From positions 1 to 44,807 of the forward strand of contig JAUXWQ010000015.1 in the NCBI GenBank assembly GCA_030680235.1: a stretch of 44,807 nucleotides of DNA, read 5' to 3'. Shown one piece after another: positions 1-44,807 of the stretch. Numbering within the stretch: position 1 is the first letter of the stretch; the number at the start of each line of letters is the position of its first letter. The notes under the pieces were generated by a model that saw only the letters and a list, made by a program, of their open reading frames with translations, was not told the origin of the DNA and ran no database searches. Both the position numbers and the translations under genes were made by a program. Source of the DNA: Coxiellaceae bacterium. Its GTDB lineage: Bacteria > Pseudomonadota > Gammaproteobacteria > Coxiellales > Coxiellaceae.

Positions 1-254
1 TGGTTTCAGGTCAATTTACGCAACAGGCGTTGTGGGTTTATTGTTCACAGTAGGGTTTAACTGCCGAATCTTGGTGCATGGTCATACAGACAAGCGCTCT
101 GATTTCTTGATGAGAGCGCGAGTGTTACGAGTGTATTTGCAGGAAATTCCAATGCACATCAACCCATGCATAAACTCTCGCGCAGCGTGCAACGAAGTCC
201 TTGTGCATTTTCGAAACAAATTATCGTTCAAGATCGTCAAAAGATGAAAATTTT
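1..254. other. Intergenic region with no supported gene
   Basis: No convincing gene is seen. A 71-codon open frame crosses the region on the plus strand, but it runs through a degenerate copy of a local repeat and has no recognisable protein features. Bases from about 105 to 195 resemble the hairpin repeat described at 4597-4700: a GATGAGAGCG-like arm, the shared TTTGCAGGAAAT centre, and a weak returning arm. The first 60 bases could in principle be the 3' end of a gene that starts outside the window, but nothing in them decides this. Confidence 0.5.
105..195. repeat. Degenerate copy of the TTTGCAGGAAAT hairpin repeat
   Basis: It shares the order arm, GAGTGTATTTGCAGGAAAT centre and returning arm with the well-preserved element at 4597-4700, but the arms are only partly complementary. 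It lies downstream of the nucleotidyltransferase-like gene at 255-1394. Confidence 0.45.
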
Positions 255-1394
255 TTATTCACCGGGAATTGCTGGTAGAATAGACTTCTTTACCACCAAA
301 AAAAAGAGCTTGCACCAACCAATGTTGCGCTGTTGCTTTAAAGATTGCGGCAGCGTCATCAATAATATAAAACGATTTTTTGAATCTGATTTTTTTTTAT
401 GCATATACCAGCAATAAATAATGAACTCTTTTAATCCAGTTAAAGGCTTTGCAAACACTTTAAAATATTTTATTTCATCTTCCGAGGGACAATATGTCAG
501 GAAATAGTGGGAGACGAATTCTGGAACAGCAATAAATGACTGCCCTTCCAAATAGACAATGCCTTGCTGCATAACAAACGTAATGCCAGCTGTGCTTGCC
601 TGCGCGAGAAAATAGACCCAATTAAAATACGGTGTATTTTTAATAATTGTCACCGCATCAGCGATCCAACGGATTAAAGGCACCTCGCTATATTTTAAAC
701 CATGATACAGCGTATGTATTAGATGATCCTCAGGGCTTAACACAAAAACAGTACAAGGCATCCCTGACGATTTAATTTCTTCCGAAGAAACAATCAAATG
801 TCGCAATTTTTCATCAAAAATACTTTCCGAAAAAATTGTCCAGTGCAAATCAATTTGATCACCTGCAGCATTGGTTAAGGTAACGGCATGTATCATATTT
901 AAAAGCACATCAAGTGTTTTTTTATTTGAAATAAGAGACCAACCTAATTTTAATAGTAAAGCAACAGCTTCTTTAATTTGATCTCGTGGAATTAAAATAT
1001 CAACATCCCCTATAATACGCAGCCCAGGATTTTTGTAGTAAGCCGTGATCATTGCAGCACCTTTTAAAAGACAAATGGAAAATCCGGCTTCTTGCAATAA
1101 CTGAATAACTTTGAATATTTTATTCAACCTCAAATGATTCGCTGCCCATGAATGTCGATACACACTTTTACAAACTTGCATTTCATGAGAGGCTAACAAT
1201 TCAAAAGAAGGTTTTCCTACATTTTGAAATACCAATGGGAAAAAAGTAGTTTCAACATAACTTACTTTTGTAAGATCTGAAAAGGCACAGTATTCTTTCC
1301 ACGCTATTGCTGCCTTTTCTGATTCAAGTAATGCAGACTGTAACAATAAAAACTGCGCTTCTGTTGGCCAACAATTAGAATCATTTTTTTTCAT
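255..1394 (-). CDS. Nucleotidyltransferase-fold protein (NTP_transf_5-like), function unknown
   Basis: This 379-residue soluble protein resembles the uncharacterised nucleotidyltransferase family (PF14907 type). Visible support is a LLKGAAM segment near residue 110, a GDVDILIP motif about 20 residues later that supplies the DxD metal-binding pair of the polymerase-beta superfamily, and a DLHW motif downstream that fits the third acidic position. The N-terminal part is helical in character, and no signal peptide or membrane segment is seen. ATG start, with only a weak ribosome-binding site. In other bacteria the family is often found near peptide-modification or surface-polysaccharide genes, but here it stands alone, divergent from folD, so context gives no substrate. 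The fold call is fairly secure; the reaction is unknown. Confidence 0.75.
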   Translation of the reverse strand: MKKNDSNCWPTEAQFLLLQSALLESEKAAIAWKEYCAFSDLTKVSYVETTFFPLVFQNVGKPSFELLASHEMQVCKSVYRHSWAANHLRLNKIFKVIQLLQEAGFSICLLKGAAMITAYYKNPGLRIIGDVDILIPRDQIKEAVALLLKLGWSLISNKKTLDVLLNMIHAVTLTNAAGDQIDLHWTIFSESIFDEKLRHLIVSSEEIKSSGMPCTVFVLSPEDHLIHTLYHGLKYSEVPLIRWIADAVTIIKNTPYFNWVYFLAQASTAGITFVMQQGIVYLEGQSFIAVPEFVSHYFLTYCPSEDEIKYFKVFAKPLTGLKEFIIYCWYMHKKKSDSKNRFILLMTLPQSLKQQRNIGWCKLFFLVVKKSILPAIPGE

Positions 1395-1426
1395 AACATC
1401 TTTAATGGTCTGTTAAAGCCCGGTTA

Positions 1427-1475
1427 AAATCTCCGAACTCGCTGCGCATGATGCGAGCCACGAGTGTAGCGAATG
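1427..1475. repeat. Partial copy of the GATGCGAG hairpin repeat
   Basis: A GATGCGAGCC...GTGTAGCGAATG stretch matches one arm of the element at 4597-4700 with several changes. It sits in the divergent spacer between the nucleotidyltransferase-like gene and folD. Confidence 0.4.
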
Positions 1476-1636
1476 ATTTATCAAATTTCTTAAGTCACTG
1501 GCTGTGAAGCCTGGAGATCTTAAAAGGCTCTTAGAAACGTGCACAATAGAAACCCTTGAGATAGAATAAACCAGTTTAGGGCCCTCGCACAAATAACCCG
1601 TACAAGTGGCCCTTAATATCACCAGGAAGTATTTTA

Positions 1637-2470
1637 ATGTCTGCACATATCCTCGACGGCCGCGCAGTGGCTGAAAAAATAAAAAACCAAATAAAAGAAA
1701 AAATACTGGCTGAAAACCTGTCTCCTGGATTAGCAGTCATTTTAGTTGGCGACAACCATGCTTCAAAAATTTACATACAACAAAAACAAAAAGCCTGCGC
1801 TGATGTGGGTATTCACTCAACCTTGTATCATTTGCCTGAAAATACCGATCAAACCACATTAGAAAATTTGATTGCCGCTTTAAATAGCGATCAAAAAGTT
1901 CATGGCGTTTTATTACAACTACCCCTTCCTTCACAGTTAAAAACAGATGAATTATTAGAATTAATTGATCCGAAAAAAGATGTTGATGGATTTCATCCCT
2001 ATAATTTAGGTCGACTCGTCCAAAAACGTCCTCTATTGCGTCCTTGTACACCCTTCGGTGTAATGACGTTACTAAAGGAAACTGGCGAAAATTTAGTAGG
2101 AAAAAATGCGGTTGTTGTTGGCGCATCCAATATTGTTGGCAGGCCCATGGCGCTTGAGCTATTAATGGCACAATGTACCGTCACTGTTTGTAACCGTGCA
2201 ACGAAAAATCTACAAGAACATATTCAGCATGCCGATATTTTGATTTCAGCGACAGGTCATTTTGGCGTGATTAAAAGTGAATGGCTTAAAAAAGGGGTCA
2301 TTGTGATTGACGTTGGGTTTAGCCGATTAAGCAATGGCAAAATCACAGGCGATATTGAATTTGAAACGGCACGTGAACGTACAAGCTGGATTACACCCGT
2401 GCCTGGCGGCGTTGGACCAATGACGGTTGCAACACTGCTTCAAAATACAGTGATTGCAACACAATTATGA
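1637..2470 (+). CDS. folD: Bifunctional methylenetetrahydrofolate dehydrogenase / methenyltetrahydrofolate cyclohydrolase
   Basis: FolD interconverts 5,10-methylene-, 5,10-methenyl- and 10-formyl-tetrahydrofolate with NADP, feeding one-carbon units to purine and formyl-Met synthesis in the cytosol. At 277 residues it is the usual family length. Visible motifs are YIQQKQKAC with the catalytic Tyr46 and Lys50 (Y50 and K54 in E. coli), QLPLP, DVDGFHPYN with the conserved Asp near 117, the Rossmann segment VVGASNIVGRP, and the C-terminal PVPGGVGPMT signature. ATG start with an AGGA Shine-Dalgarno at about 1624. It is monocistronic and convergent with htpG. A small inverted repeat (1578-1583 with 1608-1613) lies just before the ribosome-binding site. 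Identification is secure. Confidence 0.97.
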   Translation: MSAHILDGRAVAEKIKNQIKEKILAENLSPGLAVILVGDNHASKIYIQQKQKACADVGIHSTLYHLPENTDQTTLENLIAALNSDQKVHGVLLQLPLPSQLKTDELLELIDPKKDVDGFHPYNLGRLVQKRPLLRPCTPFGVMTLLKETGENLVGKNAVVVGASNIVGRPMALELLMAQCTVTVCNRATKNLQEHIQHADILISATGHFGVIKSEWLKKGVIVIDVGFSRLSNGKITGDIEFETARERTSWITPVPGGVGPMTVATLLQNTVIATQL

Positions 2471-2483
2471 CCCTAGACCCTAC

Positions 2484-2542
2484 AAACACTCGCTAACGCT
2501 CATGCTCGCATCAACCCTCAGAGACGCGAGTTATCGCGTCTC
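2484..2542. repeat. Half-copy of hairpin repeat plus perfect 9-bp stem-loop between folD and htpG
   Basis: ACACTCGCTAACGCTCATGCTCGCAT-type sequence matches the right arm of the element at 4597-4700 (one extra base). It is followed at 2521-2542 by a perfect stem GAGACGCGA / TCGCGTCTC with a 4-nt loop. It lies between the convergent ends of folD and htpG. There is no T-tract on either side, so intrinsic termination is possible but not clear. Confidence 0.55.
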
Positions 2543-2559
2543 AAAATCAACCCGCCACT

Positions 2560-4455
2560 TTACGATGCCAACTCAATCACCAATTGATTCATCGACTTCA
2601 CAAATGCCGCAGGGTTTTCCAATTGCTCACCTTCTGCTAACAGTGCTTGATTTAACAATAAATCCGACCATCGATTAAATCGATCATCATTATTTTCCAT
2701 CTTAACCTTTTGAACGATCGCATGATCAGGATTTAACTCCAAAATAGGTTTCGACGTTGGCACAACTTGTCCCGCTGCTTTCATCATACGCTGCATATGA
2801 CCCGTCATTTCATTTTCATCAAAGACAACACAAGCAGGAGAATCAATTAAACGATGCGTTAAACGAATATCTTTCACGCGATCACCCAACTGTTTTTTCA
2901 TTTTTTCCAAAATATCTTTAAAGCTTTTTTCAGATTCTGCCTTTTTATCTTCAATTTCTTTTTTGTCTTCAAGCTCGCCTAAATCCAAATTACCTTGCGA
3001 AACAGACTGTAATTTTTTACCTTCGAATTCATTCAAATGCGCCATTAACCATTCATCAACACGGTCAGACAACAGTAATACTTCAATATTTTTTTTGCGG
3101 AAAACTTCAAGCAAAGGACTGTTTTTTGCAGCGACAATATTATCTGCAATAATATAATAAATTTTATCTTGTCCCGCTTGCATACGCGAAACGTAATCTT
3201 TTAAACTCACTTCTTGCTTATCAGATTGCGTTGTTGAGAACCGTAATAAATTCGCAATACGATCTTTATTCGCAAAATCTTCTGCAGGGCCTTCTTTCAG
3301 TACCGCACCAAAAGTATTCCAAAATTCTGCATATTTTTCTTTATCATTATTCGCCATGTCTTCTAACGAACTTAATATTCTTTTAACGCATGCGGATTTA
3401 ATGGAATCAATGGTTTTATTAGATTGCAAAATTTCGCGCGATACGTTTAATGGTAAATCATTCGTATCAATAATCCCTTTAACAAAACGCAAATACATTG
3501 GCATAAAATGTTCTGCATCATCCATGATAAAAATGCGTTTTACGTAAAGTTTTAATCCACGCGCCCCTTCGCGTTGCCACAAATCAAACGGTGCACGCTT
3601 CGGAATAAATAATAAACTTGTATAGTCAGATTTTCCTTCAACTTTGTTATGCGCCCATGCCAATGGATTTTCAAAATCATGTGAAATATGTTTATATAAT
3701 TCTTGATATTGTTCGTCTTTAATTTCGCTTTTTGGCAAGGTCCACAACGCATTGGCTTGGTTAACCACTTCTTCTTCTGGCACAACCACTTCATCTTTTT
3801 TCTCTGAAGCCGCTTCCACTTTTTCCATCATGATTGGCAGGGTAATATGATCAGAATATTTTGTGATAATGGTACGAAGACGATAAGGCTCTAAGTATTC
3901 ATCCATTTCTTTTTTAAGGTATAAAGTAATTTCTGTTCCGCACGGTTTAAATTCAATATTATCAACTTTGAATTCACCCTTACCATTTGATTCCCAATAG
4001 ACCCCTTGATTTGTTTGCATACCCGCACGACGCGTACGAACAACCACATTATCTGCAACAACATACGCAGAATAAAAACCCACCCCAAATTGACCAATTA
4101 GCTGAGAATCATTTTTTGCATCACCCGTAATTTTTTCTTTGAATGCACGGGTACCAGATTTTGCAATGGTTCCTAAATTTGCAATCACTTCATCGCGATT
4201 CATTCCAATACCATTATCCCGAATGGTTATCGTACGATTTTCTTTGTTGACGGATACCCAAATTTTCAGCTCAGAGTCATTTTCGTAAAGACCCGCATCA
4301 GTTAATCCTTCATAGCGTAATTTATCAGCAGCATCCGATGCATTTGAAATTAATTCACGTAAAAAGATTTCAGGATTACTATAAAGCGCATGTGCAACGA
4401 GTTCTAATAATTGATTGACGTCTGCGCCAAAAGAAAGTGTTTGAGCTTGTGTCAT
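2560..4455 (-). CDS. htpG: HtpG, bacterial Hsp90 chaperone
   Basis: Homodimeric ATP-dependent chaperone of the cytosol, 631 residues (E. coli 624). The N-terminal GHKL ATPase domain shows [10 protein letters not shown] (Glu34 and Asn38 as catalytic and Mg ligands), [14 protein letters not shown] and GQFGVGFYS for the ATP lid. The middle domain holds the conserved LPLNVSRE segment, and the dimerisation domain follows after about residue 500. ATG start preceded by GAGAGG. The transcript probably begins at the sigma-32 promoter at 4492-4519, leaving a leader of about 30 nt. It is a single-gene unit with its 3' end facing folD. Identification is secure. Confidence 0.98.
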
Positions 4456-4491
4456 GATTTCCTCTCATCTTAAAAATAATACTAAGATTTG

Positions 4492-4519
4492 AGATGGGGA
4501 TGATGTTCTGGAATTCAAG
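4492..4519 (-). promoter_or_regulatory. Sigma-32 heat-shock promoter of htpG
   Basis: Read on the minus strand: CTTGAA (4519-4514), a 14-nt spacer, then CCCCATCT (4499-4492). The published sigma-32 consensus is CTTGAAA, 11-16 nt, CCCCATnT, so both boxes match almost perfectly. The spacing and the position about 40 nt before the htpG ATG fit. This implies that the organism has RpoH and regulates htpG by heat shock. Confidence 0.87.
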
Positions 4520-4596
4520 TGGGGCGGGACGTCACAACCCCATTACCACTGATTAAGGGCCGATCTCTATGCAACGTGATATAAAAAAACGCGCTT

Positions 4597-4700
4597 ATTT
4601 CTCGATGCGAGCATGAGCGTAGCGAGTGTCTTTGCAGGATATCGCAATGCATACAAACTCCGTAAAAACACTCGCTACGCTCATGCTCGCATCGAGAAAT
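4597..4700. repeat. Intergenic element with perfect 33-bp inverted arms
   Basis: Bases 4597-4629 and 4668-4700 are perfect reverse complements over 33 bp, around a 38-nt loop that contains TTTGCAGGATATCGCAATGC. RNA from either strand would fold into a very stable hairpin. Related but decayed copies or halves occur at 105-195, 1427-1475, 2484-2520, 14251-14285 and 15143-15234, so this is a dispersed repeat family. With the sigma-32 promoter it accounts for most of the 322-nt gap between htpG and the first barrel gene. Confidence 0.88.
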
Positions 4701-4777
4701 GAGAGTGCTTATTGGCATTACTTTGAATCGAGATCGTTATAAGCGACTTTTCTTAATAGCAATGCAACCTGCCACCA

Positions 4778-5494
4778 TCAAATAGTAAATTTATACCCAA
4801 CAAAAGCCGTGTACAAATTCACATCCGGTGCAGCATCGGGCGCACCATAAATCGCATTTCCATTATTCGCCTCAGAATCGCCCGGAATGTAAGTATACTG
4901 AAAACCGAAGATCCAAGCGCTCAGCGTATAATCAACACCCGCTGCAAAAACAGGCGCCCAATAATGACCCGCTCCTGCGAAAGCGGATAACGCAGTGTTG
5001 ATATCACTGTAAGTCATACGACGATATCCCGCACCAATCTTGCCATACAAGTCAACATGCTCCATAACAGGTATTGATAATTTTCCTGCTAAATACAGCA
5101 TCCACGAGCTAACATCCGCCGTTGCAGAAGCAGGTATAGTGACACCACCAATTGAATTACCAGTTCCTTCCACATTAACCGTTGGCAAATAAAACCAACC
5201 TGCTTCAAATGCGATATTTTTAGTTAGGGTATAACCAAAATCTAACCCGCCCGCAAAAGCACCATTGCCATTTGACGTTGGCGTATAATTTGACGCACCA
5301 GACTGACCAATCAATCCATTCGCATTGAAACCTGACCAATTCGATTGACCATAGCCTAGATGCGCATCAAGATAAAGACTCTGTTGAAATCCCGGCGCCG
5401 TAAGCATAAGACGATCAGGGCCACCAGCCATTGCAACAGTTGCGCCCACTACTGTAACACCTACCGCTAATACCAATATTTTTTTTACCAGCAT
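4778..5494 (-). CDS. Outer-membrane beta-barrel protein (OMP_b-brl type), paralogue 1
   Basis: A 238-residue protein with a Sec signal peptide: MLVKK, then a hydrophobic stretch ending in AMA, cleavage before GGPD. The mature part alternates hydrophobic and polar residues with many Tyr, Gly and Trp, and ends in YTAFVGYKFTI, as expected for a small OmpA-like eight-stranded barrel. The second gene shares the segments LGYxxxN, GGxDxGYT, EAGWxYLP, SWxLYxAxK and GxGYRxM. A Shine-Dalgarno AGAGGAAG precedes the ATG. Only 30 nt separate it from the terminator at 5525-5552, so it probably depends partly on read-through from the gene at 5588-6220. Ligand or adhesion role unknown. Confidence 0.85.
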   Translation of the reverse strand: MLVKKILVLAVGVTVVGATVAMAGGPDRLMLTAPGFQQSLYLDAHLGYGQSNWSGFNANGLIGQSGASNYTPTSNGNGAFAGGLDFGYTLTKNIAFEAGWFYLPTVNVEGTGNSIGGVTIPASATADVSSWMLYLAGKLSIPVMEHVDLYGKIGAGYRRMTYSDINTALSAFAGAGHYWAPVFAAGVDYTLSAWIFGFQYTYIPGDSEANNGNAIYGAPDAAPDVNLYTAFVGYKFTI

Positions 5495-5524
5495 TTTATC
5501 AACTTCCTCTAAAACCTTTACTAT

Positions 5525-5552
5525 AAAAAAAGGGGCCGAAGCCCCTTTTTTT
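5525..5552 (-). terminator. Intrinsic terminator after the second barrel gene
   Basis: A GGGGC / GCCCC stem with a four-base TTCG loop (minus-strand reading), flanked by A and T runs, so it can act in both directions. On the minus strand it follows the gene at 5588-6220 by about 35 nt and precedes the next paralogue by 30 nt, which is the position of an attenuator inside the cluster. A small GACGTGA / TCGCGTC inverted repeat lies beside it at about 5562-5579. Confidence 0.88.
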
Positions 5553-5587
5553 CACATAAGACGTGATAAATCGCGTCTCTACAATGA

Positions 5588-6220
5588 TTAAACGTTGAAT
5601 TTGTAACCAACGAAACCAGTATACATGTTCATTTTACCAGCATTGTCTTGCAATGTTGAGTTAGAGCTATTGCCAGTAATGAAAGTGTATTGAGCACCAA
5701 ACAACCAGCTGCCGTAAGTATATTCAATACCTGCAGCCATCAAAGGCAACCAGTAGTTACCGGATGAATTAGCACCGTTAAGGCTCCAATTCAAGTTACG
5801 ATAGCCAACACCCGCTTTCGCGAAAAGATCTAAGTTTTCCATTACTTCTGCAGAGAATTTCGCAGCTGCATAAAGGACCCATGATCTAACTTGACCAGTA
5901 ACCGTATTAGTTGGGTTTGCAAAGCCAGCATTTGGCAAGTACAACCAACCTGCTTCAAGAGCGATGTTACGGGTAAATGTGTAACCCATATCAACACCAC
6001 CAGCAAAGCCACCATTTTTATTATCAACAACGCTAACACCAGCAAGCGTATAATCAGCGGTGTTTGTTGATGCATAACCCAATTGCGCATCGATATAAAC
6101 GCTATTTTGGAATGCAGGTTGAGCAGGCATCGCCATATGATCAGGACCGCCAGCCATTGCAGCAGTTGCACCAATTACAGTTAAACCAGCAGCTAACACT
6201 AAAAGTTTTTTTACCGACAT
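5588..6220 (-). CDS. Outer-membrane beta-barrel protein (OMP_b-brl type), paralogue 2
   Basis: A 210-residue paralogue of the neighbouring gene. The signal peptide (MSVKK...GATAAMA, then GGPDHM) is almost the same as that of paralogue 1. The mature domain has the shared barrel segments AQLGYAST, GGVDMGYTF, EAGWLYLP, SWVLYAAAKF and GVGYRNL, and ends in YTGFVGYKFNV. A GAGGGA ribosome-binding site precedes the ATG. A strong terminator lies just downstream, so this is likely the most highly expressed member of the cluster. Its outer-membrane location is predicted from the signal peptide and strand pattern; its function is not. Confidence 0.85.
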   Translation of the reverse strand: MSVKKLLVLAAGLTVIGATAAMAGGPDHMAMPAQPAFQNSVYIDAQLGYASTNTADYTLAGVSVVDNKNGGFAGGVDMGYTFTRNIALEAGWLYLPNAGFANPTNTVTGQVRSWVLYAAAKFSAEVMENLDLFAKAGVGYRNLNWSLNGANSSGNYWLPLMAAGIEYTYGSWLFGAQYTFITGNSSNSTLQDNAGKMNMYTGFVGYKFNV

Positions 6221-6506
6221 TTTAAATTCCCTCTTTTTTTCGATCTAACAAAAATAGCGTCTTATTAAAAATCTTTTCTTATTCAGATCAGATTTTCAAA
6301 ATGACCCACTTTCCGCTTATATATATGCACTAAGCATATTGGGTCATACTACCCAAAAGGTTTTGAACAAACAAGCTTTTATTCCTTTTGGTACAGAAGG
6401 TTGATCACAAAATACGCAAAACAATTTTATTTGTTTTATTTTTTACCGAAGTTGAGTGAATCTTGTATATTTTCAAAAATTTCACGGTCGCTTGCGCGCT
6501 CGTTTC
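6221..6506. other. Intergenic region with inverted repeats, likely upstream control region of paralogue 2
   Basis: No gene is seen. An inverted repeat ATGACCCA (6301-6308) / TGGGTCAT (6340-6347) encloses an alternating TA-rich tract, and a second short pair TGGGT / ACCCA overlaps at 6340-6355. On the minus strand this lies about 80-130 nt before the start of paralogue 2, a plausible place for an operator, but no promoter boxes can be assigned with confidence. Confidence 0.4.
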
Positions 6507-7241
6507 TTACAGAAAAAATTTATATCCCATGCCCACAGTAAATACATCTGCTGATTCAACACCCATCTCACCAGAAGCAGGCGGTGTCGCTGAAGCATTA
6601 TAAGGGAATGCCGTACTCTCACCCATATAATGCGCATATTGAAATACAGCCATCCATACATCAGCAAATGTATAACTAAACCCTGTCGCAAACAGTGGAC
6701 GAACAAAATTTGATGATCCGTTTGTAATAGGTAATGCGCTAGTGCCAGAAACAATTGCAGTCGTTGACACTTGTGCACGTCGATAAGCAGCACCAAACTT
6801 GAAAAACCAATTTGTATTATTAACCCAAGGTAATTTCACCATGTATTTAGCTGCCAAATAAGCAACCCAACTGGTTAAGTCCACGGACGGCAATGCACTG
6901 CCAGAAGCATTAACCCCTGCGACATTAACAACAGGCAAATATAACCAACCAAGTTCAACAGCAATGTTGTGATTCAAGACATATCCTGCATCAATGCCAC
7001 CAGCAAAACCCCCTCTCACATTACCGCTGTTATTACTGGTAACGCCGGAGTGTGAACGCCAATTTACGTCCGAAGCATAATCTTGCATCCCATACCCAAC
7101 CTGACCTTCAAAGTAATAACCAATATTGGCAGGACGTGTGACGGGTTCGTGCGCATAAAGGCTGTCTGCAATTGCAAGCGATGATCCACCCATTGCTACA
7201 AAAATAGTCGCTCCGACAACAAGAATTTTCCGTAACGCCAT
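6507..7241 (-). CDS. Outer-membrane beta-barrel protein (OMP_b-brl type), paralogue 3
   Basis: A 244-residue protein and the most divergent of the three paralogues. The signal peptide is MALRK followed by a hydrophobic run to about residue 25 (SLAIADS). Shared barrel segments remain: GQVGYGMQ, GGIDAGYVLN, ELGWLYLPVVNV, SWVAYLAAKY and GAAYRRA, and it ends in VGMGYKFFL. A TGAGGTG ribosome-binding site precedes the ATG. The 286-nt gap to paralogue 2 suggests a separate transcript. The strongest link among the three is the EAGW/ELGW-YLP segment, which also fixes the alignment. Role unknown. Confidence 0.82.
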   Translation of the reverse strand: MALRKILVVGATIFVAMGGSSLAIADSLYAHEPVTRPANIGYYFEGQVGYGMQDYASDVNWRSHSGVTSNNSGNVRGGFAGGIDAGYVLNHNIAVELGWLYLPVVNVAGVNASGSALPSVDLTSWVAYLAAKYMVKLPWVNNTNWFFKFGAAYRRAQVSTTAIVSGTSALPITNGSSNFVRPLFATGFSYTFADVWMAVFQYAHYMGESTAFPYNASATPPASGEMGVESADVFTVGMGYKFFL

Positions 7242-7335
7242 TGAAACACCTCATGCATTCAAGCTAAATATCTAGTGAGCAATACTACCGAACTGCTTCT
7301 ACAGAAACAAACGTAAATTTATGTTTATTTTTTGC

Positions 7336-9420
7336 TCACGCCTGTAAATATTTTTCTGCTGCACCAATCCATCGCGCTGTTAATAGTGCAGCAATATCTG
7401 CATGATCCTGTGATAGCGCTTGCGCCATTAATTGAACCGTAGGCAAAAGCGCTTCATCACGCGCCAAATCTGCAACACGCAATTGCATCAAGCCTGATTG
7501 ACGTACACCCAACACGTCTCCAGGCCCTCGCAACTGAAAATCTTGTTCTGCAATCCAAAAACCATCTTGTGATTCGCGCATCACAGACAAACGCTGTTTT
7601 GCAACAGTAGATAGCGGATGCCGGTATAACAACACACAATAGCTTGCCTCTTTTCCACGTCCCACACGTCCACGCAACTGATGCAACTGCGAAAGTCCCA
7701 AACGTTCCGGATTTTCAATAATCATTAAACTTGCATTGGGCACATCAACGCCGACTTCAACAACCGTCGTTGCAACCAACACATCAATTTTTCCAGATTG
7801 AAAATCTGCCATCACTGCTTTTTTTTCATCTGTCTTTAGACGCCCATGCACCAAACCCACGTGCAACCCTGACAACTTTGAACACAATTCTTGCGCTGTT
7901 GTTTCAGCGGCCTGGCATTCCAAAATATCCGATTCATCAATTAAGGTGCAAATCCAATACGCTTGTTTTTTTAGCAAACAATGCGCGTGTACGCGCGCAA
8001 TAATATCTGCACGCTTTTCAGCACCAATCAACACAGTGGTAATAGGCTGTCTACCAGGCGGTAATTCATCAATAACCGAAACATCTAAATCAGCATAGGC
8101 CGTCATGGCCAGTGTGCGCGGGATTGGCGTTGCCGTCATAATTAACTGATGCGGGAAAAATCCTGCATTCGCACCTTTTTCCATCAATGCCAATCGCTGC
8201 TGCACACCAAAACGATGCTGCTCATCAATAATAAATAACGCAAGGTTTTTAAAAGCAACAGCATCTTGAAAGAGCGCATGCGTGCCAATAATAAATTGAA
8301 TATCCCCTGATAATAACCGTGTTTTTGTTTCGCGCTGCTGCAATAAACCTTGTTTTCCCGTGAGTAAAGCCACCGTAATATTTAAAGGTGACAACCATTT
8401 TAAAAAATTTTGATAATGTTGCTCCGCTAAAATTTCTGTTGGTGCCATCAATGCAACTTGATATCCTTTTGCAATCGCACTTAATGCCGCCATACAAGCC
8501 ACAATTGTTTTTCCAGAACCAACATCCCCTTGCACCAAACGCAACATAGGTACATTTTTTAATAAATCATTTTCAATTTGATCTAACACACGTGTTTGTG
8601 CAGATGTTAATTGAAAGGGTAATTGCGATAATAACTGTTGACACAATCTCTCTTCACGCGCCAATGCAATTGCTGCATTTTTTTTGACAGTATGTCTTGC
8701 AAAATGCAAATGCAATTGATGCGCCATTAATTCTTCCATAATTAATCGCTGCTGTGCCGGATGTTTTCGCATCATCAACTCAGTCATATTAATTTCAGTA
8801 GGCGGAAAATGAACCCATCGCAATGCATCTGTTAATTGAAACAAAGAAAATTGCTTTAACATACTGTCGGGCAACAGTTCAGGTAAAATATTTTTATCTA
8901 ACAAGGAAAGCGCTTGTCGCATTAATTTTCGCAATGCTATTTGTGATAAGCCTTTTGTTGCGGCATACACAGGCAACAAACACGGCGATAAACTCAGCAA
9001 GCTATCCTGTTCAATACGTGCAACAGGCGCATATTCAGGATGCGCCATTTGTAAATGACCTGAAAATCCAATCTGCACTTCACCAAAAAAACGCAATATG
9101 CCTTTTGCCTGCGATAAGTTTTTTTCGTGATAGTGTCCCAATTGAAAAAAAACAATATCCATATGACGATTCGTATCATCTGAAATGACACACCGCACAT
9201 ATTTTTTAGGGCCGAAAAAATCGACGGATTGAACTTTGCCTTCTACCAGCACGCGATCGCCTGGCTTTATTTCATTGAGGTGATGCACACGCGTACGGTC
9301 TTCATATCGGAATGGTAAATGGAACAATAAATCTTGCACGGATAAAAGTGACAATTGCGAAAGGCGTTCAGCATTTTTTGCGCCGACACCTTTTAAGGTG
9401 ATAATAGGAATAGAAGCCAT
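7336..9420 (-). CDS. recG: RecG ATP-dependent DNA helicase
   Basis: RecG remodels stalled replication forks and branch-migrates Holliday junctions. The order is an N-terminal wedge/OB region (LPFRYEDRT, then the OB strands), Walker A GDVGSGKT, DEQH box IIDEQHRFG, motif III TATPIPRT, motif VI QLRGRVGRG, and the RecG hallmark GPGDVLGVRQSG near the C-terminus. The open frame extends to a TTG at 9444, but GAG with proper spacing and alignment with E. coli RecG favour ATG at 9420, giving 694 residues (E. coli 693). ATG at 9426 is the alternative. It is the last gene of the yicC-gmk-rpoZ-spoT-ridA-recG series, as in many gammaproteobacteria. Confidence 0.96.
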   Translation of the reverse strand: MASIPIITLKGVGAKNAERLSQLSLLSVQDLLFHLPFRYEDRTRVHHLNEIKPGDRVLVEGKVQSVDFFGPKKYVRCVISDDTNRHMDIVFFQLGHYHEKNLSQAKGILRFFGEVQIGFSGHLQMAHPEYAPVARIEQDSLLSLSPCLLPVYAATKGLSQIALRKLMRQALSLLDKNILPELLPDSMLKQFSLFQLTDALRWVHFPPTEINMTELMMRKHPAQQRLIMEELMAHQLHLHFARHTVKKNAAIALAREERLCQQLLSQLPFQLTSAQTRVLDQIENDLLKNVPMLRLVQGDVGSGKTIVACMAALSAIAKGYQVALMAPTEILAEQHYQNFLKWLSPLNITVALLTGKQGLLQQRETKTRLLSGDIQFIIGTHALFQDAVAFKNLALFIIDEQHRFGVQQRLALMEKGANAGFFPHQLIMTATPIPRTLAMTAYADLDVSVIDELPPGRQPITTVLIGAEKRADIIARVHAHCLLKKQAYWICTLIDESDILECQAAETTAQELCSKLSGLHVGLVHGRLKTDEKKAVMADFQSGKIDVLVATTVVEVGVDVPNASLMIIENPERLGLSQLHQLRGRVGRGKEASYCVLLYRHPLSTVAKQRLSVMRESQDGFWIAEQDFQLRGPGDVLGVRQSGLMQLRVADLARDEALLPTVQLMAQALSQDHADIAALLTARWIGAAEKYLQA

Positions 9421-9531
9421 GAGCATCTCAGAATCGGTATTCAAAAGTGCAGTCTAATACAAAATAACACTAAAAATATCTGCAACTGCGGTTTTTTATA
9501 ACGCTTTAAATAAAGTCATCTAAAAACACAG

Positions 9532-9589
9532 TAACTTCAGCAAGTAGGCTACAAAATCTACCACGACTGCTCAGTTTTTAGGGGATTTT
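9532..9589 (+). repeat. 58-bp dispersed repeat, copy A
   Basis: Shares a CTACCACGACYGCTCAG core and a TTTTTAGGGGATTTT end with copies at 16168-16226 (inverted) and 26341-26398. The GGGGATTTT end lies a few bases from the ridA stop codon. Confidence 0.75.
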
Positions 9590-9595
9590 CAGCAC

Positions 9596-9973
9596 TTACA
9601 CCACTAACACCGCATCCATTTCAACCTGCGCATCCTTCGGTAGGCGACTCACCTCAATCACTGCACGCGCAGGATACGGTTTTTCAAAATAGGTCGCCAT
9701 CACCTCATTCACAATCGGAAACTGGTTCATATCACGTAAAAAAACAGTCAACTTTACAATGTGCGATAAATCACTTTCAGCAGCAGCCGCAACCGCCTTT
9801 AAATTTTCAAATACTTGGGCAACCTCTGCATGAAAACCACCCACTACCATTTGCATCGTTTTGGGGTCTAAGGGAATTTGACCCGATAGATACACTGTTT
9901 TATCAACCTGCACTGCTTGCGAATAGGTTCCAATCGCTGCAGGCGCTTGAGTTGTTGTCATTATTTTTTTCAT
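9596..9973 (-). CDS. ridA: RidA-family enamine/imine deaminase
   Basis: RidA hydrolyses reactive 2-aminoacrylate-type enamines made by PLP enzymes, forming ketoacid and ammonia; it is a cytosolic homotrimer. The 125-residue length is typical. Visible signature parts are AIGTYSQAV, YLSGQIPLDP, and the C-terminal PARAVIEVSRLPKDAQVEMDA with the substrate-binding Arg and the conserved Glu. An AAGGG ribosome-binding site 8 nt before the first ATG supports that start rather than Met5. It lies between spoT and recG, where E. coli has trmH. From memory, Pseudomonas also has a ridA-like gene beside spoT. Confidence 0.93.
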   Translation of the reverse strand: MKKIMTTTQAPAAIGTYSQAVQVDKTVYLSGQIPLDPKTMQMVVGGFHAEVAQVFENLKAVAAAAESDLSHIVKLTVFLRDMNQFPIVNEVMATYFEKPYPARAVIEVSRLPKDAQVEMDAVLVV

Positions 9974-10028
9974 AATAGACCCTTAGGAGCTGTGCGCTAA
10001 AAAAGCCAAGTTATTCTTGCACAGCTCC

Positions 10029-12152
10029 TTACATACGTGCAATACGGAGCACTTGTTTCACGCGTCGCAAATTCTTAAGCACGCGCGCAAAATGCAAACG
10101 ACTTTTAACGAGCAATCTAAAGGTGACTTTGTAATTGCGCCCCTCGCGATCATCAACATGAATATCATCGATATTACCTTCCGCGTCGGAAATTGCACGC
10201 GCTAATAATGCCAATACACCACGCTCATTTTTCACAATCAAACTGACAGAAACAGCAAACTCTCCAGCAACATGATCCGCCCATCGTAAAGGCACAGAAT
10301 TTGCGGGCACGCTCAATAATCGAGCGACGCGTTTACACCCATTGACATGCACTAAAATGCCTTTACCTGCACGTAAAATACCCACAATGGGATCGCCTGG
10401 AATAGGATGGCAACAGCTCGCAAATTCAAGCAACATGCCTTCTGTTCCTTCAACCAATAAAGGCGTACGCGCAACCTCAGAGAGTGCTTCATCGCCTAAG
10501 GTATCAGATCCTTGCGATAAGCTTTGCAGACGTTCTGCCACTAATAATGCTGCACGATTTCCCAAACCAATATCTGCCAATAGATCATCCACCGATTTAA
10601 AATAGGTTTCTTTTAGCAAAAAAAGCCATGTCGCATCTGGAATTGTTTTTAATAATAACCCATTATCACTGAGCGCTTTTTCTAATAATTTTTTACCTAA
10701 TGATAATGATTCAGATTGCTTTTGTGTTTTCAAATATTGGCGAATGGCGGTACGCGCGCGACTGGTAATCACAAAATCCAACCAGCTGGGATTGGGTCTT
10801 GCACGCGGCGATGTAACCACCTCCAATGTATCTCCATTGGATAACCGCGCAGATAACGGCGCCAACTGACGATTAATTTTAATCGCCATGCAATGGTTAC
10901 CAATATCTGTATGCACTGCATAAGCAAAATCAACCCCTGTTGCACCTGCAGGTAGTGCTTTAATATCACCTTTTGGCGTGAAGGTATAGACTTCATCCGG
11001 AAACAAATCTACTTTAACGCTTTCAATAAATTCTAGTGAATTTCCGGCGCTTTGTTGCAATTCTAATAAATTCTTTACCCACTTTTGCGCGTGCAAATGG
11101 GTTGTTTCAATTTCGCTTTCATCAGATTTATATAACCAATGCGCCGCAATACCGCTCGATGCCAAACGATCCATTTCTGTTGTTCGAATTTGCATTTCAA
11201 TCGGCAACCCATAGGGACCAAATAAGGTTGTATGTAACGACTGGTATCCATTGGCTTTTGGAATGGCAATATAATCTTTAAATCGACCAGGCACTGGCTT
11301 AAACAAACGATGCACCAACCCTAATACGCGGTAACAGGTATCAGGATCATCCACAATAATACGAAAAGCATATACATCCATCACATCAGCGAATGGAATT
11401 TTTTTCGTGCGCATTTTACGATAAATACTATACAAGTGTTTTTCACGACCGATAATCGTACATGGCGGAAATTGATACTGCGCCAAACCATCTTCTAATG
11501 TTTTTGTGATCAGCGATAATACCTTTTTACGGTCACCGCGTGTTTTATTAACAGCGCTTTTTAAAATGCGATATCGCTGTGGGTAAAGTGATGAAAAAGC
11601 CAGCTCTTCTAATTCAACAGAAAAATCCCGCATCCCTAAACGCTTCGCAATGGGCGCAAAAATTTCTAAGGTTTCTTTGGATACGCGTCCACGTTTTTCA
11701 GTAGAAAGGGTGATCAAAGTACGCATGTTATGCAAACGATCAGCAAGTTTAACAATAATCACGCGAATATCCCGCGCCATTGCCAAAACCATTTTACGAA
11801 AATTTTCGGCTTGCGCTTCTGCACGACTCACAAATTCAATTTGTGTTAGTTTACTCACCCCATCGACTAAATTCGCAACTTCAGTACCGAATTTTTTTTC
11901 TAAATCGTCTTTTTCAATTAAAGTATCTTCAATCACGTCATGCAGCAACGCTGCCATAATCGTGTGATGATCCATTTTCATATCAGCAAGGATGCAAGCA
12001 ACTGAAACAGGATGCGTGATATAAGGCTCACCCGTTTGGCGAAATTGACCCTGATGCGCATCAGAAGCCGTCAAAAAAGCTTGATGAATTTTCTCGATAT
12101 GTGCATCGGATAAGTAGGAAATTTTTTTTCGAAGTTTTTTGAATAAACGCAA
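10029..12152 (-). CDS. spoT: SpoT, bifunctional (p)ppGpp synthetase / hydrolase
   Basis: A 707-residue Rel/Spo protein controlling the alarmone (p)ppGpp. The N-terminal HD hydrolase domain is intact (HPVSVA with His47, then ALLHDVIEDT with His71-Asp72), so it should degrade ppGpp. The synthetase domain keeps the RFKDYIAIPKANGYQSLHT loop and EMQIRT. TGS (VYTFTPKGDI) and a C-terminal ACT domain follow. The start is TTG, since LRLFKKLRK...SDAHIEKIHQAF aligns with the E. coli N-terminus and a GGAG lies 9 nt upstream. It follows rpoZ, which with hydrolase integrity favours SpoT over RelA. The 193-nt gap to rpoZ is filled by a long hairpin repeat, which could affect coupling. Confidence 0.96.
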   Translation of the reverse strand: MRLFKKLRKKISYLSDAHIEKIHQAFLTASDAHQGQFRQTGEPYITHPVSVACILADMKMDHHTIMAALLHDVIEDTLIEKDDLEKKFGTEVANLVDGVSKLTQIEFVSRAEAQAENFRKMVLAMARDIRVIIVKLADRLHNMRTLITLSTEKRGRVSKETLEIFAPIAKRLGMRDFSVELEELAFSSLYPQRYRILKSAVNKTRGDRKKVLSLITKTLEDGLAQYQFPPCTIIGREKHLYSIYRKMRTKKIPFADVMDVYAFRIIVDDPDTCYRVLGLVHRLFKPVPGRFKDYIAIPKANGYQSLHTTLFGPYGLPIEMQIRTTEMDRLASSGIAAHWLYKSDESEIETTHLHAQKWVKNLLELQQSAGNSLEFIESVKVDLFPDEVYTFTPKGDIKALPAGATGVDFAYAVHTDIGNHCMAIKINRQLAPLSARLSNGDTLEVVTSPRARPNPSWLDFVITSRARTAIRQYLKTQKQSESLSLGKKLLEKALSDNGLLLKTIPDATWLFLLKETYFKSVDDLLADIGLGNRAALLVAERLQSLSQGSDTLGDEALSEVARTPLLVEGTEGMLLEFASCCHPIPGDPIVGILRAGKGILVHVNGCKRVARLLSVPANSVPLRWADHVAGEFAVSVSLIVKNERGVLALLARAISDAEGNIDDIHVDDREGRNYKVTFRLLVKSRLHFARVLKNLRRVKQVLRIARM

Positions 12153-12170
12153 GTCGCTTCGCTCCAGTTG

Positions 12171-12345
12171 GAGTGGGCGTGTGGGTGGGCGTGTGAGCGT
12201 GAGTGTGGGTGTCTGAGGTACAATCTAATACAAACTGTCATAAAAACATTTTCAAATAATAGTGTTTTTATTTTATAGCAGATTATACCTCAGAAACTCA
12301 CACCTACACTCACACGCACACGCACATTCACACGCCCACTCTCAC
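12171..12345. repeat. GTGAGTG/CTGAGG hairpin repeat, copy 1 (rpoZ-spoT)
   Basis: The left arm 12171-12220 is purine- and GT-rich and ends in TCTGAGGTA. The right arm 12286-12345 starts TACCTCAGA and continues as CACACxCACxC repeats. The arms are near reverse complements over about 50 nt around a 65-nt AT-rich core. The right arm ends directly at the rpoZ stop codon (TTA at 12346), and the left arm lies about 19 nt before the spoT TTG start. Confidence 0.88.
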
Positions 12346-12618
12346 TTATTCAAAATCTTCCGCCGCCGCATCTTTCAAGAAAGCAGATGACGCACGGTTG
12401 ACAACAGGTTTTACTTCTTCTTTTGCAAGCAATTGTTGCATATCAAAACCTGCCGCTATTTCACGCAAGGCAATGACTGTTGGCTTGTCGTTGTCTTCTG
12501 GAACAGCCGGGTCGGACAACCCCATTTCTAGTTGGTGCGCACGTTCCGCTGCTATCAATACTAACGCAAAACGATTTTCAACTTTTTCTAAACAATCTTC
12601 GACAGTAACTCGTGCCAT
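12346..12618 (-). CDS. rpoZ: RNA polymerase omega subunit
   Basis: Omega helps fold and hold the beta-prime subunit and contributes to a ppGpp site on RNA polymerase. The 90-residue length (E. coli 91) and the conserved opening [27 protein letters not shown], here split by the family pattern DCxxKVxNRFxLVxxAAxRA, are diagnostic, as is the [13 protein letters not shown] segment. It sits in the standard gmk-rpoZ-spoT order on one strand. It is bracketed by two copies of the same hairpin repeat, at 12171-12345 and 12643-12774, so rpoZ is structurally isolated within its operon. Confidence 0.97.
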
Positions 12619-12642
12619 GACAAAACCTCTATTAAGTTATCA

Positions 12643-12774
12643 GGGTAGGCGTGAGTGTGAGCGTCGGAGGCTCAAGCTAATTCAAATATTAATTGTAAAA
12701 ATTGCAATAAATATGAATTTCAGCTGAAATTAGGTTGCACCTCTGAAGCTCACACTCACACCACCACTCCTACC
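12643..12774. repeat. GTGAGTG/CTGAGG hairpin repeat, copy 2 (gmk-rpoZ)
   Basis: The left arm GGTAGGCGTGAGTGTGAG...GGAGG begins at 12643. The right arm CCTCTGAAGC...CTCCTACC ends at 12774, four bases before the gmk stop codon. The core of about 70 nt contains GCTAATTCAAAT, also recognisable in copies 1 and 6. Confidence 0.85.
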
Positions 12775-12778
12775 AATC

Positions 12779-13393
12779 TTACTGTTTATTCAACAAATTA
12801 TCCAGTAACGCCGCCTTTTTTTGCTTTTGTACAGCTGTTTTTAAGCGCCCACTGCGGACAATATGCTGTAAATCCAGCAATGCAAGATCGAACTGGTCAT
12901 TCACGACTAAATAGTCAAACTCGCCAAAATGCTGCATTTCATCTTGCGCGGCTTGCATACGACAAATAATCGTCGCAGCATCATCTTGTTTACGATTACG
13001 CAAACGGTCCATTAACGCTTCCATAGAGGGTGGCAAAATAAAAACAAGGATTGCGCTGGGAAATAGTTGCTTTATTTGACGCGCACCCTGCCAATCAATT
13101 TCCAATACAACATCGATTTCATTGGCAAGCTGCCTTTCAACCCATGAACGTGACGTTCCGTAATGCTGTCCAAATACCGTCGCATATTCTAAAAAAGTAT
13201 TATCCGCAATCATGGCATCAAAGGTAGGGTGCTCAATGAAAAAATAATCCTGTCCATCCACTTCACCCGGGCGCATTGCCCGCGTTGTATGCGAAACAGA
13301 AATACAAAGGCTATCGATAGACTGCGATAACGCTTTTACTAAGCTTGTTTTGCCAGCACCAGAAGGTGCTGCAATCACTAATAAATTACTCAA
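12779..13393 (-). CDS. gmk: Guanylate kinase
   Basis: Phosphorylates GMP to GDP with ATP, supplying GTP and the (p)ppGpp precursor pool. P-loop APSGAGKTS lies near the N-terminus, followed by SVSHTTRAMRPGE (GMP binding), YFFIEH, YGTS, EIDWQGA, the lid RLRNRKQDD and LVVNDQFD. The open frame begins at a GTG (13411), but AGGTG lies 7 nt before a TTG at 13393, and MSNLLVIAAPSGAGK aligns with the E. coli start, giving 204 residues (E. coli 207). With this start it overlaps the end of yicC by 8 nt, indicating translational coupling. Confidence 0.96.
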   Translation of the reverse strand: MSNLLVIAAPSGAGKTSLVKALSQSIDSLCISVSHTTRAMRPGEVDGQDYFFIEHPTFDAMIADNTFLEYATVFGQHYGTSRSWVERQLANEIDVVLEIDWQGARQIKQLFPSAILVFILPPSMEALMDRLRNRKQDDAATIICRMQAAQDEMQHFGEFDYLVVNDQFDLALLDLQHIVRSGRLKTAVQKQKKAALLDNLLNKQ

Positions 13394-14246
13394 GATTTTG
13401 CACCTGTTCACGTAATTGTTCGATTTGCACTTTCATTTCAACAGTGGCTTGTGTTGTTTCACCATCCAAGGATTTGCTCGCCATTGTATTCACTTCACGG
13501 TTTAATTCTTGCATTAAAAAATCTAAACGTCGACCAACGACGCTATCTTCCATTAATACGCGACGCACTTCAGTAATATGGACCTGTAATCGCTGCAGCT
13601 CCTCAGCAATATCCGCTTTTTGCATGATCCAAACCATTTCTTGCTCAAGTCTTTCTGCATCTACAGTAATCGCTAACTCTGTAAATTTATCCATAATACG
13701 TTTTCGCTCATGCGCCATCACTTCCGGCAAACGCTCCGAAATTTTGTGCGCTTGCACTTCCATTTGTCCACAAAGCGATAGCAAAACAACGCGTAAGGCC
13801 TGTCCTTCACGTTGACGCGCAAGCACAAATTGACCCAACGCTTTTTCTAACAACGATAATAGTATTTCTTCCGCACTATCCATCGAGATCGAAGTTGATT
13901 TCATCACTTGATTCCAGCGCAATACATCAAGCGCATTGACGGTTACGTCTGGAATCATTGTTTTTACCTTGGCAACGGCAGCATTTAATTGCGTTAACAC
14001 CAATTGATCAACATCAAATGATGCCTGCATTGCATTGGGTGAAAATTGCAAAACTACGTCAATTTTGCCACGTTTTACGTATTTTTGAATAAGCGTACGC
14101 ACGGCGGTTTCAAAGGAACGAAACGGATCAGGCAAACGCGTGAATATTTCTAAATAACGATGATTAACGGAACGAATTTCCCAATCAATCGCACCAAAAT
14201 CGGCTGTTTCAGCAGTTTTAGCGAAACCGGTCATACTGGATATCAT
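13386..14246 (-). CDS. yicC: YicC-family endoribonuclease
   Basis: A 286-residue protein (E. coli YicC 287), recently assigned as an endoribonuclease family. The N-terminus MISSMTGFA, the RSVNHRYLE motif, the central EGQAL segment, and the C-terminal GRRLDFLMQELNREVNT plus KSLDG...EMKVQIEQLREQVQN are the family's conserved blocks. It starts the gmk-rpoZ-spoT series and is divergent from rph, as in E. coli. Its ribosome-binding site (AGGG) lies inside a fragment of the TTTGCAGG repeat at 14251-14285. Identification is secure; the cellular RNA target is not deducible here. Confidence 0.95.
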   Translation of the reverse strand: MISSMTGFAKTAETADFGAIDWEIRSVNHRYLEIFTRLPDPFRSFETAVRTLIQKYVKRGKIDVVLQFSPNAMQASFDVDQLVLTQLNAAVAKVKTMIPDVTVNALDVLRWNQVMKSTSISMDSAEEILLSLLEKALGQFVLARQREGQALRVVLLSLCGQMEVQAHKISERLPEVMAHERKRIMDKFTELAITVDAERLEQEMVWIMQKADIAEELQRLQVHITEVRRVLMEDSVVGRRLDFLMQELNREVNTMASKSLDGETTQATVEMKVQIEQLREQVQNLE

Positions 14247-14250
14247 AAAA

Positions 14251-14285
14251 AATTCCCTGCAAAAATCGCTTGCTTACGTGCACGA
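14251..14285 (-). repeat. Repeat fragment forming the yicC 5' leader
   Basis: On the minus strand, GTAAGCAAGCGATTTTTGCA followed by GGGAAT closely matches one arm and centre of the repeat at 15143-15234 (GTAGCAAGTGTTTTTGCAGG). The GCAGGG of the repeat is in position to act as the yicC Shine-Dalgarno. Confidence 0.55.
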
Positions 14286-14342
14286 CTCCATAAAAGATCT
14301 CGAGAGAAGCAACACAAAAATTTCTGCGAGTATACACATATT

Positions 14343-14370
14343 TTGCTTTCAAAATAATAGCGGCTATACT
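14343..14370 (+). promoter_or_regulatory. Possible sigma-70 promoter of rph
   Basis: TTGCTT (14343-14348), a 16-nt spacer and TATACT (14365-14370), 41 nt before the rph ATG. The -10 box is good; the -35 box matches only three of six positions. Confidence 0.4.
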
Positions 14371-14410
14371 GCCGACACAATTTTCACCAAAGGCACCAAA
14401 GGTTATATCC

Positions 14411-15124
14411 ATGAGATTTCAAAATCGCACAACCGATGCACTTCGTCCAATCACTTTTACACGCAACTATACAAAGCATGCTGAAGGCTCAGTGCTAACC
14501 CAATTTGGTGAAACCATTATTTTGTGCACAGCAACCGTTGTTAATGATGTACCGCGATTTTTAAAAACAGCCAATCAAGGTTGGCTAACTGCAGAATATG
14601 GCATGTTGCCACGTTCAACCAATACACGCATGGATCGTGAAGCTGCTCGCGGCAAGCAAGGCGGCCGCACCGTTGAAATTCAACGTTTAATTGGACGCTC
14701 ATTACGTGCCGCGGTTGATTTAAAAAAATTACCCGGCTATACCATCACAATCGACTGTGATGTCATTCAAGCAGATGGCGGCACACGCACTGCGGCTATT
14801 AGCGGCGCATGTGTCGCATTAATTGATGCCTTACGTTACTTGCAAGAAAGAAAATTAATCACGGGCGATCCTTTAAAGCATTTTGTGGCAGCTGTTTCTG
14901 TGGGTATTTTTAATGGAAAACCGATTTTAGATTTGGATTATTCAGAAGATTCCAAAGCAGAAACAGATATGAATATTGTCATGACCGATGCAGGATCCTT
15001 TATTGAAGTACAAGGCACCGCAGAAGGTGAGGCACTTCATGAGACAGAATTGCAATCGTTATTAATGTTGGCAAAAAAAGGGATTGCGGAAATTATTGAA
15101 AAACAGAAGGGAGTGCTACGGTAG
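14411..15124 (+). CDS. rph: RNase PH
   Basis: Phosphorolytic 3'-to-5' exoribonuclease that trims tRNA precursors, a hexamer in the cytosol. The 237-residue length matches E. coli (238). Conserved blocks are [16 protein letters not shown], the [13 protein letters not shown] loop, R-rich [36 protein letters not shown] and [16 protein letters not shown]. The C-terminus is intact; the frameshifted rph-pyrE state known in E. coli K-12 is not present, and pyrE is elsewhere (17291). An AAGG ribosome-binding site lies before the ATG. It is divergent from yicC over a 164-nt spacer. Confidence 0.97.
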
Positions 15125-15142
15125 AAATCCCGACGTGATGCA

Positions 15143-15234
15143 TGATGCGAGTATGCGCGTAGCAAGTGTTTTTGCAGGAAATTTCGATACACTCGAGACC
15201 TTACAAAAACATTCGCTACGCGCATGCTCACACC
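15143..15234. repeat. TTTGCAGGAAAT hairpin repeat with imperfect arms
   Basis: The left arm GATGCGAGTATGCGCGTAGC is followed by AAGTGTTTTTGCAGGAAATT. The right arm 15202-15234 returns with about 85 percent complementarity. It is the same family as 4597-4700, and it lies between the convergent 3' ends of rph and xthA. Confidence 0.75.
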
Positions 15235-15272
15235 AACCCTCAGTAAAAACATCGTATCTCTTTCCAGTGCAA

Positions 15273-16040
15273 TCAATACTGATACTCAACCACCACCGGC
15301 GCATGATCCGAAAAATTTTCATCTCGATAGATATAAGCGTTTTTTACCTTACTGTTAAGTGATTCTGAAATAATTTGATAATCAATTCGCCACCCTACAT
15401 TATTCGCACGCGCATTAGCACGTTGTGACCACCATGAATATTCATTGGCATCATGATTGATTAATCGAAAAGCATCAGCATAGCCTTCACTCACTAAAAG
15501 ATTATCTAACCATGCACGCTCTTCCGGCAAACACCCTGATGTTTTTTGATTAGACTTGAAATTTTTAATATCAATTTCTTTATGAACAATATTCCAATCT
15601 CCGCAAATTACAAAGTCTCTTTTGGACTTTTTAAATTCGCGCAGTATCGGCAAAAATTTTTCCATAAATTTAAATTTTTCAATTTGTCGTTCCTCACCAC
15701 TTGAGCCGGATGGCAAATACAATGAGATCACACTGAGATTGCCAAAATCAGCCTGTAGAAAACGTCCTTCTTTATCCGCACAATCAAAACCGAGCGTATG
15801 AATCACACGATCCGGCTTCTGTTTTGTATATAAGGCAACACCGCTATAACCCTTCTTTTCAGCATCTGAAAAATAACTGTGGTACCCTTCTGGTCGATAC
15901 AGCGTATCCGTCAATACAGCCATCTGCGCCTTAGTTTCCTGCAAACAAATAACATCTGCATCTTGTTTTTTAAGCCAGGAAAAGAATCCTTTTTTTGCTG
16001 TTGCGCGAATGCCGTTTACATTGGCCGTGATGATAAGCAT
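15273..16040 (-). CDS. xthA: Exodeoxyribonuclease III / AP endonuclease
   Basis: Base-excision repair enzyme of the EEP superfamily, 255 residues. In order: NVNGIRA with the metal-binding Asn, LQETKAQ with the catalytic Glu, the active-site segment GYSGVALYTK, CGDWNIVHKEID, WRIDYQI, and the terminal FSDHAPVV with the catalytic Asp-His. The domain is complete, with no extra regions. GGAGA lies before the ATG. It stands alone and is convergent with rph. Sequence style (GYSGVA, SSGSSGEERQ) is closer to the Neisseria/Gram-positive ExoA branch than to E. coli XthA, an impression from motifs only. Confidence 0.93.
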   Translation of the reverse strand: MLIITANVNGIRATAKKGFFSWLKKQDADVICLQETKAQMAVLTDTLYRPEGYHSYFSDAEKKGYSGVALYTKQKPDRVIHTLGFDCADKEGRFLQADFGNLSVISLYLPSGSSGEERQIEKFKFMEKFLPILREFKKSKRDFVICGDWNIVHKEIDIKNFKSNQKTSGCLPEERAWLDNLLVSEGYADAFRLINHDANEYSWWSQRANARANNVGWRIDYQIISESLNSKVKNAYIYRDENFSDHAPVVVEYQY

Positions 16041-16167
16041 AATAAATCTCCGTGACTATTTAGTATTGTTTAACCCGCTCATTTTTTGGTGCTTTTTTAC
16101 GATAAATTTCTAAAAAATGCTCGATGTACCAATCAAGTACACCTGCGCTTTTTTCTCAATGTATCGC

Positions 16168-16226
16168 AAAAAATCCCCTAAAAACTGAGCGGTCGCGGCA
16201 GATTTGCATTCAGAGTTTCTGAAGTT
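16168..16226 (-). repeat. 58-bp dispersed repeat, copy B (inverted)
   Basis: On the minus strand it reads CTTCAGAAACTCTGAAT..., then CGACCGCTCAG and TTTTTAGGGGATTTTTT, matching copies A and C. It lies between the divergent xthA and waaC genes, within 30 nt of the waaC start. Confidence 0.78.
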
Positions 16227-16253
16227 ACAAATCTCCAAAATTATGAGCTAAAA

Positions 16254-17288
16254 ATGAAAGTACTACTAATCAAAATATCGTCAATGGGTGATGTGCTTCA
16301 CACTTTACCTGCATTAACGGATGCCACACAAGCCATTCCAGCTTTAGAAATTGATTGGCTGGTAGACGAAGGATTCTCCCCTATTCCTGCATGGCACCCT
16401 GCTGTTAAAAATATTATTACCGTACCACTACGTAAATGGAAAAAAAATATTTTTTCTCTCAAAACAGCAATTGAATTTTTTTCTTTTTGTATTGTATTGC
16501 GTAAAAAAAAATATGATTTAATTATTGACGCACAAGGTTTATTGAAAAGTGCAATTACTGCGAAAATCGCTAACGGCAAAATTGCAGGCTTAAACAAGGA
16601 CTCCGCACGAGAACCCATTTCTTGTTTTTTTTATGCTAAAAAATACGCTATTAAAAAAAACCAGCATGCAATTTTACGCACACGCCAATTATTCGCTCAA
16701 ATATTTAATTATCCATTTGAAGACAAAAAAATCAACTATGGCGTGCATTTCGATAAGTTGCCAATATTACCCATTTCACTTGAAAACAACTATGTTGTTT
16801 TTTTACATGGCACAACATGGGAATCAAAACATTATCCAAACAGTTATTGGAAAATATTATTAGAAAAATGCCATGAAAATAATATGATTGTTTATTTACC
16901 CTGGGGAAATGATACCGAAAAACTACGTGCGGAAAAATTAATAGAAGGCATTCCAACTGCAAAAATATTACCCAGGCTATCTATCTCACAAATGGCTGCT
17001 GTGTTAAAAAAGGCAACTGCCGTTGTTGCTGTAGATACAGGCTTTGGACATTTATGTGCAGCACTCGGTACACCTACCATTTCGCTTTATGGACCAACAG
17101 ATTCAAAAGAAATTGGCACGTTTGGCGACAATCAAATACAACTTCAAGCAAATTTTCCTTGCTCACCCTGCAAAAACCGTGAATGTCTTTATGCGAAAAC
17201 ACATCAAACGGATGTTGTTCCAGCATGTTTTGCAACAATCAACCCTGATATAGTATGGCATGCACTAAAAAAAATAATCGGGGGTTAA
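16254..17288 (+). CDS. waaC: Lipopolysaccharide heptosyltransferase I
   Basis: Transfers the first L-glycero-D-manno-heptose from ADP-heptose to Kdo2-lipid A at the inner face of the cytoplasmic membrane. It is a GT9 family member of 344 residues. The N-terminus KISSMGDVLHTLPALTD and the DAQGLLKSA motif are WaaC hallmarks. The C-terminal nucleotide-sugar domain has VAVDTGFGHLCAALGTPTISLYGPTD. A CSPCKNRECLY cluster near the end carries three cysteines. ATG start with a weak Shine-Dalgarno. pyrE begins 2 nt after the stop, so the two form an operon. WaaC versus WaaF is decided by the first two motifs. Confidence 0.93.
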   Translation: MKVLLIKISSMGDVLHTLPALTDATQAIPALEIDWLVDEGFSPIPAWHPAVKNIITVPLRKWKKNIFSLKTAIEFFSFCIVLRKKKYDLIIDAQGLLKSAITAKIANGKIAGLNKDSAREPISCFFYAKKYAIKKNQHAILRTRQLFAQIFNYPFEDKKINYGVHFDKLPILPISLENNYVVFLHGTTWESKHYPNSYWKILLEKCHENNMIVYLPWGNDTEKLRAEKLIEGIPTAKILPRLSISQMAAVLKKATAVVAVDTGFGHLCAALGTPTISLYGPTDSKEIGTFGDNQIQLQANFPCSPCKNRECLYAKTHQTDVVPACFATINPDIVWHALKKIIGG

Positions 17289-17290
17289 TC

Positions 17291-17932
17291 ATGCCAAATT
17301 TACAAAATCAATTTATTGAATTTTTAATCCAGAATAATGCATTAAAATTTGGTGAGTTTACTTTAAAATCGGGTAGAAAAAGCCCCTATTTTTTTAATCT
17401 TGGTGTTTTTAATACTGGAAAACTGCTGGCTAAGCTTGGCGAATTTTATGCTGAAACTTTTTTGCAATCACGTATGCCTTGTGATGTTTTATTTGGACCC
17501 GCCTACAAGGGCATCCCATTGGTCGCAAGCACAAGCATTATTTTATCTGAAAAGTTCAATAAAAATATGCCCTATTGCTTTAATCGCAAAGAAACAAAAG
17601 ATCATGGTGATGCAGGAAATTTTGTCGGTGCTGCATTAAAAGGTGATGTGGTGATGTTGGATGATGTCATTACAGCAGGCACCACCGTGCGTGAAACGCT
17701 GTCTCTTCTAAAAAATACGGAAGCGACATTAGCAGGTATTGTGATTGCGTTTGATCGACAAGAACGCGGCGAAGGAAAATTATCTGCTGTACAAGAAGTC
17801 GTAAAAAATTATAACGTACCTGTTCAGAGTATTGTCACGCTAACGGATATTATCCAGTATTTACAATCCCAAAAAATGATGTCGGAATTAGGCGCGATTG
17901 AAGATTATCGAAAATCGTATGGGATTTGCTAA
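17291..17932 (+). CDS. pyrE: Orotate phosphoribosyltransferase
   Basis: Converts orotate and PRPP to OMP in pyrimidine synthesis. ATG at 17291, with GGGGG about 8 nt upstream, gives 213 residues, identical to E. coli, beginning MPNLQNQFIEFLIQNNALKF; an in-frame ATG 12 codons earlier lies inside waaC and is unlikely. Visible motifs are FTLKSGRKSPYFFN, FGPAYKGIP, YCFNRKETKDHG with PRPP-contacting residues, and the PRPP loop VVMLDDVITAGTT. It is the second gene after waaC and is followed directly by a GC-rich hairpin at 17933-17963. Confidence 0.97.
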   Translation: MPNLQNQFIEFLIQNNALKFGEFTLKSGRKSPYFFNLGVFNTGKLLAKLGEFYAETFLQSRMPCDVLFGPAYKGIPLVASTSIILSEKFNKNMPYCFNRKETKDHGDAGNFVGAALKGDVVMLDDVITAGTTVRETLSLLKNTEATLAGIVIAFDRQERGEGKLSAVQEVVKNYNVPVQSIVTLTDIIQYLQSQKMMSELGAIEDYRKSYGIC

Positions 17933-17963
17933 AATCCCCCCGACGCTGCGCGTCGGGGGATTT
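17933..17963. terminator. GC-rich hairpin between pyrE and algC; also a repeat-family member
   Basis: AAATCCCCC..GACGC, TGC, GCGTCGGGGGATTT: a stem of about 14 bp with one bulge, with short A/T flanks on both sides, starting right after the pyrE stop. It serves convergent pyrE and algC. The same AATCCCCC-GACGCTGCGCGTCG block recurs at 31231-31283 and in the long hairpin at 31885-32028. Confidence 0.8.
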
Positions 17964-17977
17964 ATGCAACAGTAGGC

Positions 17978-19369
17978 TTAAAACGGCAATTGTAGACTAG
18001 CATCCACTTTCAATAACTGCTCACGAAAAATCCTTTGTATTTTATCAAGATTATTTTCTGTATCTGCCTCAAACCGCAAAATTAAATACGGTGATGTATT
18101 CGATGGACGAATCAATCCCCAGCCAAAATCATATTCAATGCGCAAGCCATCAATCGTAATTTTTTCTGCTTGAGAAAAATCACCTGTTTCTGACAGTGCT
18201 CGCATAAAATGCGATTTTTTCTCTTCAGGCATTGGTAATTTTAATTCAGGTGTATTTACTGTGCTTGGCAACGCATCAAAGATATCAGAGACTGTTTTTT
18301 CAGATTGCGATAGCACCGACAACAAACGTGCCCCCACATAAATACCATCATCAAAACCATACCAGCCATCTTTAAAGAAAATATGACCACTCATTTCACC
18401 CGCAAAAGGCGACTGCTCTTCAATCATTTTGGCTTTTAAGATGGAATGTCCGGTGCGCGACATAATGGGAATGCCCCCTGCCTTTTTAATTAATGCTGGC
18501 AATACCCGAGAACATTTCACATCAAACACAATTTTTGCACCGGGATTTCTTGATAAAACATCTTCTGCCAAAATCATTAATTGACGATCTGGCCAAATCA
18601 CTTCGCCTTTATTCGTCACAATTCCCAAGCGATCTGCGTCACCATCAAAAGCTAAGCCAATATCCGCATTTTCTTTTTTAACGGTTGCAATAATATCAAC
18701 AAGATTTTTAGGAATGGTTGGATCGGGGTGATGATTTGGAAAACGGCCATCATATTCACAAAATAATTCAATGACTTCACACCCTAACTTTCGATACACA
18801 ATGGGCGCAATAATACTTGCCGCACCATTACCTGCATCAACAACGATTTTCATTTTCTTCTTTAACTTAATATTTTTACAAATTGCATCAATATAATCTT
18901 CAATAATAATGTGATGTGATACTTTTCCAGCACCACTTGCAAATTCTTTTTTCTGAATGCGCGTCACTAACGATTGAATGCCCATTTCAGACAATGTTTT
19001 CCCATTCAATACAATTTTAAAGCCATTATCACCCGCAGGATTATGACTCGCTGTAACCATTACCCCTGTTTTTGTGGGTAAAAAATACGTTGCAAAATAA
19101 AGCATTGGAGAAGGGCCCACGCCAATATCAATTACATTGCAACCCGTTGCAATAATGCCAGCAGTTATTGCTTTTTTAAACGACTCACCCGTTAAACGTG
19201 CATCACATGCCACAGCAATGTCCGTTTGTTGCAGGGCCAATGCTTCCGTTGCAATCGCAAGACCAAGTGCATAAGCGACATTTTCATTTAAACCCGTTTC
19301 GGAAACTTCGCCACGAATATCATAAGTGCGGAACATGTCGAGGGGTAAAGTAGTTGGAATGTGATACAT
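17978..19369 (-). CDS. algC: Phosphomannomutase / phosphoglucomutase
   Basis: Alpha-D-phosphohexomutase interconverting mannose or glucose 1- and 6-phosphates for LPS and exopolysaccharide precursors. Four-domain order: N-terminal FRTYDIRGE, the phosphoserine loop TASHNPAGDNG, the metal-binding AFDGDADRLG, the sugar-binding GEMSGHIFF, and the phosphate-binding RPSNTSPYLILRFE. The frame opens 12 codons upstream, but ATG at 19369 preceded by AGGG gives 463 residues, the length of Pseudomonas AlgC. It is convergent with waaC-pyrE; the link to heptose/LPS synthesis is biologically consistent. PMM/PGM dual specificity is inferred from length and motifs. Confidence 0.92.
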   Translation of the reverse strand: MYHIPTTLPLDMFRTYDIRGEVSETGLNENVAYALGLAIATEALALQQTDIAVACDARLTGESFKKAITAGIIATGCNVIDIGVGPSPMLYFATYFLPTKTGVMVTASHNPAGDNGFKIVLNGKTLSEMGIQSLVTRIQKKEFASGAGKVSHHIIIEDYIDAICKNIKLKKKMKIVVDAGNGAASIIAPIVYRKLGCEVIELFCEYDGRFPNHHPDPTIPKNLVDIIATVKKENADIGLAFDGDADRLGIVTNKGEVIWPDRQLMILAEDVLSRNPGAKIVFDVKCSRVLPALIKKAGGIPIMSRTGHSILKAKMIEEQSPFAGEMSGHIFFKDGWYGFDDGIYVGARLLSVLSQSEKTVSDIFDALPSTVNTPELKLPMPEEKKSHFMRALSETGDFSQAEKITIDGLRIEYDFGWGLIRPSNTSPYLILRFEADTENNLDKIQRIFREQLLKVDASLQLPF

Positions 19370-19461
19370 GATGAACAGCCCTGTATAAAAATTTATGCAG
19401 GGCATTTAATAGCATTTCTGAGTGATAAATATCAAGAGGATCTACGCGGTCATATCAATTT

Positions 19462-21171
19462 TTAAACTGCCTTGTAGGGCAAATACTTTGGCTCCCACTT
19501 CTGCTCCGCCAAAATCTTCACAAAATCTGCATTTTTGTCAACCTGAGATAATCCTTGTTCGCGTGCTTTTTCTGCTACCGCCAAGGCAATGCTATCGGCA
19601 GCATCAGCAGCATTCGCAATATCCGGCAACAACGGCGCCATGGGATCTTTTCTGGCAGGCGACACCAAGCTTAAAGCTTCACACGCCGCAAAAATCATTT
19701 CATCAGACACACGCGTTGCTTTTGATGCAATCACACCGCGCCCAATGCCAGGGAATACAAAAGCATTATTGCTTTGTGATACCGGATATATTTTTCCTTT
19801 AAAGTTCACTGGGTCAAAAGGCGATCCCAAAGCCATTAGCACCTTTCCATCTGTCCAATGCATTAATTGTTCTGCCGTTGCCTCACAATGATCAGTAGGA
19901 TTTGATAATGGCAAAATAATAGGGCGTTCACAGTTTTCAGCCATTGATTTCACCACGGCTTCCGTAAAAGCGCCACGCACTGTAGAACAGCCTACCAAAA
20001 TAGTTGGCTTTACATTTCTCACAACATCTAACAATGAAATATGATCAACAGCATCACGATGCCATGACTTTACTTCTTCTGGATCACGCGCATAGGGTTC
20101 TTGGAAGAAAGCTAAATTATCCATGTTTTTTAACAGCAAACCTTGTCGATCCACCAACCAAAAATTTTTCCGTGCATCTGCTTCTGATAATCCACTGGCG
20201 ACCATTGCTTGATAAAATTGATCCGCAATACCACAGCCTGCTGTCCCCGCACCTAAAAAGACAACGCGCTGATCTTTAATGTTTTCTTTTTTTGCAACCA
20301 TGCCTGATAACACGCAAGCCAATGCGGTTGCCCCCGTTCCTTGCATATCATCATTAAATGTTGCCATCTCATCACGATAGCGCAATAAATTTTTACGTGC
20401 ATTATCACGACCAAAATCTTCCCAGTGTAAATACACATGTGGAAATTTTTTTTGAACCGCCTTCACAAATTTATCAATAAACACTTCATATTCTTTTCCT
20501 GTGACACGCGGATGTCGCCACCCTAAATATTCCGGATCTTTTAACAAGGCTTCATTATTTGTGCCAGTGTCCAATTGAATTGGTAATACACGATGCGGAT
20601 ATAATCCACTACATGCCGTATAAACCATTAACTTTCCAATACAAATATGCATACCGCCTATACCCCAATCCCCTATTCCTAACACACCTTCTCCATCGGT
20701 TACTAAAATTAAATCAACATCCTCATTCATCCGCTGGTCAAGAATATCTTCTACGCGATCAATATCAGGGTATGCAATAAATAATCCGCGAGAACGACGT
20801 AACTCAAGGCTAAAAGTTTCAACCGCTTCTGCAACAGTAGGCGTGTAAACAATGGGCAACATTTCTTTTAAATATTTTTGTAATACTGCATAAAATAAAG
20901 TTTCATTGTTATCATGCAATGAATTTAAATAAATATTTTTTTGAAGTGCTGATTCTTTTTCACAAAACTGTCGGTAGCAACGCGCTACTTGCTGATCTAA
21001 CGTTTCAACCAAATTAGGCAGTCTTCCATCTAATTTAAATGCAATGCGCTCTTCATTCGTAAATGCTGAGCCTTTATTTAGCTTGGGATCTCGTAATAAT
21101 TCATAAGACCGTTGTTGCACAGACATAAATGCATTTCCGTTTTCATCGAATTGTATTTCACATTTTTTCAT
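19462..21171 (-). CDS. maeA: NAD-dependent malic enzyme
   Basis: Oxidative decarboxylation of malate to pyruvate and CO2 with NAD. The 569-residue length matches E. coli MaeA/SfcA (565). Visible blocks are LPIVYTPTVAEA, RRSRGLFIAYPD, VTDGEGVLGIGDWGIGGM, IQLDTGTNNE, HWEDFGRDNARKNL with the catalytic Lys, FNDDMQGTGA, and the dinucleotide fold VFLGAGTAGCGIA. It starts MKKCEIQFDE after a strong GAGGGA. It is the third gene of a tight operon with alsS and the unknown gene (12-nt gap), so malate-derived pyruvate and acetolactate formation appear co-regulated. Confidence 0.95.
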   Translation of the reverse strand: MKKCEIQFDENGNAFMSVQQRSYELLRDPKLNKGSAFTNEERIAFKLDGRLPNLVETLDQQVARCYRQFCEKESALQKNIYLNSLHDNNETLFYAVLQKYLKEMLPIVYTPTVAEAVETFSLELRRSRGLFIAYPDIDRVEDILDQRMNEDVDLILVTDGEGVLGIGDWGIGGMHICIGKLMVYTACSGLYPHRVLPIQLDTGTNNEALLKDPEYLGWRHPRVTGKEYEVFIDKFVKAVQKKFPHVYLHWEDFGRDNARKNLLRYRDEMATFNDDMQGTGATALACVLSGMVAKKENIKDQRVVFLGAGTAGCGIADQFYQAMVASGLSEADARKNFWLVDRQGLLLKNMDNLAFFQEPYARDPEEVKSWHRDAVDHISLLDVVRNVKPTILVGCSTVRGAFTEAVVKSMAENCERPIILPLSNPTDHCEATAEQLMHWTDGKVLMALGSPFDPVNFKGKIYPVSQSNNAFVFPGIGRGVIASKATRVSDEMIFAACEALSLVSPARKDPMAPLLPDIANAADAADSIALAVAEKAREQGLSQVDKNADFVKILAEQKWEPKYLPYKAV

Positions 21172-21183
21172 GACATTCCCTCA

Positions 21184-21987
21184 TTACATTTGTTCAATTC
21201 CACCAATGACAAAAACTTCACCCCAGATAATTTCATCAATTATCGATTTTTCCGTGTAAAGATGCACCGTATGCGTGACATCGCTTGGTGTTAATTCAGA
21301 AGGGTTAACTAACCTGCGATTAAGCACTAAACCATGCGTATGAATATTGAGTGCACTGCTGGTATCAAATGGATTATGATACAAGACCACTTTCAATTGC
21401 TCTGTGATTGATGCTGAATCACTCCCATAATTGGCCATTGCAACCACCAGGAAAAAATAACGGTCATTCAAAGACAATTTTAAATCCCCATAATAATCTG
21501 CCTTGTGATCAAAAATACTTTCATTATGAATAGGTGCTTTTTGTATGTGGGTTGCTTCTAGCGCCTTAAAATGCACGAGCGCAACCGCCAAACAAGGGCC
21601 GCCTGCTTTAGCATGAATTTGCTCACAAAAATCGTAATAGGCAATACCTTCCTCGTGTTTTTCAGGCTGAAAATGATAACTAGATTCAGCTGTTTTTGGC
21701 ACCAAAAAAATACCAGAGGTATAAAAAGTTTCACCTGAAATAGTTTGTAAATAATGATCGTTTTTATCAGTAGATGTTGTATAGCACATGCCATTAGCGA
21801 TGACAGATTCCCCCATGCTTTCTAACCTATGCGGAGATGCTAACTCAAATCCAAATTGATAATCTTTTGCATGCAATAATCGTGTTTTTAAGTCTGGTCG
21901 TACAACGCCTGCGATAACGTCTTCAACAGATCCAACAACACCTAATTGTGTATTTTTAACCTTTGTTTGATAAAAATGAATGGACAC
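21184..21987 (-). CDS. Uncharacterised protein between alsS and maeA
   Basis: A 267-residue soluble protein, with no signal peptide or membrane segment, that I do not recognise. GTG start with AGGAG 8 nt upstream. It lies 11 nt after alsS and 12 nt before maeA, so it is co-transcribed with both. It is rich in His, Tyr and Asp; possible metal ligands include LNIHTHG and VTHTVHLYTE in the C-terminal third. Acetolactate decarboxylase usually accompanies alsS, but the AlsD zinc signature (HxHF...DR..GGH) is absent. A weak general resemblance to the N-terminal half of AlsD can be imagined (a GFELASPHRLESMGES-like strand pattern) but is not evidence by itself. An enzyme or accessory factor for acetolactate metabolism is an inference from context. 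Confidence 0.8.
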   Translation of the reverse strand: MSIHFYQTKVKNTQLGVVGSVEDVIAGVVRPDLKTRLLHAKDYQFGFELASPHRLESMGESVIANGMCYTTSTDKNDHYLQTISGETFYTSGIFLVPKTAESSYHFQPEKHEEGIAYYDFCEQIHAKAGGPCLAVALVHFKALEATHIQKAPIHNESIFDHKADYYGDLKLSLNDRYFFLVVAMANYGSDSASITEQLKVVLYHNPFDTSSALNIHTHGLVLNRRLVNPSELTPSDVTHTVHLYTEKSIIDEIIWGEVFVIGGIEQM

Positions 21988-21998
21988 AAAATGTGCTC

Positions 21999-23630
21999 CT
22001 ATTTAAATAACGCAGGGTTGTCAGAATAATCAATGGGGATATCGATCAATACAGGCACGGGCTGCTGCAATGCTTCTTTTAATATCATTTTAAAATCAGA
22101 AGGATTCTTTAAAGAATACCCTCTTGCACCGAAGGCTTTTGCAAAATCTACTAGATCAACTGCACCAAAATCTACACCCGACTTTCGATTATACTTCATT
22201 AATTCCTGCTCTTTGACCATGTTGTAAGCACCATCCGTCCACACACAATGGACGAATCGATGCTTTTGTCGCACCGCATTTTCTAACTCCATAGCAGAAA
22301 ATAAAAAACCCCCATCACCAGATATTGAAACCACTTTTTTATGGGGGCATGCAAAGTTCACTGCCATTGCCCATGGTAATGCAACCCCCAAGGTTTGCTG
22401 CCCATTACTGAACAATAAATGGTGTGGTTCATACGATAAAAAATAGCGCGCCATCCACATATAAGACGTACCAATATCACAAACCACATAAGCATCATCA
22501 TCCAAGGTTTCTCGCAAATCATGAATAAAATGCAATGGATGCATTAAATGTCCCCTGGAGCTCGTCTGACTTTGAATAATTTTTTGATGTGCGTTATGAA
22601 ATGGTTTTACATTTTTTTTATTATTATCAACCATGCCTGACAATAACAATTTGTTGAGTGCTGCAACATTGACATCAATGTCACCCAATAATTCAAATAG
22701 TGGCTGATAACTTTCGTGAATTTTTGCGGGCACATAATCCAAATGCACAATGGATTTCTTACCCTTAACATTCCAAATTTCAGAATCATATTCCACACAA
22801 TTAAAACCAATCGTTAAAACAACATCTGCTTTATTCAATAACTGATCGCCAGGTTGATTGCGAAACAATCCAACACGCCCTGCAAAACAGTCCAATAAAT
22901 CACGTGGCACTACCCCGGCCGCTTGAAAAGTACTGACAACAGGCAACTGTGTTTTTGCCAATAGTTCTCGAATAATGCGTGTATTTTCAGGACGACTGCT
23001 TTCTTGTCCTAACACTAATACAGGAAATTTTGCTTGATTGATTACATTAGCAGCTGCAACAATTGTATGATGATGTGACGCACCATAACTGATTTTCGCA
23101 TGGGGTTTAATCACAGCATTATCAATTTTTTCAGATAAAATATCTTGCGGTAAACTGATAAAACATGCGCCTCGCAGCGGCGCTGTTGCCAATCGAAAGG
23201 CATTGGCAATCACTTCTGCCACAGTGCTGGCATCTGTCACTTCAACACTACTTTTTGTTACTGGTTTCATCAACGCCACATTGTCTGTGTTTTGATGCGA
23301 TGATTTTAACAGCATTTTTCTCGCAACGTTTCCTCCAAGAGCAACAACAGGATCACCTTCTGTGGTTGCTGTTAATAACCCTGTTGCCAAATTGGAAACT
23401 CCGGGGCCGGATGTCACTAAAACAACCCCTGGCTTTCCTGTAAGACGGCCATATGCCGCTGCAATAAATGCCGCATTTTGTTCATGTCGGCATAAAATGA
23501 GTTTTATTGTTGAATCTTGTAATGCGTCAAAAACGGCATCAATTTTTGCGCCAGGAATGCCGAAAACATACTCAACACCTTGCGCCTCTAAACATTTTAC
23601 TACCAATTGCGCAGCAGTTTGTTTCGACAT
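21999..23630 (-). CDS. alsS: Catabolic acetolactate synthase
   Basis: A ThDP-dependent enzyme condensing two pyruvates to 2-acetolactate and CO2, 543 residues. The N-terminal domain shows VFGIPGAKIDAVFDAL and the catalytic Glu in LCRHEQNAAFIA. The segment QNTDNVALMKPVTKSS is typical of catabolic AlsS/BudB rather than FAD-dependent IlvB. The C-terminal ThDP/Mg motif is GDGGFLFSAMELENA...DGAYN. GGAGA lies before the ATG. No small regulatory subunit (IlvH-like) gene follows, also consistent with AlsS. It leads the operon with the unknown gene and maeA. Confidence 0.93.
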   Translation of the reverse strand: MSKQTAAQLVVKCLEAQGVEYVFGIPGAKIDAVFDALQDSTIKLILCRHEQNAAFIAAAYGRLTGKPGVVLVTSGPGVSNLATGLLTATTEGDPVVALGGNVARKMLLKSSHQNTDNVALMKPVTKSSVEVTDASTVAEVIANAFRLATAPLRGACFISLPQDILSEKIDNAVIKPHAKISYGASHHHTIVAAANVINQAKFPVLVLGQESSRPENTRIIRELLAKTQLPVVSTFQAAGVVPRDLLDCFAGRVGLFRNQPGDQLLNKADVVLTIGFNCVEYDSEIWNVKGKKSIVHLDYVPAKIHESYQPLFELLGDIDVNVAALNKLLLSGMVDNNKKNVKPFHNAHQKIIQSQTSSRGHLMHPLHFIHDLRETLDDDAYVVCDIGTSYMWMARYFLSYEPHHLLFSNGQQTLGVALPWAMAVNFACPHKKVVSISGDGGFLFSAMELENAVRQKHRFVHCVWTDGAYNMVKEQELMKYNRKSGVDFGAVDLVDFAKAFGARGYSLKNPSDFKMILKEALQQPVPVLIDIPIDYSDNPALFK

Positions 23631-23651
23631 ACAAGTCTCCAGTAATGCTTA

Positions 23652-24017
23652 TCAGCCAGAAATATCAATGTTGCACTTGTCGAAAATCAGTATAGGACAA
23701 GAATGGCCAAGTGACAGAAATGTTGGCTGACCTTGTATTGGTCCATTTTTATTTTCAACAACATAAAGGCAACGTGAAAGCTCTTGCCCATCACTTCTTT
23801 TTAATTTAAGCAACAAATTGCCGGGGCGTGCAGGCAAACTACCTTGTTTTTTTGCCGACAAATGAATGACAGGAGAATCGTTTGGAATATCCCCATAGCT
23901 AAGACGATACCGATAACGTTCATCATGTGAATTATTGCTAAAAGTATACGTGCTACAAGTAAACGAAAAAGCGGAGAAAGATAACAAAAACAACAGACAA
24001 ATCAAAATACTTCTCAT
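23652..24017 (-). CDS. Small secreted cysteine-containing protein, function unknown
   Basis: A 121-residue protein with a clear Sec signal peptide: MRSILICLLFLLSFSAFSF, then FTCSTYTF. ATG at 24017 is preceded by GGAGG 8 nt upstream; the frame continues 12 codons further, but that adds a charged N-terminus without a ribosome-binding site. Four cysteines follow the signal peptide (TCST, RCLYV, SCPIL, KCNI), suggesting two disulfides in the periplasm or outside the cell. No lipobox and no membrane segment after the signal. I recognise no family. It lies 21 nt upstream of alsS on the same strand, so it could share that transcript, or the alsS promoter may lie within it. Confidence 0.72.
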   Translation of the reverse strand: MRSILICLLFLLSFSAFSFTCSTYTFSNNSHDERYRYRLSYGDIPNDSPVIHLSAKKQGSLPARPGNLLLKLKRSDGQELSRCLYVVENKNGPIQGQPTFLSLGHSCPILIFDKCNIDISG

Positions 24018-24073
24018 AAACTCAACCTCCAATCCTTGGTAGACGAGACTCACTGTTTCAGTATAGCATCGAT

Positions 24074-24225
24074 AGGAGGCGTGGGCGTGGGAGTGGGAGC
24101 ATCAGAAGCATAAGTTAAATTCACATTGCTTAAAAAAATCCAATGCTCAGATTTTTTGTTTTTGATTTAATTCTGGCTGAACCTCCGATACTCACACTCA
24201 CACTGCCACTGCCACTCACACTGCC
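24074..24225. repeat. GTGAGTG/CTGAGG hairpin repeat, copy 3 (upstream of permease genes)
   Basis: The left arm AGGAGGCGTGGGCGTGGGAG...CATCAGAA is followed by a core with GTTAAATTCAC and an AT-rich middle. The right arm ACCTCCGATACTCACACTCA continues to 24225. It sits between the divergent secreted-protein and permease genes, ending 13 nt before the permease ATG, so it is the only copy in front of a first gene rather than between co-directional genes. Confidence 0.82.
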
Positions 24226-24238
24226 ATAAGGACATCGC

Positions 24239-25216
24239 ATGCTCGGCTATCTCATTCGACGAATTTTTTACGCTATTCCCATCTTAATCGGGGTCAATCT
24301 CATCACTTTTTTGTTATTTTTCATGGTGAATTCACCAGACGATATGGCACGCATGCAATTGGGACAAAAACATGTGACCACTGAAGCCATTCAACAATGG
24401 AAGCACGACAAAGGTTATGACAAACCTCTTTTTTATAATGAAAAATCCAATGGCTTAGAAAAAGTAACTGATACGCTGTTTTATAAAAAATCCCTCCTGT
24501 TATTTACGTTTAATTTTGGTCGGTCTGATCAAGGGCGCGATATTACGTATGATATTGGTGAGCGCATGTGGCCAAGCCTTGCGCTTGCTATTCCTACCTT
24601 ACTCATTGGCCTAGCGGTCAATATTACACTCGCCTTATTTATTGCCTTATTTCGTCAGACACTGTTTGATTATGTATCGATGACAATTTGCATCATTATG
24701 ATCAGCATTTCAGGCTTGTTTTATATTATTGCTGGCCAATTTGTCTTTGCAAAATTATTAAATCTAGTCCCTATCTCTGGCTATCAATCAGGATGGGCTT
24801 CCATTAAATTTTTATTGCTGCCGGTGCTGGTTGGCATGATTGGAGGAATTGGCGCTGGTGTGCGCTGGTATCGCACATTATTTTTGGAAGAGATACAAAA
24901 AGATTATGTGCGTACGGCACGCGCAATGGGGTTGTCAGAAGTTGCTGTGCTTTTTAAACATGTTTTAAAAAATGCGATGCTGCCCATTTTAACGGGTGTT
25001 GTAGTGATTATTCCAAGCTTATTTATGGGTAGTCTCATCATGGAATCTTTTTTTGGTATTCCGGGCTTAGGCAGTTATACGATTGAAGCCATTCAACAAC
25101 AAGATTTTAATATTGTGCGTGTGATGGTTTTTTTAGGAACCGTTTTTTATATTATTGGATTAATTTTGACGGATGTGTCGTATACAATGGTGGATCCAAG
25201 GGTCAAGTTAAATTGA
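24239..25216 (+). CDS. ABC transporter permease, DppB/OppB type
   Basis: A 325-residue inner-membrane protein with about six transmembrane segments. It opens MLGYLIRRIFYAIPILIGVNLITFLLFF, split here by the RR just after the first residues, as in DppB/OppB/YejB proteins. The cytoplasmic EAA loop DYVRTARAMGLSEVAVLFKHVLKNA is clear from residue 223, followed by ESFFGIPGLG, typical of peptide/nickel permeases. AAGGA lies before the ATG. The second permease begins 13 nt after its stop. Neither a substrate-binding protein nor ATPases lie in the window, so the substrate cannot be named; oligopeptides are the usual cargo. Confidence 0.88.
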   Translation: MLGYLIRRIFYAIPILIGVNLITFLLFFMVNSPDDMARMQLGQKHVTTEAIQQWKHDKGYDKPLFYNEKSNGLEKVTDTLFYKKSLLLFTFNFGRSDQGRDITYDIGERMWPSLALAIPTLLIGLAVNITLALFIALFRQTLFDYVSMTICIIMISISGLFYIIAGQFVFAKLLNLVPISGYQSGWASIKFLLLPVLVGMIGGIGAGVRWYRTLFLEEIQKDYVRTARAMGLSEVAVLFKHVLKNAMLPILTGVVVIIPSLFMGSLIMESFFGIPGLGSYTIEAIQQQDFNIVRVMVFLGTVFYIIGLILTDVSYTMVDPRVKLN

Positions 25217-25229
25217 AAAAGAGCGCAAC

Positions 25230-26255
25230 ATGCTAAATTTACTACCTAGCGACTACATTGTTTTTACCCTGTTTTTCGCTTGTATTCTTGCAATTTTTTA
25301 TATTCGCACACAACCCCACTATCTTGAACTCTGGAAAAAAGTCTTTCGCAATCGTGTCGGTCAAATTACGTTTGTTGTGTTATGCATTTATGCGACCATT
25401 GGCTTATTAGATTCCATTCATTTATTTGAATCACAAACCAGCGTGCTTGATTTATTGATTTCTCATTTAAATACGCACGATCAAAAAACCTATTCTGCAC
25501 CTTTTGCATCAAAGCCTTATCATTTTTTTGGTACCAATAAAATTGGCGATGATATGCTGTATGAAACCTTAAAAAGTGTTCGCACTGGATTATTAATTGG
25601 GACACTCACCACCATTTTCATGCTGCCATTTGCCTTATTTTTTGGATTAATTGCCGGTTATTTTGGTGGATTAATAGATGATGTTATTCAATATGTTTAC
25701 ACCACTTTAAGCTCGATTCCTGGGGTATTGTTAATTACGGCGATGGTACTCGTAATGCAAGTGGTCATTGCAGAACATCCCGCGTTATTTCCAACGATTG
25801 CTGACCGTGCTGATGCCCGATTATTAATGCTCTGCTTTATTTTAGGTATTACAAGCTGGGCAAGCTTATGCCGTTTATTACGCGCCGAAACTTTAAAATT
25901 ACGCGAACAAGATTTCGTCACAGCGGCTATTGCCATGGGTGCCCGAAAACTACCTATTATTTTTCGCCATATTTTACCGAATGTGATGCACATCGTCTTA
26001 ATTACGACTGTCTTAGACTTTAGTGGTTTGGTTTTAGCGGAAGCAATTTTATCCTATGTGGGCGTTGGGGTTGATCCCACCACGCCGAGCTGGGGCAATA
26101 TGATCAATACTTCGCGCTTAGAATTAGCGCGTGATCCTGTGGTGTGGTGGCCGCTCACCGCTGCATTGTGCGCCATGTTTTTTTTAGTGCTCTCTGCCAA
26201 TCTATTTTCCGATTGCGTGAGGGATGCCTTTGATCCGAGGAATAACAACCCTTGA
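25230..26255 (+). CDS. ABC transporter permease, DppC/OppC type
   Basis: A 341-residue partner of the preceding permease. An N-terminal membrane segment (residues about 7-25) and a second (about 46-66) precede a periplasmic stretch ending HFFGTNKIGDDMLYETL, which corresponds to the family LGTDxxGRDxxxR motif but with the final GRD changed to GDD. The EAA loop DFVTAAIAMGARKLPIIFRHILPN is followed by AILSYVGVGVDPTTPSWGNMI and the C-terminal VRDAFDPR, all DppC-like. The two permeases would form the membrane heterodimer. Partner ATPases must be encoded elsewhere or be missing. Confidence 0.88.
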   Translation: MLNLLPSDYIVFTLFFACILAIFYIRTQPHYLELWKKVFRNRVGQITFVVLCIYATIGLLDSIHLFESQTSVLDLLISHLNTHDQKTYSAPFASKPYHFFGTNKIGDDMLYETLKSVRTGLLIGTLTTIFMLPFALFFGLIAGYFGGLIDDVIQYVYTTLSSIPGVLLITAMVLVMQVVIAEHPALFPTIADRADARLLMLCFILGITSWASLCRLLRAETLKLREQDFVTAAIAMGARKLPIIFRHILPNVMHIVLITTVLDFSGLVLAEAILSYVGVGVDPTTPSWGNMINTSRLELARDPVVWWPLTAALCAMFFLVLSANLFSDCVRDAFDPRNNNP

Positions 26256-26340
26256 AGCCGACCGCAGAAATGCTTGTTTGCGCGCATAAAATAGTATTTA
26301 TTGTAATCTTTAGATTACATAATTCCTTGTTTTTAGGTAA

Positions 26341-26398
26341 CTATTCACCACTCTGAATACGAATCTACCACGACCGCTCAGTTTTTAGGTGATTTTTT
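26341..26398 (+). repeat. 58-bp dispersed repeat, copy C
   Basis: CACTCTGAATACGAATCTAC, then CACGACCGCTCAG and TTTTTAGGTGATTTTTT, nearly the same as copy B. Its TTTTTT end touches the stop codon of the TIG-repeat gene (26397-26399). Confidence 0.8.
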
Positions 26399-29300
26399 AA
26401 CTAGGATCACTGACAGTGGCATGCACGCAGCGTCCATAGGCGGTAGGATCATTCCACTGAACTTGAAAAGTTGAAGAAGATGCCCCACTGTAGCTCCACG
26501 AATTTTCCGAAACTATATTCGAGCTAAAGTAAGTATTTGCAGTTAACGCCCACGGAGAAGGGAGACTGGCATTGTTGATCGCTAAAAATTCTCCGTATGC
26601 AGCAGAAGTAGCTGCCGGTGATGGGCCAATATCTACAATATGATAAGGGGGCACAAGCACAGAGCCTGGCGTAGTAACCCCTCTATCATCACAAATAGCA
26701 GCTAAGTTAACAAACCCTTGAGGCATATCAGCAGGTTCAATATCTTGGGTTGTTGCTTCCATTAAATTACAACTAGCATCCCAAACGAAGGGGTATTCGG
26801 TACCAGGTACTGAAGGCTCTGTTGCATTAGGCAATACTACTTTAGCAGTGATCTCTGTGTTAACGCCTGTTTGAGGCGTAGTAACAATAATGTTTCCTGT
26901 ATTTCCCGCTAATGCTGAGTTCGGCGTGATACGAACTAGACAGTATTGACCATAGGCAAGGCTTGCACCACGATTGCTGAGGTTGCCACAATAAACATCC
27001 GTTGATGTTGGACTTGTCGCCGTGCTGGTCACAGTGGCTCCTGTTAGCCCACCTGATACTGCCACATTCACAGGAACAGTAAAGGTAGTAAGTGCATTGT
27101 TTGTAATTTGCAATAACCCACCGTCATTAACAGTGTCTGTACACCCCTGAACCAAAGTCATGCCTACCGTTGTATCTGTCGGTATCGCTAATGGAACGAC
27201 GCTAATAGCTGAAGTGGGCACTGTAATAGTAGCCACGTTGCTACCACTGATTGAAACGATCGTTGTAGAGTCAATCGGCATAACCGTTTTAAATTCTTGT
27301 ACACAACTTGTATTAGGTGCCAAACTTGTACCACAAGTGGTTAAGAGATTATCACTAAGGGGAACTGTCGTTATCGAGTTTGGACTACCTACACTGGTCG
27401 TTACACTAAGACCAGAAACGGCTATGGGCGTCGTATTATTAATCGTTAGAACACCATAATAGTCTTGATCAGGTCCATCTACAGCTGCAGCTGCAGAAAA
27501 AGAGCGATTAACAATCATTAAGCTCGGCTCTGTTACTGTCAAAACAGGGTTAAAATCGACATGAATACTCTGATCCGTAAAGATGCCTGTCAATGTGCAG
27601 GTACTTGAACTCCCGCAGGACGGAAAAGCAACGCCATTCACCGTCCAAGCACCCACAACACCAGCGTCAGGATCTGCAGTGGGTGTTGCTGTAAATGTGA
27701 TAGAAGCGCCGCTTGCAACGGCTTGAGGCGTACTCGGCGAAATAGTACCTCCTGTTCCAGCGCTCGGCGTAACCGTGTAGCCCTGCGAATACGTAAACTG
27801 ATCTGCAGAACTGGTTGCTGACGTACCACCTGGAGTTGTTACGGTAACATCAACAGTTCCCACACTCCCTGATGGGCTAGTAATAGTAAGTTGTGTTGCA
27901 CTAACGACCACAAGACTGGTGCCAGCGCTTGCTCCAAAAGAGACCCCTGTTGCACCCGTAAAATTCGTGCCAGTGACAGTAACGCTTGTTCCACCCGGCG
28001 TTAGCCCTGAAGAAGGTGAAATACTTGTTACTGTCGGTAATGCGAAATAAGTAAACTGATCTGCAGAGCTCGTTGCCGATGTGCCTCCTGCTGTTGTGAC
28101 AGTGACATTCACAATGCCTGCACTGCCTGCCGGGCTTGTTACTGTAATTTGGGTTGCGCTATCGACCACAACGCTGGTGCCAACGCCCGCCCCAAAAGAA
28201 ACCGCTGTTGCACCCGTAAAATTCGTACCAGTAACAGTAACGCTTGTTCCACCCGCAGTGGGTCCTGCTGTTGGAGAAATGCCTGTGACTGTTGGCGCTG
28301 CGGTATACGTAAACTGATCTGCGGAGCCCGTTGCCGATGTGCCTCCCAGTGTTGTGACAGTAACATCCACCGCACCCGCACTACCTGCCGGGCTTGTTGC
28401 TGTAATTTGGGTTGCGCTATTCACCGTGTAAGTTGTTGCGTCTGTCGCAGCAAATTTCACGGCTGTTGCACCCGTAAAGTTCGTGCCGGTAATAACAACA
28501 CTGGTTCCACCCGCAGTGGGTCCTGCTGTTGGAGAAATACCCGTGACTGTTGGCACTGCGGTATACGTAAACTGATCTGCAGAGCTCGTTGCCGATGTGC
28601 CTCCTGCTGTTGTGACAGTGACATTCACAATACCTGCACTGCCTGCCGGGCTTGTTGCTGTAATTTGGGTTGCACTATTTACCGTGTAAGTTGTTGCGTC
28701 TGTCGAAGCAAATTTCACGGCTGTTGCACCCGTAAAGTTCGTACCGGTAATAACAACACTGGTTCCACCTGCAATGGGTCCTGTTGTTGGAGAAATACCC
28801 GTGACTGTTGGCGCTGCAGTATACGTAAACTGATCTGCGGAGCCCGTTGCCGATGTGCCTCCCCCCGTTGTGACAGTAACATCCACGACACCCGCACTAC
28901 CTGCCGGGCTTGTTGCTGTAATTTGGGTTGCGCTATTCACCGTGTAAGTTGTTGCGTCTGTCGAAGCAAATTTCACGGCTGTTGCACCCGTAAAGTTCGT
29001 GCCGGTAATAACAACACTGGTTCCACCCGCAGTAGGTCCTGCTGTTGGAGAAATACCGGTGACTGTTGGCACTCCCGTATTTGTCAACGCAAAATTCACT
29101 GAAGTAGCCGATGGCGCCGAGGCGGCGACATTATAAGGCCCTCCCGCAGCGGTATTGGCAGTAGCTGAGATACTCGCCAGCCCACTTGAGTCAGTGGTTA
29201 CCGGATTAGTACCCAGTGTGGCGCTCGCACCCGAACCTGGCGCAGTAAAAGTAACTACGACGCCAGACACCGGATTATTGTAAACATCTCTCGCTTCAGC

Positions 29301-30134
29301 AACTAAGGGTTGAAATGCTGTTCCAACCGCTGCACTTTGCGGACTACCACTACTAACCACAAGGTGCGTTACGCCACTCGCCGTATTTGTCAAACTAAAA
29401 CTAGCTGATGTTAATGCCCCTGGCGCTATCGCCGTGACCGTATAAGCACCCGCCACCGTATTCGCCGTCAGTAAAGGTGACGTTGCTTCACCGCTTGAAT
29501 TCGTTATCGCTGTATTGACCCCGCCCGCAAAAGTGCCACTTGCACCCGAACTTGGCACAGTGAATGTGACTGTTGCACCCACCACCGGTGCATTGGAACC
29601 ATCCACTACTTTGACTACTAATGGATTTGTAAATTGTGTTCCAACGACAGCCGTTTGCGCGCTGCCACTGATTACTGAAATTGACGTGCTCCCTGTGTGA
29701 ATAGCCACTGGCACACGGTTTGCCAAAACAGGAATAGAACAGAGCGCACCACTTGATTTACAAACCTGTGGCGCTAACGTCGTAGCACCTAGCGTCCCCT
29801 TTCCCGCGACGGTCGCGCTGAAGGTACACTGACTTCCGAATAAGGGTAGCGCTTGACCGCTACAGGTATCGTTGGTGACTCCCGCAGTGACCAAACTTGC
29901 ATTCATACCCAAACCTGGATTAATCGTAAGCAGATAAGCTGGCTCAGTGCTGTTATTCGTTACAGTATAATTGAGTGCCGTTGCTGCGCCAGATTCGTAA
30001 ACATCAAGCGTCGATGTACTCGCAGGAACAATGCTAAGCATCGGACTAAAATCTGCTGCGTAACCCACAGTAGATAATACCAATGAAAAAATAAGTGCGA
30101 TTACTGCAAAAATACGAATCATTATATTATGCAT
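26397..30134 (-). CDS. Large secreted Big_1 / IPT-TIG repeat protein
   Basis: 1245 residues with a signal peptide (hydrophobic residues about 5-27, VGYAAD). After a Cys-bearing N-terminal domain come two Big_1-like immunoglobulin domains (about 142-250 and 255-354; invasin family, VxDxxxNPVxGxxVTFT pattern). Five IPT/TIG repeats of about 86 residues follow (about 355-782; PTVTGISPTAGPTAGGTSV). Next is a Cys-containing bacterial repeat domain (YTVTPSAGTGGTISP), then a C-terminal region of about 370 residues. No LPXTG, lipobox or C-terminal barrel is seen, so release or attachment by other means is likely. It lies 17 nt after a beta-barrel gene, its likely envelope partner. Base composition is visibly richer in G+C than its neighbours. 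Surface adhesin is an inference. Confidence 0.88.
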   Translation of the reverse strand: MHNIMIRIFAVIALIFSLVLSTVGYAADFSPMLSIVPASTSTLDVYESGAATALNYTVTNNSTEPAYLLTINPGLGMNASLVTAGVTNDTCSGQALPLFGSQCTFSATVAGKGTLGATTLAPQVCKSSGALCSIPVLANRVPVAIHTGSTSISVISGSAQTAVVGTQFTNPLVVKVVDGSNAPVVGATVTFTVPSSGASGTFAGGVNTAITNSSGEATSPLLTANTVAGAYTVTAIAPGALTSASFSLTNTASGVTHLVVSSGSPQSAAVGTAFQPLVAEARDVYNNPVSGVVVTFTAPGSGASATLGTNPVTTDSSGLASISATANTAAGGPYNVAASAPSATSVNFALTNTGVPTVTGISPTAGPTAGGTSVVITGTNFTGATAVKFASTDATTYTVNSATQITATSPAGSAGVVDVTVTTGGGTSATGSADQFTYTAAPTVTGISPTTGPIAGGTSVVITGTNFTGATAVKFASTDATTYTVNSATQITATSPAGSAGIVNVTVTTAGGTSATSSADQFTYTAVPTVTGISPTAGPTAGGTSVVITGTNFTGATAVKFAATDATTYTVNSATQITATSPAGSAGAVDVTVTTLGGTSATGSADQFTYTAAPTVTGISPTAGPTAGGTSVTVTGTNFTGATAVSFGAGVGTSVVVDSATQITVTSPAGSAGIVNVTVTTAGGTSATSSADQFTYFALPTVTSISPSSGLTPGGTSVTVTGTNFTGATGVSFGASAGTSLVVVSATQLTITSPSGSVGTVDVTVTTPGGTSATSSADQFTYSQGYTVTPSAGTGGTISPSTPQAVASGASITFTATPTADPDAGVVGAWTVNGVAFPSCGSSSTCTLTGIFTDQSIHVDFNPVLTVTEPSLMIVNRSFSAAAAVDGPDQDYYGVLTINNTTPIAVSGLSVTTSVGSPNSITTVPLSDNLLTTCGTSLAPNTSCVQEFKTVMPIDSTTIVSISGSNVATITVPTSAISVVPLAIPTDTTVGMTLVQGCTDTVNDGGLLQITNNALTTFTVPVNVAVSGGLTGATVTSTATSPTSTDVYCGNLSNRGASLAYGQYCLVRITPNSALAGNTGNIIVTTPQTGVNTEITAKVVLPNATEPSVPGTEYPFVWDASCNLMEATTQDIEPADMPQGFVNLAAICDDRGVTTPGSVLVPPYHIVDIGPSPAATSAAYGEFLAINNASLPSPWALTANTYFSSNIVSENSWSYSGASSSTFQVQWNDPTAYGRCVHATVSDPS
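27786..29073 (-). repeat. Five tandem ~258-bp repeats encoding the IPT/TIG domains
   Basis: The phrase ACGTAAACTGATCTGC recurs at intervals of 255-263 bp (near 27790, 28050, 28305, 28563 and 28821), marking five direct repeats in frame. The three at the N-terminal side of the protein (28304-29073) are nearly the same in DNA, while the two others differ at the VKFASTDATTY position (VSFGAGVGTSV type). This indicates recent duplication and potential for copy-number change. Confidence 0.88.
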
Positions 30135-30151
30135 AGTGCCAACTATTACCC

Positions 30152-31204
30152 CTAATTAAAACTCATCCCTAGTGACAATAGAATCGCTTGGGCACTCATC
30201 GTATTTACTTTAAGATGGTCTCCGCCTGCAGAAGCGCCAAGTTCACCCGAGCCAAAATAAAAATAACGATAATCAAGACCTATGTTGTAAGCAACTGTGC
30301 GACTCTTACCGACAAAAATAGGGTGTGAAATACCAACCCCCACCTCATAAGCAAAATTCGTAGACCATTTATTTCCAAAAGGTGCTGTTGTAGGTGACGC
30401 ACTACCATTAGAGTCTGTCGCGTATTCACTATAATTTTGCAAATGATTTTCAGCACCCCCAACACCCAACACAAACACGGGCTGCCAAGCATAGGCGGTA
30501 TAAGCAAGATGTGTTTCAAGCAATAAGGCAAGACTGCTGGCATCGAAGTTATAATTCAAGGTATCAAAATCACCACCGCTTGAATCAGGATGTTCAATAC
30601 CACTCACGGTTCCCATATCTGCGTAATAAAAAGCAGGCGCTATCGTCATTCTGAAATTTTCAAAAGGGTAAGGATACTGGATATAACCCATTCCAAGACC
30701 AGCACCAAATAAAAAATTCCATTTAACATTGGTATTATAGGTATTGACGGTGTTGTATTGATCGATCACCACATTGTTATTATTTGAGAGGTCTGTTGCA
30801 ATCACCCCGCTAGTTAAATAAAACGTCATATGCGGCGCTTTTTCATCAAATGTCAGGTAGTGCGCTAATTGACTATTCGGCGCATTATCTTGTGCATTGT
30901 TAAGTGCAGATGACTTAGTGCTCGCTGGCATTTTTACAGTGGTTGAAATAGCCGAGTTTGAACTCACGGAAAATGTTTTGACAGGTAAAGCACTCACCTT
31001 TGTGGGTGAAGACATTTTTTCATTACGCAATAAATCATGCGCAATCTTCTGGTTCGGCGCAAATTGACTTTGATAAAGTGAATCATCCCCTGTATTTCCA
31101 GGTGCAGGCAAAGCATTTTGTGCCGCTGATGAAATCCCTGTAAAAAATAGCCCTACAAGAATGGCTGTGGTTTTAAGGTGCTTAGAAGTGGGGATGTTCA
31201 TCAT
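30152..31204 (-). CDS. Outer-membrane beta-barrel protein with disordered N-terminal region
   Basis: 350 residues. The signal peptide spans residues about 10-28 (ILVGLFFTGISSAAQ). Residues 30-115 are rich in Ser, Asn, Pro and Lys, probably a flexible periplasmic segment. From about 120 the pattern is that of a barrel: alternating aromatic strands (FYLTSGVIAT, NFLFGAGLGMGYIQYPYPF, MTIAPAFYYADMG, ALLLETHLAYTAYAWQP, YEVGVGISHP, YNIGLDYRYFYFG), ending LLSLGMSFN. The start is one of two adjacent ATG codons, with GGA upstream. The TIG-repeat gene begins 17 nt downstream, so the two form an operon and their products may act together at the surface. It is not clearly a paralogue of the barrels at 4778-7241. 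Confidence 0.8.
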   Translation of the reverse strand: MMNIPTSKHLKTTAILVGLFFTGISSAAQNALPAPGNTGDDSLYQSQFAPNQKIAHDLLRNEKMSSPTKVSALPVKTFSVSSNSAISTTVKMPASTKSSALNNAQDNAPNSQLAHYLTFDEKAPHMTFYLTSGVIATDLSNNNNVVIDQYNTVNTYNTNVKWNFLFGAGLGMGYIQYPYPFENFRMTIAPAFYYADMGTVSGIEHPDSSGGDFDTLNYNFDASSLALLLETHLAYTAYAWQPVFVLGVGGAENHLQNYSEYATDSNGSASPTTAPFGNKWSTNFAYEVGVGISHPIFVGKSRTVAYNIGLDYRYFYFGSGELGASAGGDHLKVNTMSAQAILLSLGMSFN

Positions 31205-31230
31205 GAAAATAGATCCGTTATAAATGTAAC

Positions 31231-31283
31231 AAATCCCCCCGGCGCTGCGCGCCGACCCCCTTTTTCAAAAGGGGTGATTTGTT
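31231..31283. repeat. AATCCCCC-GGCGC-TGC-GCGCC repeat, member 2, upstream of the barrel gene
   Basis: AAATCCCCCC with the inner stem GGCGC-TGC-GCGCC, then CCCCCTTTTTCAAAAGGGG and TGATTT closing the outer stem. It lies between the FUSC-like gene and the barrel gene, both on the minus strand, where it could terminate or be in the leader. Related to 17933-17963 and 31885-32028. Confidence 0.7.
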
Positions 31284-31288
31284 ATTTT

Positions 31289-31831
31289 TCAATGATTCAA
31301 TAAATGCAGTTTTTTTCGCAAAGGAAAAAAAATCGCGGTAATTGTCATCGCAATCAACGCGCCCGCTGCTGATTCCATAAAACGTGCTGAAGCATTTATA
31401 AAAGGTGCGACCGTGGGTGTTAACATCCCAACAATAATCACAATCGCTGCTGTCAAACTCGCTAAACGAAACGCCTGTTTAATATGGAAAATCGAAGTTA
31501 GCATAACCGTACACAGCACACATAGCAATAATGCCTGTATTGTATACCCGAAAAATTGAGAAAAAATAAAACTCATTGCTGCGCCAATGAAAGAACCCAG
31601 TATGCGGAGCCACGCCGCAGAAAAAGAATCTTTAATGAAAACTTGCAATACGATAATGCCAGAAATAATGCACCACAGACTCGCCACTTGCGGAGATGAA
31701 AAACGATAAAGCGTACTTAAATAAAATCCTGCGTAATAACAGAGTGCCGTTACAATCGTTGTTTTGATTGCTAATAAAATTGAAAATTGACGAAAAATTT
31801 TGAACCACAATTGATTTTCAAAGTCTTCCAT
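31289..31831 (-). CDS. Short FUSC-like inner-membrane protein
   Basis: 180 residues with about five or six hydrophobic segments. The pattern SLWCIISGIIVLQVFIKDSFSAAWLRILGSFIGA, divided here at the D, fits the family motif P-xWA-hhhhhhVhQ...A..R..GT..G of FUSC/aromatic-acid exporter N-terminal domains (YccS, AaeB relatives). Full-length family members have a second half and a cytosolic domain; here only the membrane half is present, so it is either a single-domain member or a remnant. No frameshifted continuation is visible downstream. Located after rpoC on the same strand. Substrate unknown. Confidence 0.7.
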   Translation of the reverse strand: MEDFENQLWFKIFRQFSILLAIKTTIVTALCYYAGFYLSTLYRFSSPQVASLWCIISGIIVLQVFIKDSFSAAWLRILGSFIGAAMSFIFSQFFGYTIQALLLCVLCTVMLTSIFHIKQAFRLASLTAAIVIIVGMLTPTVAPFINASARFMESAAGALIAMTITAIFFPLRKKLHLLNH

Positions 31832-31884
31832 AACATGATTCCATGTGTTTCATAACGAACACATCTTATCATAAAAAATAATAG

Positions 31885-32028
31885 AAAATCCCCCTGACGC
31901 TGCGCGTCGACCCCCTTTTTCAAAGGAGGCTCCATTTCGCTCATTTTTTTCATTTAATGATAAAAATGAGCGGAGCGGCACACCCTTTGAAAAAGAGGGT
32001 CGACGCGGCGCAGCGTCGGGGGGATTTT
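31885..32028. repeat. 144-bp near-palindromic hairpin after rpoC, likely terminator
   Basis: Starts AAAATCCCCCTGACGCTGCG and ends CAGCGTCGGGGGGATTTT. The arms of about 60 nt are almost fully complementary, including CTTTTTCAAAGG / CCTTTGAAAAAG and CGCTCATTTTT / AAAAATGAGCG, with an AT tip. On the minus strand the hairpin is followed by TTTTCTATTATTTTTT, giving the layout of a strong terminator for the rpoBC operon 20 nt after the rpoC stop. It shares its outer block with 17933-17963 and 31231-31283. Confidence 0.85.
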
Positions 32029-32047
32029 ATTGACGCATTATTCCCTA

Positions 32048-35000
32048 TTACGCAGCATCTGTATCAGACGATTTCAAGGCTTCAGAAAGCGCTTGTTCAA
32101 CGTCAGTAGCAGTCACTGTTTTTACTGGTGCTTCTTGTTCTTGTAACAACGCCAATGCCTCTGCACGACGTTTTGCGTGATGTGCAAAACCCGTACCTGC
32201 TGGAATCAAACGACCAACAATGACGTTTTCTTTCAGACCACGTAATTCATCACGTTTTCCAGCAACCGACGCACCCGTTAATACCCGCGTTGTTTCTTGG
32301 AACGACGCTGCTGAGACAAATGACTCTGTCGCAAGCGATGCTTTCGTAATACCTAACAACAAGGGCTGGAACGTTGCTTTCAAACCACTGTCTTTTTCTA
32401 CTTTGCCATTTGCAATACGCAACTCAGTATATTCCACCTGCTCACCTTTCAAGAAAGGTGTGTCATTGGATTCCTGAATAACCACTTTACGTAACATTTG
32501 ACGCACAATCACTTCAATGTGTTTGTCATTGATTCTTACGCCCTGTAAACGATAAACATCTTGTACTTCGTTCACAATGTAATTCGCAAGCGCACTCACA
32601 CCCAACAAACGTAAAATATCATGTGGATCTACTGGACCGTCAGCAATTTCTTCCCCTTTCACAACGGATTCACCTTCGAATACGTTGACGCGACGCCATT
32701 TTGGAATCAAGGCTTCGAATGTGTCTCCTTCAGGTGACGTAATGACCAGACGACCTTTGTCTTTTGTTTCTTTACCAAAACTGATAACACCCGAAATTTC
32801 AGCGAGAATCGCTGCATCTTTCGGTTTGCGTGCTTCAAATAAGTCAGCTACTCGTGGCAAACCACCGGTAATATCACGTGTTTTCGATGTTTCTTGCGGA
32901 ATACGTGCAATAACGTCACCGACAGATACATCTGCACCATCAGTCGCAGAAATAAAAGTACCTTCTGGCAAATAGTATTGCGCTGGCACTTTACCGCCCG
33001 CCAATGTGATGTCATCACCTTTCTTATCAACGAGTTTCACCATCGCACGCATTTCACGTCCGCCAGGTCCACGCTGTTTCGAATTGGTCACCACAATGCT
33101 GCTCAAGCCTGTCAATTCATCCGTTTGACGTTTCATCGTCATACCATCAACGAGATCAACAAACTGAAGGCGACCCGCAACTTCTGTAATGATTGGGTGA
33201 GTATGTGGATCCCATTGCGCAACCACTTGACCTGCTTTAACGACACCGCCATCCGCAACACTTAATACCGCACCATAAGGCAGTTTGTATTGCTCACGTT
33301 CAATGCCAGTATCAGCATCATAAACCGCCAATTCACCAGAACGAGATACCGTAATCAACTGGCCGCTCATGTTTTTAATGGTTTTCATGTTGTTTAATTT
33401 CACAACACCATTTGTTTTTACTTGAACGTTGCTAATCGCTGTTGCTCGTGACGCCGCACCCCCAATGTGGAAGGTTCTCATCGTTAACTGTGTACCTGGC
33501 TCACCAATCGATTGCGCCGCAACAACACCGACCGCTTCACCAATATTAACCAAGTGACCACGCGCCAAATCACGACCGTAGCACAGTGAACAAATACCAT
33601 GTGTTAATTCACACATAATTGCGGAACGCACCATCACACGATCAATACTGTGTTTATCCAACACAGCAACTGCACGTTCATCCAACAAAGTATTTTCAGT
33701 AAATAAGGTAACGCCTGTTTTTGGATCGACAACCGCTTCAACCAATACACGGCCCAACACACGTTCTTTCAATGGCTCAACAATATCACCACCTTCAATG
33801 TGCGGACGCATTTCAACACCGTTTCTTGTGCCACAATCCACTTCAGTGATCACCAAGTCTTGCGCCACGTCAACCAAACGACGGGTTAAGTAACCGGAGT
33901 TCGCTGTTTTTAACGCCGTATCCGCCAACCCTTTACGTGCACCGTGGGTTGAAATAAAGTATTGAAGAACGTTCAAGCCTTCACGGAAATTCGCCGTAAT
34001 TGGCGTTTCCATAATCGAACCGTCTGGACGGGCCATCAAACCCCGCATACCCGATAACTGACGAATCTGTGCTGCAGAACCCCGCGCTCCAGAATCCGAC
34101 ATCATGTAAATCGAATTGAATGAGGTTTGTTGAACCTGCTCACCTTTCGCATCCAATACCGTTTCTGTCGCTAATTTTTCCATCATCGCTTTAGCCACTT
34201 GTTCATTCGCATGCGACCAAATATCAATGACTTTATTGAAGCGTTCACCCTGAGTCACAAGACCCGATGCAAATTGTTTTTCAATTTCACGGACTTCATC
34301 ATCGGCTTCAGAAATAATTTGTTGTTTGCTTTCTGGCACCACCATGTCATCGATACCAATCGAAATACCGGAGTAAGTTGCGTAACGGAAACCGGTATAC
34401 ATCAATTGATCGGCAAAAATAACGGTATCTTTCAACCCTAAATCGCGATAGCTGACGTCGAGTAATTTGGTAACCGCTTTTTTCGTCATGGCTTTATTGA
34501 TTAAAGCAAATGCCAATCCGCGAGGAACCACACGCCATAACAACACACGACCTACGGTTGTTTCAAACAACGCGGTACGTTCTGTTTCTTCTTTTGTTTT
34601 GCTATCGTAAATCACTTCATGAAGACGCACTTTAACACGCGCCTGTAAGTCAACATGGCCCCCTTCGTAAGCACGAATCACTTCTTCGCTATCTGCGAAA
34701 ATCATGCCTTCACCCGGCGCATTCACACGATCACGTGTCATGTAGTACAAACCTAAGACCACGTCTTGTGTCGGGACAATGACAGGATCACCATTCGCAG
34801 GATGCAATACGTTATTCGTTGACATCATCAAGGAGCGTGCTTCTAACTGCGCTTCCAATGTCAATGGAACGTGAACCGCCATTTGGTCACCGTCGAAATC
34901 GGCGTTGTAAGCCGTACAAACCAATGGATGCAATTGAATCGCTTTACCTTCAACCAAGATAGGTTCGAATGCTTGAATACCCAAACGGTGCAAGGTTGGC

Positions 35001-36274
35001 GCACGGTTTAAGAGCACGGGATGTTCGCGAATCACTTCTTCAAGAATATCCCAAACCTCTGGCACTTCCATCTCAACCATTTTCTTTGCGGCTTTGATGG
35101 TTGTCGCTAAATCACGACGTTGTAATTTGCTATAAATAAAGGGCTTGAACAATTCGAGCGCCATTTTCTTTGGCAATCCGCATTGATGTAATTTCAAGTA
35201 AGGACCTACTACGATCACAGAACGACCAGAGTAATCGACCCGTTTACCCAAAAGATTTTGACGGAAACGACCTGATTTACCTTTAATCATGTCAGCCAAG
35301 GATTTTAATGGGCGTTTATTTGAACCCAAAATCGCACGACCACGACGACCATTGTCAAGCAAGGCATCAACCGCCTCTTGTAACATACGTTTTTCGTTAC
35401 GCACGATGATGTCTGGCGCACTCAATTCCAACAAACGTTTCAAACGGTTATTACGATTGATCACGCGACGATATAAATCATTCAAGTCGGATGTTGCAAA
35501 ACGGCCGCCATCGAGCGGCACCAACGGACGCAAATCTGCAGGCAATACAGGCAATACATCCATAATCATCCAATCAGGACGGTTACCAGATGCTTTGAAT
35601 GCCGATAATACTTTAAGACGTTTTGTGATTTTTTTAATTTTGGTTTCAGAAGTTGTTTTTGGCAACTCTTCACGCAACTCAGCAATTTGTGCATCAAGAT
35701 CGATGCGCTGCAATAATTTTTTAATCGCTTCAGCGCCCATCAAAGCTTCAAAATCGTCACCATACTCTTCAAGCGCTTCTAAATAGGCTTCTTCAGTCAA
35801 TAATTGGCCTGAAGACAATTCCGTCATACCAGGATCAGTGACGACATACGCTTCGAAATACAACACACGTTCGATATCACGCAATGGCATGTCCATCATT
35901 ACACCAATACGAGAAGGCAATGATTTCAAATACCAGATATGCGCAACTGGGCAGGCTAATTCAATGTGACCCATGCGTTCACGACGCACTTTCGCTAAGG
36001 TAACTTCAACGCCACATTTTTCGCAGACAACACCACGATGCTTAAGACGTTTATATTTTCCGCAAAGACACTCATAGTCTTTGACAGGTCCGAAAATTTT
36101 TGCGCAGAACAAACCATCGCGCTCAGGCTTAAACGTACGATAATTAATAGTTTCAGGTTTGCGCACTTCCCCGAATGACCATGAACGGATTTCTTCGGGC
36201 GATGCTAATTTAATGCGTAATCCATCAAATTCTGTCGATCTTCTCGATTTTACTTGTCTTAGTAAGTCTTTCAA
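32048..36274 (-). CDS. rpoC: RNA polymerase beta-prime subunit
   Basis: Catalytic subunit of RNA polymerase. N-terminal zinc site [13 protein letters not shown]...CEKC, the lid/rudder region, active-site [12 protein letters not shown] with three Mg-binding Asp, the trigger-loop region, and the second zinc site CGTRNG...[11 protein letters not shown] are all seen. The frame opens at a TTG ten codons upstream, but GAGGAAACAACC precedes the TTG at 36274, and [17 protein letters not shown] aligns with the E. coli start, giving 1408 residues (E. coli 1407). Last gene of the rplKAJL-rpoBC series. A hairpin repeat separates it from rpoB and a large hairpin follows it. Confidence 0.98.
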
Positions 36275-36316
36275 GGTTGTTTCCTCATTTTGAGTGAACG
36301 CCAATATCTTTAATAT

Positions 36317-36453
36317 GGTGAGAGGGTGAGCGGGAGTGTGAGTATCTGAGGTTTAATTATCTTCAAACAAAAACTCAAGCTATCACAGAAATCTTAAGTT
36401 TTAATTTAAACTAAATTCACCTCAGATACTCACACGCACACTCCCACTCTCAC
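36317..36453. repeat. GTGAGTG/CTGAGG hairpin repeat, copy 4 (rpoB-rpoC)
   Basis: The left arm ends GTGTGAGTATCTGAGGT at 36352. The right arm starts ACCTCAGATACTCACACGCA at 36419 and ends at 36453, the base before the rpoB stop codon (TCA 36454-36456). The arms are about 36 nt with few mismatches; the core is 66 nt and itself contains short complementary parts (AAAACT...AGTTTT). Confidence 0.9.
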
Positions 36454-39400
36454 TCAATCCGATTCCAAATCAATATCAATCGCCAATGATCGAATTTCTT
36501 TGATCAATACGTTAAACGATTCTGGCATGCCGGCATCCATACGATGATCGCCATCAACGATGTTTTTATACATGCGTGTACGACCATTCACGTCATCGGA
36601 TTTCACCGTCAACATTTCTTGCAAGGTATAAGCTGCACCATAAGCTTCCAGCGCCCACACTTCCATTTCCCCGAAGCGTTGACCACCAAACTGTGCTTTA
36701 CCACCTAATGGTTGCTGTGTTACCAAGCTATAAGAACCTGTTGAACGCGCATGCATTTTGTCGTCAACCAAGTGGTTCAACTTCAACATATACATGTAAC
36801 CCACCGTTACTGGACGAGAGAAGGTTCTACCCGTACGGCCATCATACAAAGTCGTTTGACCTGATTCAGGAAGGTCCGCCATCTTTAACAGATTGCGAAT
36901 CTCCGCTTCTGAAGCCCCGTCAAATACTGGTGTAGAAACGGGCACTCCGCCTTTAAGATTGTGTGCCAACTCTTTCACTTCTTTATCAGACATTGCATCA
37001 ATATCCAGTTTTTGACTATGGCTTACGTCATAGACTTTCTTCAGATATTCACGAAGCGCTTGCATTGATGAATGTTGTTCCAATAGTGCACCAATCTTGC
37101 GTCCCAAGCCTTTTGCAGCCCAGCCCAAATGGGTTTCTAACACCTGTCCAACGTTCATACGAGAAGGTACGCCCAATGGATTCAAAACGATATCAACTGG
37201 CGTTCCATCTTCCAAATGCGGCATGTCTTCAACAGGCACAATTGTAGAGATAACCCCTTTATTCCCGTGACGTCCCGCCATTTTGTCACCAGGCTGGATA
37301 CGACGCTTAACAGCCAAATACACTTTAACGATCTTAATAACGCCAGGCGCTAAATCATCACCTTGCACTAACTTCATACGCATTGCTTTGATTTTTTCAT
37401 CACGATCCGCATGCAATTCATTAAAAGTTTGATGCACTGCTTCAAGACGTTGATGCGCTTTGTCATCACGTAAACGAATGGCAAACCATTTATCACGCGA
37501 CAATGTTTCCAAATAATCTTTCGTCACTTTTGAGCCTGCTTTCAATTTCTCAGGACCGCCATCAACCACTTGATCAATCAATAATTCTTCCAAACCTTCA
37601 AACATTGCATCGACACGGATACGTAATTCGTCATCCATCCCCTTTTGCATGAGTGCAAGCTGGTCTTCTTCAATTTGTAATGTGCGTTCGTCTTTTTTCA
37701 CGCCATCACGTATGAATACACGCACATCAATTACCGTACCCGTTACACCAGGCGGTACACGCAAAGAAGAATCTTTCACATCAGATGCTTTTTCACCGAA
37801 GATTGCGCGAAGCAATTTTTCTTCTGGTGTTAGTTGTGTTTCCCCTTTAGGCGTTACTTTACCAACGAGAATATCGCCTGGTTTAACTTCAGCACCAACA
37901 TAAACAATACCCGAGGCATCCAATTTCGATAATGCGCCTTCGCCAACGTTCGGGATATCCGCAGTAATTTCTTCAGATCCCAATTTCGTGTCGCGAGAAA
38001 TACAAGTCAAATCCTGAATATGAATCGATGTGAAACGATCTTCTTTGACGAGGTTTTCAGATAATAAAATCGAATCCTCAAAGTTGTAACCATTCCAAGG
38101 CATAAATGCGACCATCAAGTTCTGACCCAGTGACAACTCACCCAAATCAGTCGATGGACCATCAGCCATAACATCGTCTACTTGCACCCTATCACCAACG
38201 CTAACTATTGGACGTTGGTTAACACACGTATTTTGGTTTGAACGTGTATATTTCGTGAGATTGTAAATATCAATCCCAATTTCTTCATCTTTACGTAATG
38301 CAGATTTATCAACACGAACGACGATGCGCGATGCATCAACTGCATCAACAACCCCAGGACGTTTGGCAGCAATAGTCACACCAGAGTCAACCGCCACAAT
38401 ACGTTCCATGCCAGTACCAACCAATGGTTTGTCAGGGCGAATCGTTGGAACCGCTTGACGTTGCATGTTGGAACCCATGAGCGCACGGTTCGCGTCATCG
38501 TGTTCAAGAAAGGGAATTAAAGATGCCGCAACCGATACAATCTGACGAGGTGATACATCCATATAGTTGATTTTGTCCGGTGTCGTTAACGTAAACTCAC
38601 CTTTATGACGACACGATACAAGTTCATCAGTCAAATTGCCTTTTTCATCGATCGTAATGCTGGTTTGCGCAATGTAAAAGTCGCCTTCTTCGATTGCAGA
38701 TAAATAATCAATATCATCCGTAACACGGCCATCAACCACACGACGATAAGGACTTTCTAAGAAACCATATTCATTCGTGCGCGCATAAACAGCCAATGAG
38801 TTAATCAAACCAATGTTTGGACCTTCAGGCGTTTCAATAGGACAAACACGACCATAGTGTGTTGGATGCACGTCACGAACTTCGAAGCCCGCACGTTCGC
38901 GCGTCAACCCGCCAGGCCCAAGAGCAGAAACGCGACGTTTGTGCGTCACTTCTGATAATGGGTTATTTTGATCCATAAACTGCGACAATTGACTCGAGCC
39001 GAAAAATTCTTTAACCGCTGCAGAAACAGGTTTTGCATTGACTAAATCTTGTGGCATTAAAGTATCAATGTCAGTCAAGCTCAAACGATCTTTTACTGCG
39101 CGTTCAACACGCACCAAACCAATACGGAATTGGTTTTCAGTCATTTCACCAACGCTTCTGACACGACGGTTACCCAAATGATCGATATCATCCACTTCGC
39201 CTTGGCCATCACGAATACTCACAAGCACTTTTAACACGTCAACGATGTCTTCTTTTGACAATACGCCAGAACCCGTTAAATCGCTACGACCAACACGGCG
39301 ATTAAATTTCATACGACCTACCGCAGATAAATCGTAACGATCTTGCGTGAAGAATAAACTTTCAAACAAGCTTTCTGCTGAATCTTTTGTAGGCGGCTCA

Positions 39401-40572
39401 CCTGGACGCATAATGCGATAAATTTCAACTAACGCATCGAGTTGTGATGTGGCTGAGTCTAATTTTAAGGTATCAGAAATATAAGCACCGCGTTCAATTT
39501 CATTAATGTATAAAGTATCAAATGCTGTAACACCTGCATTTTTTAATGCCTCAATCAATTCCAAGGTGATTTCTTGGTTGGCTTCCGCAATCACTTCACC
39601 CGTTGATTTATCAACAATCGCTTTTGCTAACACACGACCCATTAAATAATCTTCGGTTACTTCTAATTTTTTGATGTTTGCTTTTTCAATACGACGGACA
39701 TGACGCGCTGAAATACGACGATTCGCTTCAACAACAACCTCACCGTTTTCATCAAAAATATCCATTGCTGCTAATTCACCACGCAAGAAACGGGGCACTA
39801 AGTCCAAAATAATTTTGTCTTTTTGAAAATGGAAAACATTTTTTTCATAAAATAAATCTAAAATTTCTTCTACTTGATAACCAAGCGCACGCAAAATAAC
39901 AGTCGCTGGTAATTTACGACGACGATCAATACGCACGAACAAACAATCTTTGGGGTCGAATTCAAAATCTAACCATGAGCCACGGTAAGGAATAATACGT
40001 GCTGAATACAGTAATTTCCCAGAAGAGTGTGTTTTACCTTTATCATGTTCGAAGAAAACACCCGGAGAACGGTGTAACTGAGAAACAACGACTCGCTCAG
40101 TACCATTGATAACCAAGCTACCTGTTTCGGTCATGAGCGGTAATTCACCCATGTAAACTTCTTGTTCTTTAATCGTTTTAATCGCTGTATTGTCTTTCGT
40201 GTTTTCACGATCATAAACAACCAAACGCATTTTTACTTTTAACGGACCTGCAAAAGTTAAGCCACGTAATTTACATTCTGGAACATCAAAAAGTGGCGCG
40301 CCCAAATTATAAGAAACGAATTCTAAACGTGCATTGCCAGAATAACTCTGGATAGGGAAAACAGATTTAAATGCTGCTTGCAGACCCGTGTCTGTGCGTT
40401 TATCTGGCGCAACATTGGATTGTAAAAATTGTTCGTAAGAATCTATTTGAATGCCTATTAGGTAAGGCGTTTTCATGACTTCAGGTTGACTTTGACCTAA
40501 GCGCAATCTCACGCGTCTTTTTTCCGATCCTGAGGTTACTGTGTAGCGATCATTGTGGTGAGCTTTTGTCAT
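36454..40572 (-). CDS. rpoB: RNA polymerase beta subunit
   Basis: 1372 residues (E. coli 1342). Visible blocks: RLRLGQ N-terminus, [22 protein letters not shown] split at SL, the rifampicin region [24 protein letters not shown] with SALGPGGL, then [20 protein letters not shown], and the C-terminal [12 protein letters not shown] and [21 protein letters not shown] blocks. Positions equal to E. coli Asp516, His526 and Ser531 carry the wild-type residues, so no common rifampicin-resistance change is present. ATG start with AGAGG somewhat far upstream. Lies between hairpin copies 4 and 5 within the operon. Confidence 0.98.
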
Positions 40573-40599
40573 ATCGGAATTTGCCTCTTATTTTTTAGT

Positions 40600-40758
40600 A
40601 GGAGTGTGCGAGTGAGTGTGAGAAAGCTGTTTACATAAAATGACCTTTACTTCTCTATTAAAACTAAAACACCAAAATATAACACTCTAAAATTCAACGA
40701 AAAAAAGCACGAACGGGAGAGGAGCGTAATTTCTCACACTCCCACTCCCACTCACGCT
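40600..40758. repeat. GTGAGTG/CTGAGG hairpin repeat, copy 5 (rplL-rpoB)
   Basis: The left arm AGGAGTGTGCGAGTGAGTGT with GAGAAA ends at 40625. The right arm TTTCTCACACTCCCACTCCC ends at 40758, 12 nt before the rplL stop. The core is longer (about 104 nt) and the TCTGAGG boundary is replaced by GAGAAAG, so this copy is a diverged member. It occupies the place where E. coli has the rplL-rpoB attenuator and processing site. Confidence 0.82.
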
Positions 40759-40770
40759 ATATAATCAAGA

Positions 40771-41145
40771 TTACTTAACGTCGACCGTAGCGCCAGCATC
40801 AACCAATTTTTTCTTGATGTCTTCAGCTTCAGCTTTAGCAACTGCTTCTTTCACAACAGCAGGTACTGCTTCAACCATGTCTTTCGCTTCTTTCAAGCCA
40901 AGACCAGTTACTGCACGAATAACTTTAATCACTTCGATTTTATTTGCACCGAAGCTTGTCATTACTACGTTGAATTCAGTTTGTTCTTCAACTACCGCTG
41001 CTGCTGCCGCAGGACCTGCTACCGCTACTGCTGCTGCTGCAGAAACACCGAATTTTTCTTCCATCATTTTAACGAGGTCACAAACATCCAAAACGCTCAT
41101 GTTTGCTACTGCTTCTAAGATTTGATCTTTTGAAATTGTTGACAT
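40771..41145 (-). CDS. rplL: 50S ribosomal protein L7/L12
   Basis: Stalk protein that recruits translation factors. ATG at 41145 with GGGGAA about 8 nt upstream gives 124 residues beginning [20 protein letters not shown]; an 11-codon upstream extension is out of family and lacks a ribosome-binding site. The N-terminal dimer domain, an Ala/Val/Pro-rich hinge ([20 protein letters not shown]), and the C-terminal domain ([20 protein letters not shown], then [15 protein letters not shown]) are complete. It lies between rplJ and rpoB with a hairpin repeat on each side. Confidence 0.97.
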
Positions 41146-41180
41146 TATATATTCCCCAACATTGTTAATTAGTTTCACAA

Positions 41181-41316
41181 GTGTGAGTGTCAGTGTGAGT
41201 GTCAGTACCCGAGGATCAATTTAATTCAAGCCAAACTCAAAACTTCCTTAGTTTTTTGAAGTCAGATCGAACAACACTATACCTCAGACACTCACACTCA
41301 CACTCCCACGCACACC
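41181..41316. repeat. GTGAGTG/CTGAGG hairpin repeat, copy 6 (rplJ-rplL)
   Basis: The left arm GTGTGAGTGTCAGTGTGAGT runs into ACCCGAGGA. The right arm TACCTCAGACACTCACACTC ends at 41316, four bases before the rplJ stop. The core is 64 nt, with TTTAATTCAAGCC and an inner pair AAAACTTCC / GAAGTC around TTAGTTTTTT. Confidence 0.88.
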
Positions 41317-41320
41317 AAAT

Positions 41321-41845
41321 TTATGCTGCTTTCTTTTGATCCGCAATTGCTGCCAATACACGTGCTGTTTGTGCGGCTGGTTCATTAACCGTACGAACGA
41401 ACTTCGTGATAGGTGCCATCATTACTGACAAGAGTTGCGCCAATGCTTGATCTCGTGTCGGTAAGCTTGCAACCGCTTTCAATTGATCCGCTGCTAATAG
41501 CTGGCCACCTAAAGCCAAACCACGCACCGCCAATTTATCAGCGAATTCAAAATCCCGTATAACACGGGCAGCAGCACCAGGATCATTTTGCGCAAAAAAC
41601 AACAAAATAGGCCCAGTTAATACATCAGAAAGACAAGCAAATTCCGTATCTTTCAAGGCTCTTCGTGCCAATGTGTTGCGATAAACGCCGATTTTCACGT
41701 CACTTCCACGTGCAGCTTTACGCAACGCATTCATCACAGAGACCGAAACACCACGGTAGTCAGCAGCGACAACAGACAACGACGCAGTCGCCACATCTGT
41801 TAATGCTGCAACAATTGCTTTTTTATCTTCTAAATTTAAAGCCAC
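41321..41845 (-). CDS. rplJ: 50S ribosomal protein L10
   Basis: L10 anchors the L7/L12 stalk dimers on 23S rRNA and represses its own operon translationally. GTG at 41845 with GGAG 8 nt upstream gives 174 residues starting MALNLEDKKAIVAAL, matching the family. The frame extends 30 codons further, but those codons lie in the leader RNA and repeat-like sequence. Conserved features are VVAADYRGVSV, VYRNTLARRAL and GPILLFFA; the C-terminal helix that binds L7/L12 is present. The L10-leader element at 41930-41985 lies upstream. Confidence 0.96.
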   Translation of the reverse strand: MALNLEDKKAIVAALTDVATASLSVVAADYRGVSVSVMNALRKAARGSDVKIGVYRNTLARRALKDTEFACLSDVLTGPILLFFAQNDPGAAARVIRDFEFADKLAVRGLALGGQLLAADQLKAVASLPTRDQALAQLLSVMMAPITKFVRTVNEPAAQTARVLAAIADQKKAA

Positions 41846-41878
41846 TGTTTCTTCTCCAGTACATTTAACTTTGAAATT

Positions 41879-41917
41879 GTGAGCGGTGTTAGTGTCAGTA
41901 TGAGTGACGCTTACACT
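41879..41917. repeat. Possible degenerate GTGAGTG arm between L10 leader and rplJ
   Basis: GTGAGCGGTGTTAGTGTCAG with TATGAGTGACG resembles a single decayed left arm of the hairpin family; no right arm is seen. It lies between the leader element and the rplJ start and may be chance. Confidence 0.3.
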
Positions 41918-41929
41918 GTCTTCAATTTC

Positions 41930-41985
41930 CCCCATCTACGTAGGAAATTAAGCGCTCTCAAAAAAGAGCGCACCTACGGTCTTCG
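41930..41985 (-). ncRNA. Ribosomal protein L10 leader (rplJ autoregulatory RNA)
   Basis: On the minus strand: CCGTAGGT, stem GCGCTCT / AGAGCGC (41952-41958 with 41965-41971), then CTTAATTTCCTACGTAGA closing an outer stem CGTAGG / CCTACG (41939-41944 with 41973-41978). The internal TTAATTTCC bulge and CGTAGA tail match what I recall of the L10-leader kink-turn upstream of rplJ in enterobacteria, which binds L10(L12)4 to repress rplJL. Position about 85 nt before rplJ fits. Confidence 0.75.
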
Positions 41986-42017
41986 ACGACAAGAAATTGC
42001 CGCGAAATTCTAAAACA

Positions 42018-42150
42018 GGAGTGGTCGCTATGAGCATGAGATCTAAGGAACAATGTTGTTTAAACAAAATTCAACCGCTTTCACAGCAAGCTAATTTTTA
42101 GTTTACATCTCTTTGTACCGCTGACCTCACACTCACACGCTCACTCTCAT
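42018..42150. repeat. GTGAGTG/CTGAGG hairpin repeat, copy 7 (rplA-rplJ), degenerate
   Basis: Left arm AGGAGTGGTCGCTATGAGCA with TGAGATCTAAGG; right arm 42118-42150 CTGACCTCACACTCACACGC with TCACTCTCAT, directly touching the rplA stop codon (42151-42153). The core is about 68 nt. The right arm is well preserved, the left arm decayed. Together with the L10 leader it fills the 305-nt gap between rplA and rplJ. Confidence 0.68.
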
Positions 42151-42846
42151 CTACACACTCAATGAACTCATATCAACCACTAAAGCAGGACCCATTGTGG
42201 AAGAAAGAATAATCTTTCTAAAGTAGGTGCCTTTCGCTGTTGCAGGTTTTGCTCTACGAACATCTGCTAACAATGCTTCAAGATTTTGCTTGAGGGCATC
42301 GCTTTCAAAATTTACTTTACCGATTGAGCAATGCAAAATACCGCCTTTATCAGTACGATAACGCACTTGGCCACCTTTCGCATTTTTCACAGCTGTTCCT
42401 GCATCACTGCTTACTGTTCCAACTTTAGGATTTGGCATCAAGCCTTTTGGCCCTAAAATTTGACCTAATTGGCCAACAATACGCATAGCATCAGGTGTTG
42501 CAATAACAACATCCACTGCGAAATCACCAGATTTCACTTTTTCAGCCAAATCTTCAAAACCAACGATGTCAGCACCTGCTGCAATCGCCGCATCTGCTTG
42601 TGCGCCTTGTGCAAACACCGCAACACGCACTGTTTTACCAGTACCATTGGGTAATAAAGTCGCACCACGAACCGCTTGATCAGATTTTGATGCATCAACA
42701 CCCAAAACAAGTGCAACATCAACGCTCTCAACGAACTTTGCACCTGCGCATTTTTTCATCAATTCAACAGCGTCTAAAATTGCGTGGGATTTTCCTGACA
42801 CAAGACCCTGTCTTGCCGCTTTTTGTTTCTTAGAAGTTTTACTCAC
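42151..42846 (-). CDS. rplA: 50S ribosomal protein L1
   Basis: L1 binds 23S rRNA at the mobile stalk near the E site and represses rplKA translation. 231 residues (E. coli 234). Seen: [21 protein letters not shown] split at KS, then [15 protein letters not shown], the family signature [22 protein letters not shown] split at GP, and [14 protein letters not shown] near the end. GTG start, where GTGAGTAA overlaps the last codons of rplK by 8 nt, so translation is probably coupled. GGGAG lies 9 nt upstream. The last codons abut repeat copy 7. Confidence 0.97.
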
Positions 42847-43285
42847 GTGCTTTCACTCCCTCAACATCAATACCCATGCTACGTGCTGTACCAGCAATCG
42901 TACGAACTGCAGCTTCTAAATCAGCTGCTGTTAAATCAGGCGCTTTCATTTTTGCAATTTCTTCAAGCTGCTGACGTGTTGCTTTACCCACTTTAGCCGT
43001 GTTTGGCGTTGCGCTACCGCTTTTACCACCCAATACCAATTTTTTCAGTAATACTGAAGCAGGCGGTGTTTTTGTAACAAAGGTGAAACTACGATCTGAA
43101 TAAACTGTAATGACAACAGGTGTCGGCAACCCTTTTTCTACGCCCTGTGTTTTTGCATTAAATGCTTTACAGAATTCCATGATGTTAACACCATGCTGAC
43201 CCAATGCAGGACCAACTGGTGGACTTGGATTTGCTTCACCCGCTTTAACTTGCAAGCGAATATAAGCTTGTATCTTCTTTGCCAT
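42839..43285 (-). CDS. rplK: 50S ribosomal protein L11
   Basis: L11 forms the GTPase-associated centre with 23S rRNA and is needed for RelA activation in organisms that have it. 148 residues against 142 in E. coli, the extra residues being a C-terminal EGVKARE tail that overlaps rplA. Conserved parts are the N-terminus [20 protein letters not shown] with [24 protein letters not shown], and the C-terminal [25 protein letters not shown], here noted in two blocks around DLE. The 138-nt spacer to nusG likely carries the L1-responsive leader, but I cannot assign its structure. Confidence 0.97.
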
Positions 43286-43423
43286 TGTTATGACTCTCCA
43301 CTACGGGTTCTAGCATCGATCCAGAGCGAACCGACTCCCCGAATTCTTACAATCTCTTCGAAATGAGCGTATGTTTTTTTTCGCAAATGACCCATCCGCG
43401 ACTTACACATAGCAAGCGAATAG

Positions 43424-43972
43424 CTAGCTTTTCTCTACTTGCCCGAATTCTAATTCAACTGGTGTTGAACGACCAAAAATAGATACGGAAACGCGCAATC
43501 TATTTTTCTCATAATTGACGTCTTCCACTACACCATTGAAATCGGCAAACGGACCATCCGTTACGCGCACCACTTCACCTGGCTCAAATAAAACTTTTGG
43601 TCTTGGCTTGCTTTCGCCTTCTTCAACACGGCGCAAGATCGCAGCTGCTTCTTTATCGGTAATCGCTGCTGGCTTTTCTGCAGTACCGCCAATAAAACCC
43701 AATACCTTAGGCACGCTTTTTACCAAATGCCAGGTATCGCTGTCCATCTCCATCTGCACTAGGACATAACCAGGGAAAAACTTGCGTTCGCTCTTACGCT
43801 TCTGACCACCTCTCATTTCGACCACTTCTTCAGTCGGAACAATAATCTCACCAAAGCGGCTTTCTAAACCTTTTAGACGAATACGTTCGCCAAGTGCTTT
43901 CACTACATAGTTCTCAAAACCAGAATAGGCATGAATGACATACCATTTTTTATTCGCTTGTTCTTCTGTCAT
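43424..43972 (-). CDS. nusG: Transcription antitermination factor NusG
   Basis: NusG binds RNA polymerase and couples it to Rho or the ribosome (via S10). 182 residues, as in E. coli (181). The NGN domain opens [16 protein letters not shown] and includes [12 protein letters not shown]; the C-terminal KOW domain is [20 protein letters not shown], ending [11 protein letters not shown] with AGAGGT, which lies in the end of secE 3 nt upstream. Standard secE-nusG pair. Confidence 0.98.
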
Positions 43973-43975
43973 ACG

Positions 43976-44368
43976 CTAACCTCTTTGGCCTGTAAGCCAT
44001 CCCACTAACCAAAAAAACAAAGTATCAATTCCCCACAAAACAATCGCAGCAACAACCACCATTGCAACGACAATCAGGGTTGTCTGTACGGTTTCTTGAC
44101 GTGTTGGCCATACAACCTTACGTAATTCAATCCGCGCACCTTGCACAAAATTCCAAAAAAAACGCCCTTTGGCCGTTTGAAAGATAATTAACAGCAATCC
44201 AATGGCTAACAAAAGACCTAAGGCTGCACGAACTGCCCATGCAATCTGATTAAAATAGGCATTTGCATAAAGCCCTGCTATCAAAAACAAGAAAACAGAG
44301 GACCACTTGAACGTATCAAAACGTGAAGATGATACAGATATCACTTTAAGATTTGCTTTTTGGTTCAT
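43976..44368 (-). CDS. secE: Preprotein translocase subunit SecE
   Basis: Small subunit that clamps SecY in the SecYEG translocon. ATG at 44368 gives 130 residues (E. coli 127); a GTG 17 codons upstream is possible but adds a non-family N-terminus. Three transmembrane segments are visible (about 22-40, 45-63 and 97-122), as in the three-TM gammaproteobacterial type. The conserved amphipathic block ARIELRKVVWPTRQETVQTT precedes the last segment. The Shine-Dalgarno is weak. It is coupled to nusG with a 3-nt gap. Confidence 0.95.
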   Translation of the reverse strand: MNQKANLKVISVSSSRFDTFKWSSVFLFLIAGLYANAYFNQIAWAVRAALGLLLAIGLLLIIFQTAKGRFFWNFVQGARIELRKVVWPTRQETVQTTLIVVAMVVVAAIVLWGIDTLFFWLVGWLTGQRG

Positions 44369-44466
44369 AATGTACCGTCGTTTAGGAACTACCTTGCAAA
44401 AGCGATGAACTTCGTCCACAGCTCACATCAAACCGCTGTTACTTGGCTTGCATTAAAACATATTTT

Positions 44467-44539
44467 CAGGCCAGGAGGGAATCGAACCCCCAACCTGCGG
44501 TTTTGGAGACCGCCGCTCTGCCAATTGAGCTACTGGCCT
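44467..44539 (-). tRNA. trpT: tRNA-Trp (CCA anticodon), no encoded CCA end
   Basis: 73-nt cloverleaf on the minus strand: acceptor AGGCCAG / CTGGCCT with discriminator G, D-arm AGCTCAATTGGCAGAGC, anticodon stem GCGGT / ACCGC with loop CTCCAAA, and T-arm GGGGGTTCGATTCCCTC. Anticodon CCA reads UGG. The gene lies between tuf and secE, as in E. coli. The 3' end is followed by AAAATA, so the CCA tail is not encoded and must be added by a nucleotidyltransferase. Confidence 0.96.
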
Positions 44540-44587
44540 AAATCGTTAAATTCTGCGATGAGTCGCATCGCTACAACAAACCTCTGC

Positions 44588-44612
44588 AAAAGTCGCGGAC
44601 ACCGTCCGCGAC
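44588..44612 (-). terminator. Intrinsic terminator after tuf
   Basis: Perfect 9-bp stem GTCGCGGAC (44592-44600) / GTCCGCGAC (44604-44612) with a 3-nt loop, followed on the minus strand by TTTTGC. It lies 8 nt after the tuf stop codon and before tRNA-Trp. The T-tract is short, so read-through into tRNA-Trp and secE is possible. Confidence 0.72.
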
Positions 44613-44620
44613 TCGCACTA

Positions 44621-44807
44621 TTACGCGATAATTTTCGCTACTACACCAGCACCAACTGTACGTCCGCCTTCACGAATCGCAAAGCGCAAGCCTTCTTCCA
44701 TCGCAATTGGGCAGATCAATTCGATAACTGTTTTGATGTTGTCGCCTGGCATTACCATTTCAACACCTTCTGGCAACTCAACAGCACCTGTTACGTCTGT
44801 TGTTCTG
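44621..44807 (-). CDS. tuf: Elongation factor Tu (3' end only; gene continues beyond the window)
   Basis: Only the last 61 complete codons are inside the window. They encode the EF-Tu C-terminal beta-barrel: [18 protein letters not shown], then [20 protein letters not shown] and [18 protein letters not shown], ending AKIIA and TAA. EF-Tu delivers aminoacyl-tRNA to the ribosome. Position before tRNA-Trp-secE corresponds to tufB of E. coli. The start codon is past base 44807. Confidence 0.95.

What the first reader, a model, noticed from the sequence alone, without database searches (positions are those of the whole stretch)
19462..23630. alsS - unknown gene - maeA operon: candidate new step in acetolactate metabolism
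Gaps of 11 and 12 nt tie together acetolactate synthase, an unrecognised 267-residue soluble protein and NAD-malic enzyme. Malate to pyruvate to acetolactate consumes organic acid and, with a decarboxylase, would give neutral acetoin, a known way to resist acid. AlsD is the expected partner, yet its zinc motif is absent; the middle protein has His-rich stretches and may be a divergent or non-homologous decarboxylase or an unrelated modifier.
Basis: partly seen in the sequence, partly recalled or inferred. Interest (0 to 1): 0.68.

Follow-up and report, generated by a model that had tools for sequence, protein, structure and literature searches.

The report
Hidden acetolactate decarboxylase beside alsS
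The unknown gene between the acetolactate synthase and malic enzyme genes most likely encodes a strongly diverged acetolactate decarboxylase, the ordinary next enzyme of acetoin formation, which sequence databases fail to recognise but predicted structure, conserved metal-binding residues and gene neighbourhood reveal.

Summary
alsS (21999-23630), a 267-aa unknown gene X (21184-21987) and maeA (19462-21171) lie on the minus strand with gaps of 11 and 12 nt. X matches nothing significant in Pfam, NCBIfam or PDB sequences. Its AlphaFold2 model, and that of a distant relative, match solved acetolactate decarboxylases best in the PDB search (Z 17.5-19.4, 200-205 residues aligned, rmsd 2.5-3.0). 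The next entry, PTD012, scores Z 12.6-13.0. Nine family members share invariant Glu60, an HxH pair (216/218) and His242, the order in which AlsD holds its glutamate and zinc histidines, so "zinc motif absent" is wrong in substance. The canonical active-site Arg, the GGH signature and the C-terminal tail are missing. X sits beside alsS in 8 of 11 genomes found to carry it (Coxiellaceae, Legionella londiniensis, Francisella, a Riflebacteria MAG). The genome shows no PF03306 alsD and no ketol-acid reductoisomerase, so acetolactate has no recognised route to valine. Best reading: X decarboxylates acetolactate to acetoin, completing malate to pyruvate to acetolactate to acetoin. The step is known; the protein subfamily appears new. 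No activity was tested. Other alsS genes are followed by DoxX and CMD-family genes instead.

The parts
21999..23630 (-). alsS, catabolic acetolactate synthase, first gene
   Evidence: TIGR02418 737.7 bits, cut-off 551.1; PRK08617 785.2 bits, cut-off 510
21184..21987 (-). X, predicted divergent acetolactate decarboxylase, 267 aa
   Evidence: AF2 model to PDB acetolactate decarboxylases, best Foldseek E 2.5e-8, VIA Z 17.5-19.1; relative L081, Z 17.6-19.4
19462..21171 (-). maeA, malic enzyme (oxaloacetate-decarboxylating malate dehydrogenase); cofactor preference not tested
   Evidence: PRK13529 800.4 bits, cut-off 326
21996..22000 (-). AGGAG, ribosome-binding-like site of X, overlapping the alsS stop codon
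   Evidence: sequence
21178..21182 (-). GAGGG, ribosome-binding-like site of maeA
   Evidence: sequence
21808..21810 (-). codon of Glu60, invariant, aligned with the Glu of the AlsD GE motif (Glu65 in 4bt2)
21538..21540 (-). codon of Lys150, the only invariant Lys or Arg; possible stand-in for AlsD Arg145 (inference)
21340..21342 (-). codon of His216, first His of HxH, presumed zinc ligand
   Evidence: invariant in 9 of 9
21334..21336 (-). codon of His218, second His of HxH, presumed zinc ligand
   Evidence: invariant in 9 of 9
21262..21264 (-). codon of His242, presumed third zinc ligand
   Evidence: invariant in 9 of 9

Best explanation
X is a zinc-dependent acetolactate decarboxylase of the AlsD/BudA fold, so diverged that family profiles miss it. 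Proposed pathway: MaeA turns malate into pyruvate, CO2 and reduced cofactor; AlsS joins two pyruvates to acetolactate and CO2; X binds acetolactate at a zinc held by His216, His218 and His242, uses Glu60 near the metal, and releases CO2 and neutral acetoin. Shown here: gene order, predicted fold, invariant residues, repeated linkage to alsS, and no PF03306 alsD or ketol-acid reductoisomerase found in this genome. Inferred: zinc binding, exact ligand positions, the reaction, a role for invariant Lys150 in place of AlsD Arg145, and the purpose (taking up protons and disposing of organic acid or excess pyruvate).
For: (1) Fold: the window model (best of five, pLDDT 82.6, pTM 0.85) and a model of a distant relative, L081 (pLDDT 89.7, five models 83.4-89.7), both have acetolactate decarboxylase chains (1xv2 titled 'similar to') as their top 14 Foldseek rows and top 9 VIA entries, Z 17.5-19.1 and 17.6-19.4, 200-205 aligned, rmsd 2.5-3.0. 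(2) Profile comparison puts GE60 of X on the GE of AlsD: hhalign E 3e-4 and 7.8e-5; the version with 12 AlsD rows scores 29.1, above 200 of 200 column-shuffled decoys (maximum 25.3; reversed 13.4). (3) Invariant E60, K150, H216, H218, H242 in 9 of 9; only 3 of the 16 His of X are invariant and they are these. (4) alsS beside X in 8 of 11 genomes with X; same-strand spacing outside the window from a 1-nt overlap to 23 nt. (5) PF03306 alsD lies beside alsS elsewhere in the family (G018: alsS, small membrane-like ORF, alsD) and class (G170, G391). (6) No PF03306 and no KARI found in the own genome (KARI rings in 14 of 14 control genomes). (7) In G325 X is split by a transposase-like ORF while a PF03306 alsD exists elsewhere, as expected if the two are redundant.
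Against: No activity data. PF03306 itself does not hit X. Of the five window models two were poor (pLDDT 65.7 and 46.2), and the two alignments used for folding share sequences. With four PDB ALDC sequences added, hhalign weakens to E 0.0026, probability 11%. The C-terminal halves do not align by sequence (E 0.45), and a forced global alignment sets His216 of the HxH pair on the third AlsD His rather than HxH on HxH. So equivalence of the three His to AlsD's ligands rests on order, invariance and alignment range, not on a superposition. AlsD Arg145 is not conserved (T, A or E in X), the GGH signature is missing, and X ends before the AlsD C-terminal tail. Three Francisella genomes hold X without a nearby alsS: G083 and G421 intact, G419 truncated. 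In the same genus G003 has alsS and maeA but neither X nor PF03306 alsD, so X is not indispensable to alsS.
Confidence: 0.82

Rival explanations
1. X keeps the AlsD fold and a metal site but acts on another substrate, for example another 2-hydroxy-3-oxo acid made by AlsS side reactions, or as an ester hydrolase like PTD012 (that activity is recalled).
For: Arg145, the GGH signature and the C-terminal tail of AlsD are not kept. PTD012 also matches, Z 12.6-13.0. X persists without nearby alsS in G083 and G421.
Against: ALDC matches are 4.6-6.5 Z units above PTD012. Linkage to alsS recurs in four lineages. The Francisella genomes with X but no alsS still hold an IlvB-like synthase at 30-31% identity, though that of G419 has an internal stop.
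Confidence: 0.12
2. X is a catalytically dead AlsD relative that regulates or scaffolds AlsS.
For: Same-strand gaps of 2-23 nt and a 1-nt overlap suggest matched expression. Several canonical AlsD features are lost.
Against: The invariant charged and His residues are those expected of a metal site; a dead protein would not be expected to keep E, HxH and H. No PF03306 decarboxylase was found in the genome.
Confidence: 0.04
3. X is unrelated to AlsD and shares only a common beta-sandwich arrangement.
For: No match to PF03306; C-terminal halves not alignable by sequence; global profile alignment poor (probability 2.5%).
Against: Models of two members give Z 17.5-19.4 over nearly the whole ALDC chain, far above the best Z of 7-8 that the tool calls typical for models without a clear Foldseek match; N-terminal profile alignment in register.
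Confidence: 0.02

Closest known systems
Alpha-acetolactate decarboxylase AlsD/BudA/AldC (PF03306; PDB 4bt2, 5xne, 6inb, 6j92, 5yho)
   Same: Predicted fold over 200-205 residues; conserved Glu and HxH...H in the same order; partner of alsS.
   Different: 10-17% identity; not detected by PF03306; 24 instead of 11 residues from second to third His; no GGH; Arg145 position is T/A/E with an invariant Lys four residues on; no C-terminal tail.
alsSD operon of Bacillus / budABC operon of enterobacteria
   Same: Acetolactate synthase with a decarboxylase (PMC10466699, passages seen).
   Different: Decarboxylase of another subfamily, and a malic enzyme gene where budABC has a butanediol dehydrogenase.
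PTD012 (human, PDB 1xcr), zinc-containing fold
   Same: Same fold class, Z 12.6-13.0.
   Different: Clearly weaker than ALDC; no link to acetolactate known to me (recalled).
PPC-type proteins (3hwu, 3htn, 2dt4, 2h6l; grouped as DUF296 from recall)
   Same: Half-size match, Z 6.9-10.7.
   Different: Chains of 139-144 residues with 116-125 aligned.

Membership tests
AlsD/BudA acetolactate decarboxylase (PF03306) | Match to the family profile | tested here: not met
   PF03306 not listed up to E 10 for X (filters drop most matches above about 0.1) and no match in the genome; L080 and L081 have no Pfam match at E 0.01
AlsD/BudA acetolactate decarboxylase (PF03306) | ALDC fold over the whole chain | tested here: met
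   predicted models: Z 17.5-19.4, 200-205 aligned, rmsd 2.5-3.0 for two members
AlsD/BudA acetolactate decarboxylase (PF03306) | HxH plus a third His conserved (zinc ligands H194, H196, H207 in 4bt2; role recalled, positions computed) | tested here: met
   H216, H218, H242 invariant in 9 of 9
AlsD/BudA acetolactate decarboxylase (PF03306) | Those histidines occupy the AlsD ligand positions | tested here: inconclusive
   Alignment ranges fit (X ends 25 residues after H242 at 4bt2 229, which is 22 after H207), but no residue-level superposition is returned, C-terminal halves do not align by sequence and a forced global profile alignment sets H216 on the third AlsD His
AlsD/BudA acetolactate decarboxylase (PF03306) | Glu65 near the metal (role recalled) | tested here: met
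   Glu60 invariant and aligned with it by hhalign
AlsD/BudA acetolactate decarboxylase (PF03306) | Arg145 in the active site (role recalled) | tested here: not met
   Aligned position is T146 in X, T/A/E in relatives; invariant Lys150 lies four residues on
AlsD/BudA acetolactate decarboxylase (PF03306) | GGH signature around the third His | tested here: not met
   No GG before the third His in 9 of 9 X; GGH invariant in 8 of 8 AlsD
AlsD/BudA acetolactate decarboxylase (PF03306) | C-terminal tail with a catalytic Glu (Glu253, recalled) | tested here: not met
   X aligns only up to 4bt2 residue 229, L081 up to 232, where the proteins end
AlsD/BudA acetolactate decarboxylase (PF03306) | Genetic partner of alsS | tested here: met
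   8 of 11 genomes with X
AlsD/BudA acetolactate decarboxylase (PF03306) | Decarboxylates acetolactate to acetoin | not testable with these tools
   needs an assay
PTD012 and PPC-type proteins | Fold match better than to ALDC | tested here: inconclusive
   Listed at Z 12.6-13.0 and 6.9-10.7, below ALDC
Malolactic enzyme (NF041582), for the third gene | Profile score over cut-off | tested here: not met
   630.2 bits against 850; it passes as malic enzyme

The most novel reading that the evidence does not exclude
Catabolic AlsS has at least three exchangeable partners for disposing of acetolactate: canonical AlsD, the hidden AlsD-fold subfamily X, and a DoxX plus carboxymuconolactone-decarboxylase-like (CMD) pair that replaces X between alsS and maeA in a species of the same genus. 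The CMD protein would be a third, unrelated acetolactate decarboxylase.
Probability: 0.13. Interest if true: 0.65.

Novelty: new variant of a known kind. Interest (0 to 1): 0.5.

Why it matters
It closes an apparent pathway hole: genomes of Coxiellaceae, Legionella and Francisella with alsS but no recognisable alsD may still make acetoin. It offers annotation pipelines a family that the Pfam and NCBIfam copies searched here do not hold, and a natural test of which AlsD active-site parts are dispensable, since Arg145, GGH and the tail are gone. Acetoin formation from malate would be a simple way to take up acid, which could suit bacteria living in acidic vacuoles (inference).

Tried and rejected
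Regulatory or scaffold role for X: not favoured because of its conserved metal-type residues. Biosynthetic role of alsS in valine synthesis: no KARI found. Plasmid or viral origin of X: no tblastn match in plasmids and none in viral contigs by pattern scan. X profile against PDB sequences: only two chance-level hits at E 1.5. Promoters and terminators: no more than in shuffles. G028 and G402 weak hits: judged chance from their ORFs. Distant match in G116 (E 5e-7): no HxH, membrane-anchor-like start, other neighbours; left out of the family. Single-protein scan of genome contigs: nothing; the alignment scan found five loci. Joining the C-terminal halves of X and AlsD by profile: failed.

Rows left out: A3 holds 8 of the 18 PF03306 match rows (L012, L023 and eight fragments left out; L015 clipped just after the third His). 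A5 holds 9 members; broken G325, truncated G419, and G116, G402, G028 left out. The C-terminal hhalign test dropped AlsD rows L015 and L016. The AlsS tree lacks L090 (G170), missed by a filter, and 6 of its 14 inner branches are unresolved.

Literature: nine searches. I saw listings with the starts of abstracts (in one search, 20 of 101 papers; one search found none), passages of PMC10466699 and one passage of PMC4990168. I saw no sign of this family in the listings. Absence from print is claimed only for those searches; most subscription papers are not held. The ALDC active-site roles (zinc ligands, Glu65, Arg145, Glu253) are recalled, not read here.
Full report
WHAT IS THERE. On the minus strand alsS (543 aa), X (267 aa) and maeA (569 aa) follow each other with gaps of 11 and 12 nt and ribosome-binding-like stretches. 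The outer two are secure: AlsS at 737.7 bits against a cut-off of 551.1, malic enzyme at 800.4 against 326. X has only chance-level matches in Pfam (lumazine-binding, E 0.16) and NCBIfam (riboflavin synthase, E 0.044 and 0.13) and none among PDB sequences. The genome (2.03 Mb, 97.7% complete) belongs to the same family as G011, which is a MAG named Coxiellaceae bacterium: G011 contig C25 has the length of WTGG01000011.1 and X at the same place.

RELATIVES. X relatives are rare. Genomes with a match: 3 of 93 relatives, counting the own genome; 5 of 369 in the class (one of these, G116, distant and left out); 8 of 30 in the family of G221 (one, G402, judged chance); 3 of 36 in the order (one, G028, judged chance); 1 of 398 in the phylum, the own genome. 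A pattern scan of one genome per species gave five loci; it added Legionella londiniensis and a Riflebacteria MAG and named Francisella sp. SYW-9 (contig length equal to G423's) and F. philomiragia ATCC 25015 (equal to G421's). That makes 11 genomes with X: the window, G011, L. londiniensis, the Riflebacteria MAG, and seven of the genus of G421 and G423, hence Francisella (G221, G424, G423, G325, G083, G421, G419). X is split by a transposase-like ORF (named by eye) in G325 and truncated in G419.

NEIGHBOURHOOD. alsS lies beside X in 8 of these 11: the window; G011 (opposite strand, 570 nt away, a small membrane-like ORF between); L. londiniensis (1-nt overlap); Riflebacteria (X first, 23 nt); G221 (3 nt); G424, G423 and G325 (2 nt each). 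It is not beside X in G083, G421 and G419. These hold, at E 1e-20 or better, only an IlvB-like synthase of 30-31% identity (with an internal stop in G419) and, in G421, a further 25% match. In the class sample 7 of 369 genomes have AlsS over the cut-off (at most three candidates scored per genome). Of these 7, four have a PF03306 alsD (G163, G170, G325, G391; in G163 on another contig than alsS), two have intact X without it (G000, G221), and one (G075) has neither. Overlap of X with AlsS in this sample is 3 of 4 X genomes, G116 left out (hypergeometric 1.7e-5), but three of the four belong to one genus, so the figure overstates independence. In the own genome no PF03306 and no ketol-acid reductoisomerase (found in 14 of 14 controls) was found, so acetolactate has no recognised way to valine and leucine.

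FOLD. AlphaFold2 gave a usable model for the window protein from four sequences (best pLDDT 82.6, pTM 0.85; the five models 82.6, 78.8, 76.9, 65.7 and 46.2) and a better one for the Riflebacteria member with nine sequences (89.7; five models 83.4-89.7). The two alignments share sequences, so the models are not fully independent. Searched against the PDB, both put acetolactate decarboxylase chains (1xv2 titled 'similar to') in the first 14 Foldseek rows (E 2.5e-8 to 2.4e-6; 3.5e-9 to 3.1e-7). VIA-align gave Z 17.5-19.1 and 17.6-19.4 for the nine ALDC entries, with 200-205 residues aligned of chains of 209-238, rmsd 2.5-3.0. Next came PTD012 (12.6 and 13.0), then PPC-type and related small proteins (6.7 to 10.7).

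SEQUENCE. Profile comparison of X with AlsD is weak but in register in the N-terminal half: E 3e-4 and probability 40% with four X rows, 7.8e-5 and 61.5% with nine. With four PDB sequences added to AlsD it falls to E 0.0026 and 11%, its score still above 200 of 200 column-shuffled decoys. These alignments set GE60 on the GE of AlsD (Glu65 in 4bt2) and F140 on the Phe six residues before the AlsD Arg (Arg145 in 4bt2). The C-terminal halves do not align by sequence (E 0.45), and a forced global alignment (probability 2.5%) sets His216 on the third AlsD His instead of HxH on HxH. Nine members share 35 invariant positions; among His, Glu, Asp, Lys, Arg and Cys only E60, K150, H216, H218 and H242. 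That is the order Glu, basic, HxH, His of AlsD, with the third His 24 rather than 11 residues after the second. The endpoint of the structural alignment fits H242 with AlsD H207: 25 residues from H242 to the end of X, 22 from H207 to 4bt2 residue 229. This is a consistency check, not a superposition.

MECHANISM. Best-supported: X is a zinc enzyme that decarboxylates acetolactate to acetoin. Shown: anatomy, predicted fold, invariance, linkage, no recognised alternative found. Inferred: metal, substrate, product, the role of Lys150 (four residues from the Arg position, so possibly the same face of a strand), and physiology. MaeA, AlsS and X in line would turn malate into neutral acetoin, CO2 and reduced cofactor. 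The review PMC10466699 (passages) names prevention of intracellular acidification, NADH/NAD+ balance and carbon storage as main functions of acetoin and butanediol formation.

PARTNER EXCHANGE. The AlsS tree (17 rows, 6 of 14 inner branches unresolved) joins the window's AlsS with that of G003, same genus (77-78% identical; support 100/100). Yet G003 has alsS, CMD, DoxX, maeA (maeA by eye) with no X and no PF03306 alsD. It also joins the Riflebacteria AlsS (X partner) with G391's (alsD partner), support 95/99. This suggests that the partner of AlsS has changed more than once. DoxX-like and CMD-family genes follow alsS also in G075 and G163 and flank X in G011; the G163 pair and the DoxX-like ORF of G011 were identified by eye, the latter having no Pfam match. 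Whether CMD replaces the decarboxylase is open: G163 also has alsD elsewhere and G011 has X too, so the distribution is not strictly complementary.

KNOWN OR NEW. The reaction and pathway are known. X works like AlsD on this evidence, but it is not filed as a PF03306 member: the profile, Arg145, GGH and tail tests were not met. It is best called a new subfamily of the ALDC fold. Interest is moderate: it resolves a pathway hole and is directly testable, but the fold and the partner make the function expected once seen.

Noticed in passing
L060 3446-4281 (G003), L061 6200-7047 (G075), L084 3302-4180 (G163), L028 2302-4106 (G011): A small membrane protein (DoxX or DoxX-like) and a carboxymuconolactone-decarboxylase-family protein recur next to alsS; in G003 they fill the slot between alsS and maeA that X fills in the window.
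   Followed up: partly
L031 8203-9870 (G325): X is split by a transposase-like ORF in a Francisella genome that also holds a PF03306 alsD elsewhere.
   Followed up: partly
L008 1246-2109 (G116): Distant relative of X (E 5e-7) with a membrane-anchor-like start and no HxH pair, between MltA-like and RNase D-like ORFs (named by eye); perhaps a non-enzymatic offshoot.
   Followed up: no
L017, L018, L019, L020, L024-L027 (G027, G010, G035, G033): Broken or fragmentary alsD remnants in one genus of the same family, suggesting loss of the acetoin route there.
   Followed up: no
L016 / L034 3707-4564 (G008): A diverged PF03306 alsD with no alsS among the ORFs seen on its 8-kb contig, followed by a short-chain-dehydrogenase-like ORF (by eye).
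   Followed up: no
window 26397-30134: 1245-aa exported-looking protein with five similar repeats of roughly 85 residues (IPT/TIG-like by eye).
   Followed up: no
window 4778-7241: Three successive ORFs with signal-peptide-like starts, two of them very alike, looking like paralogous outer-membrane proteins (by eye).
   Followed up: no
window 23652-24053: Small exported-looking ORF of 133 aa, 21 nt upstream of alsS on the same strand, without a Pfam or NCBIfam match.
   Followed up: no
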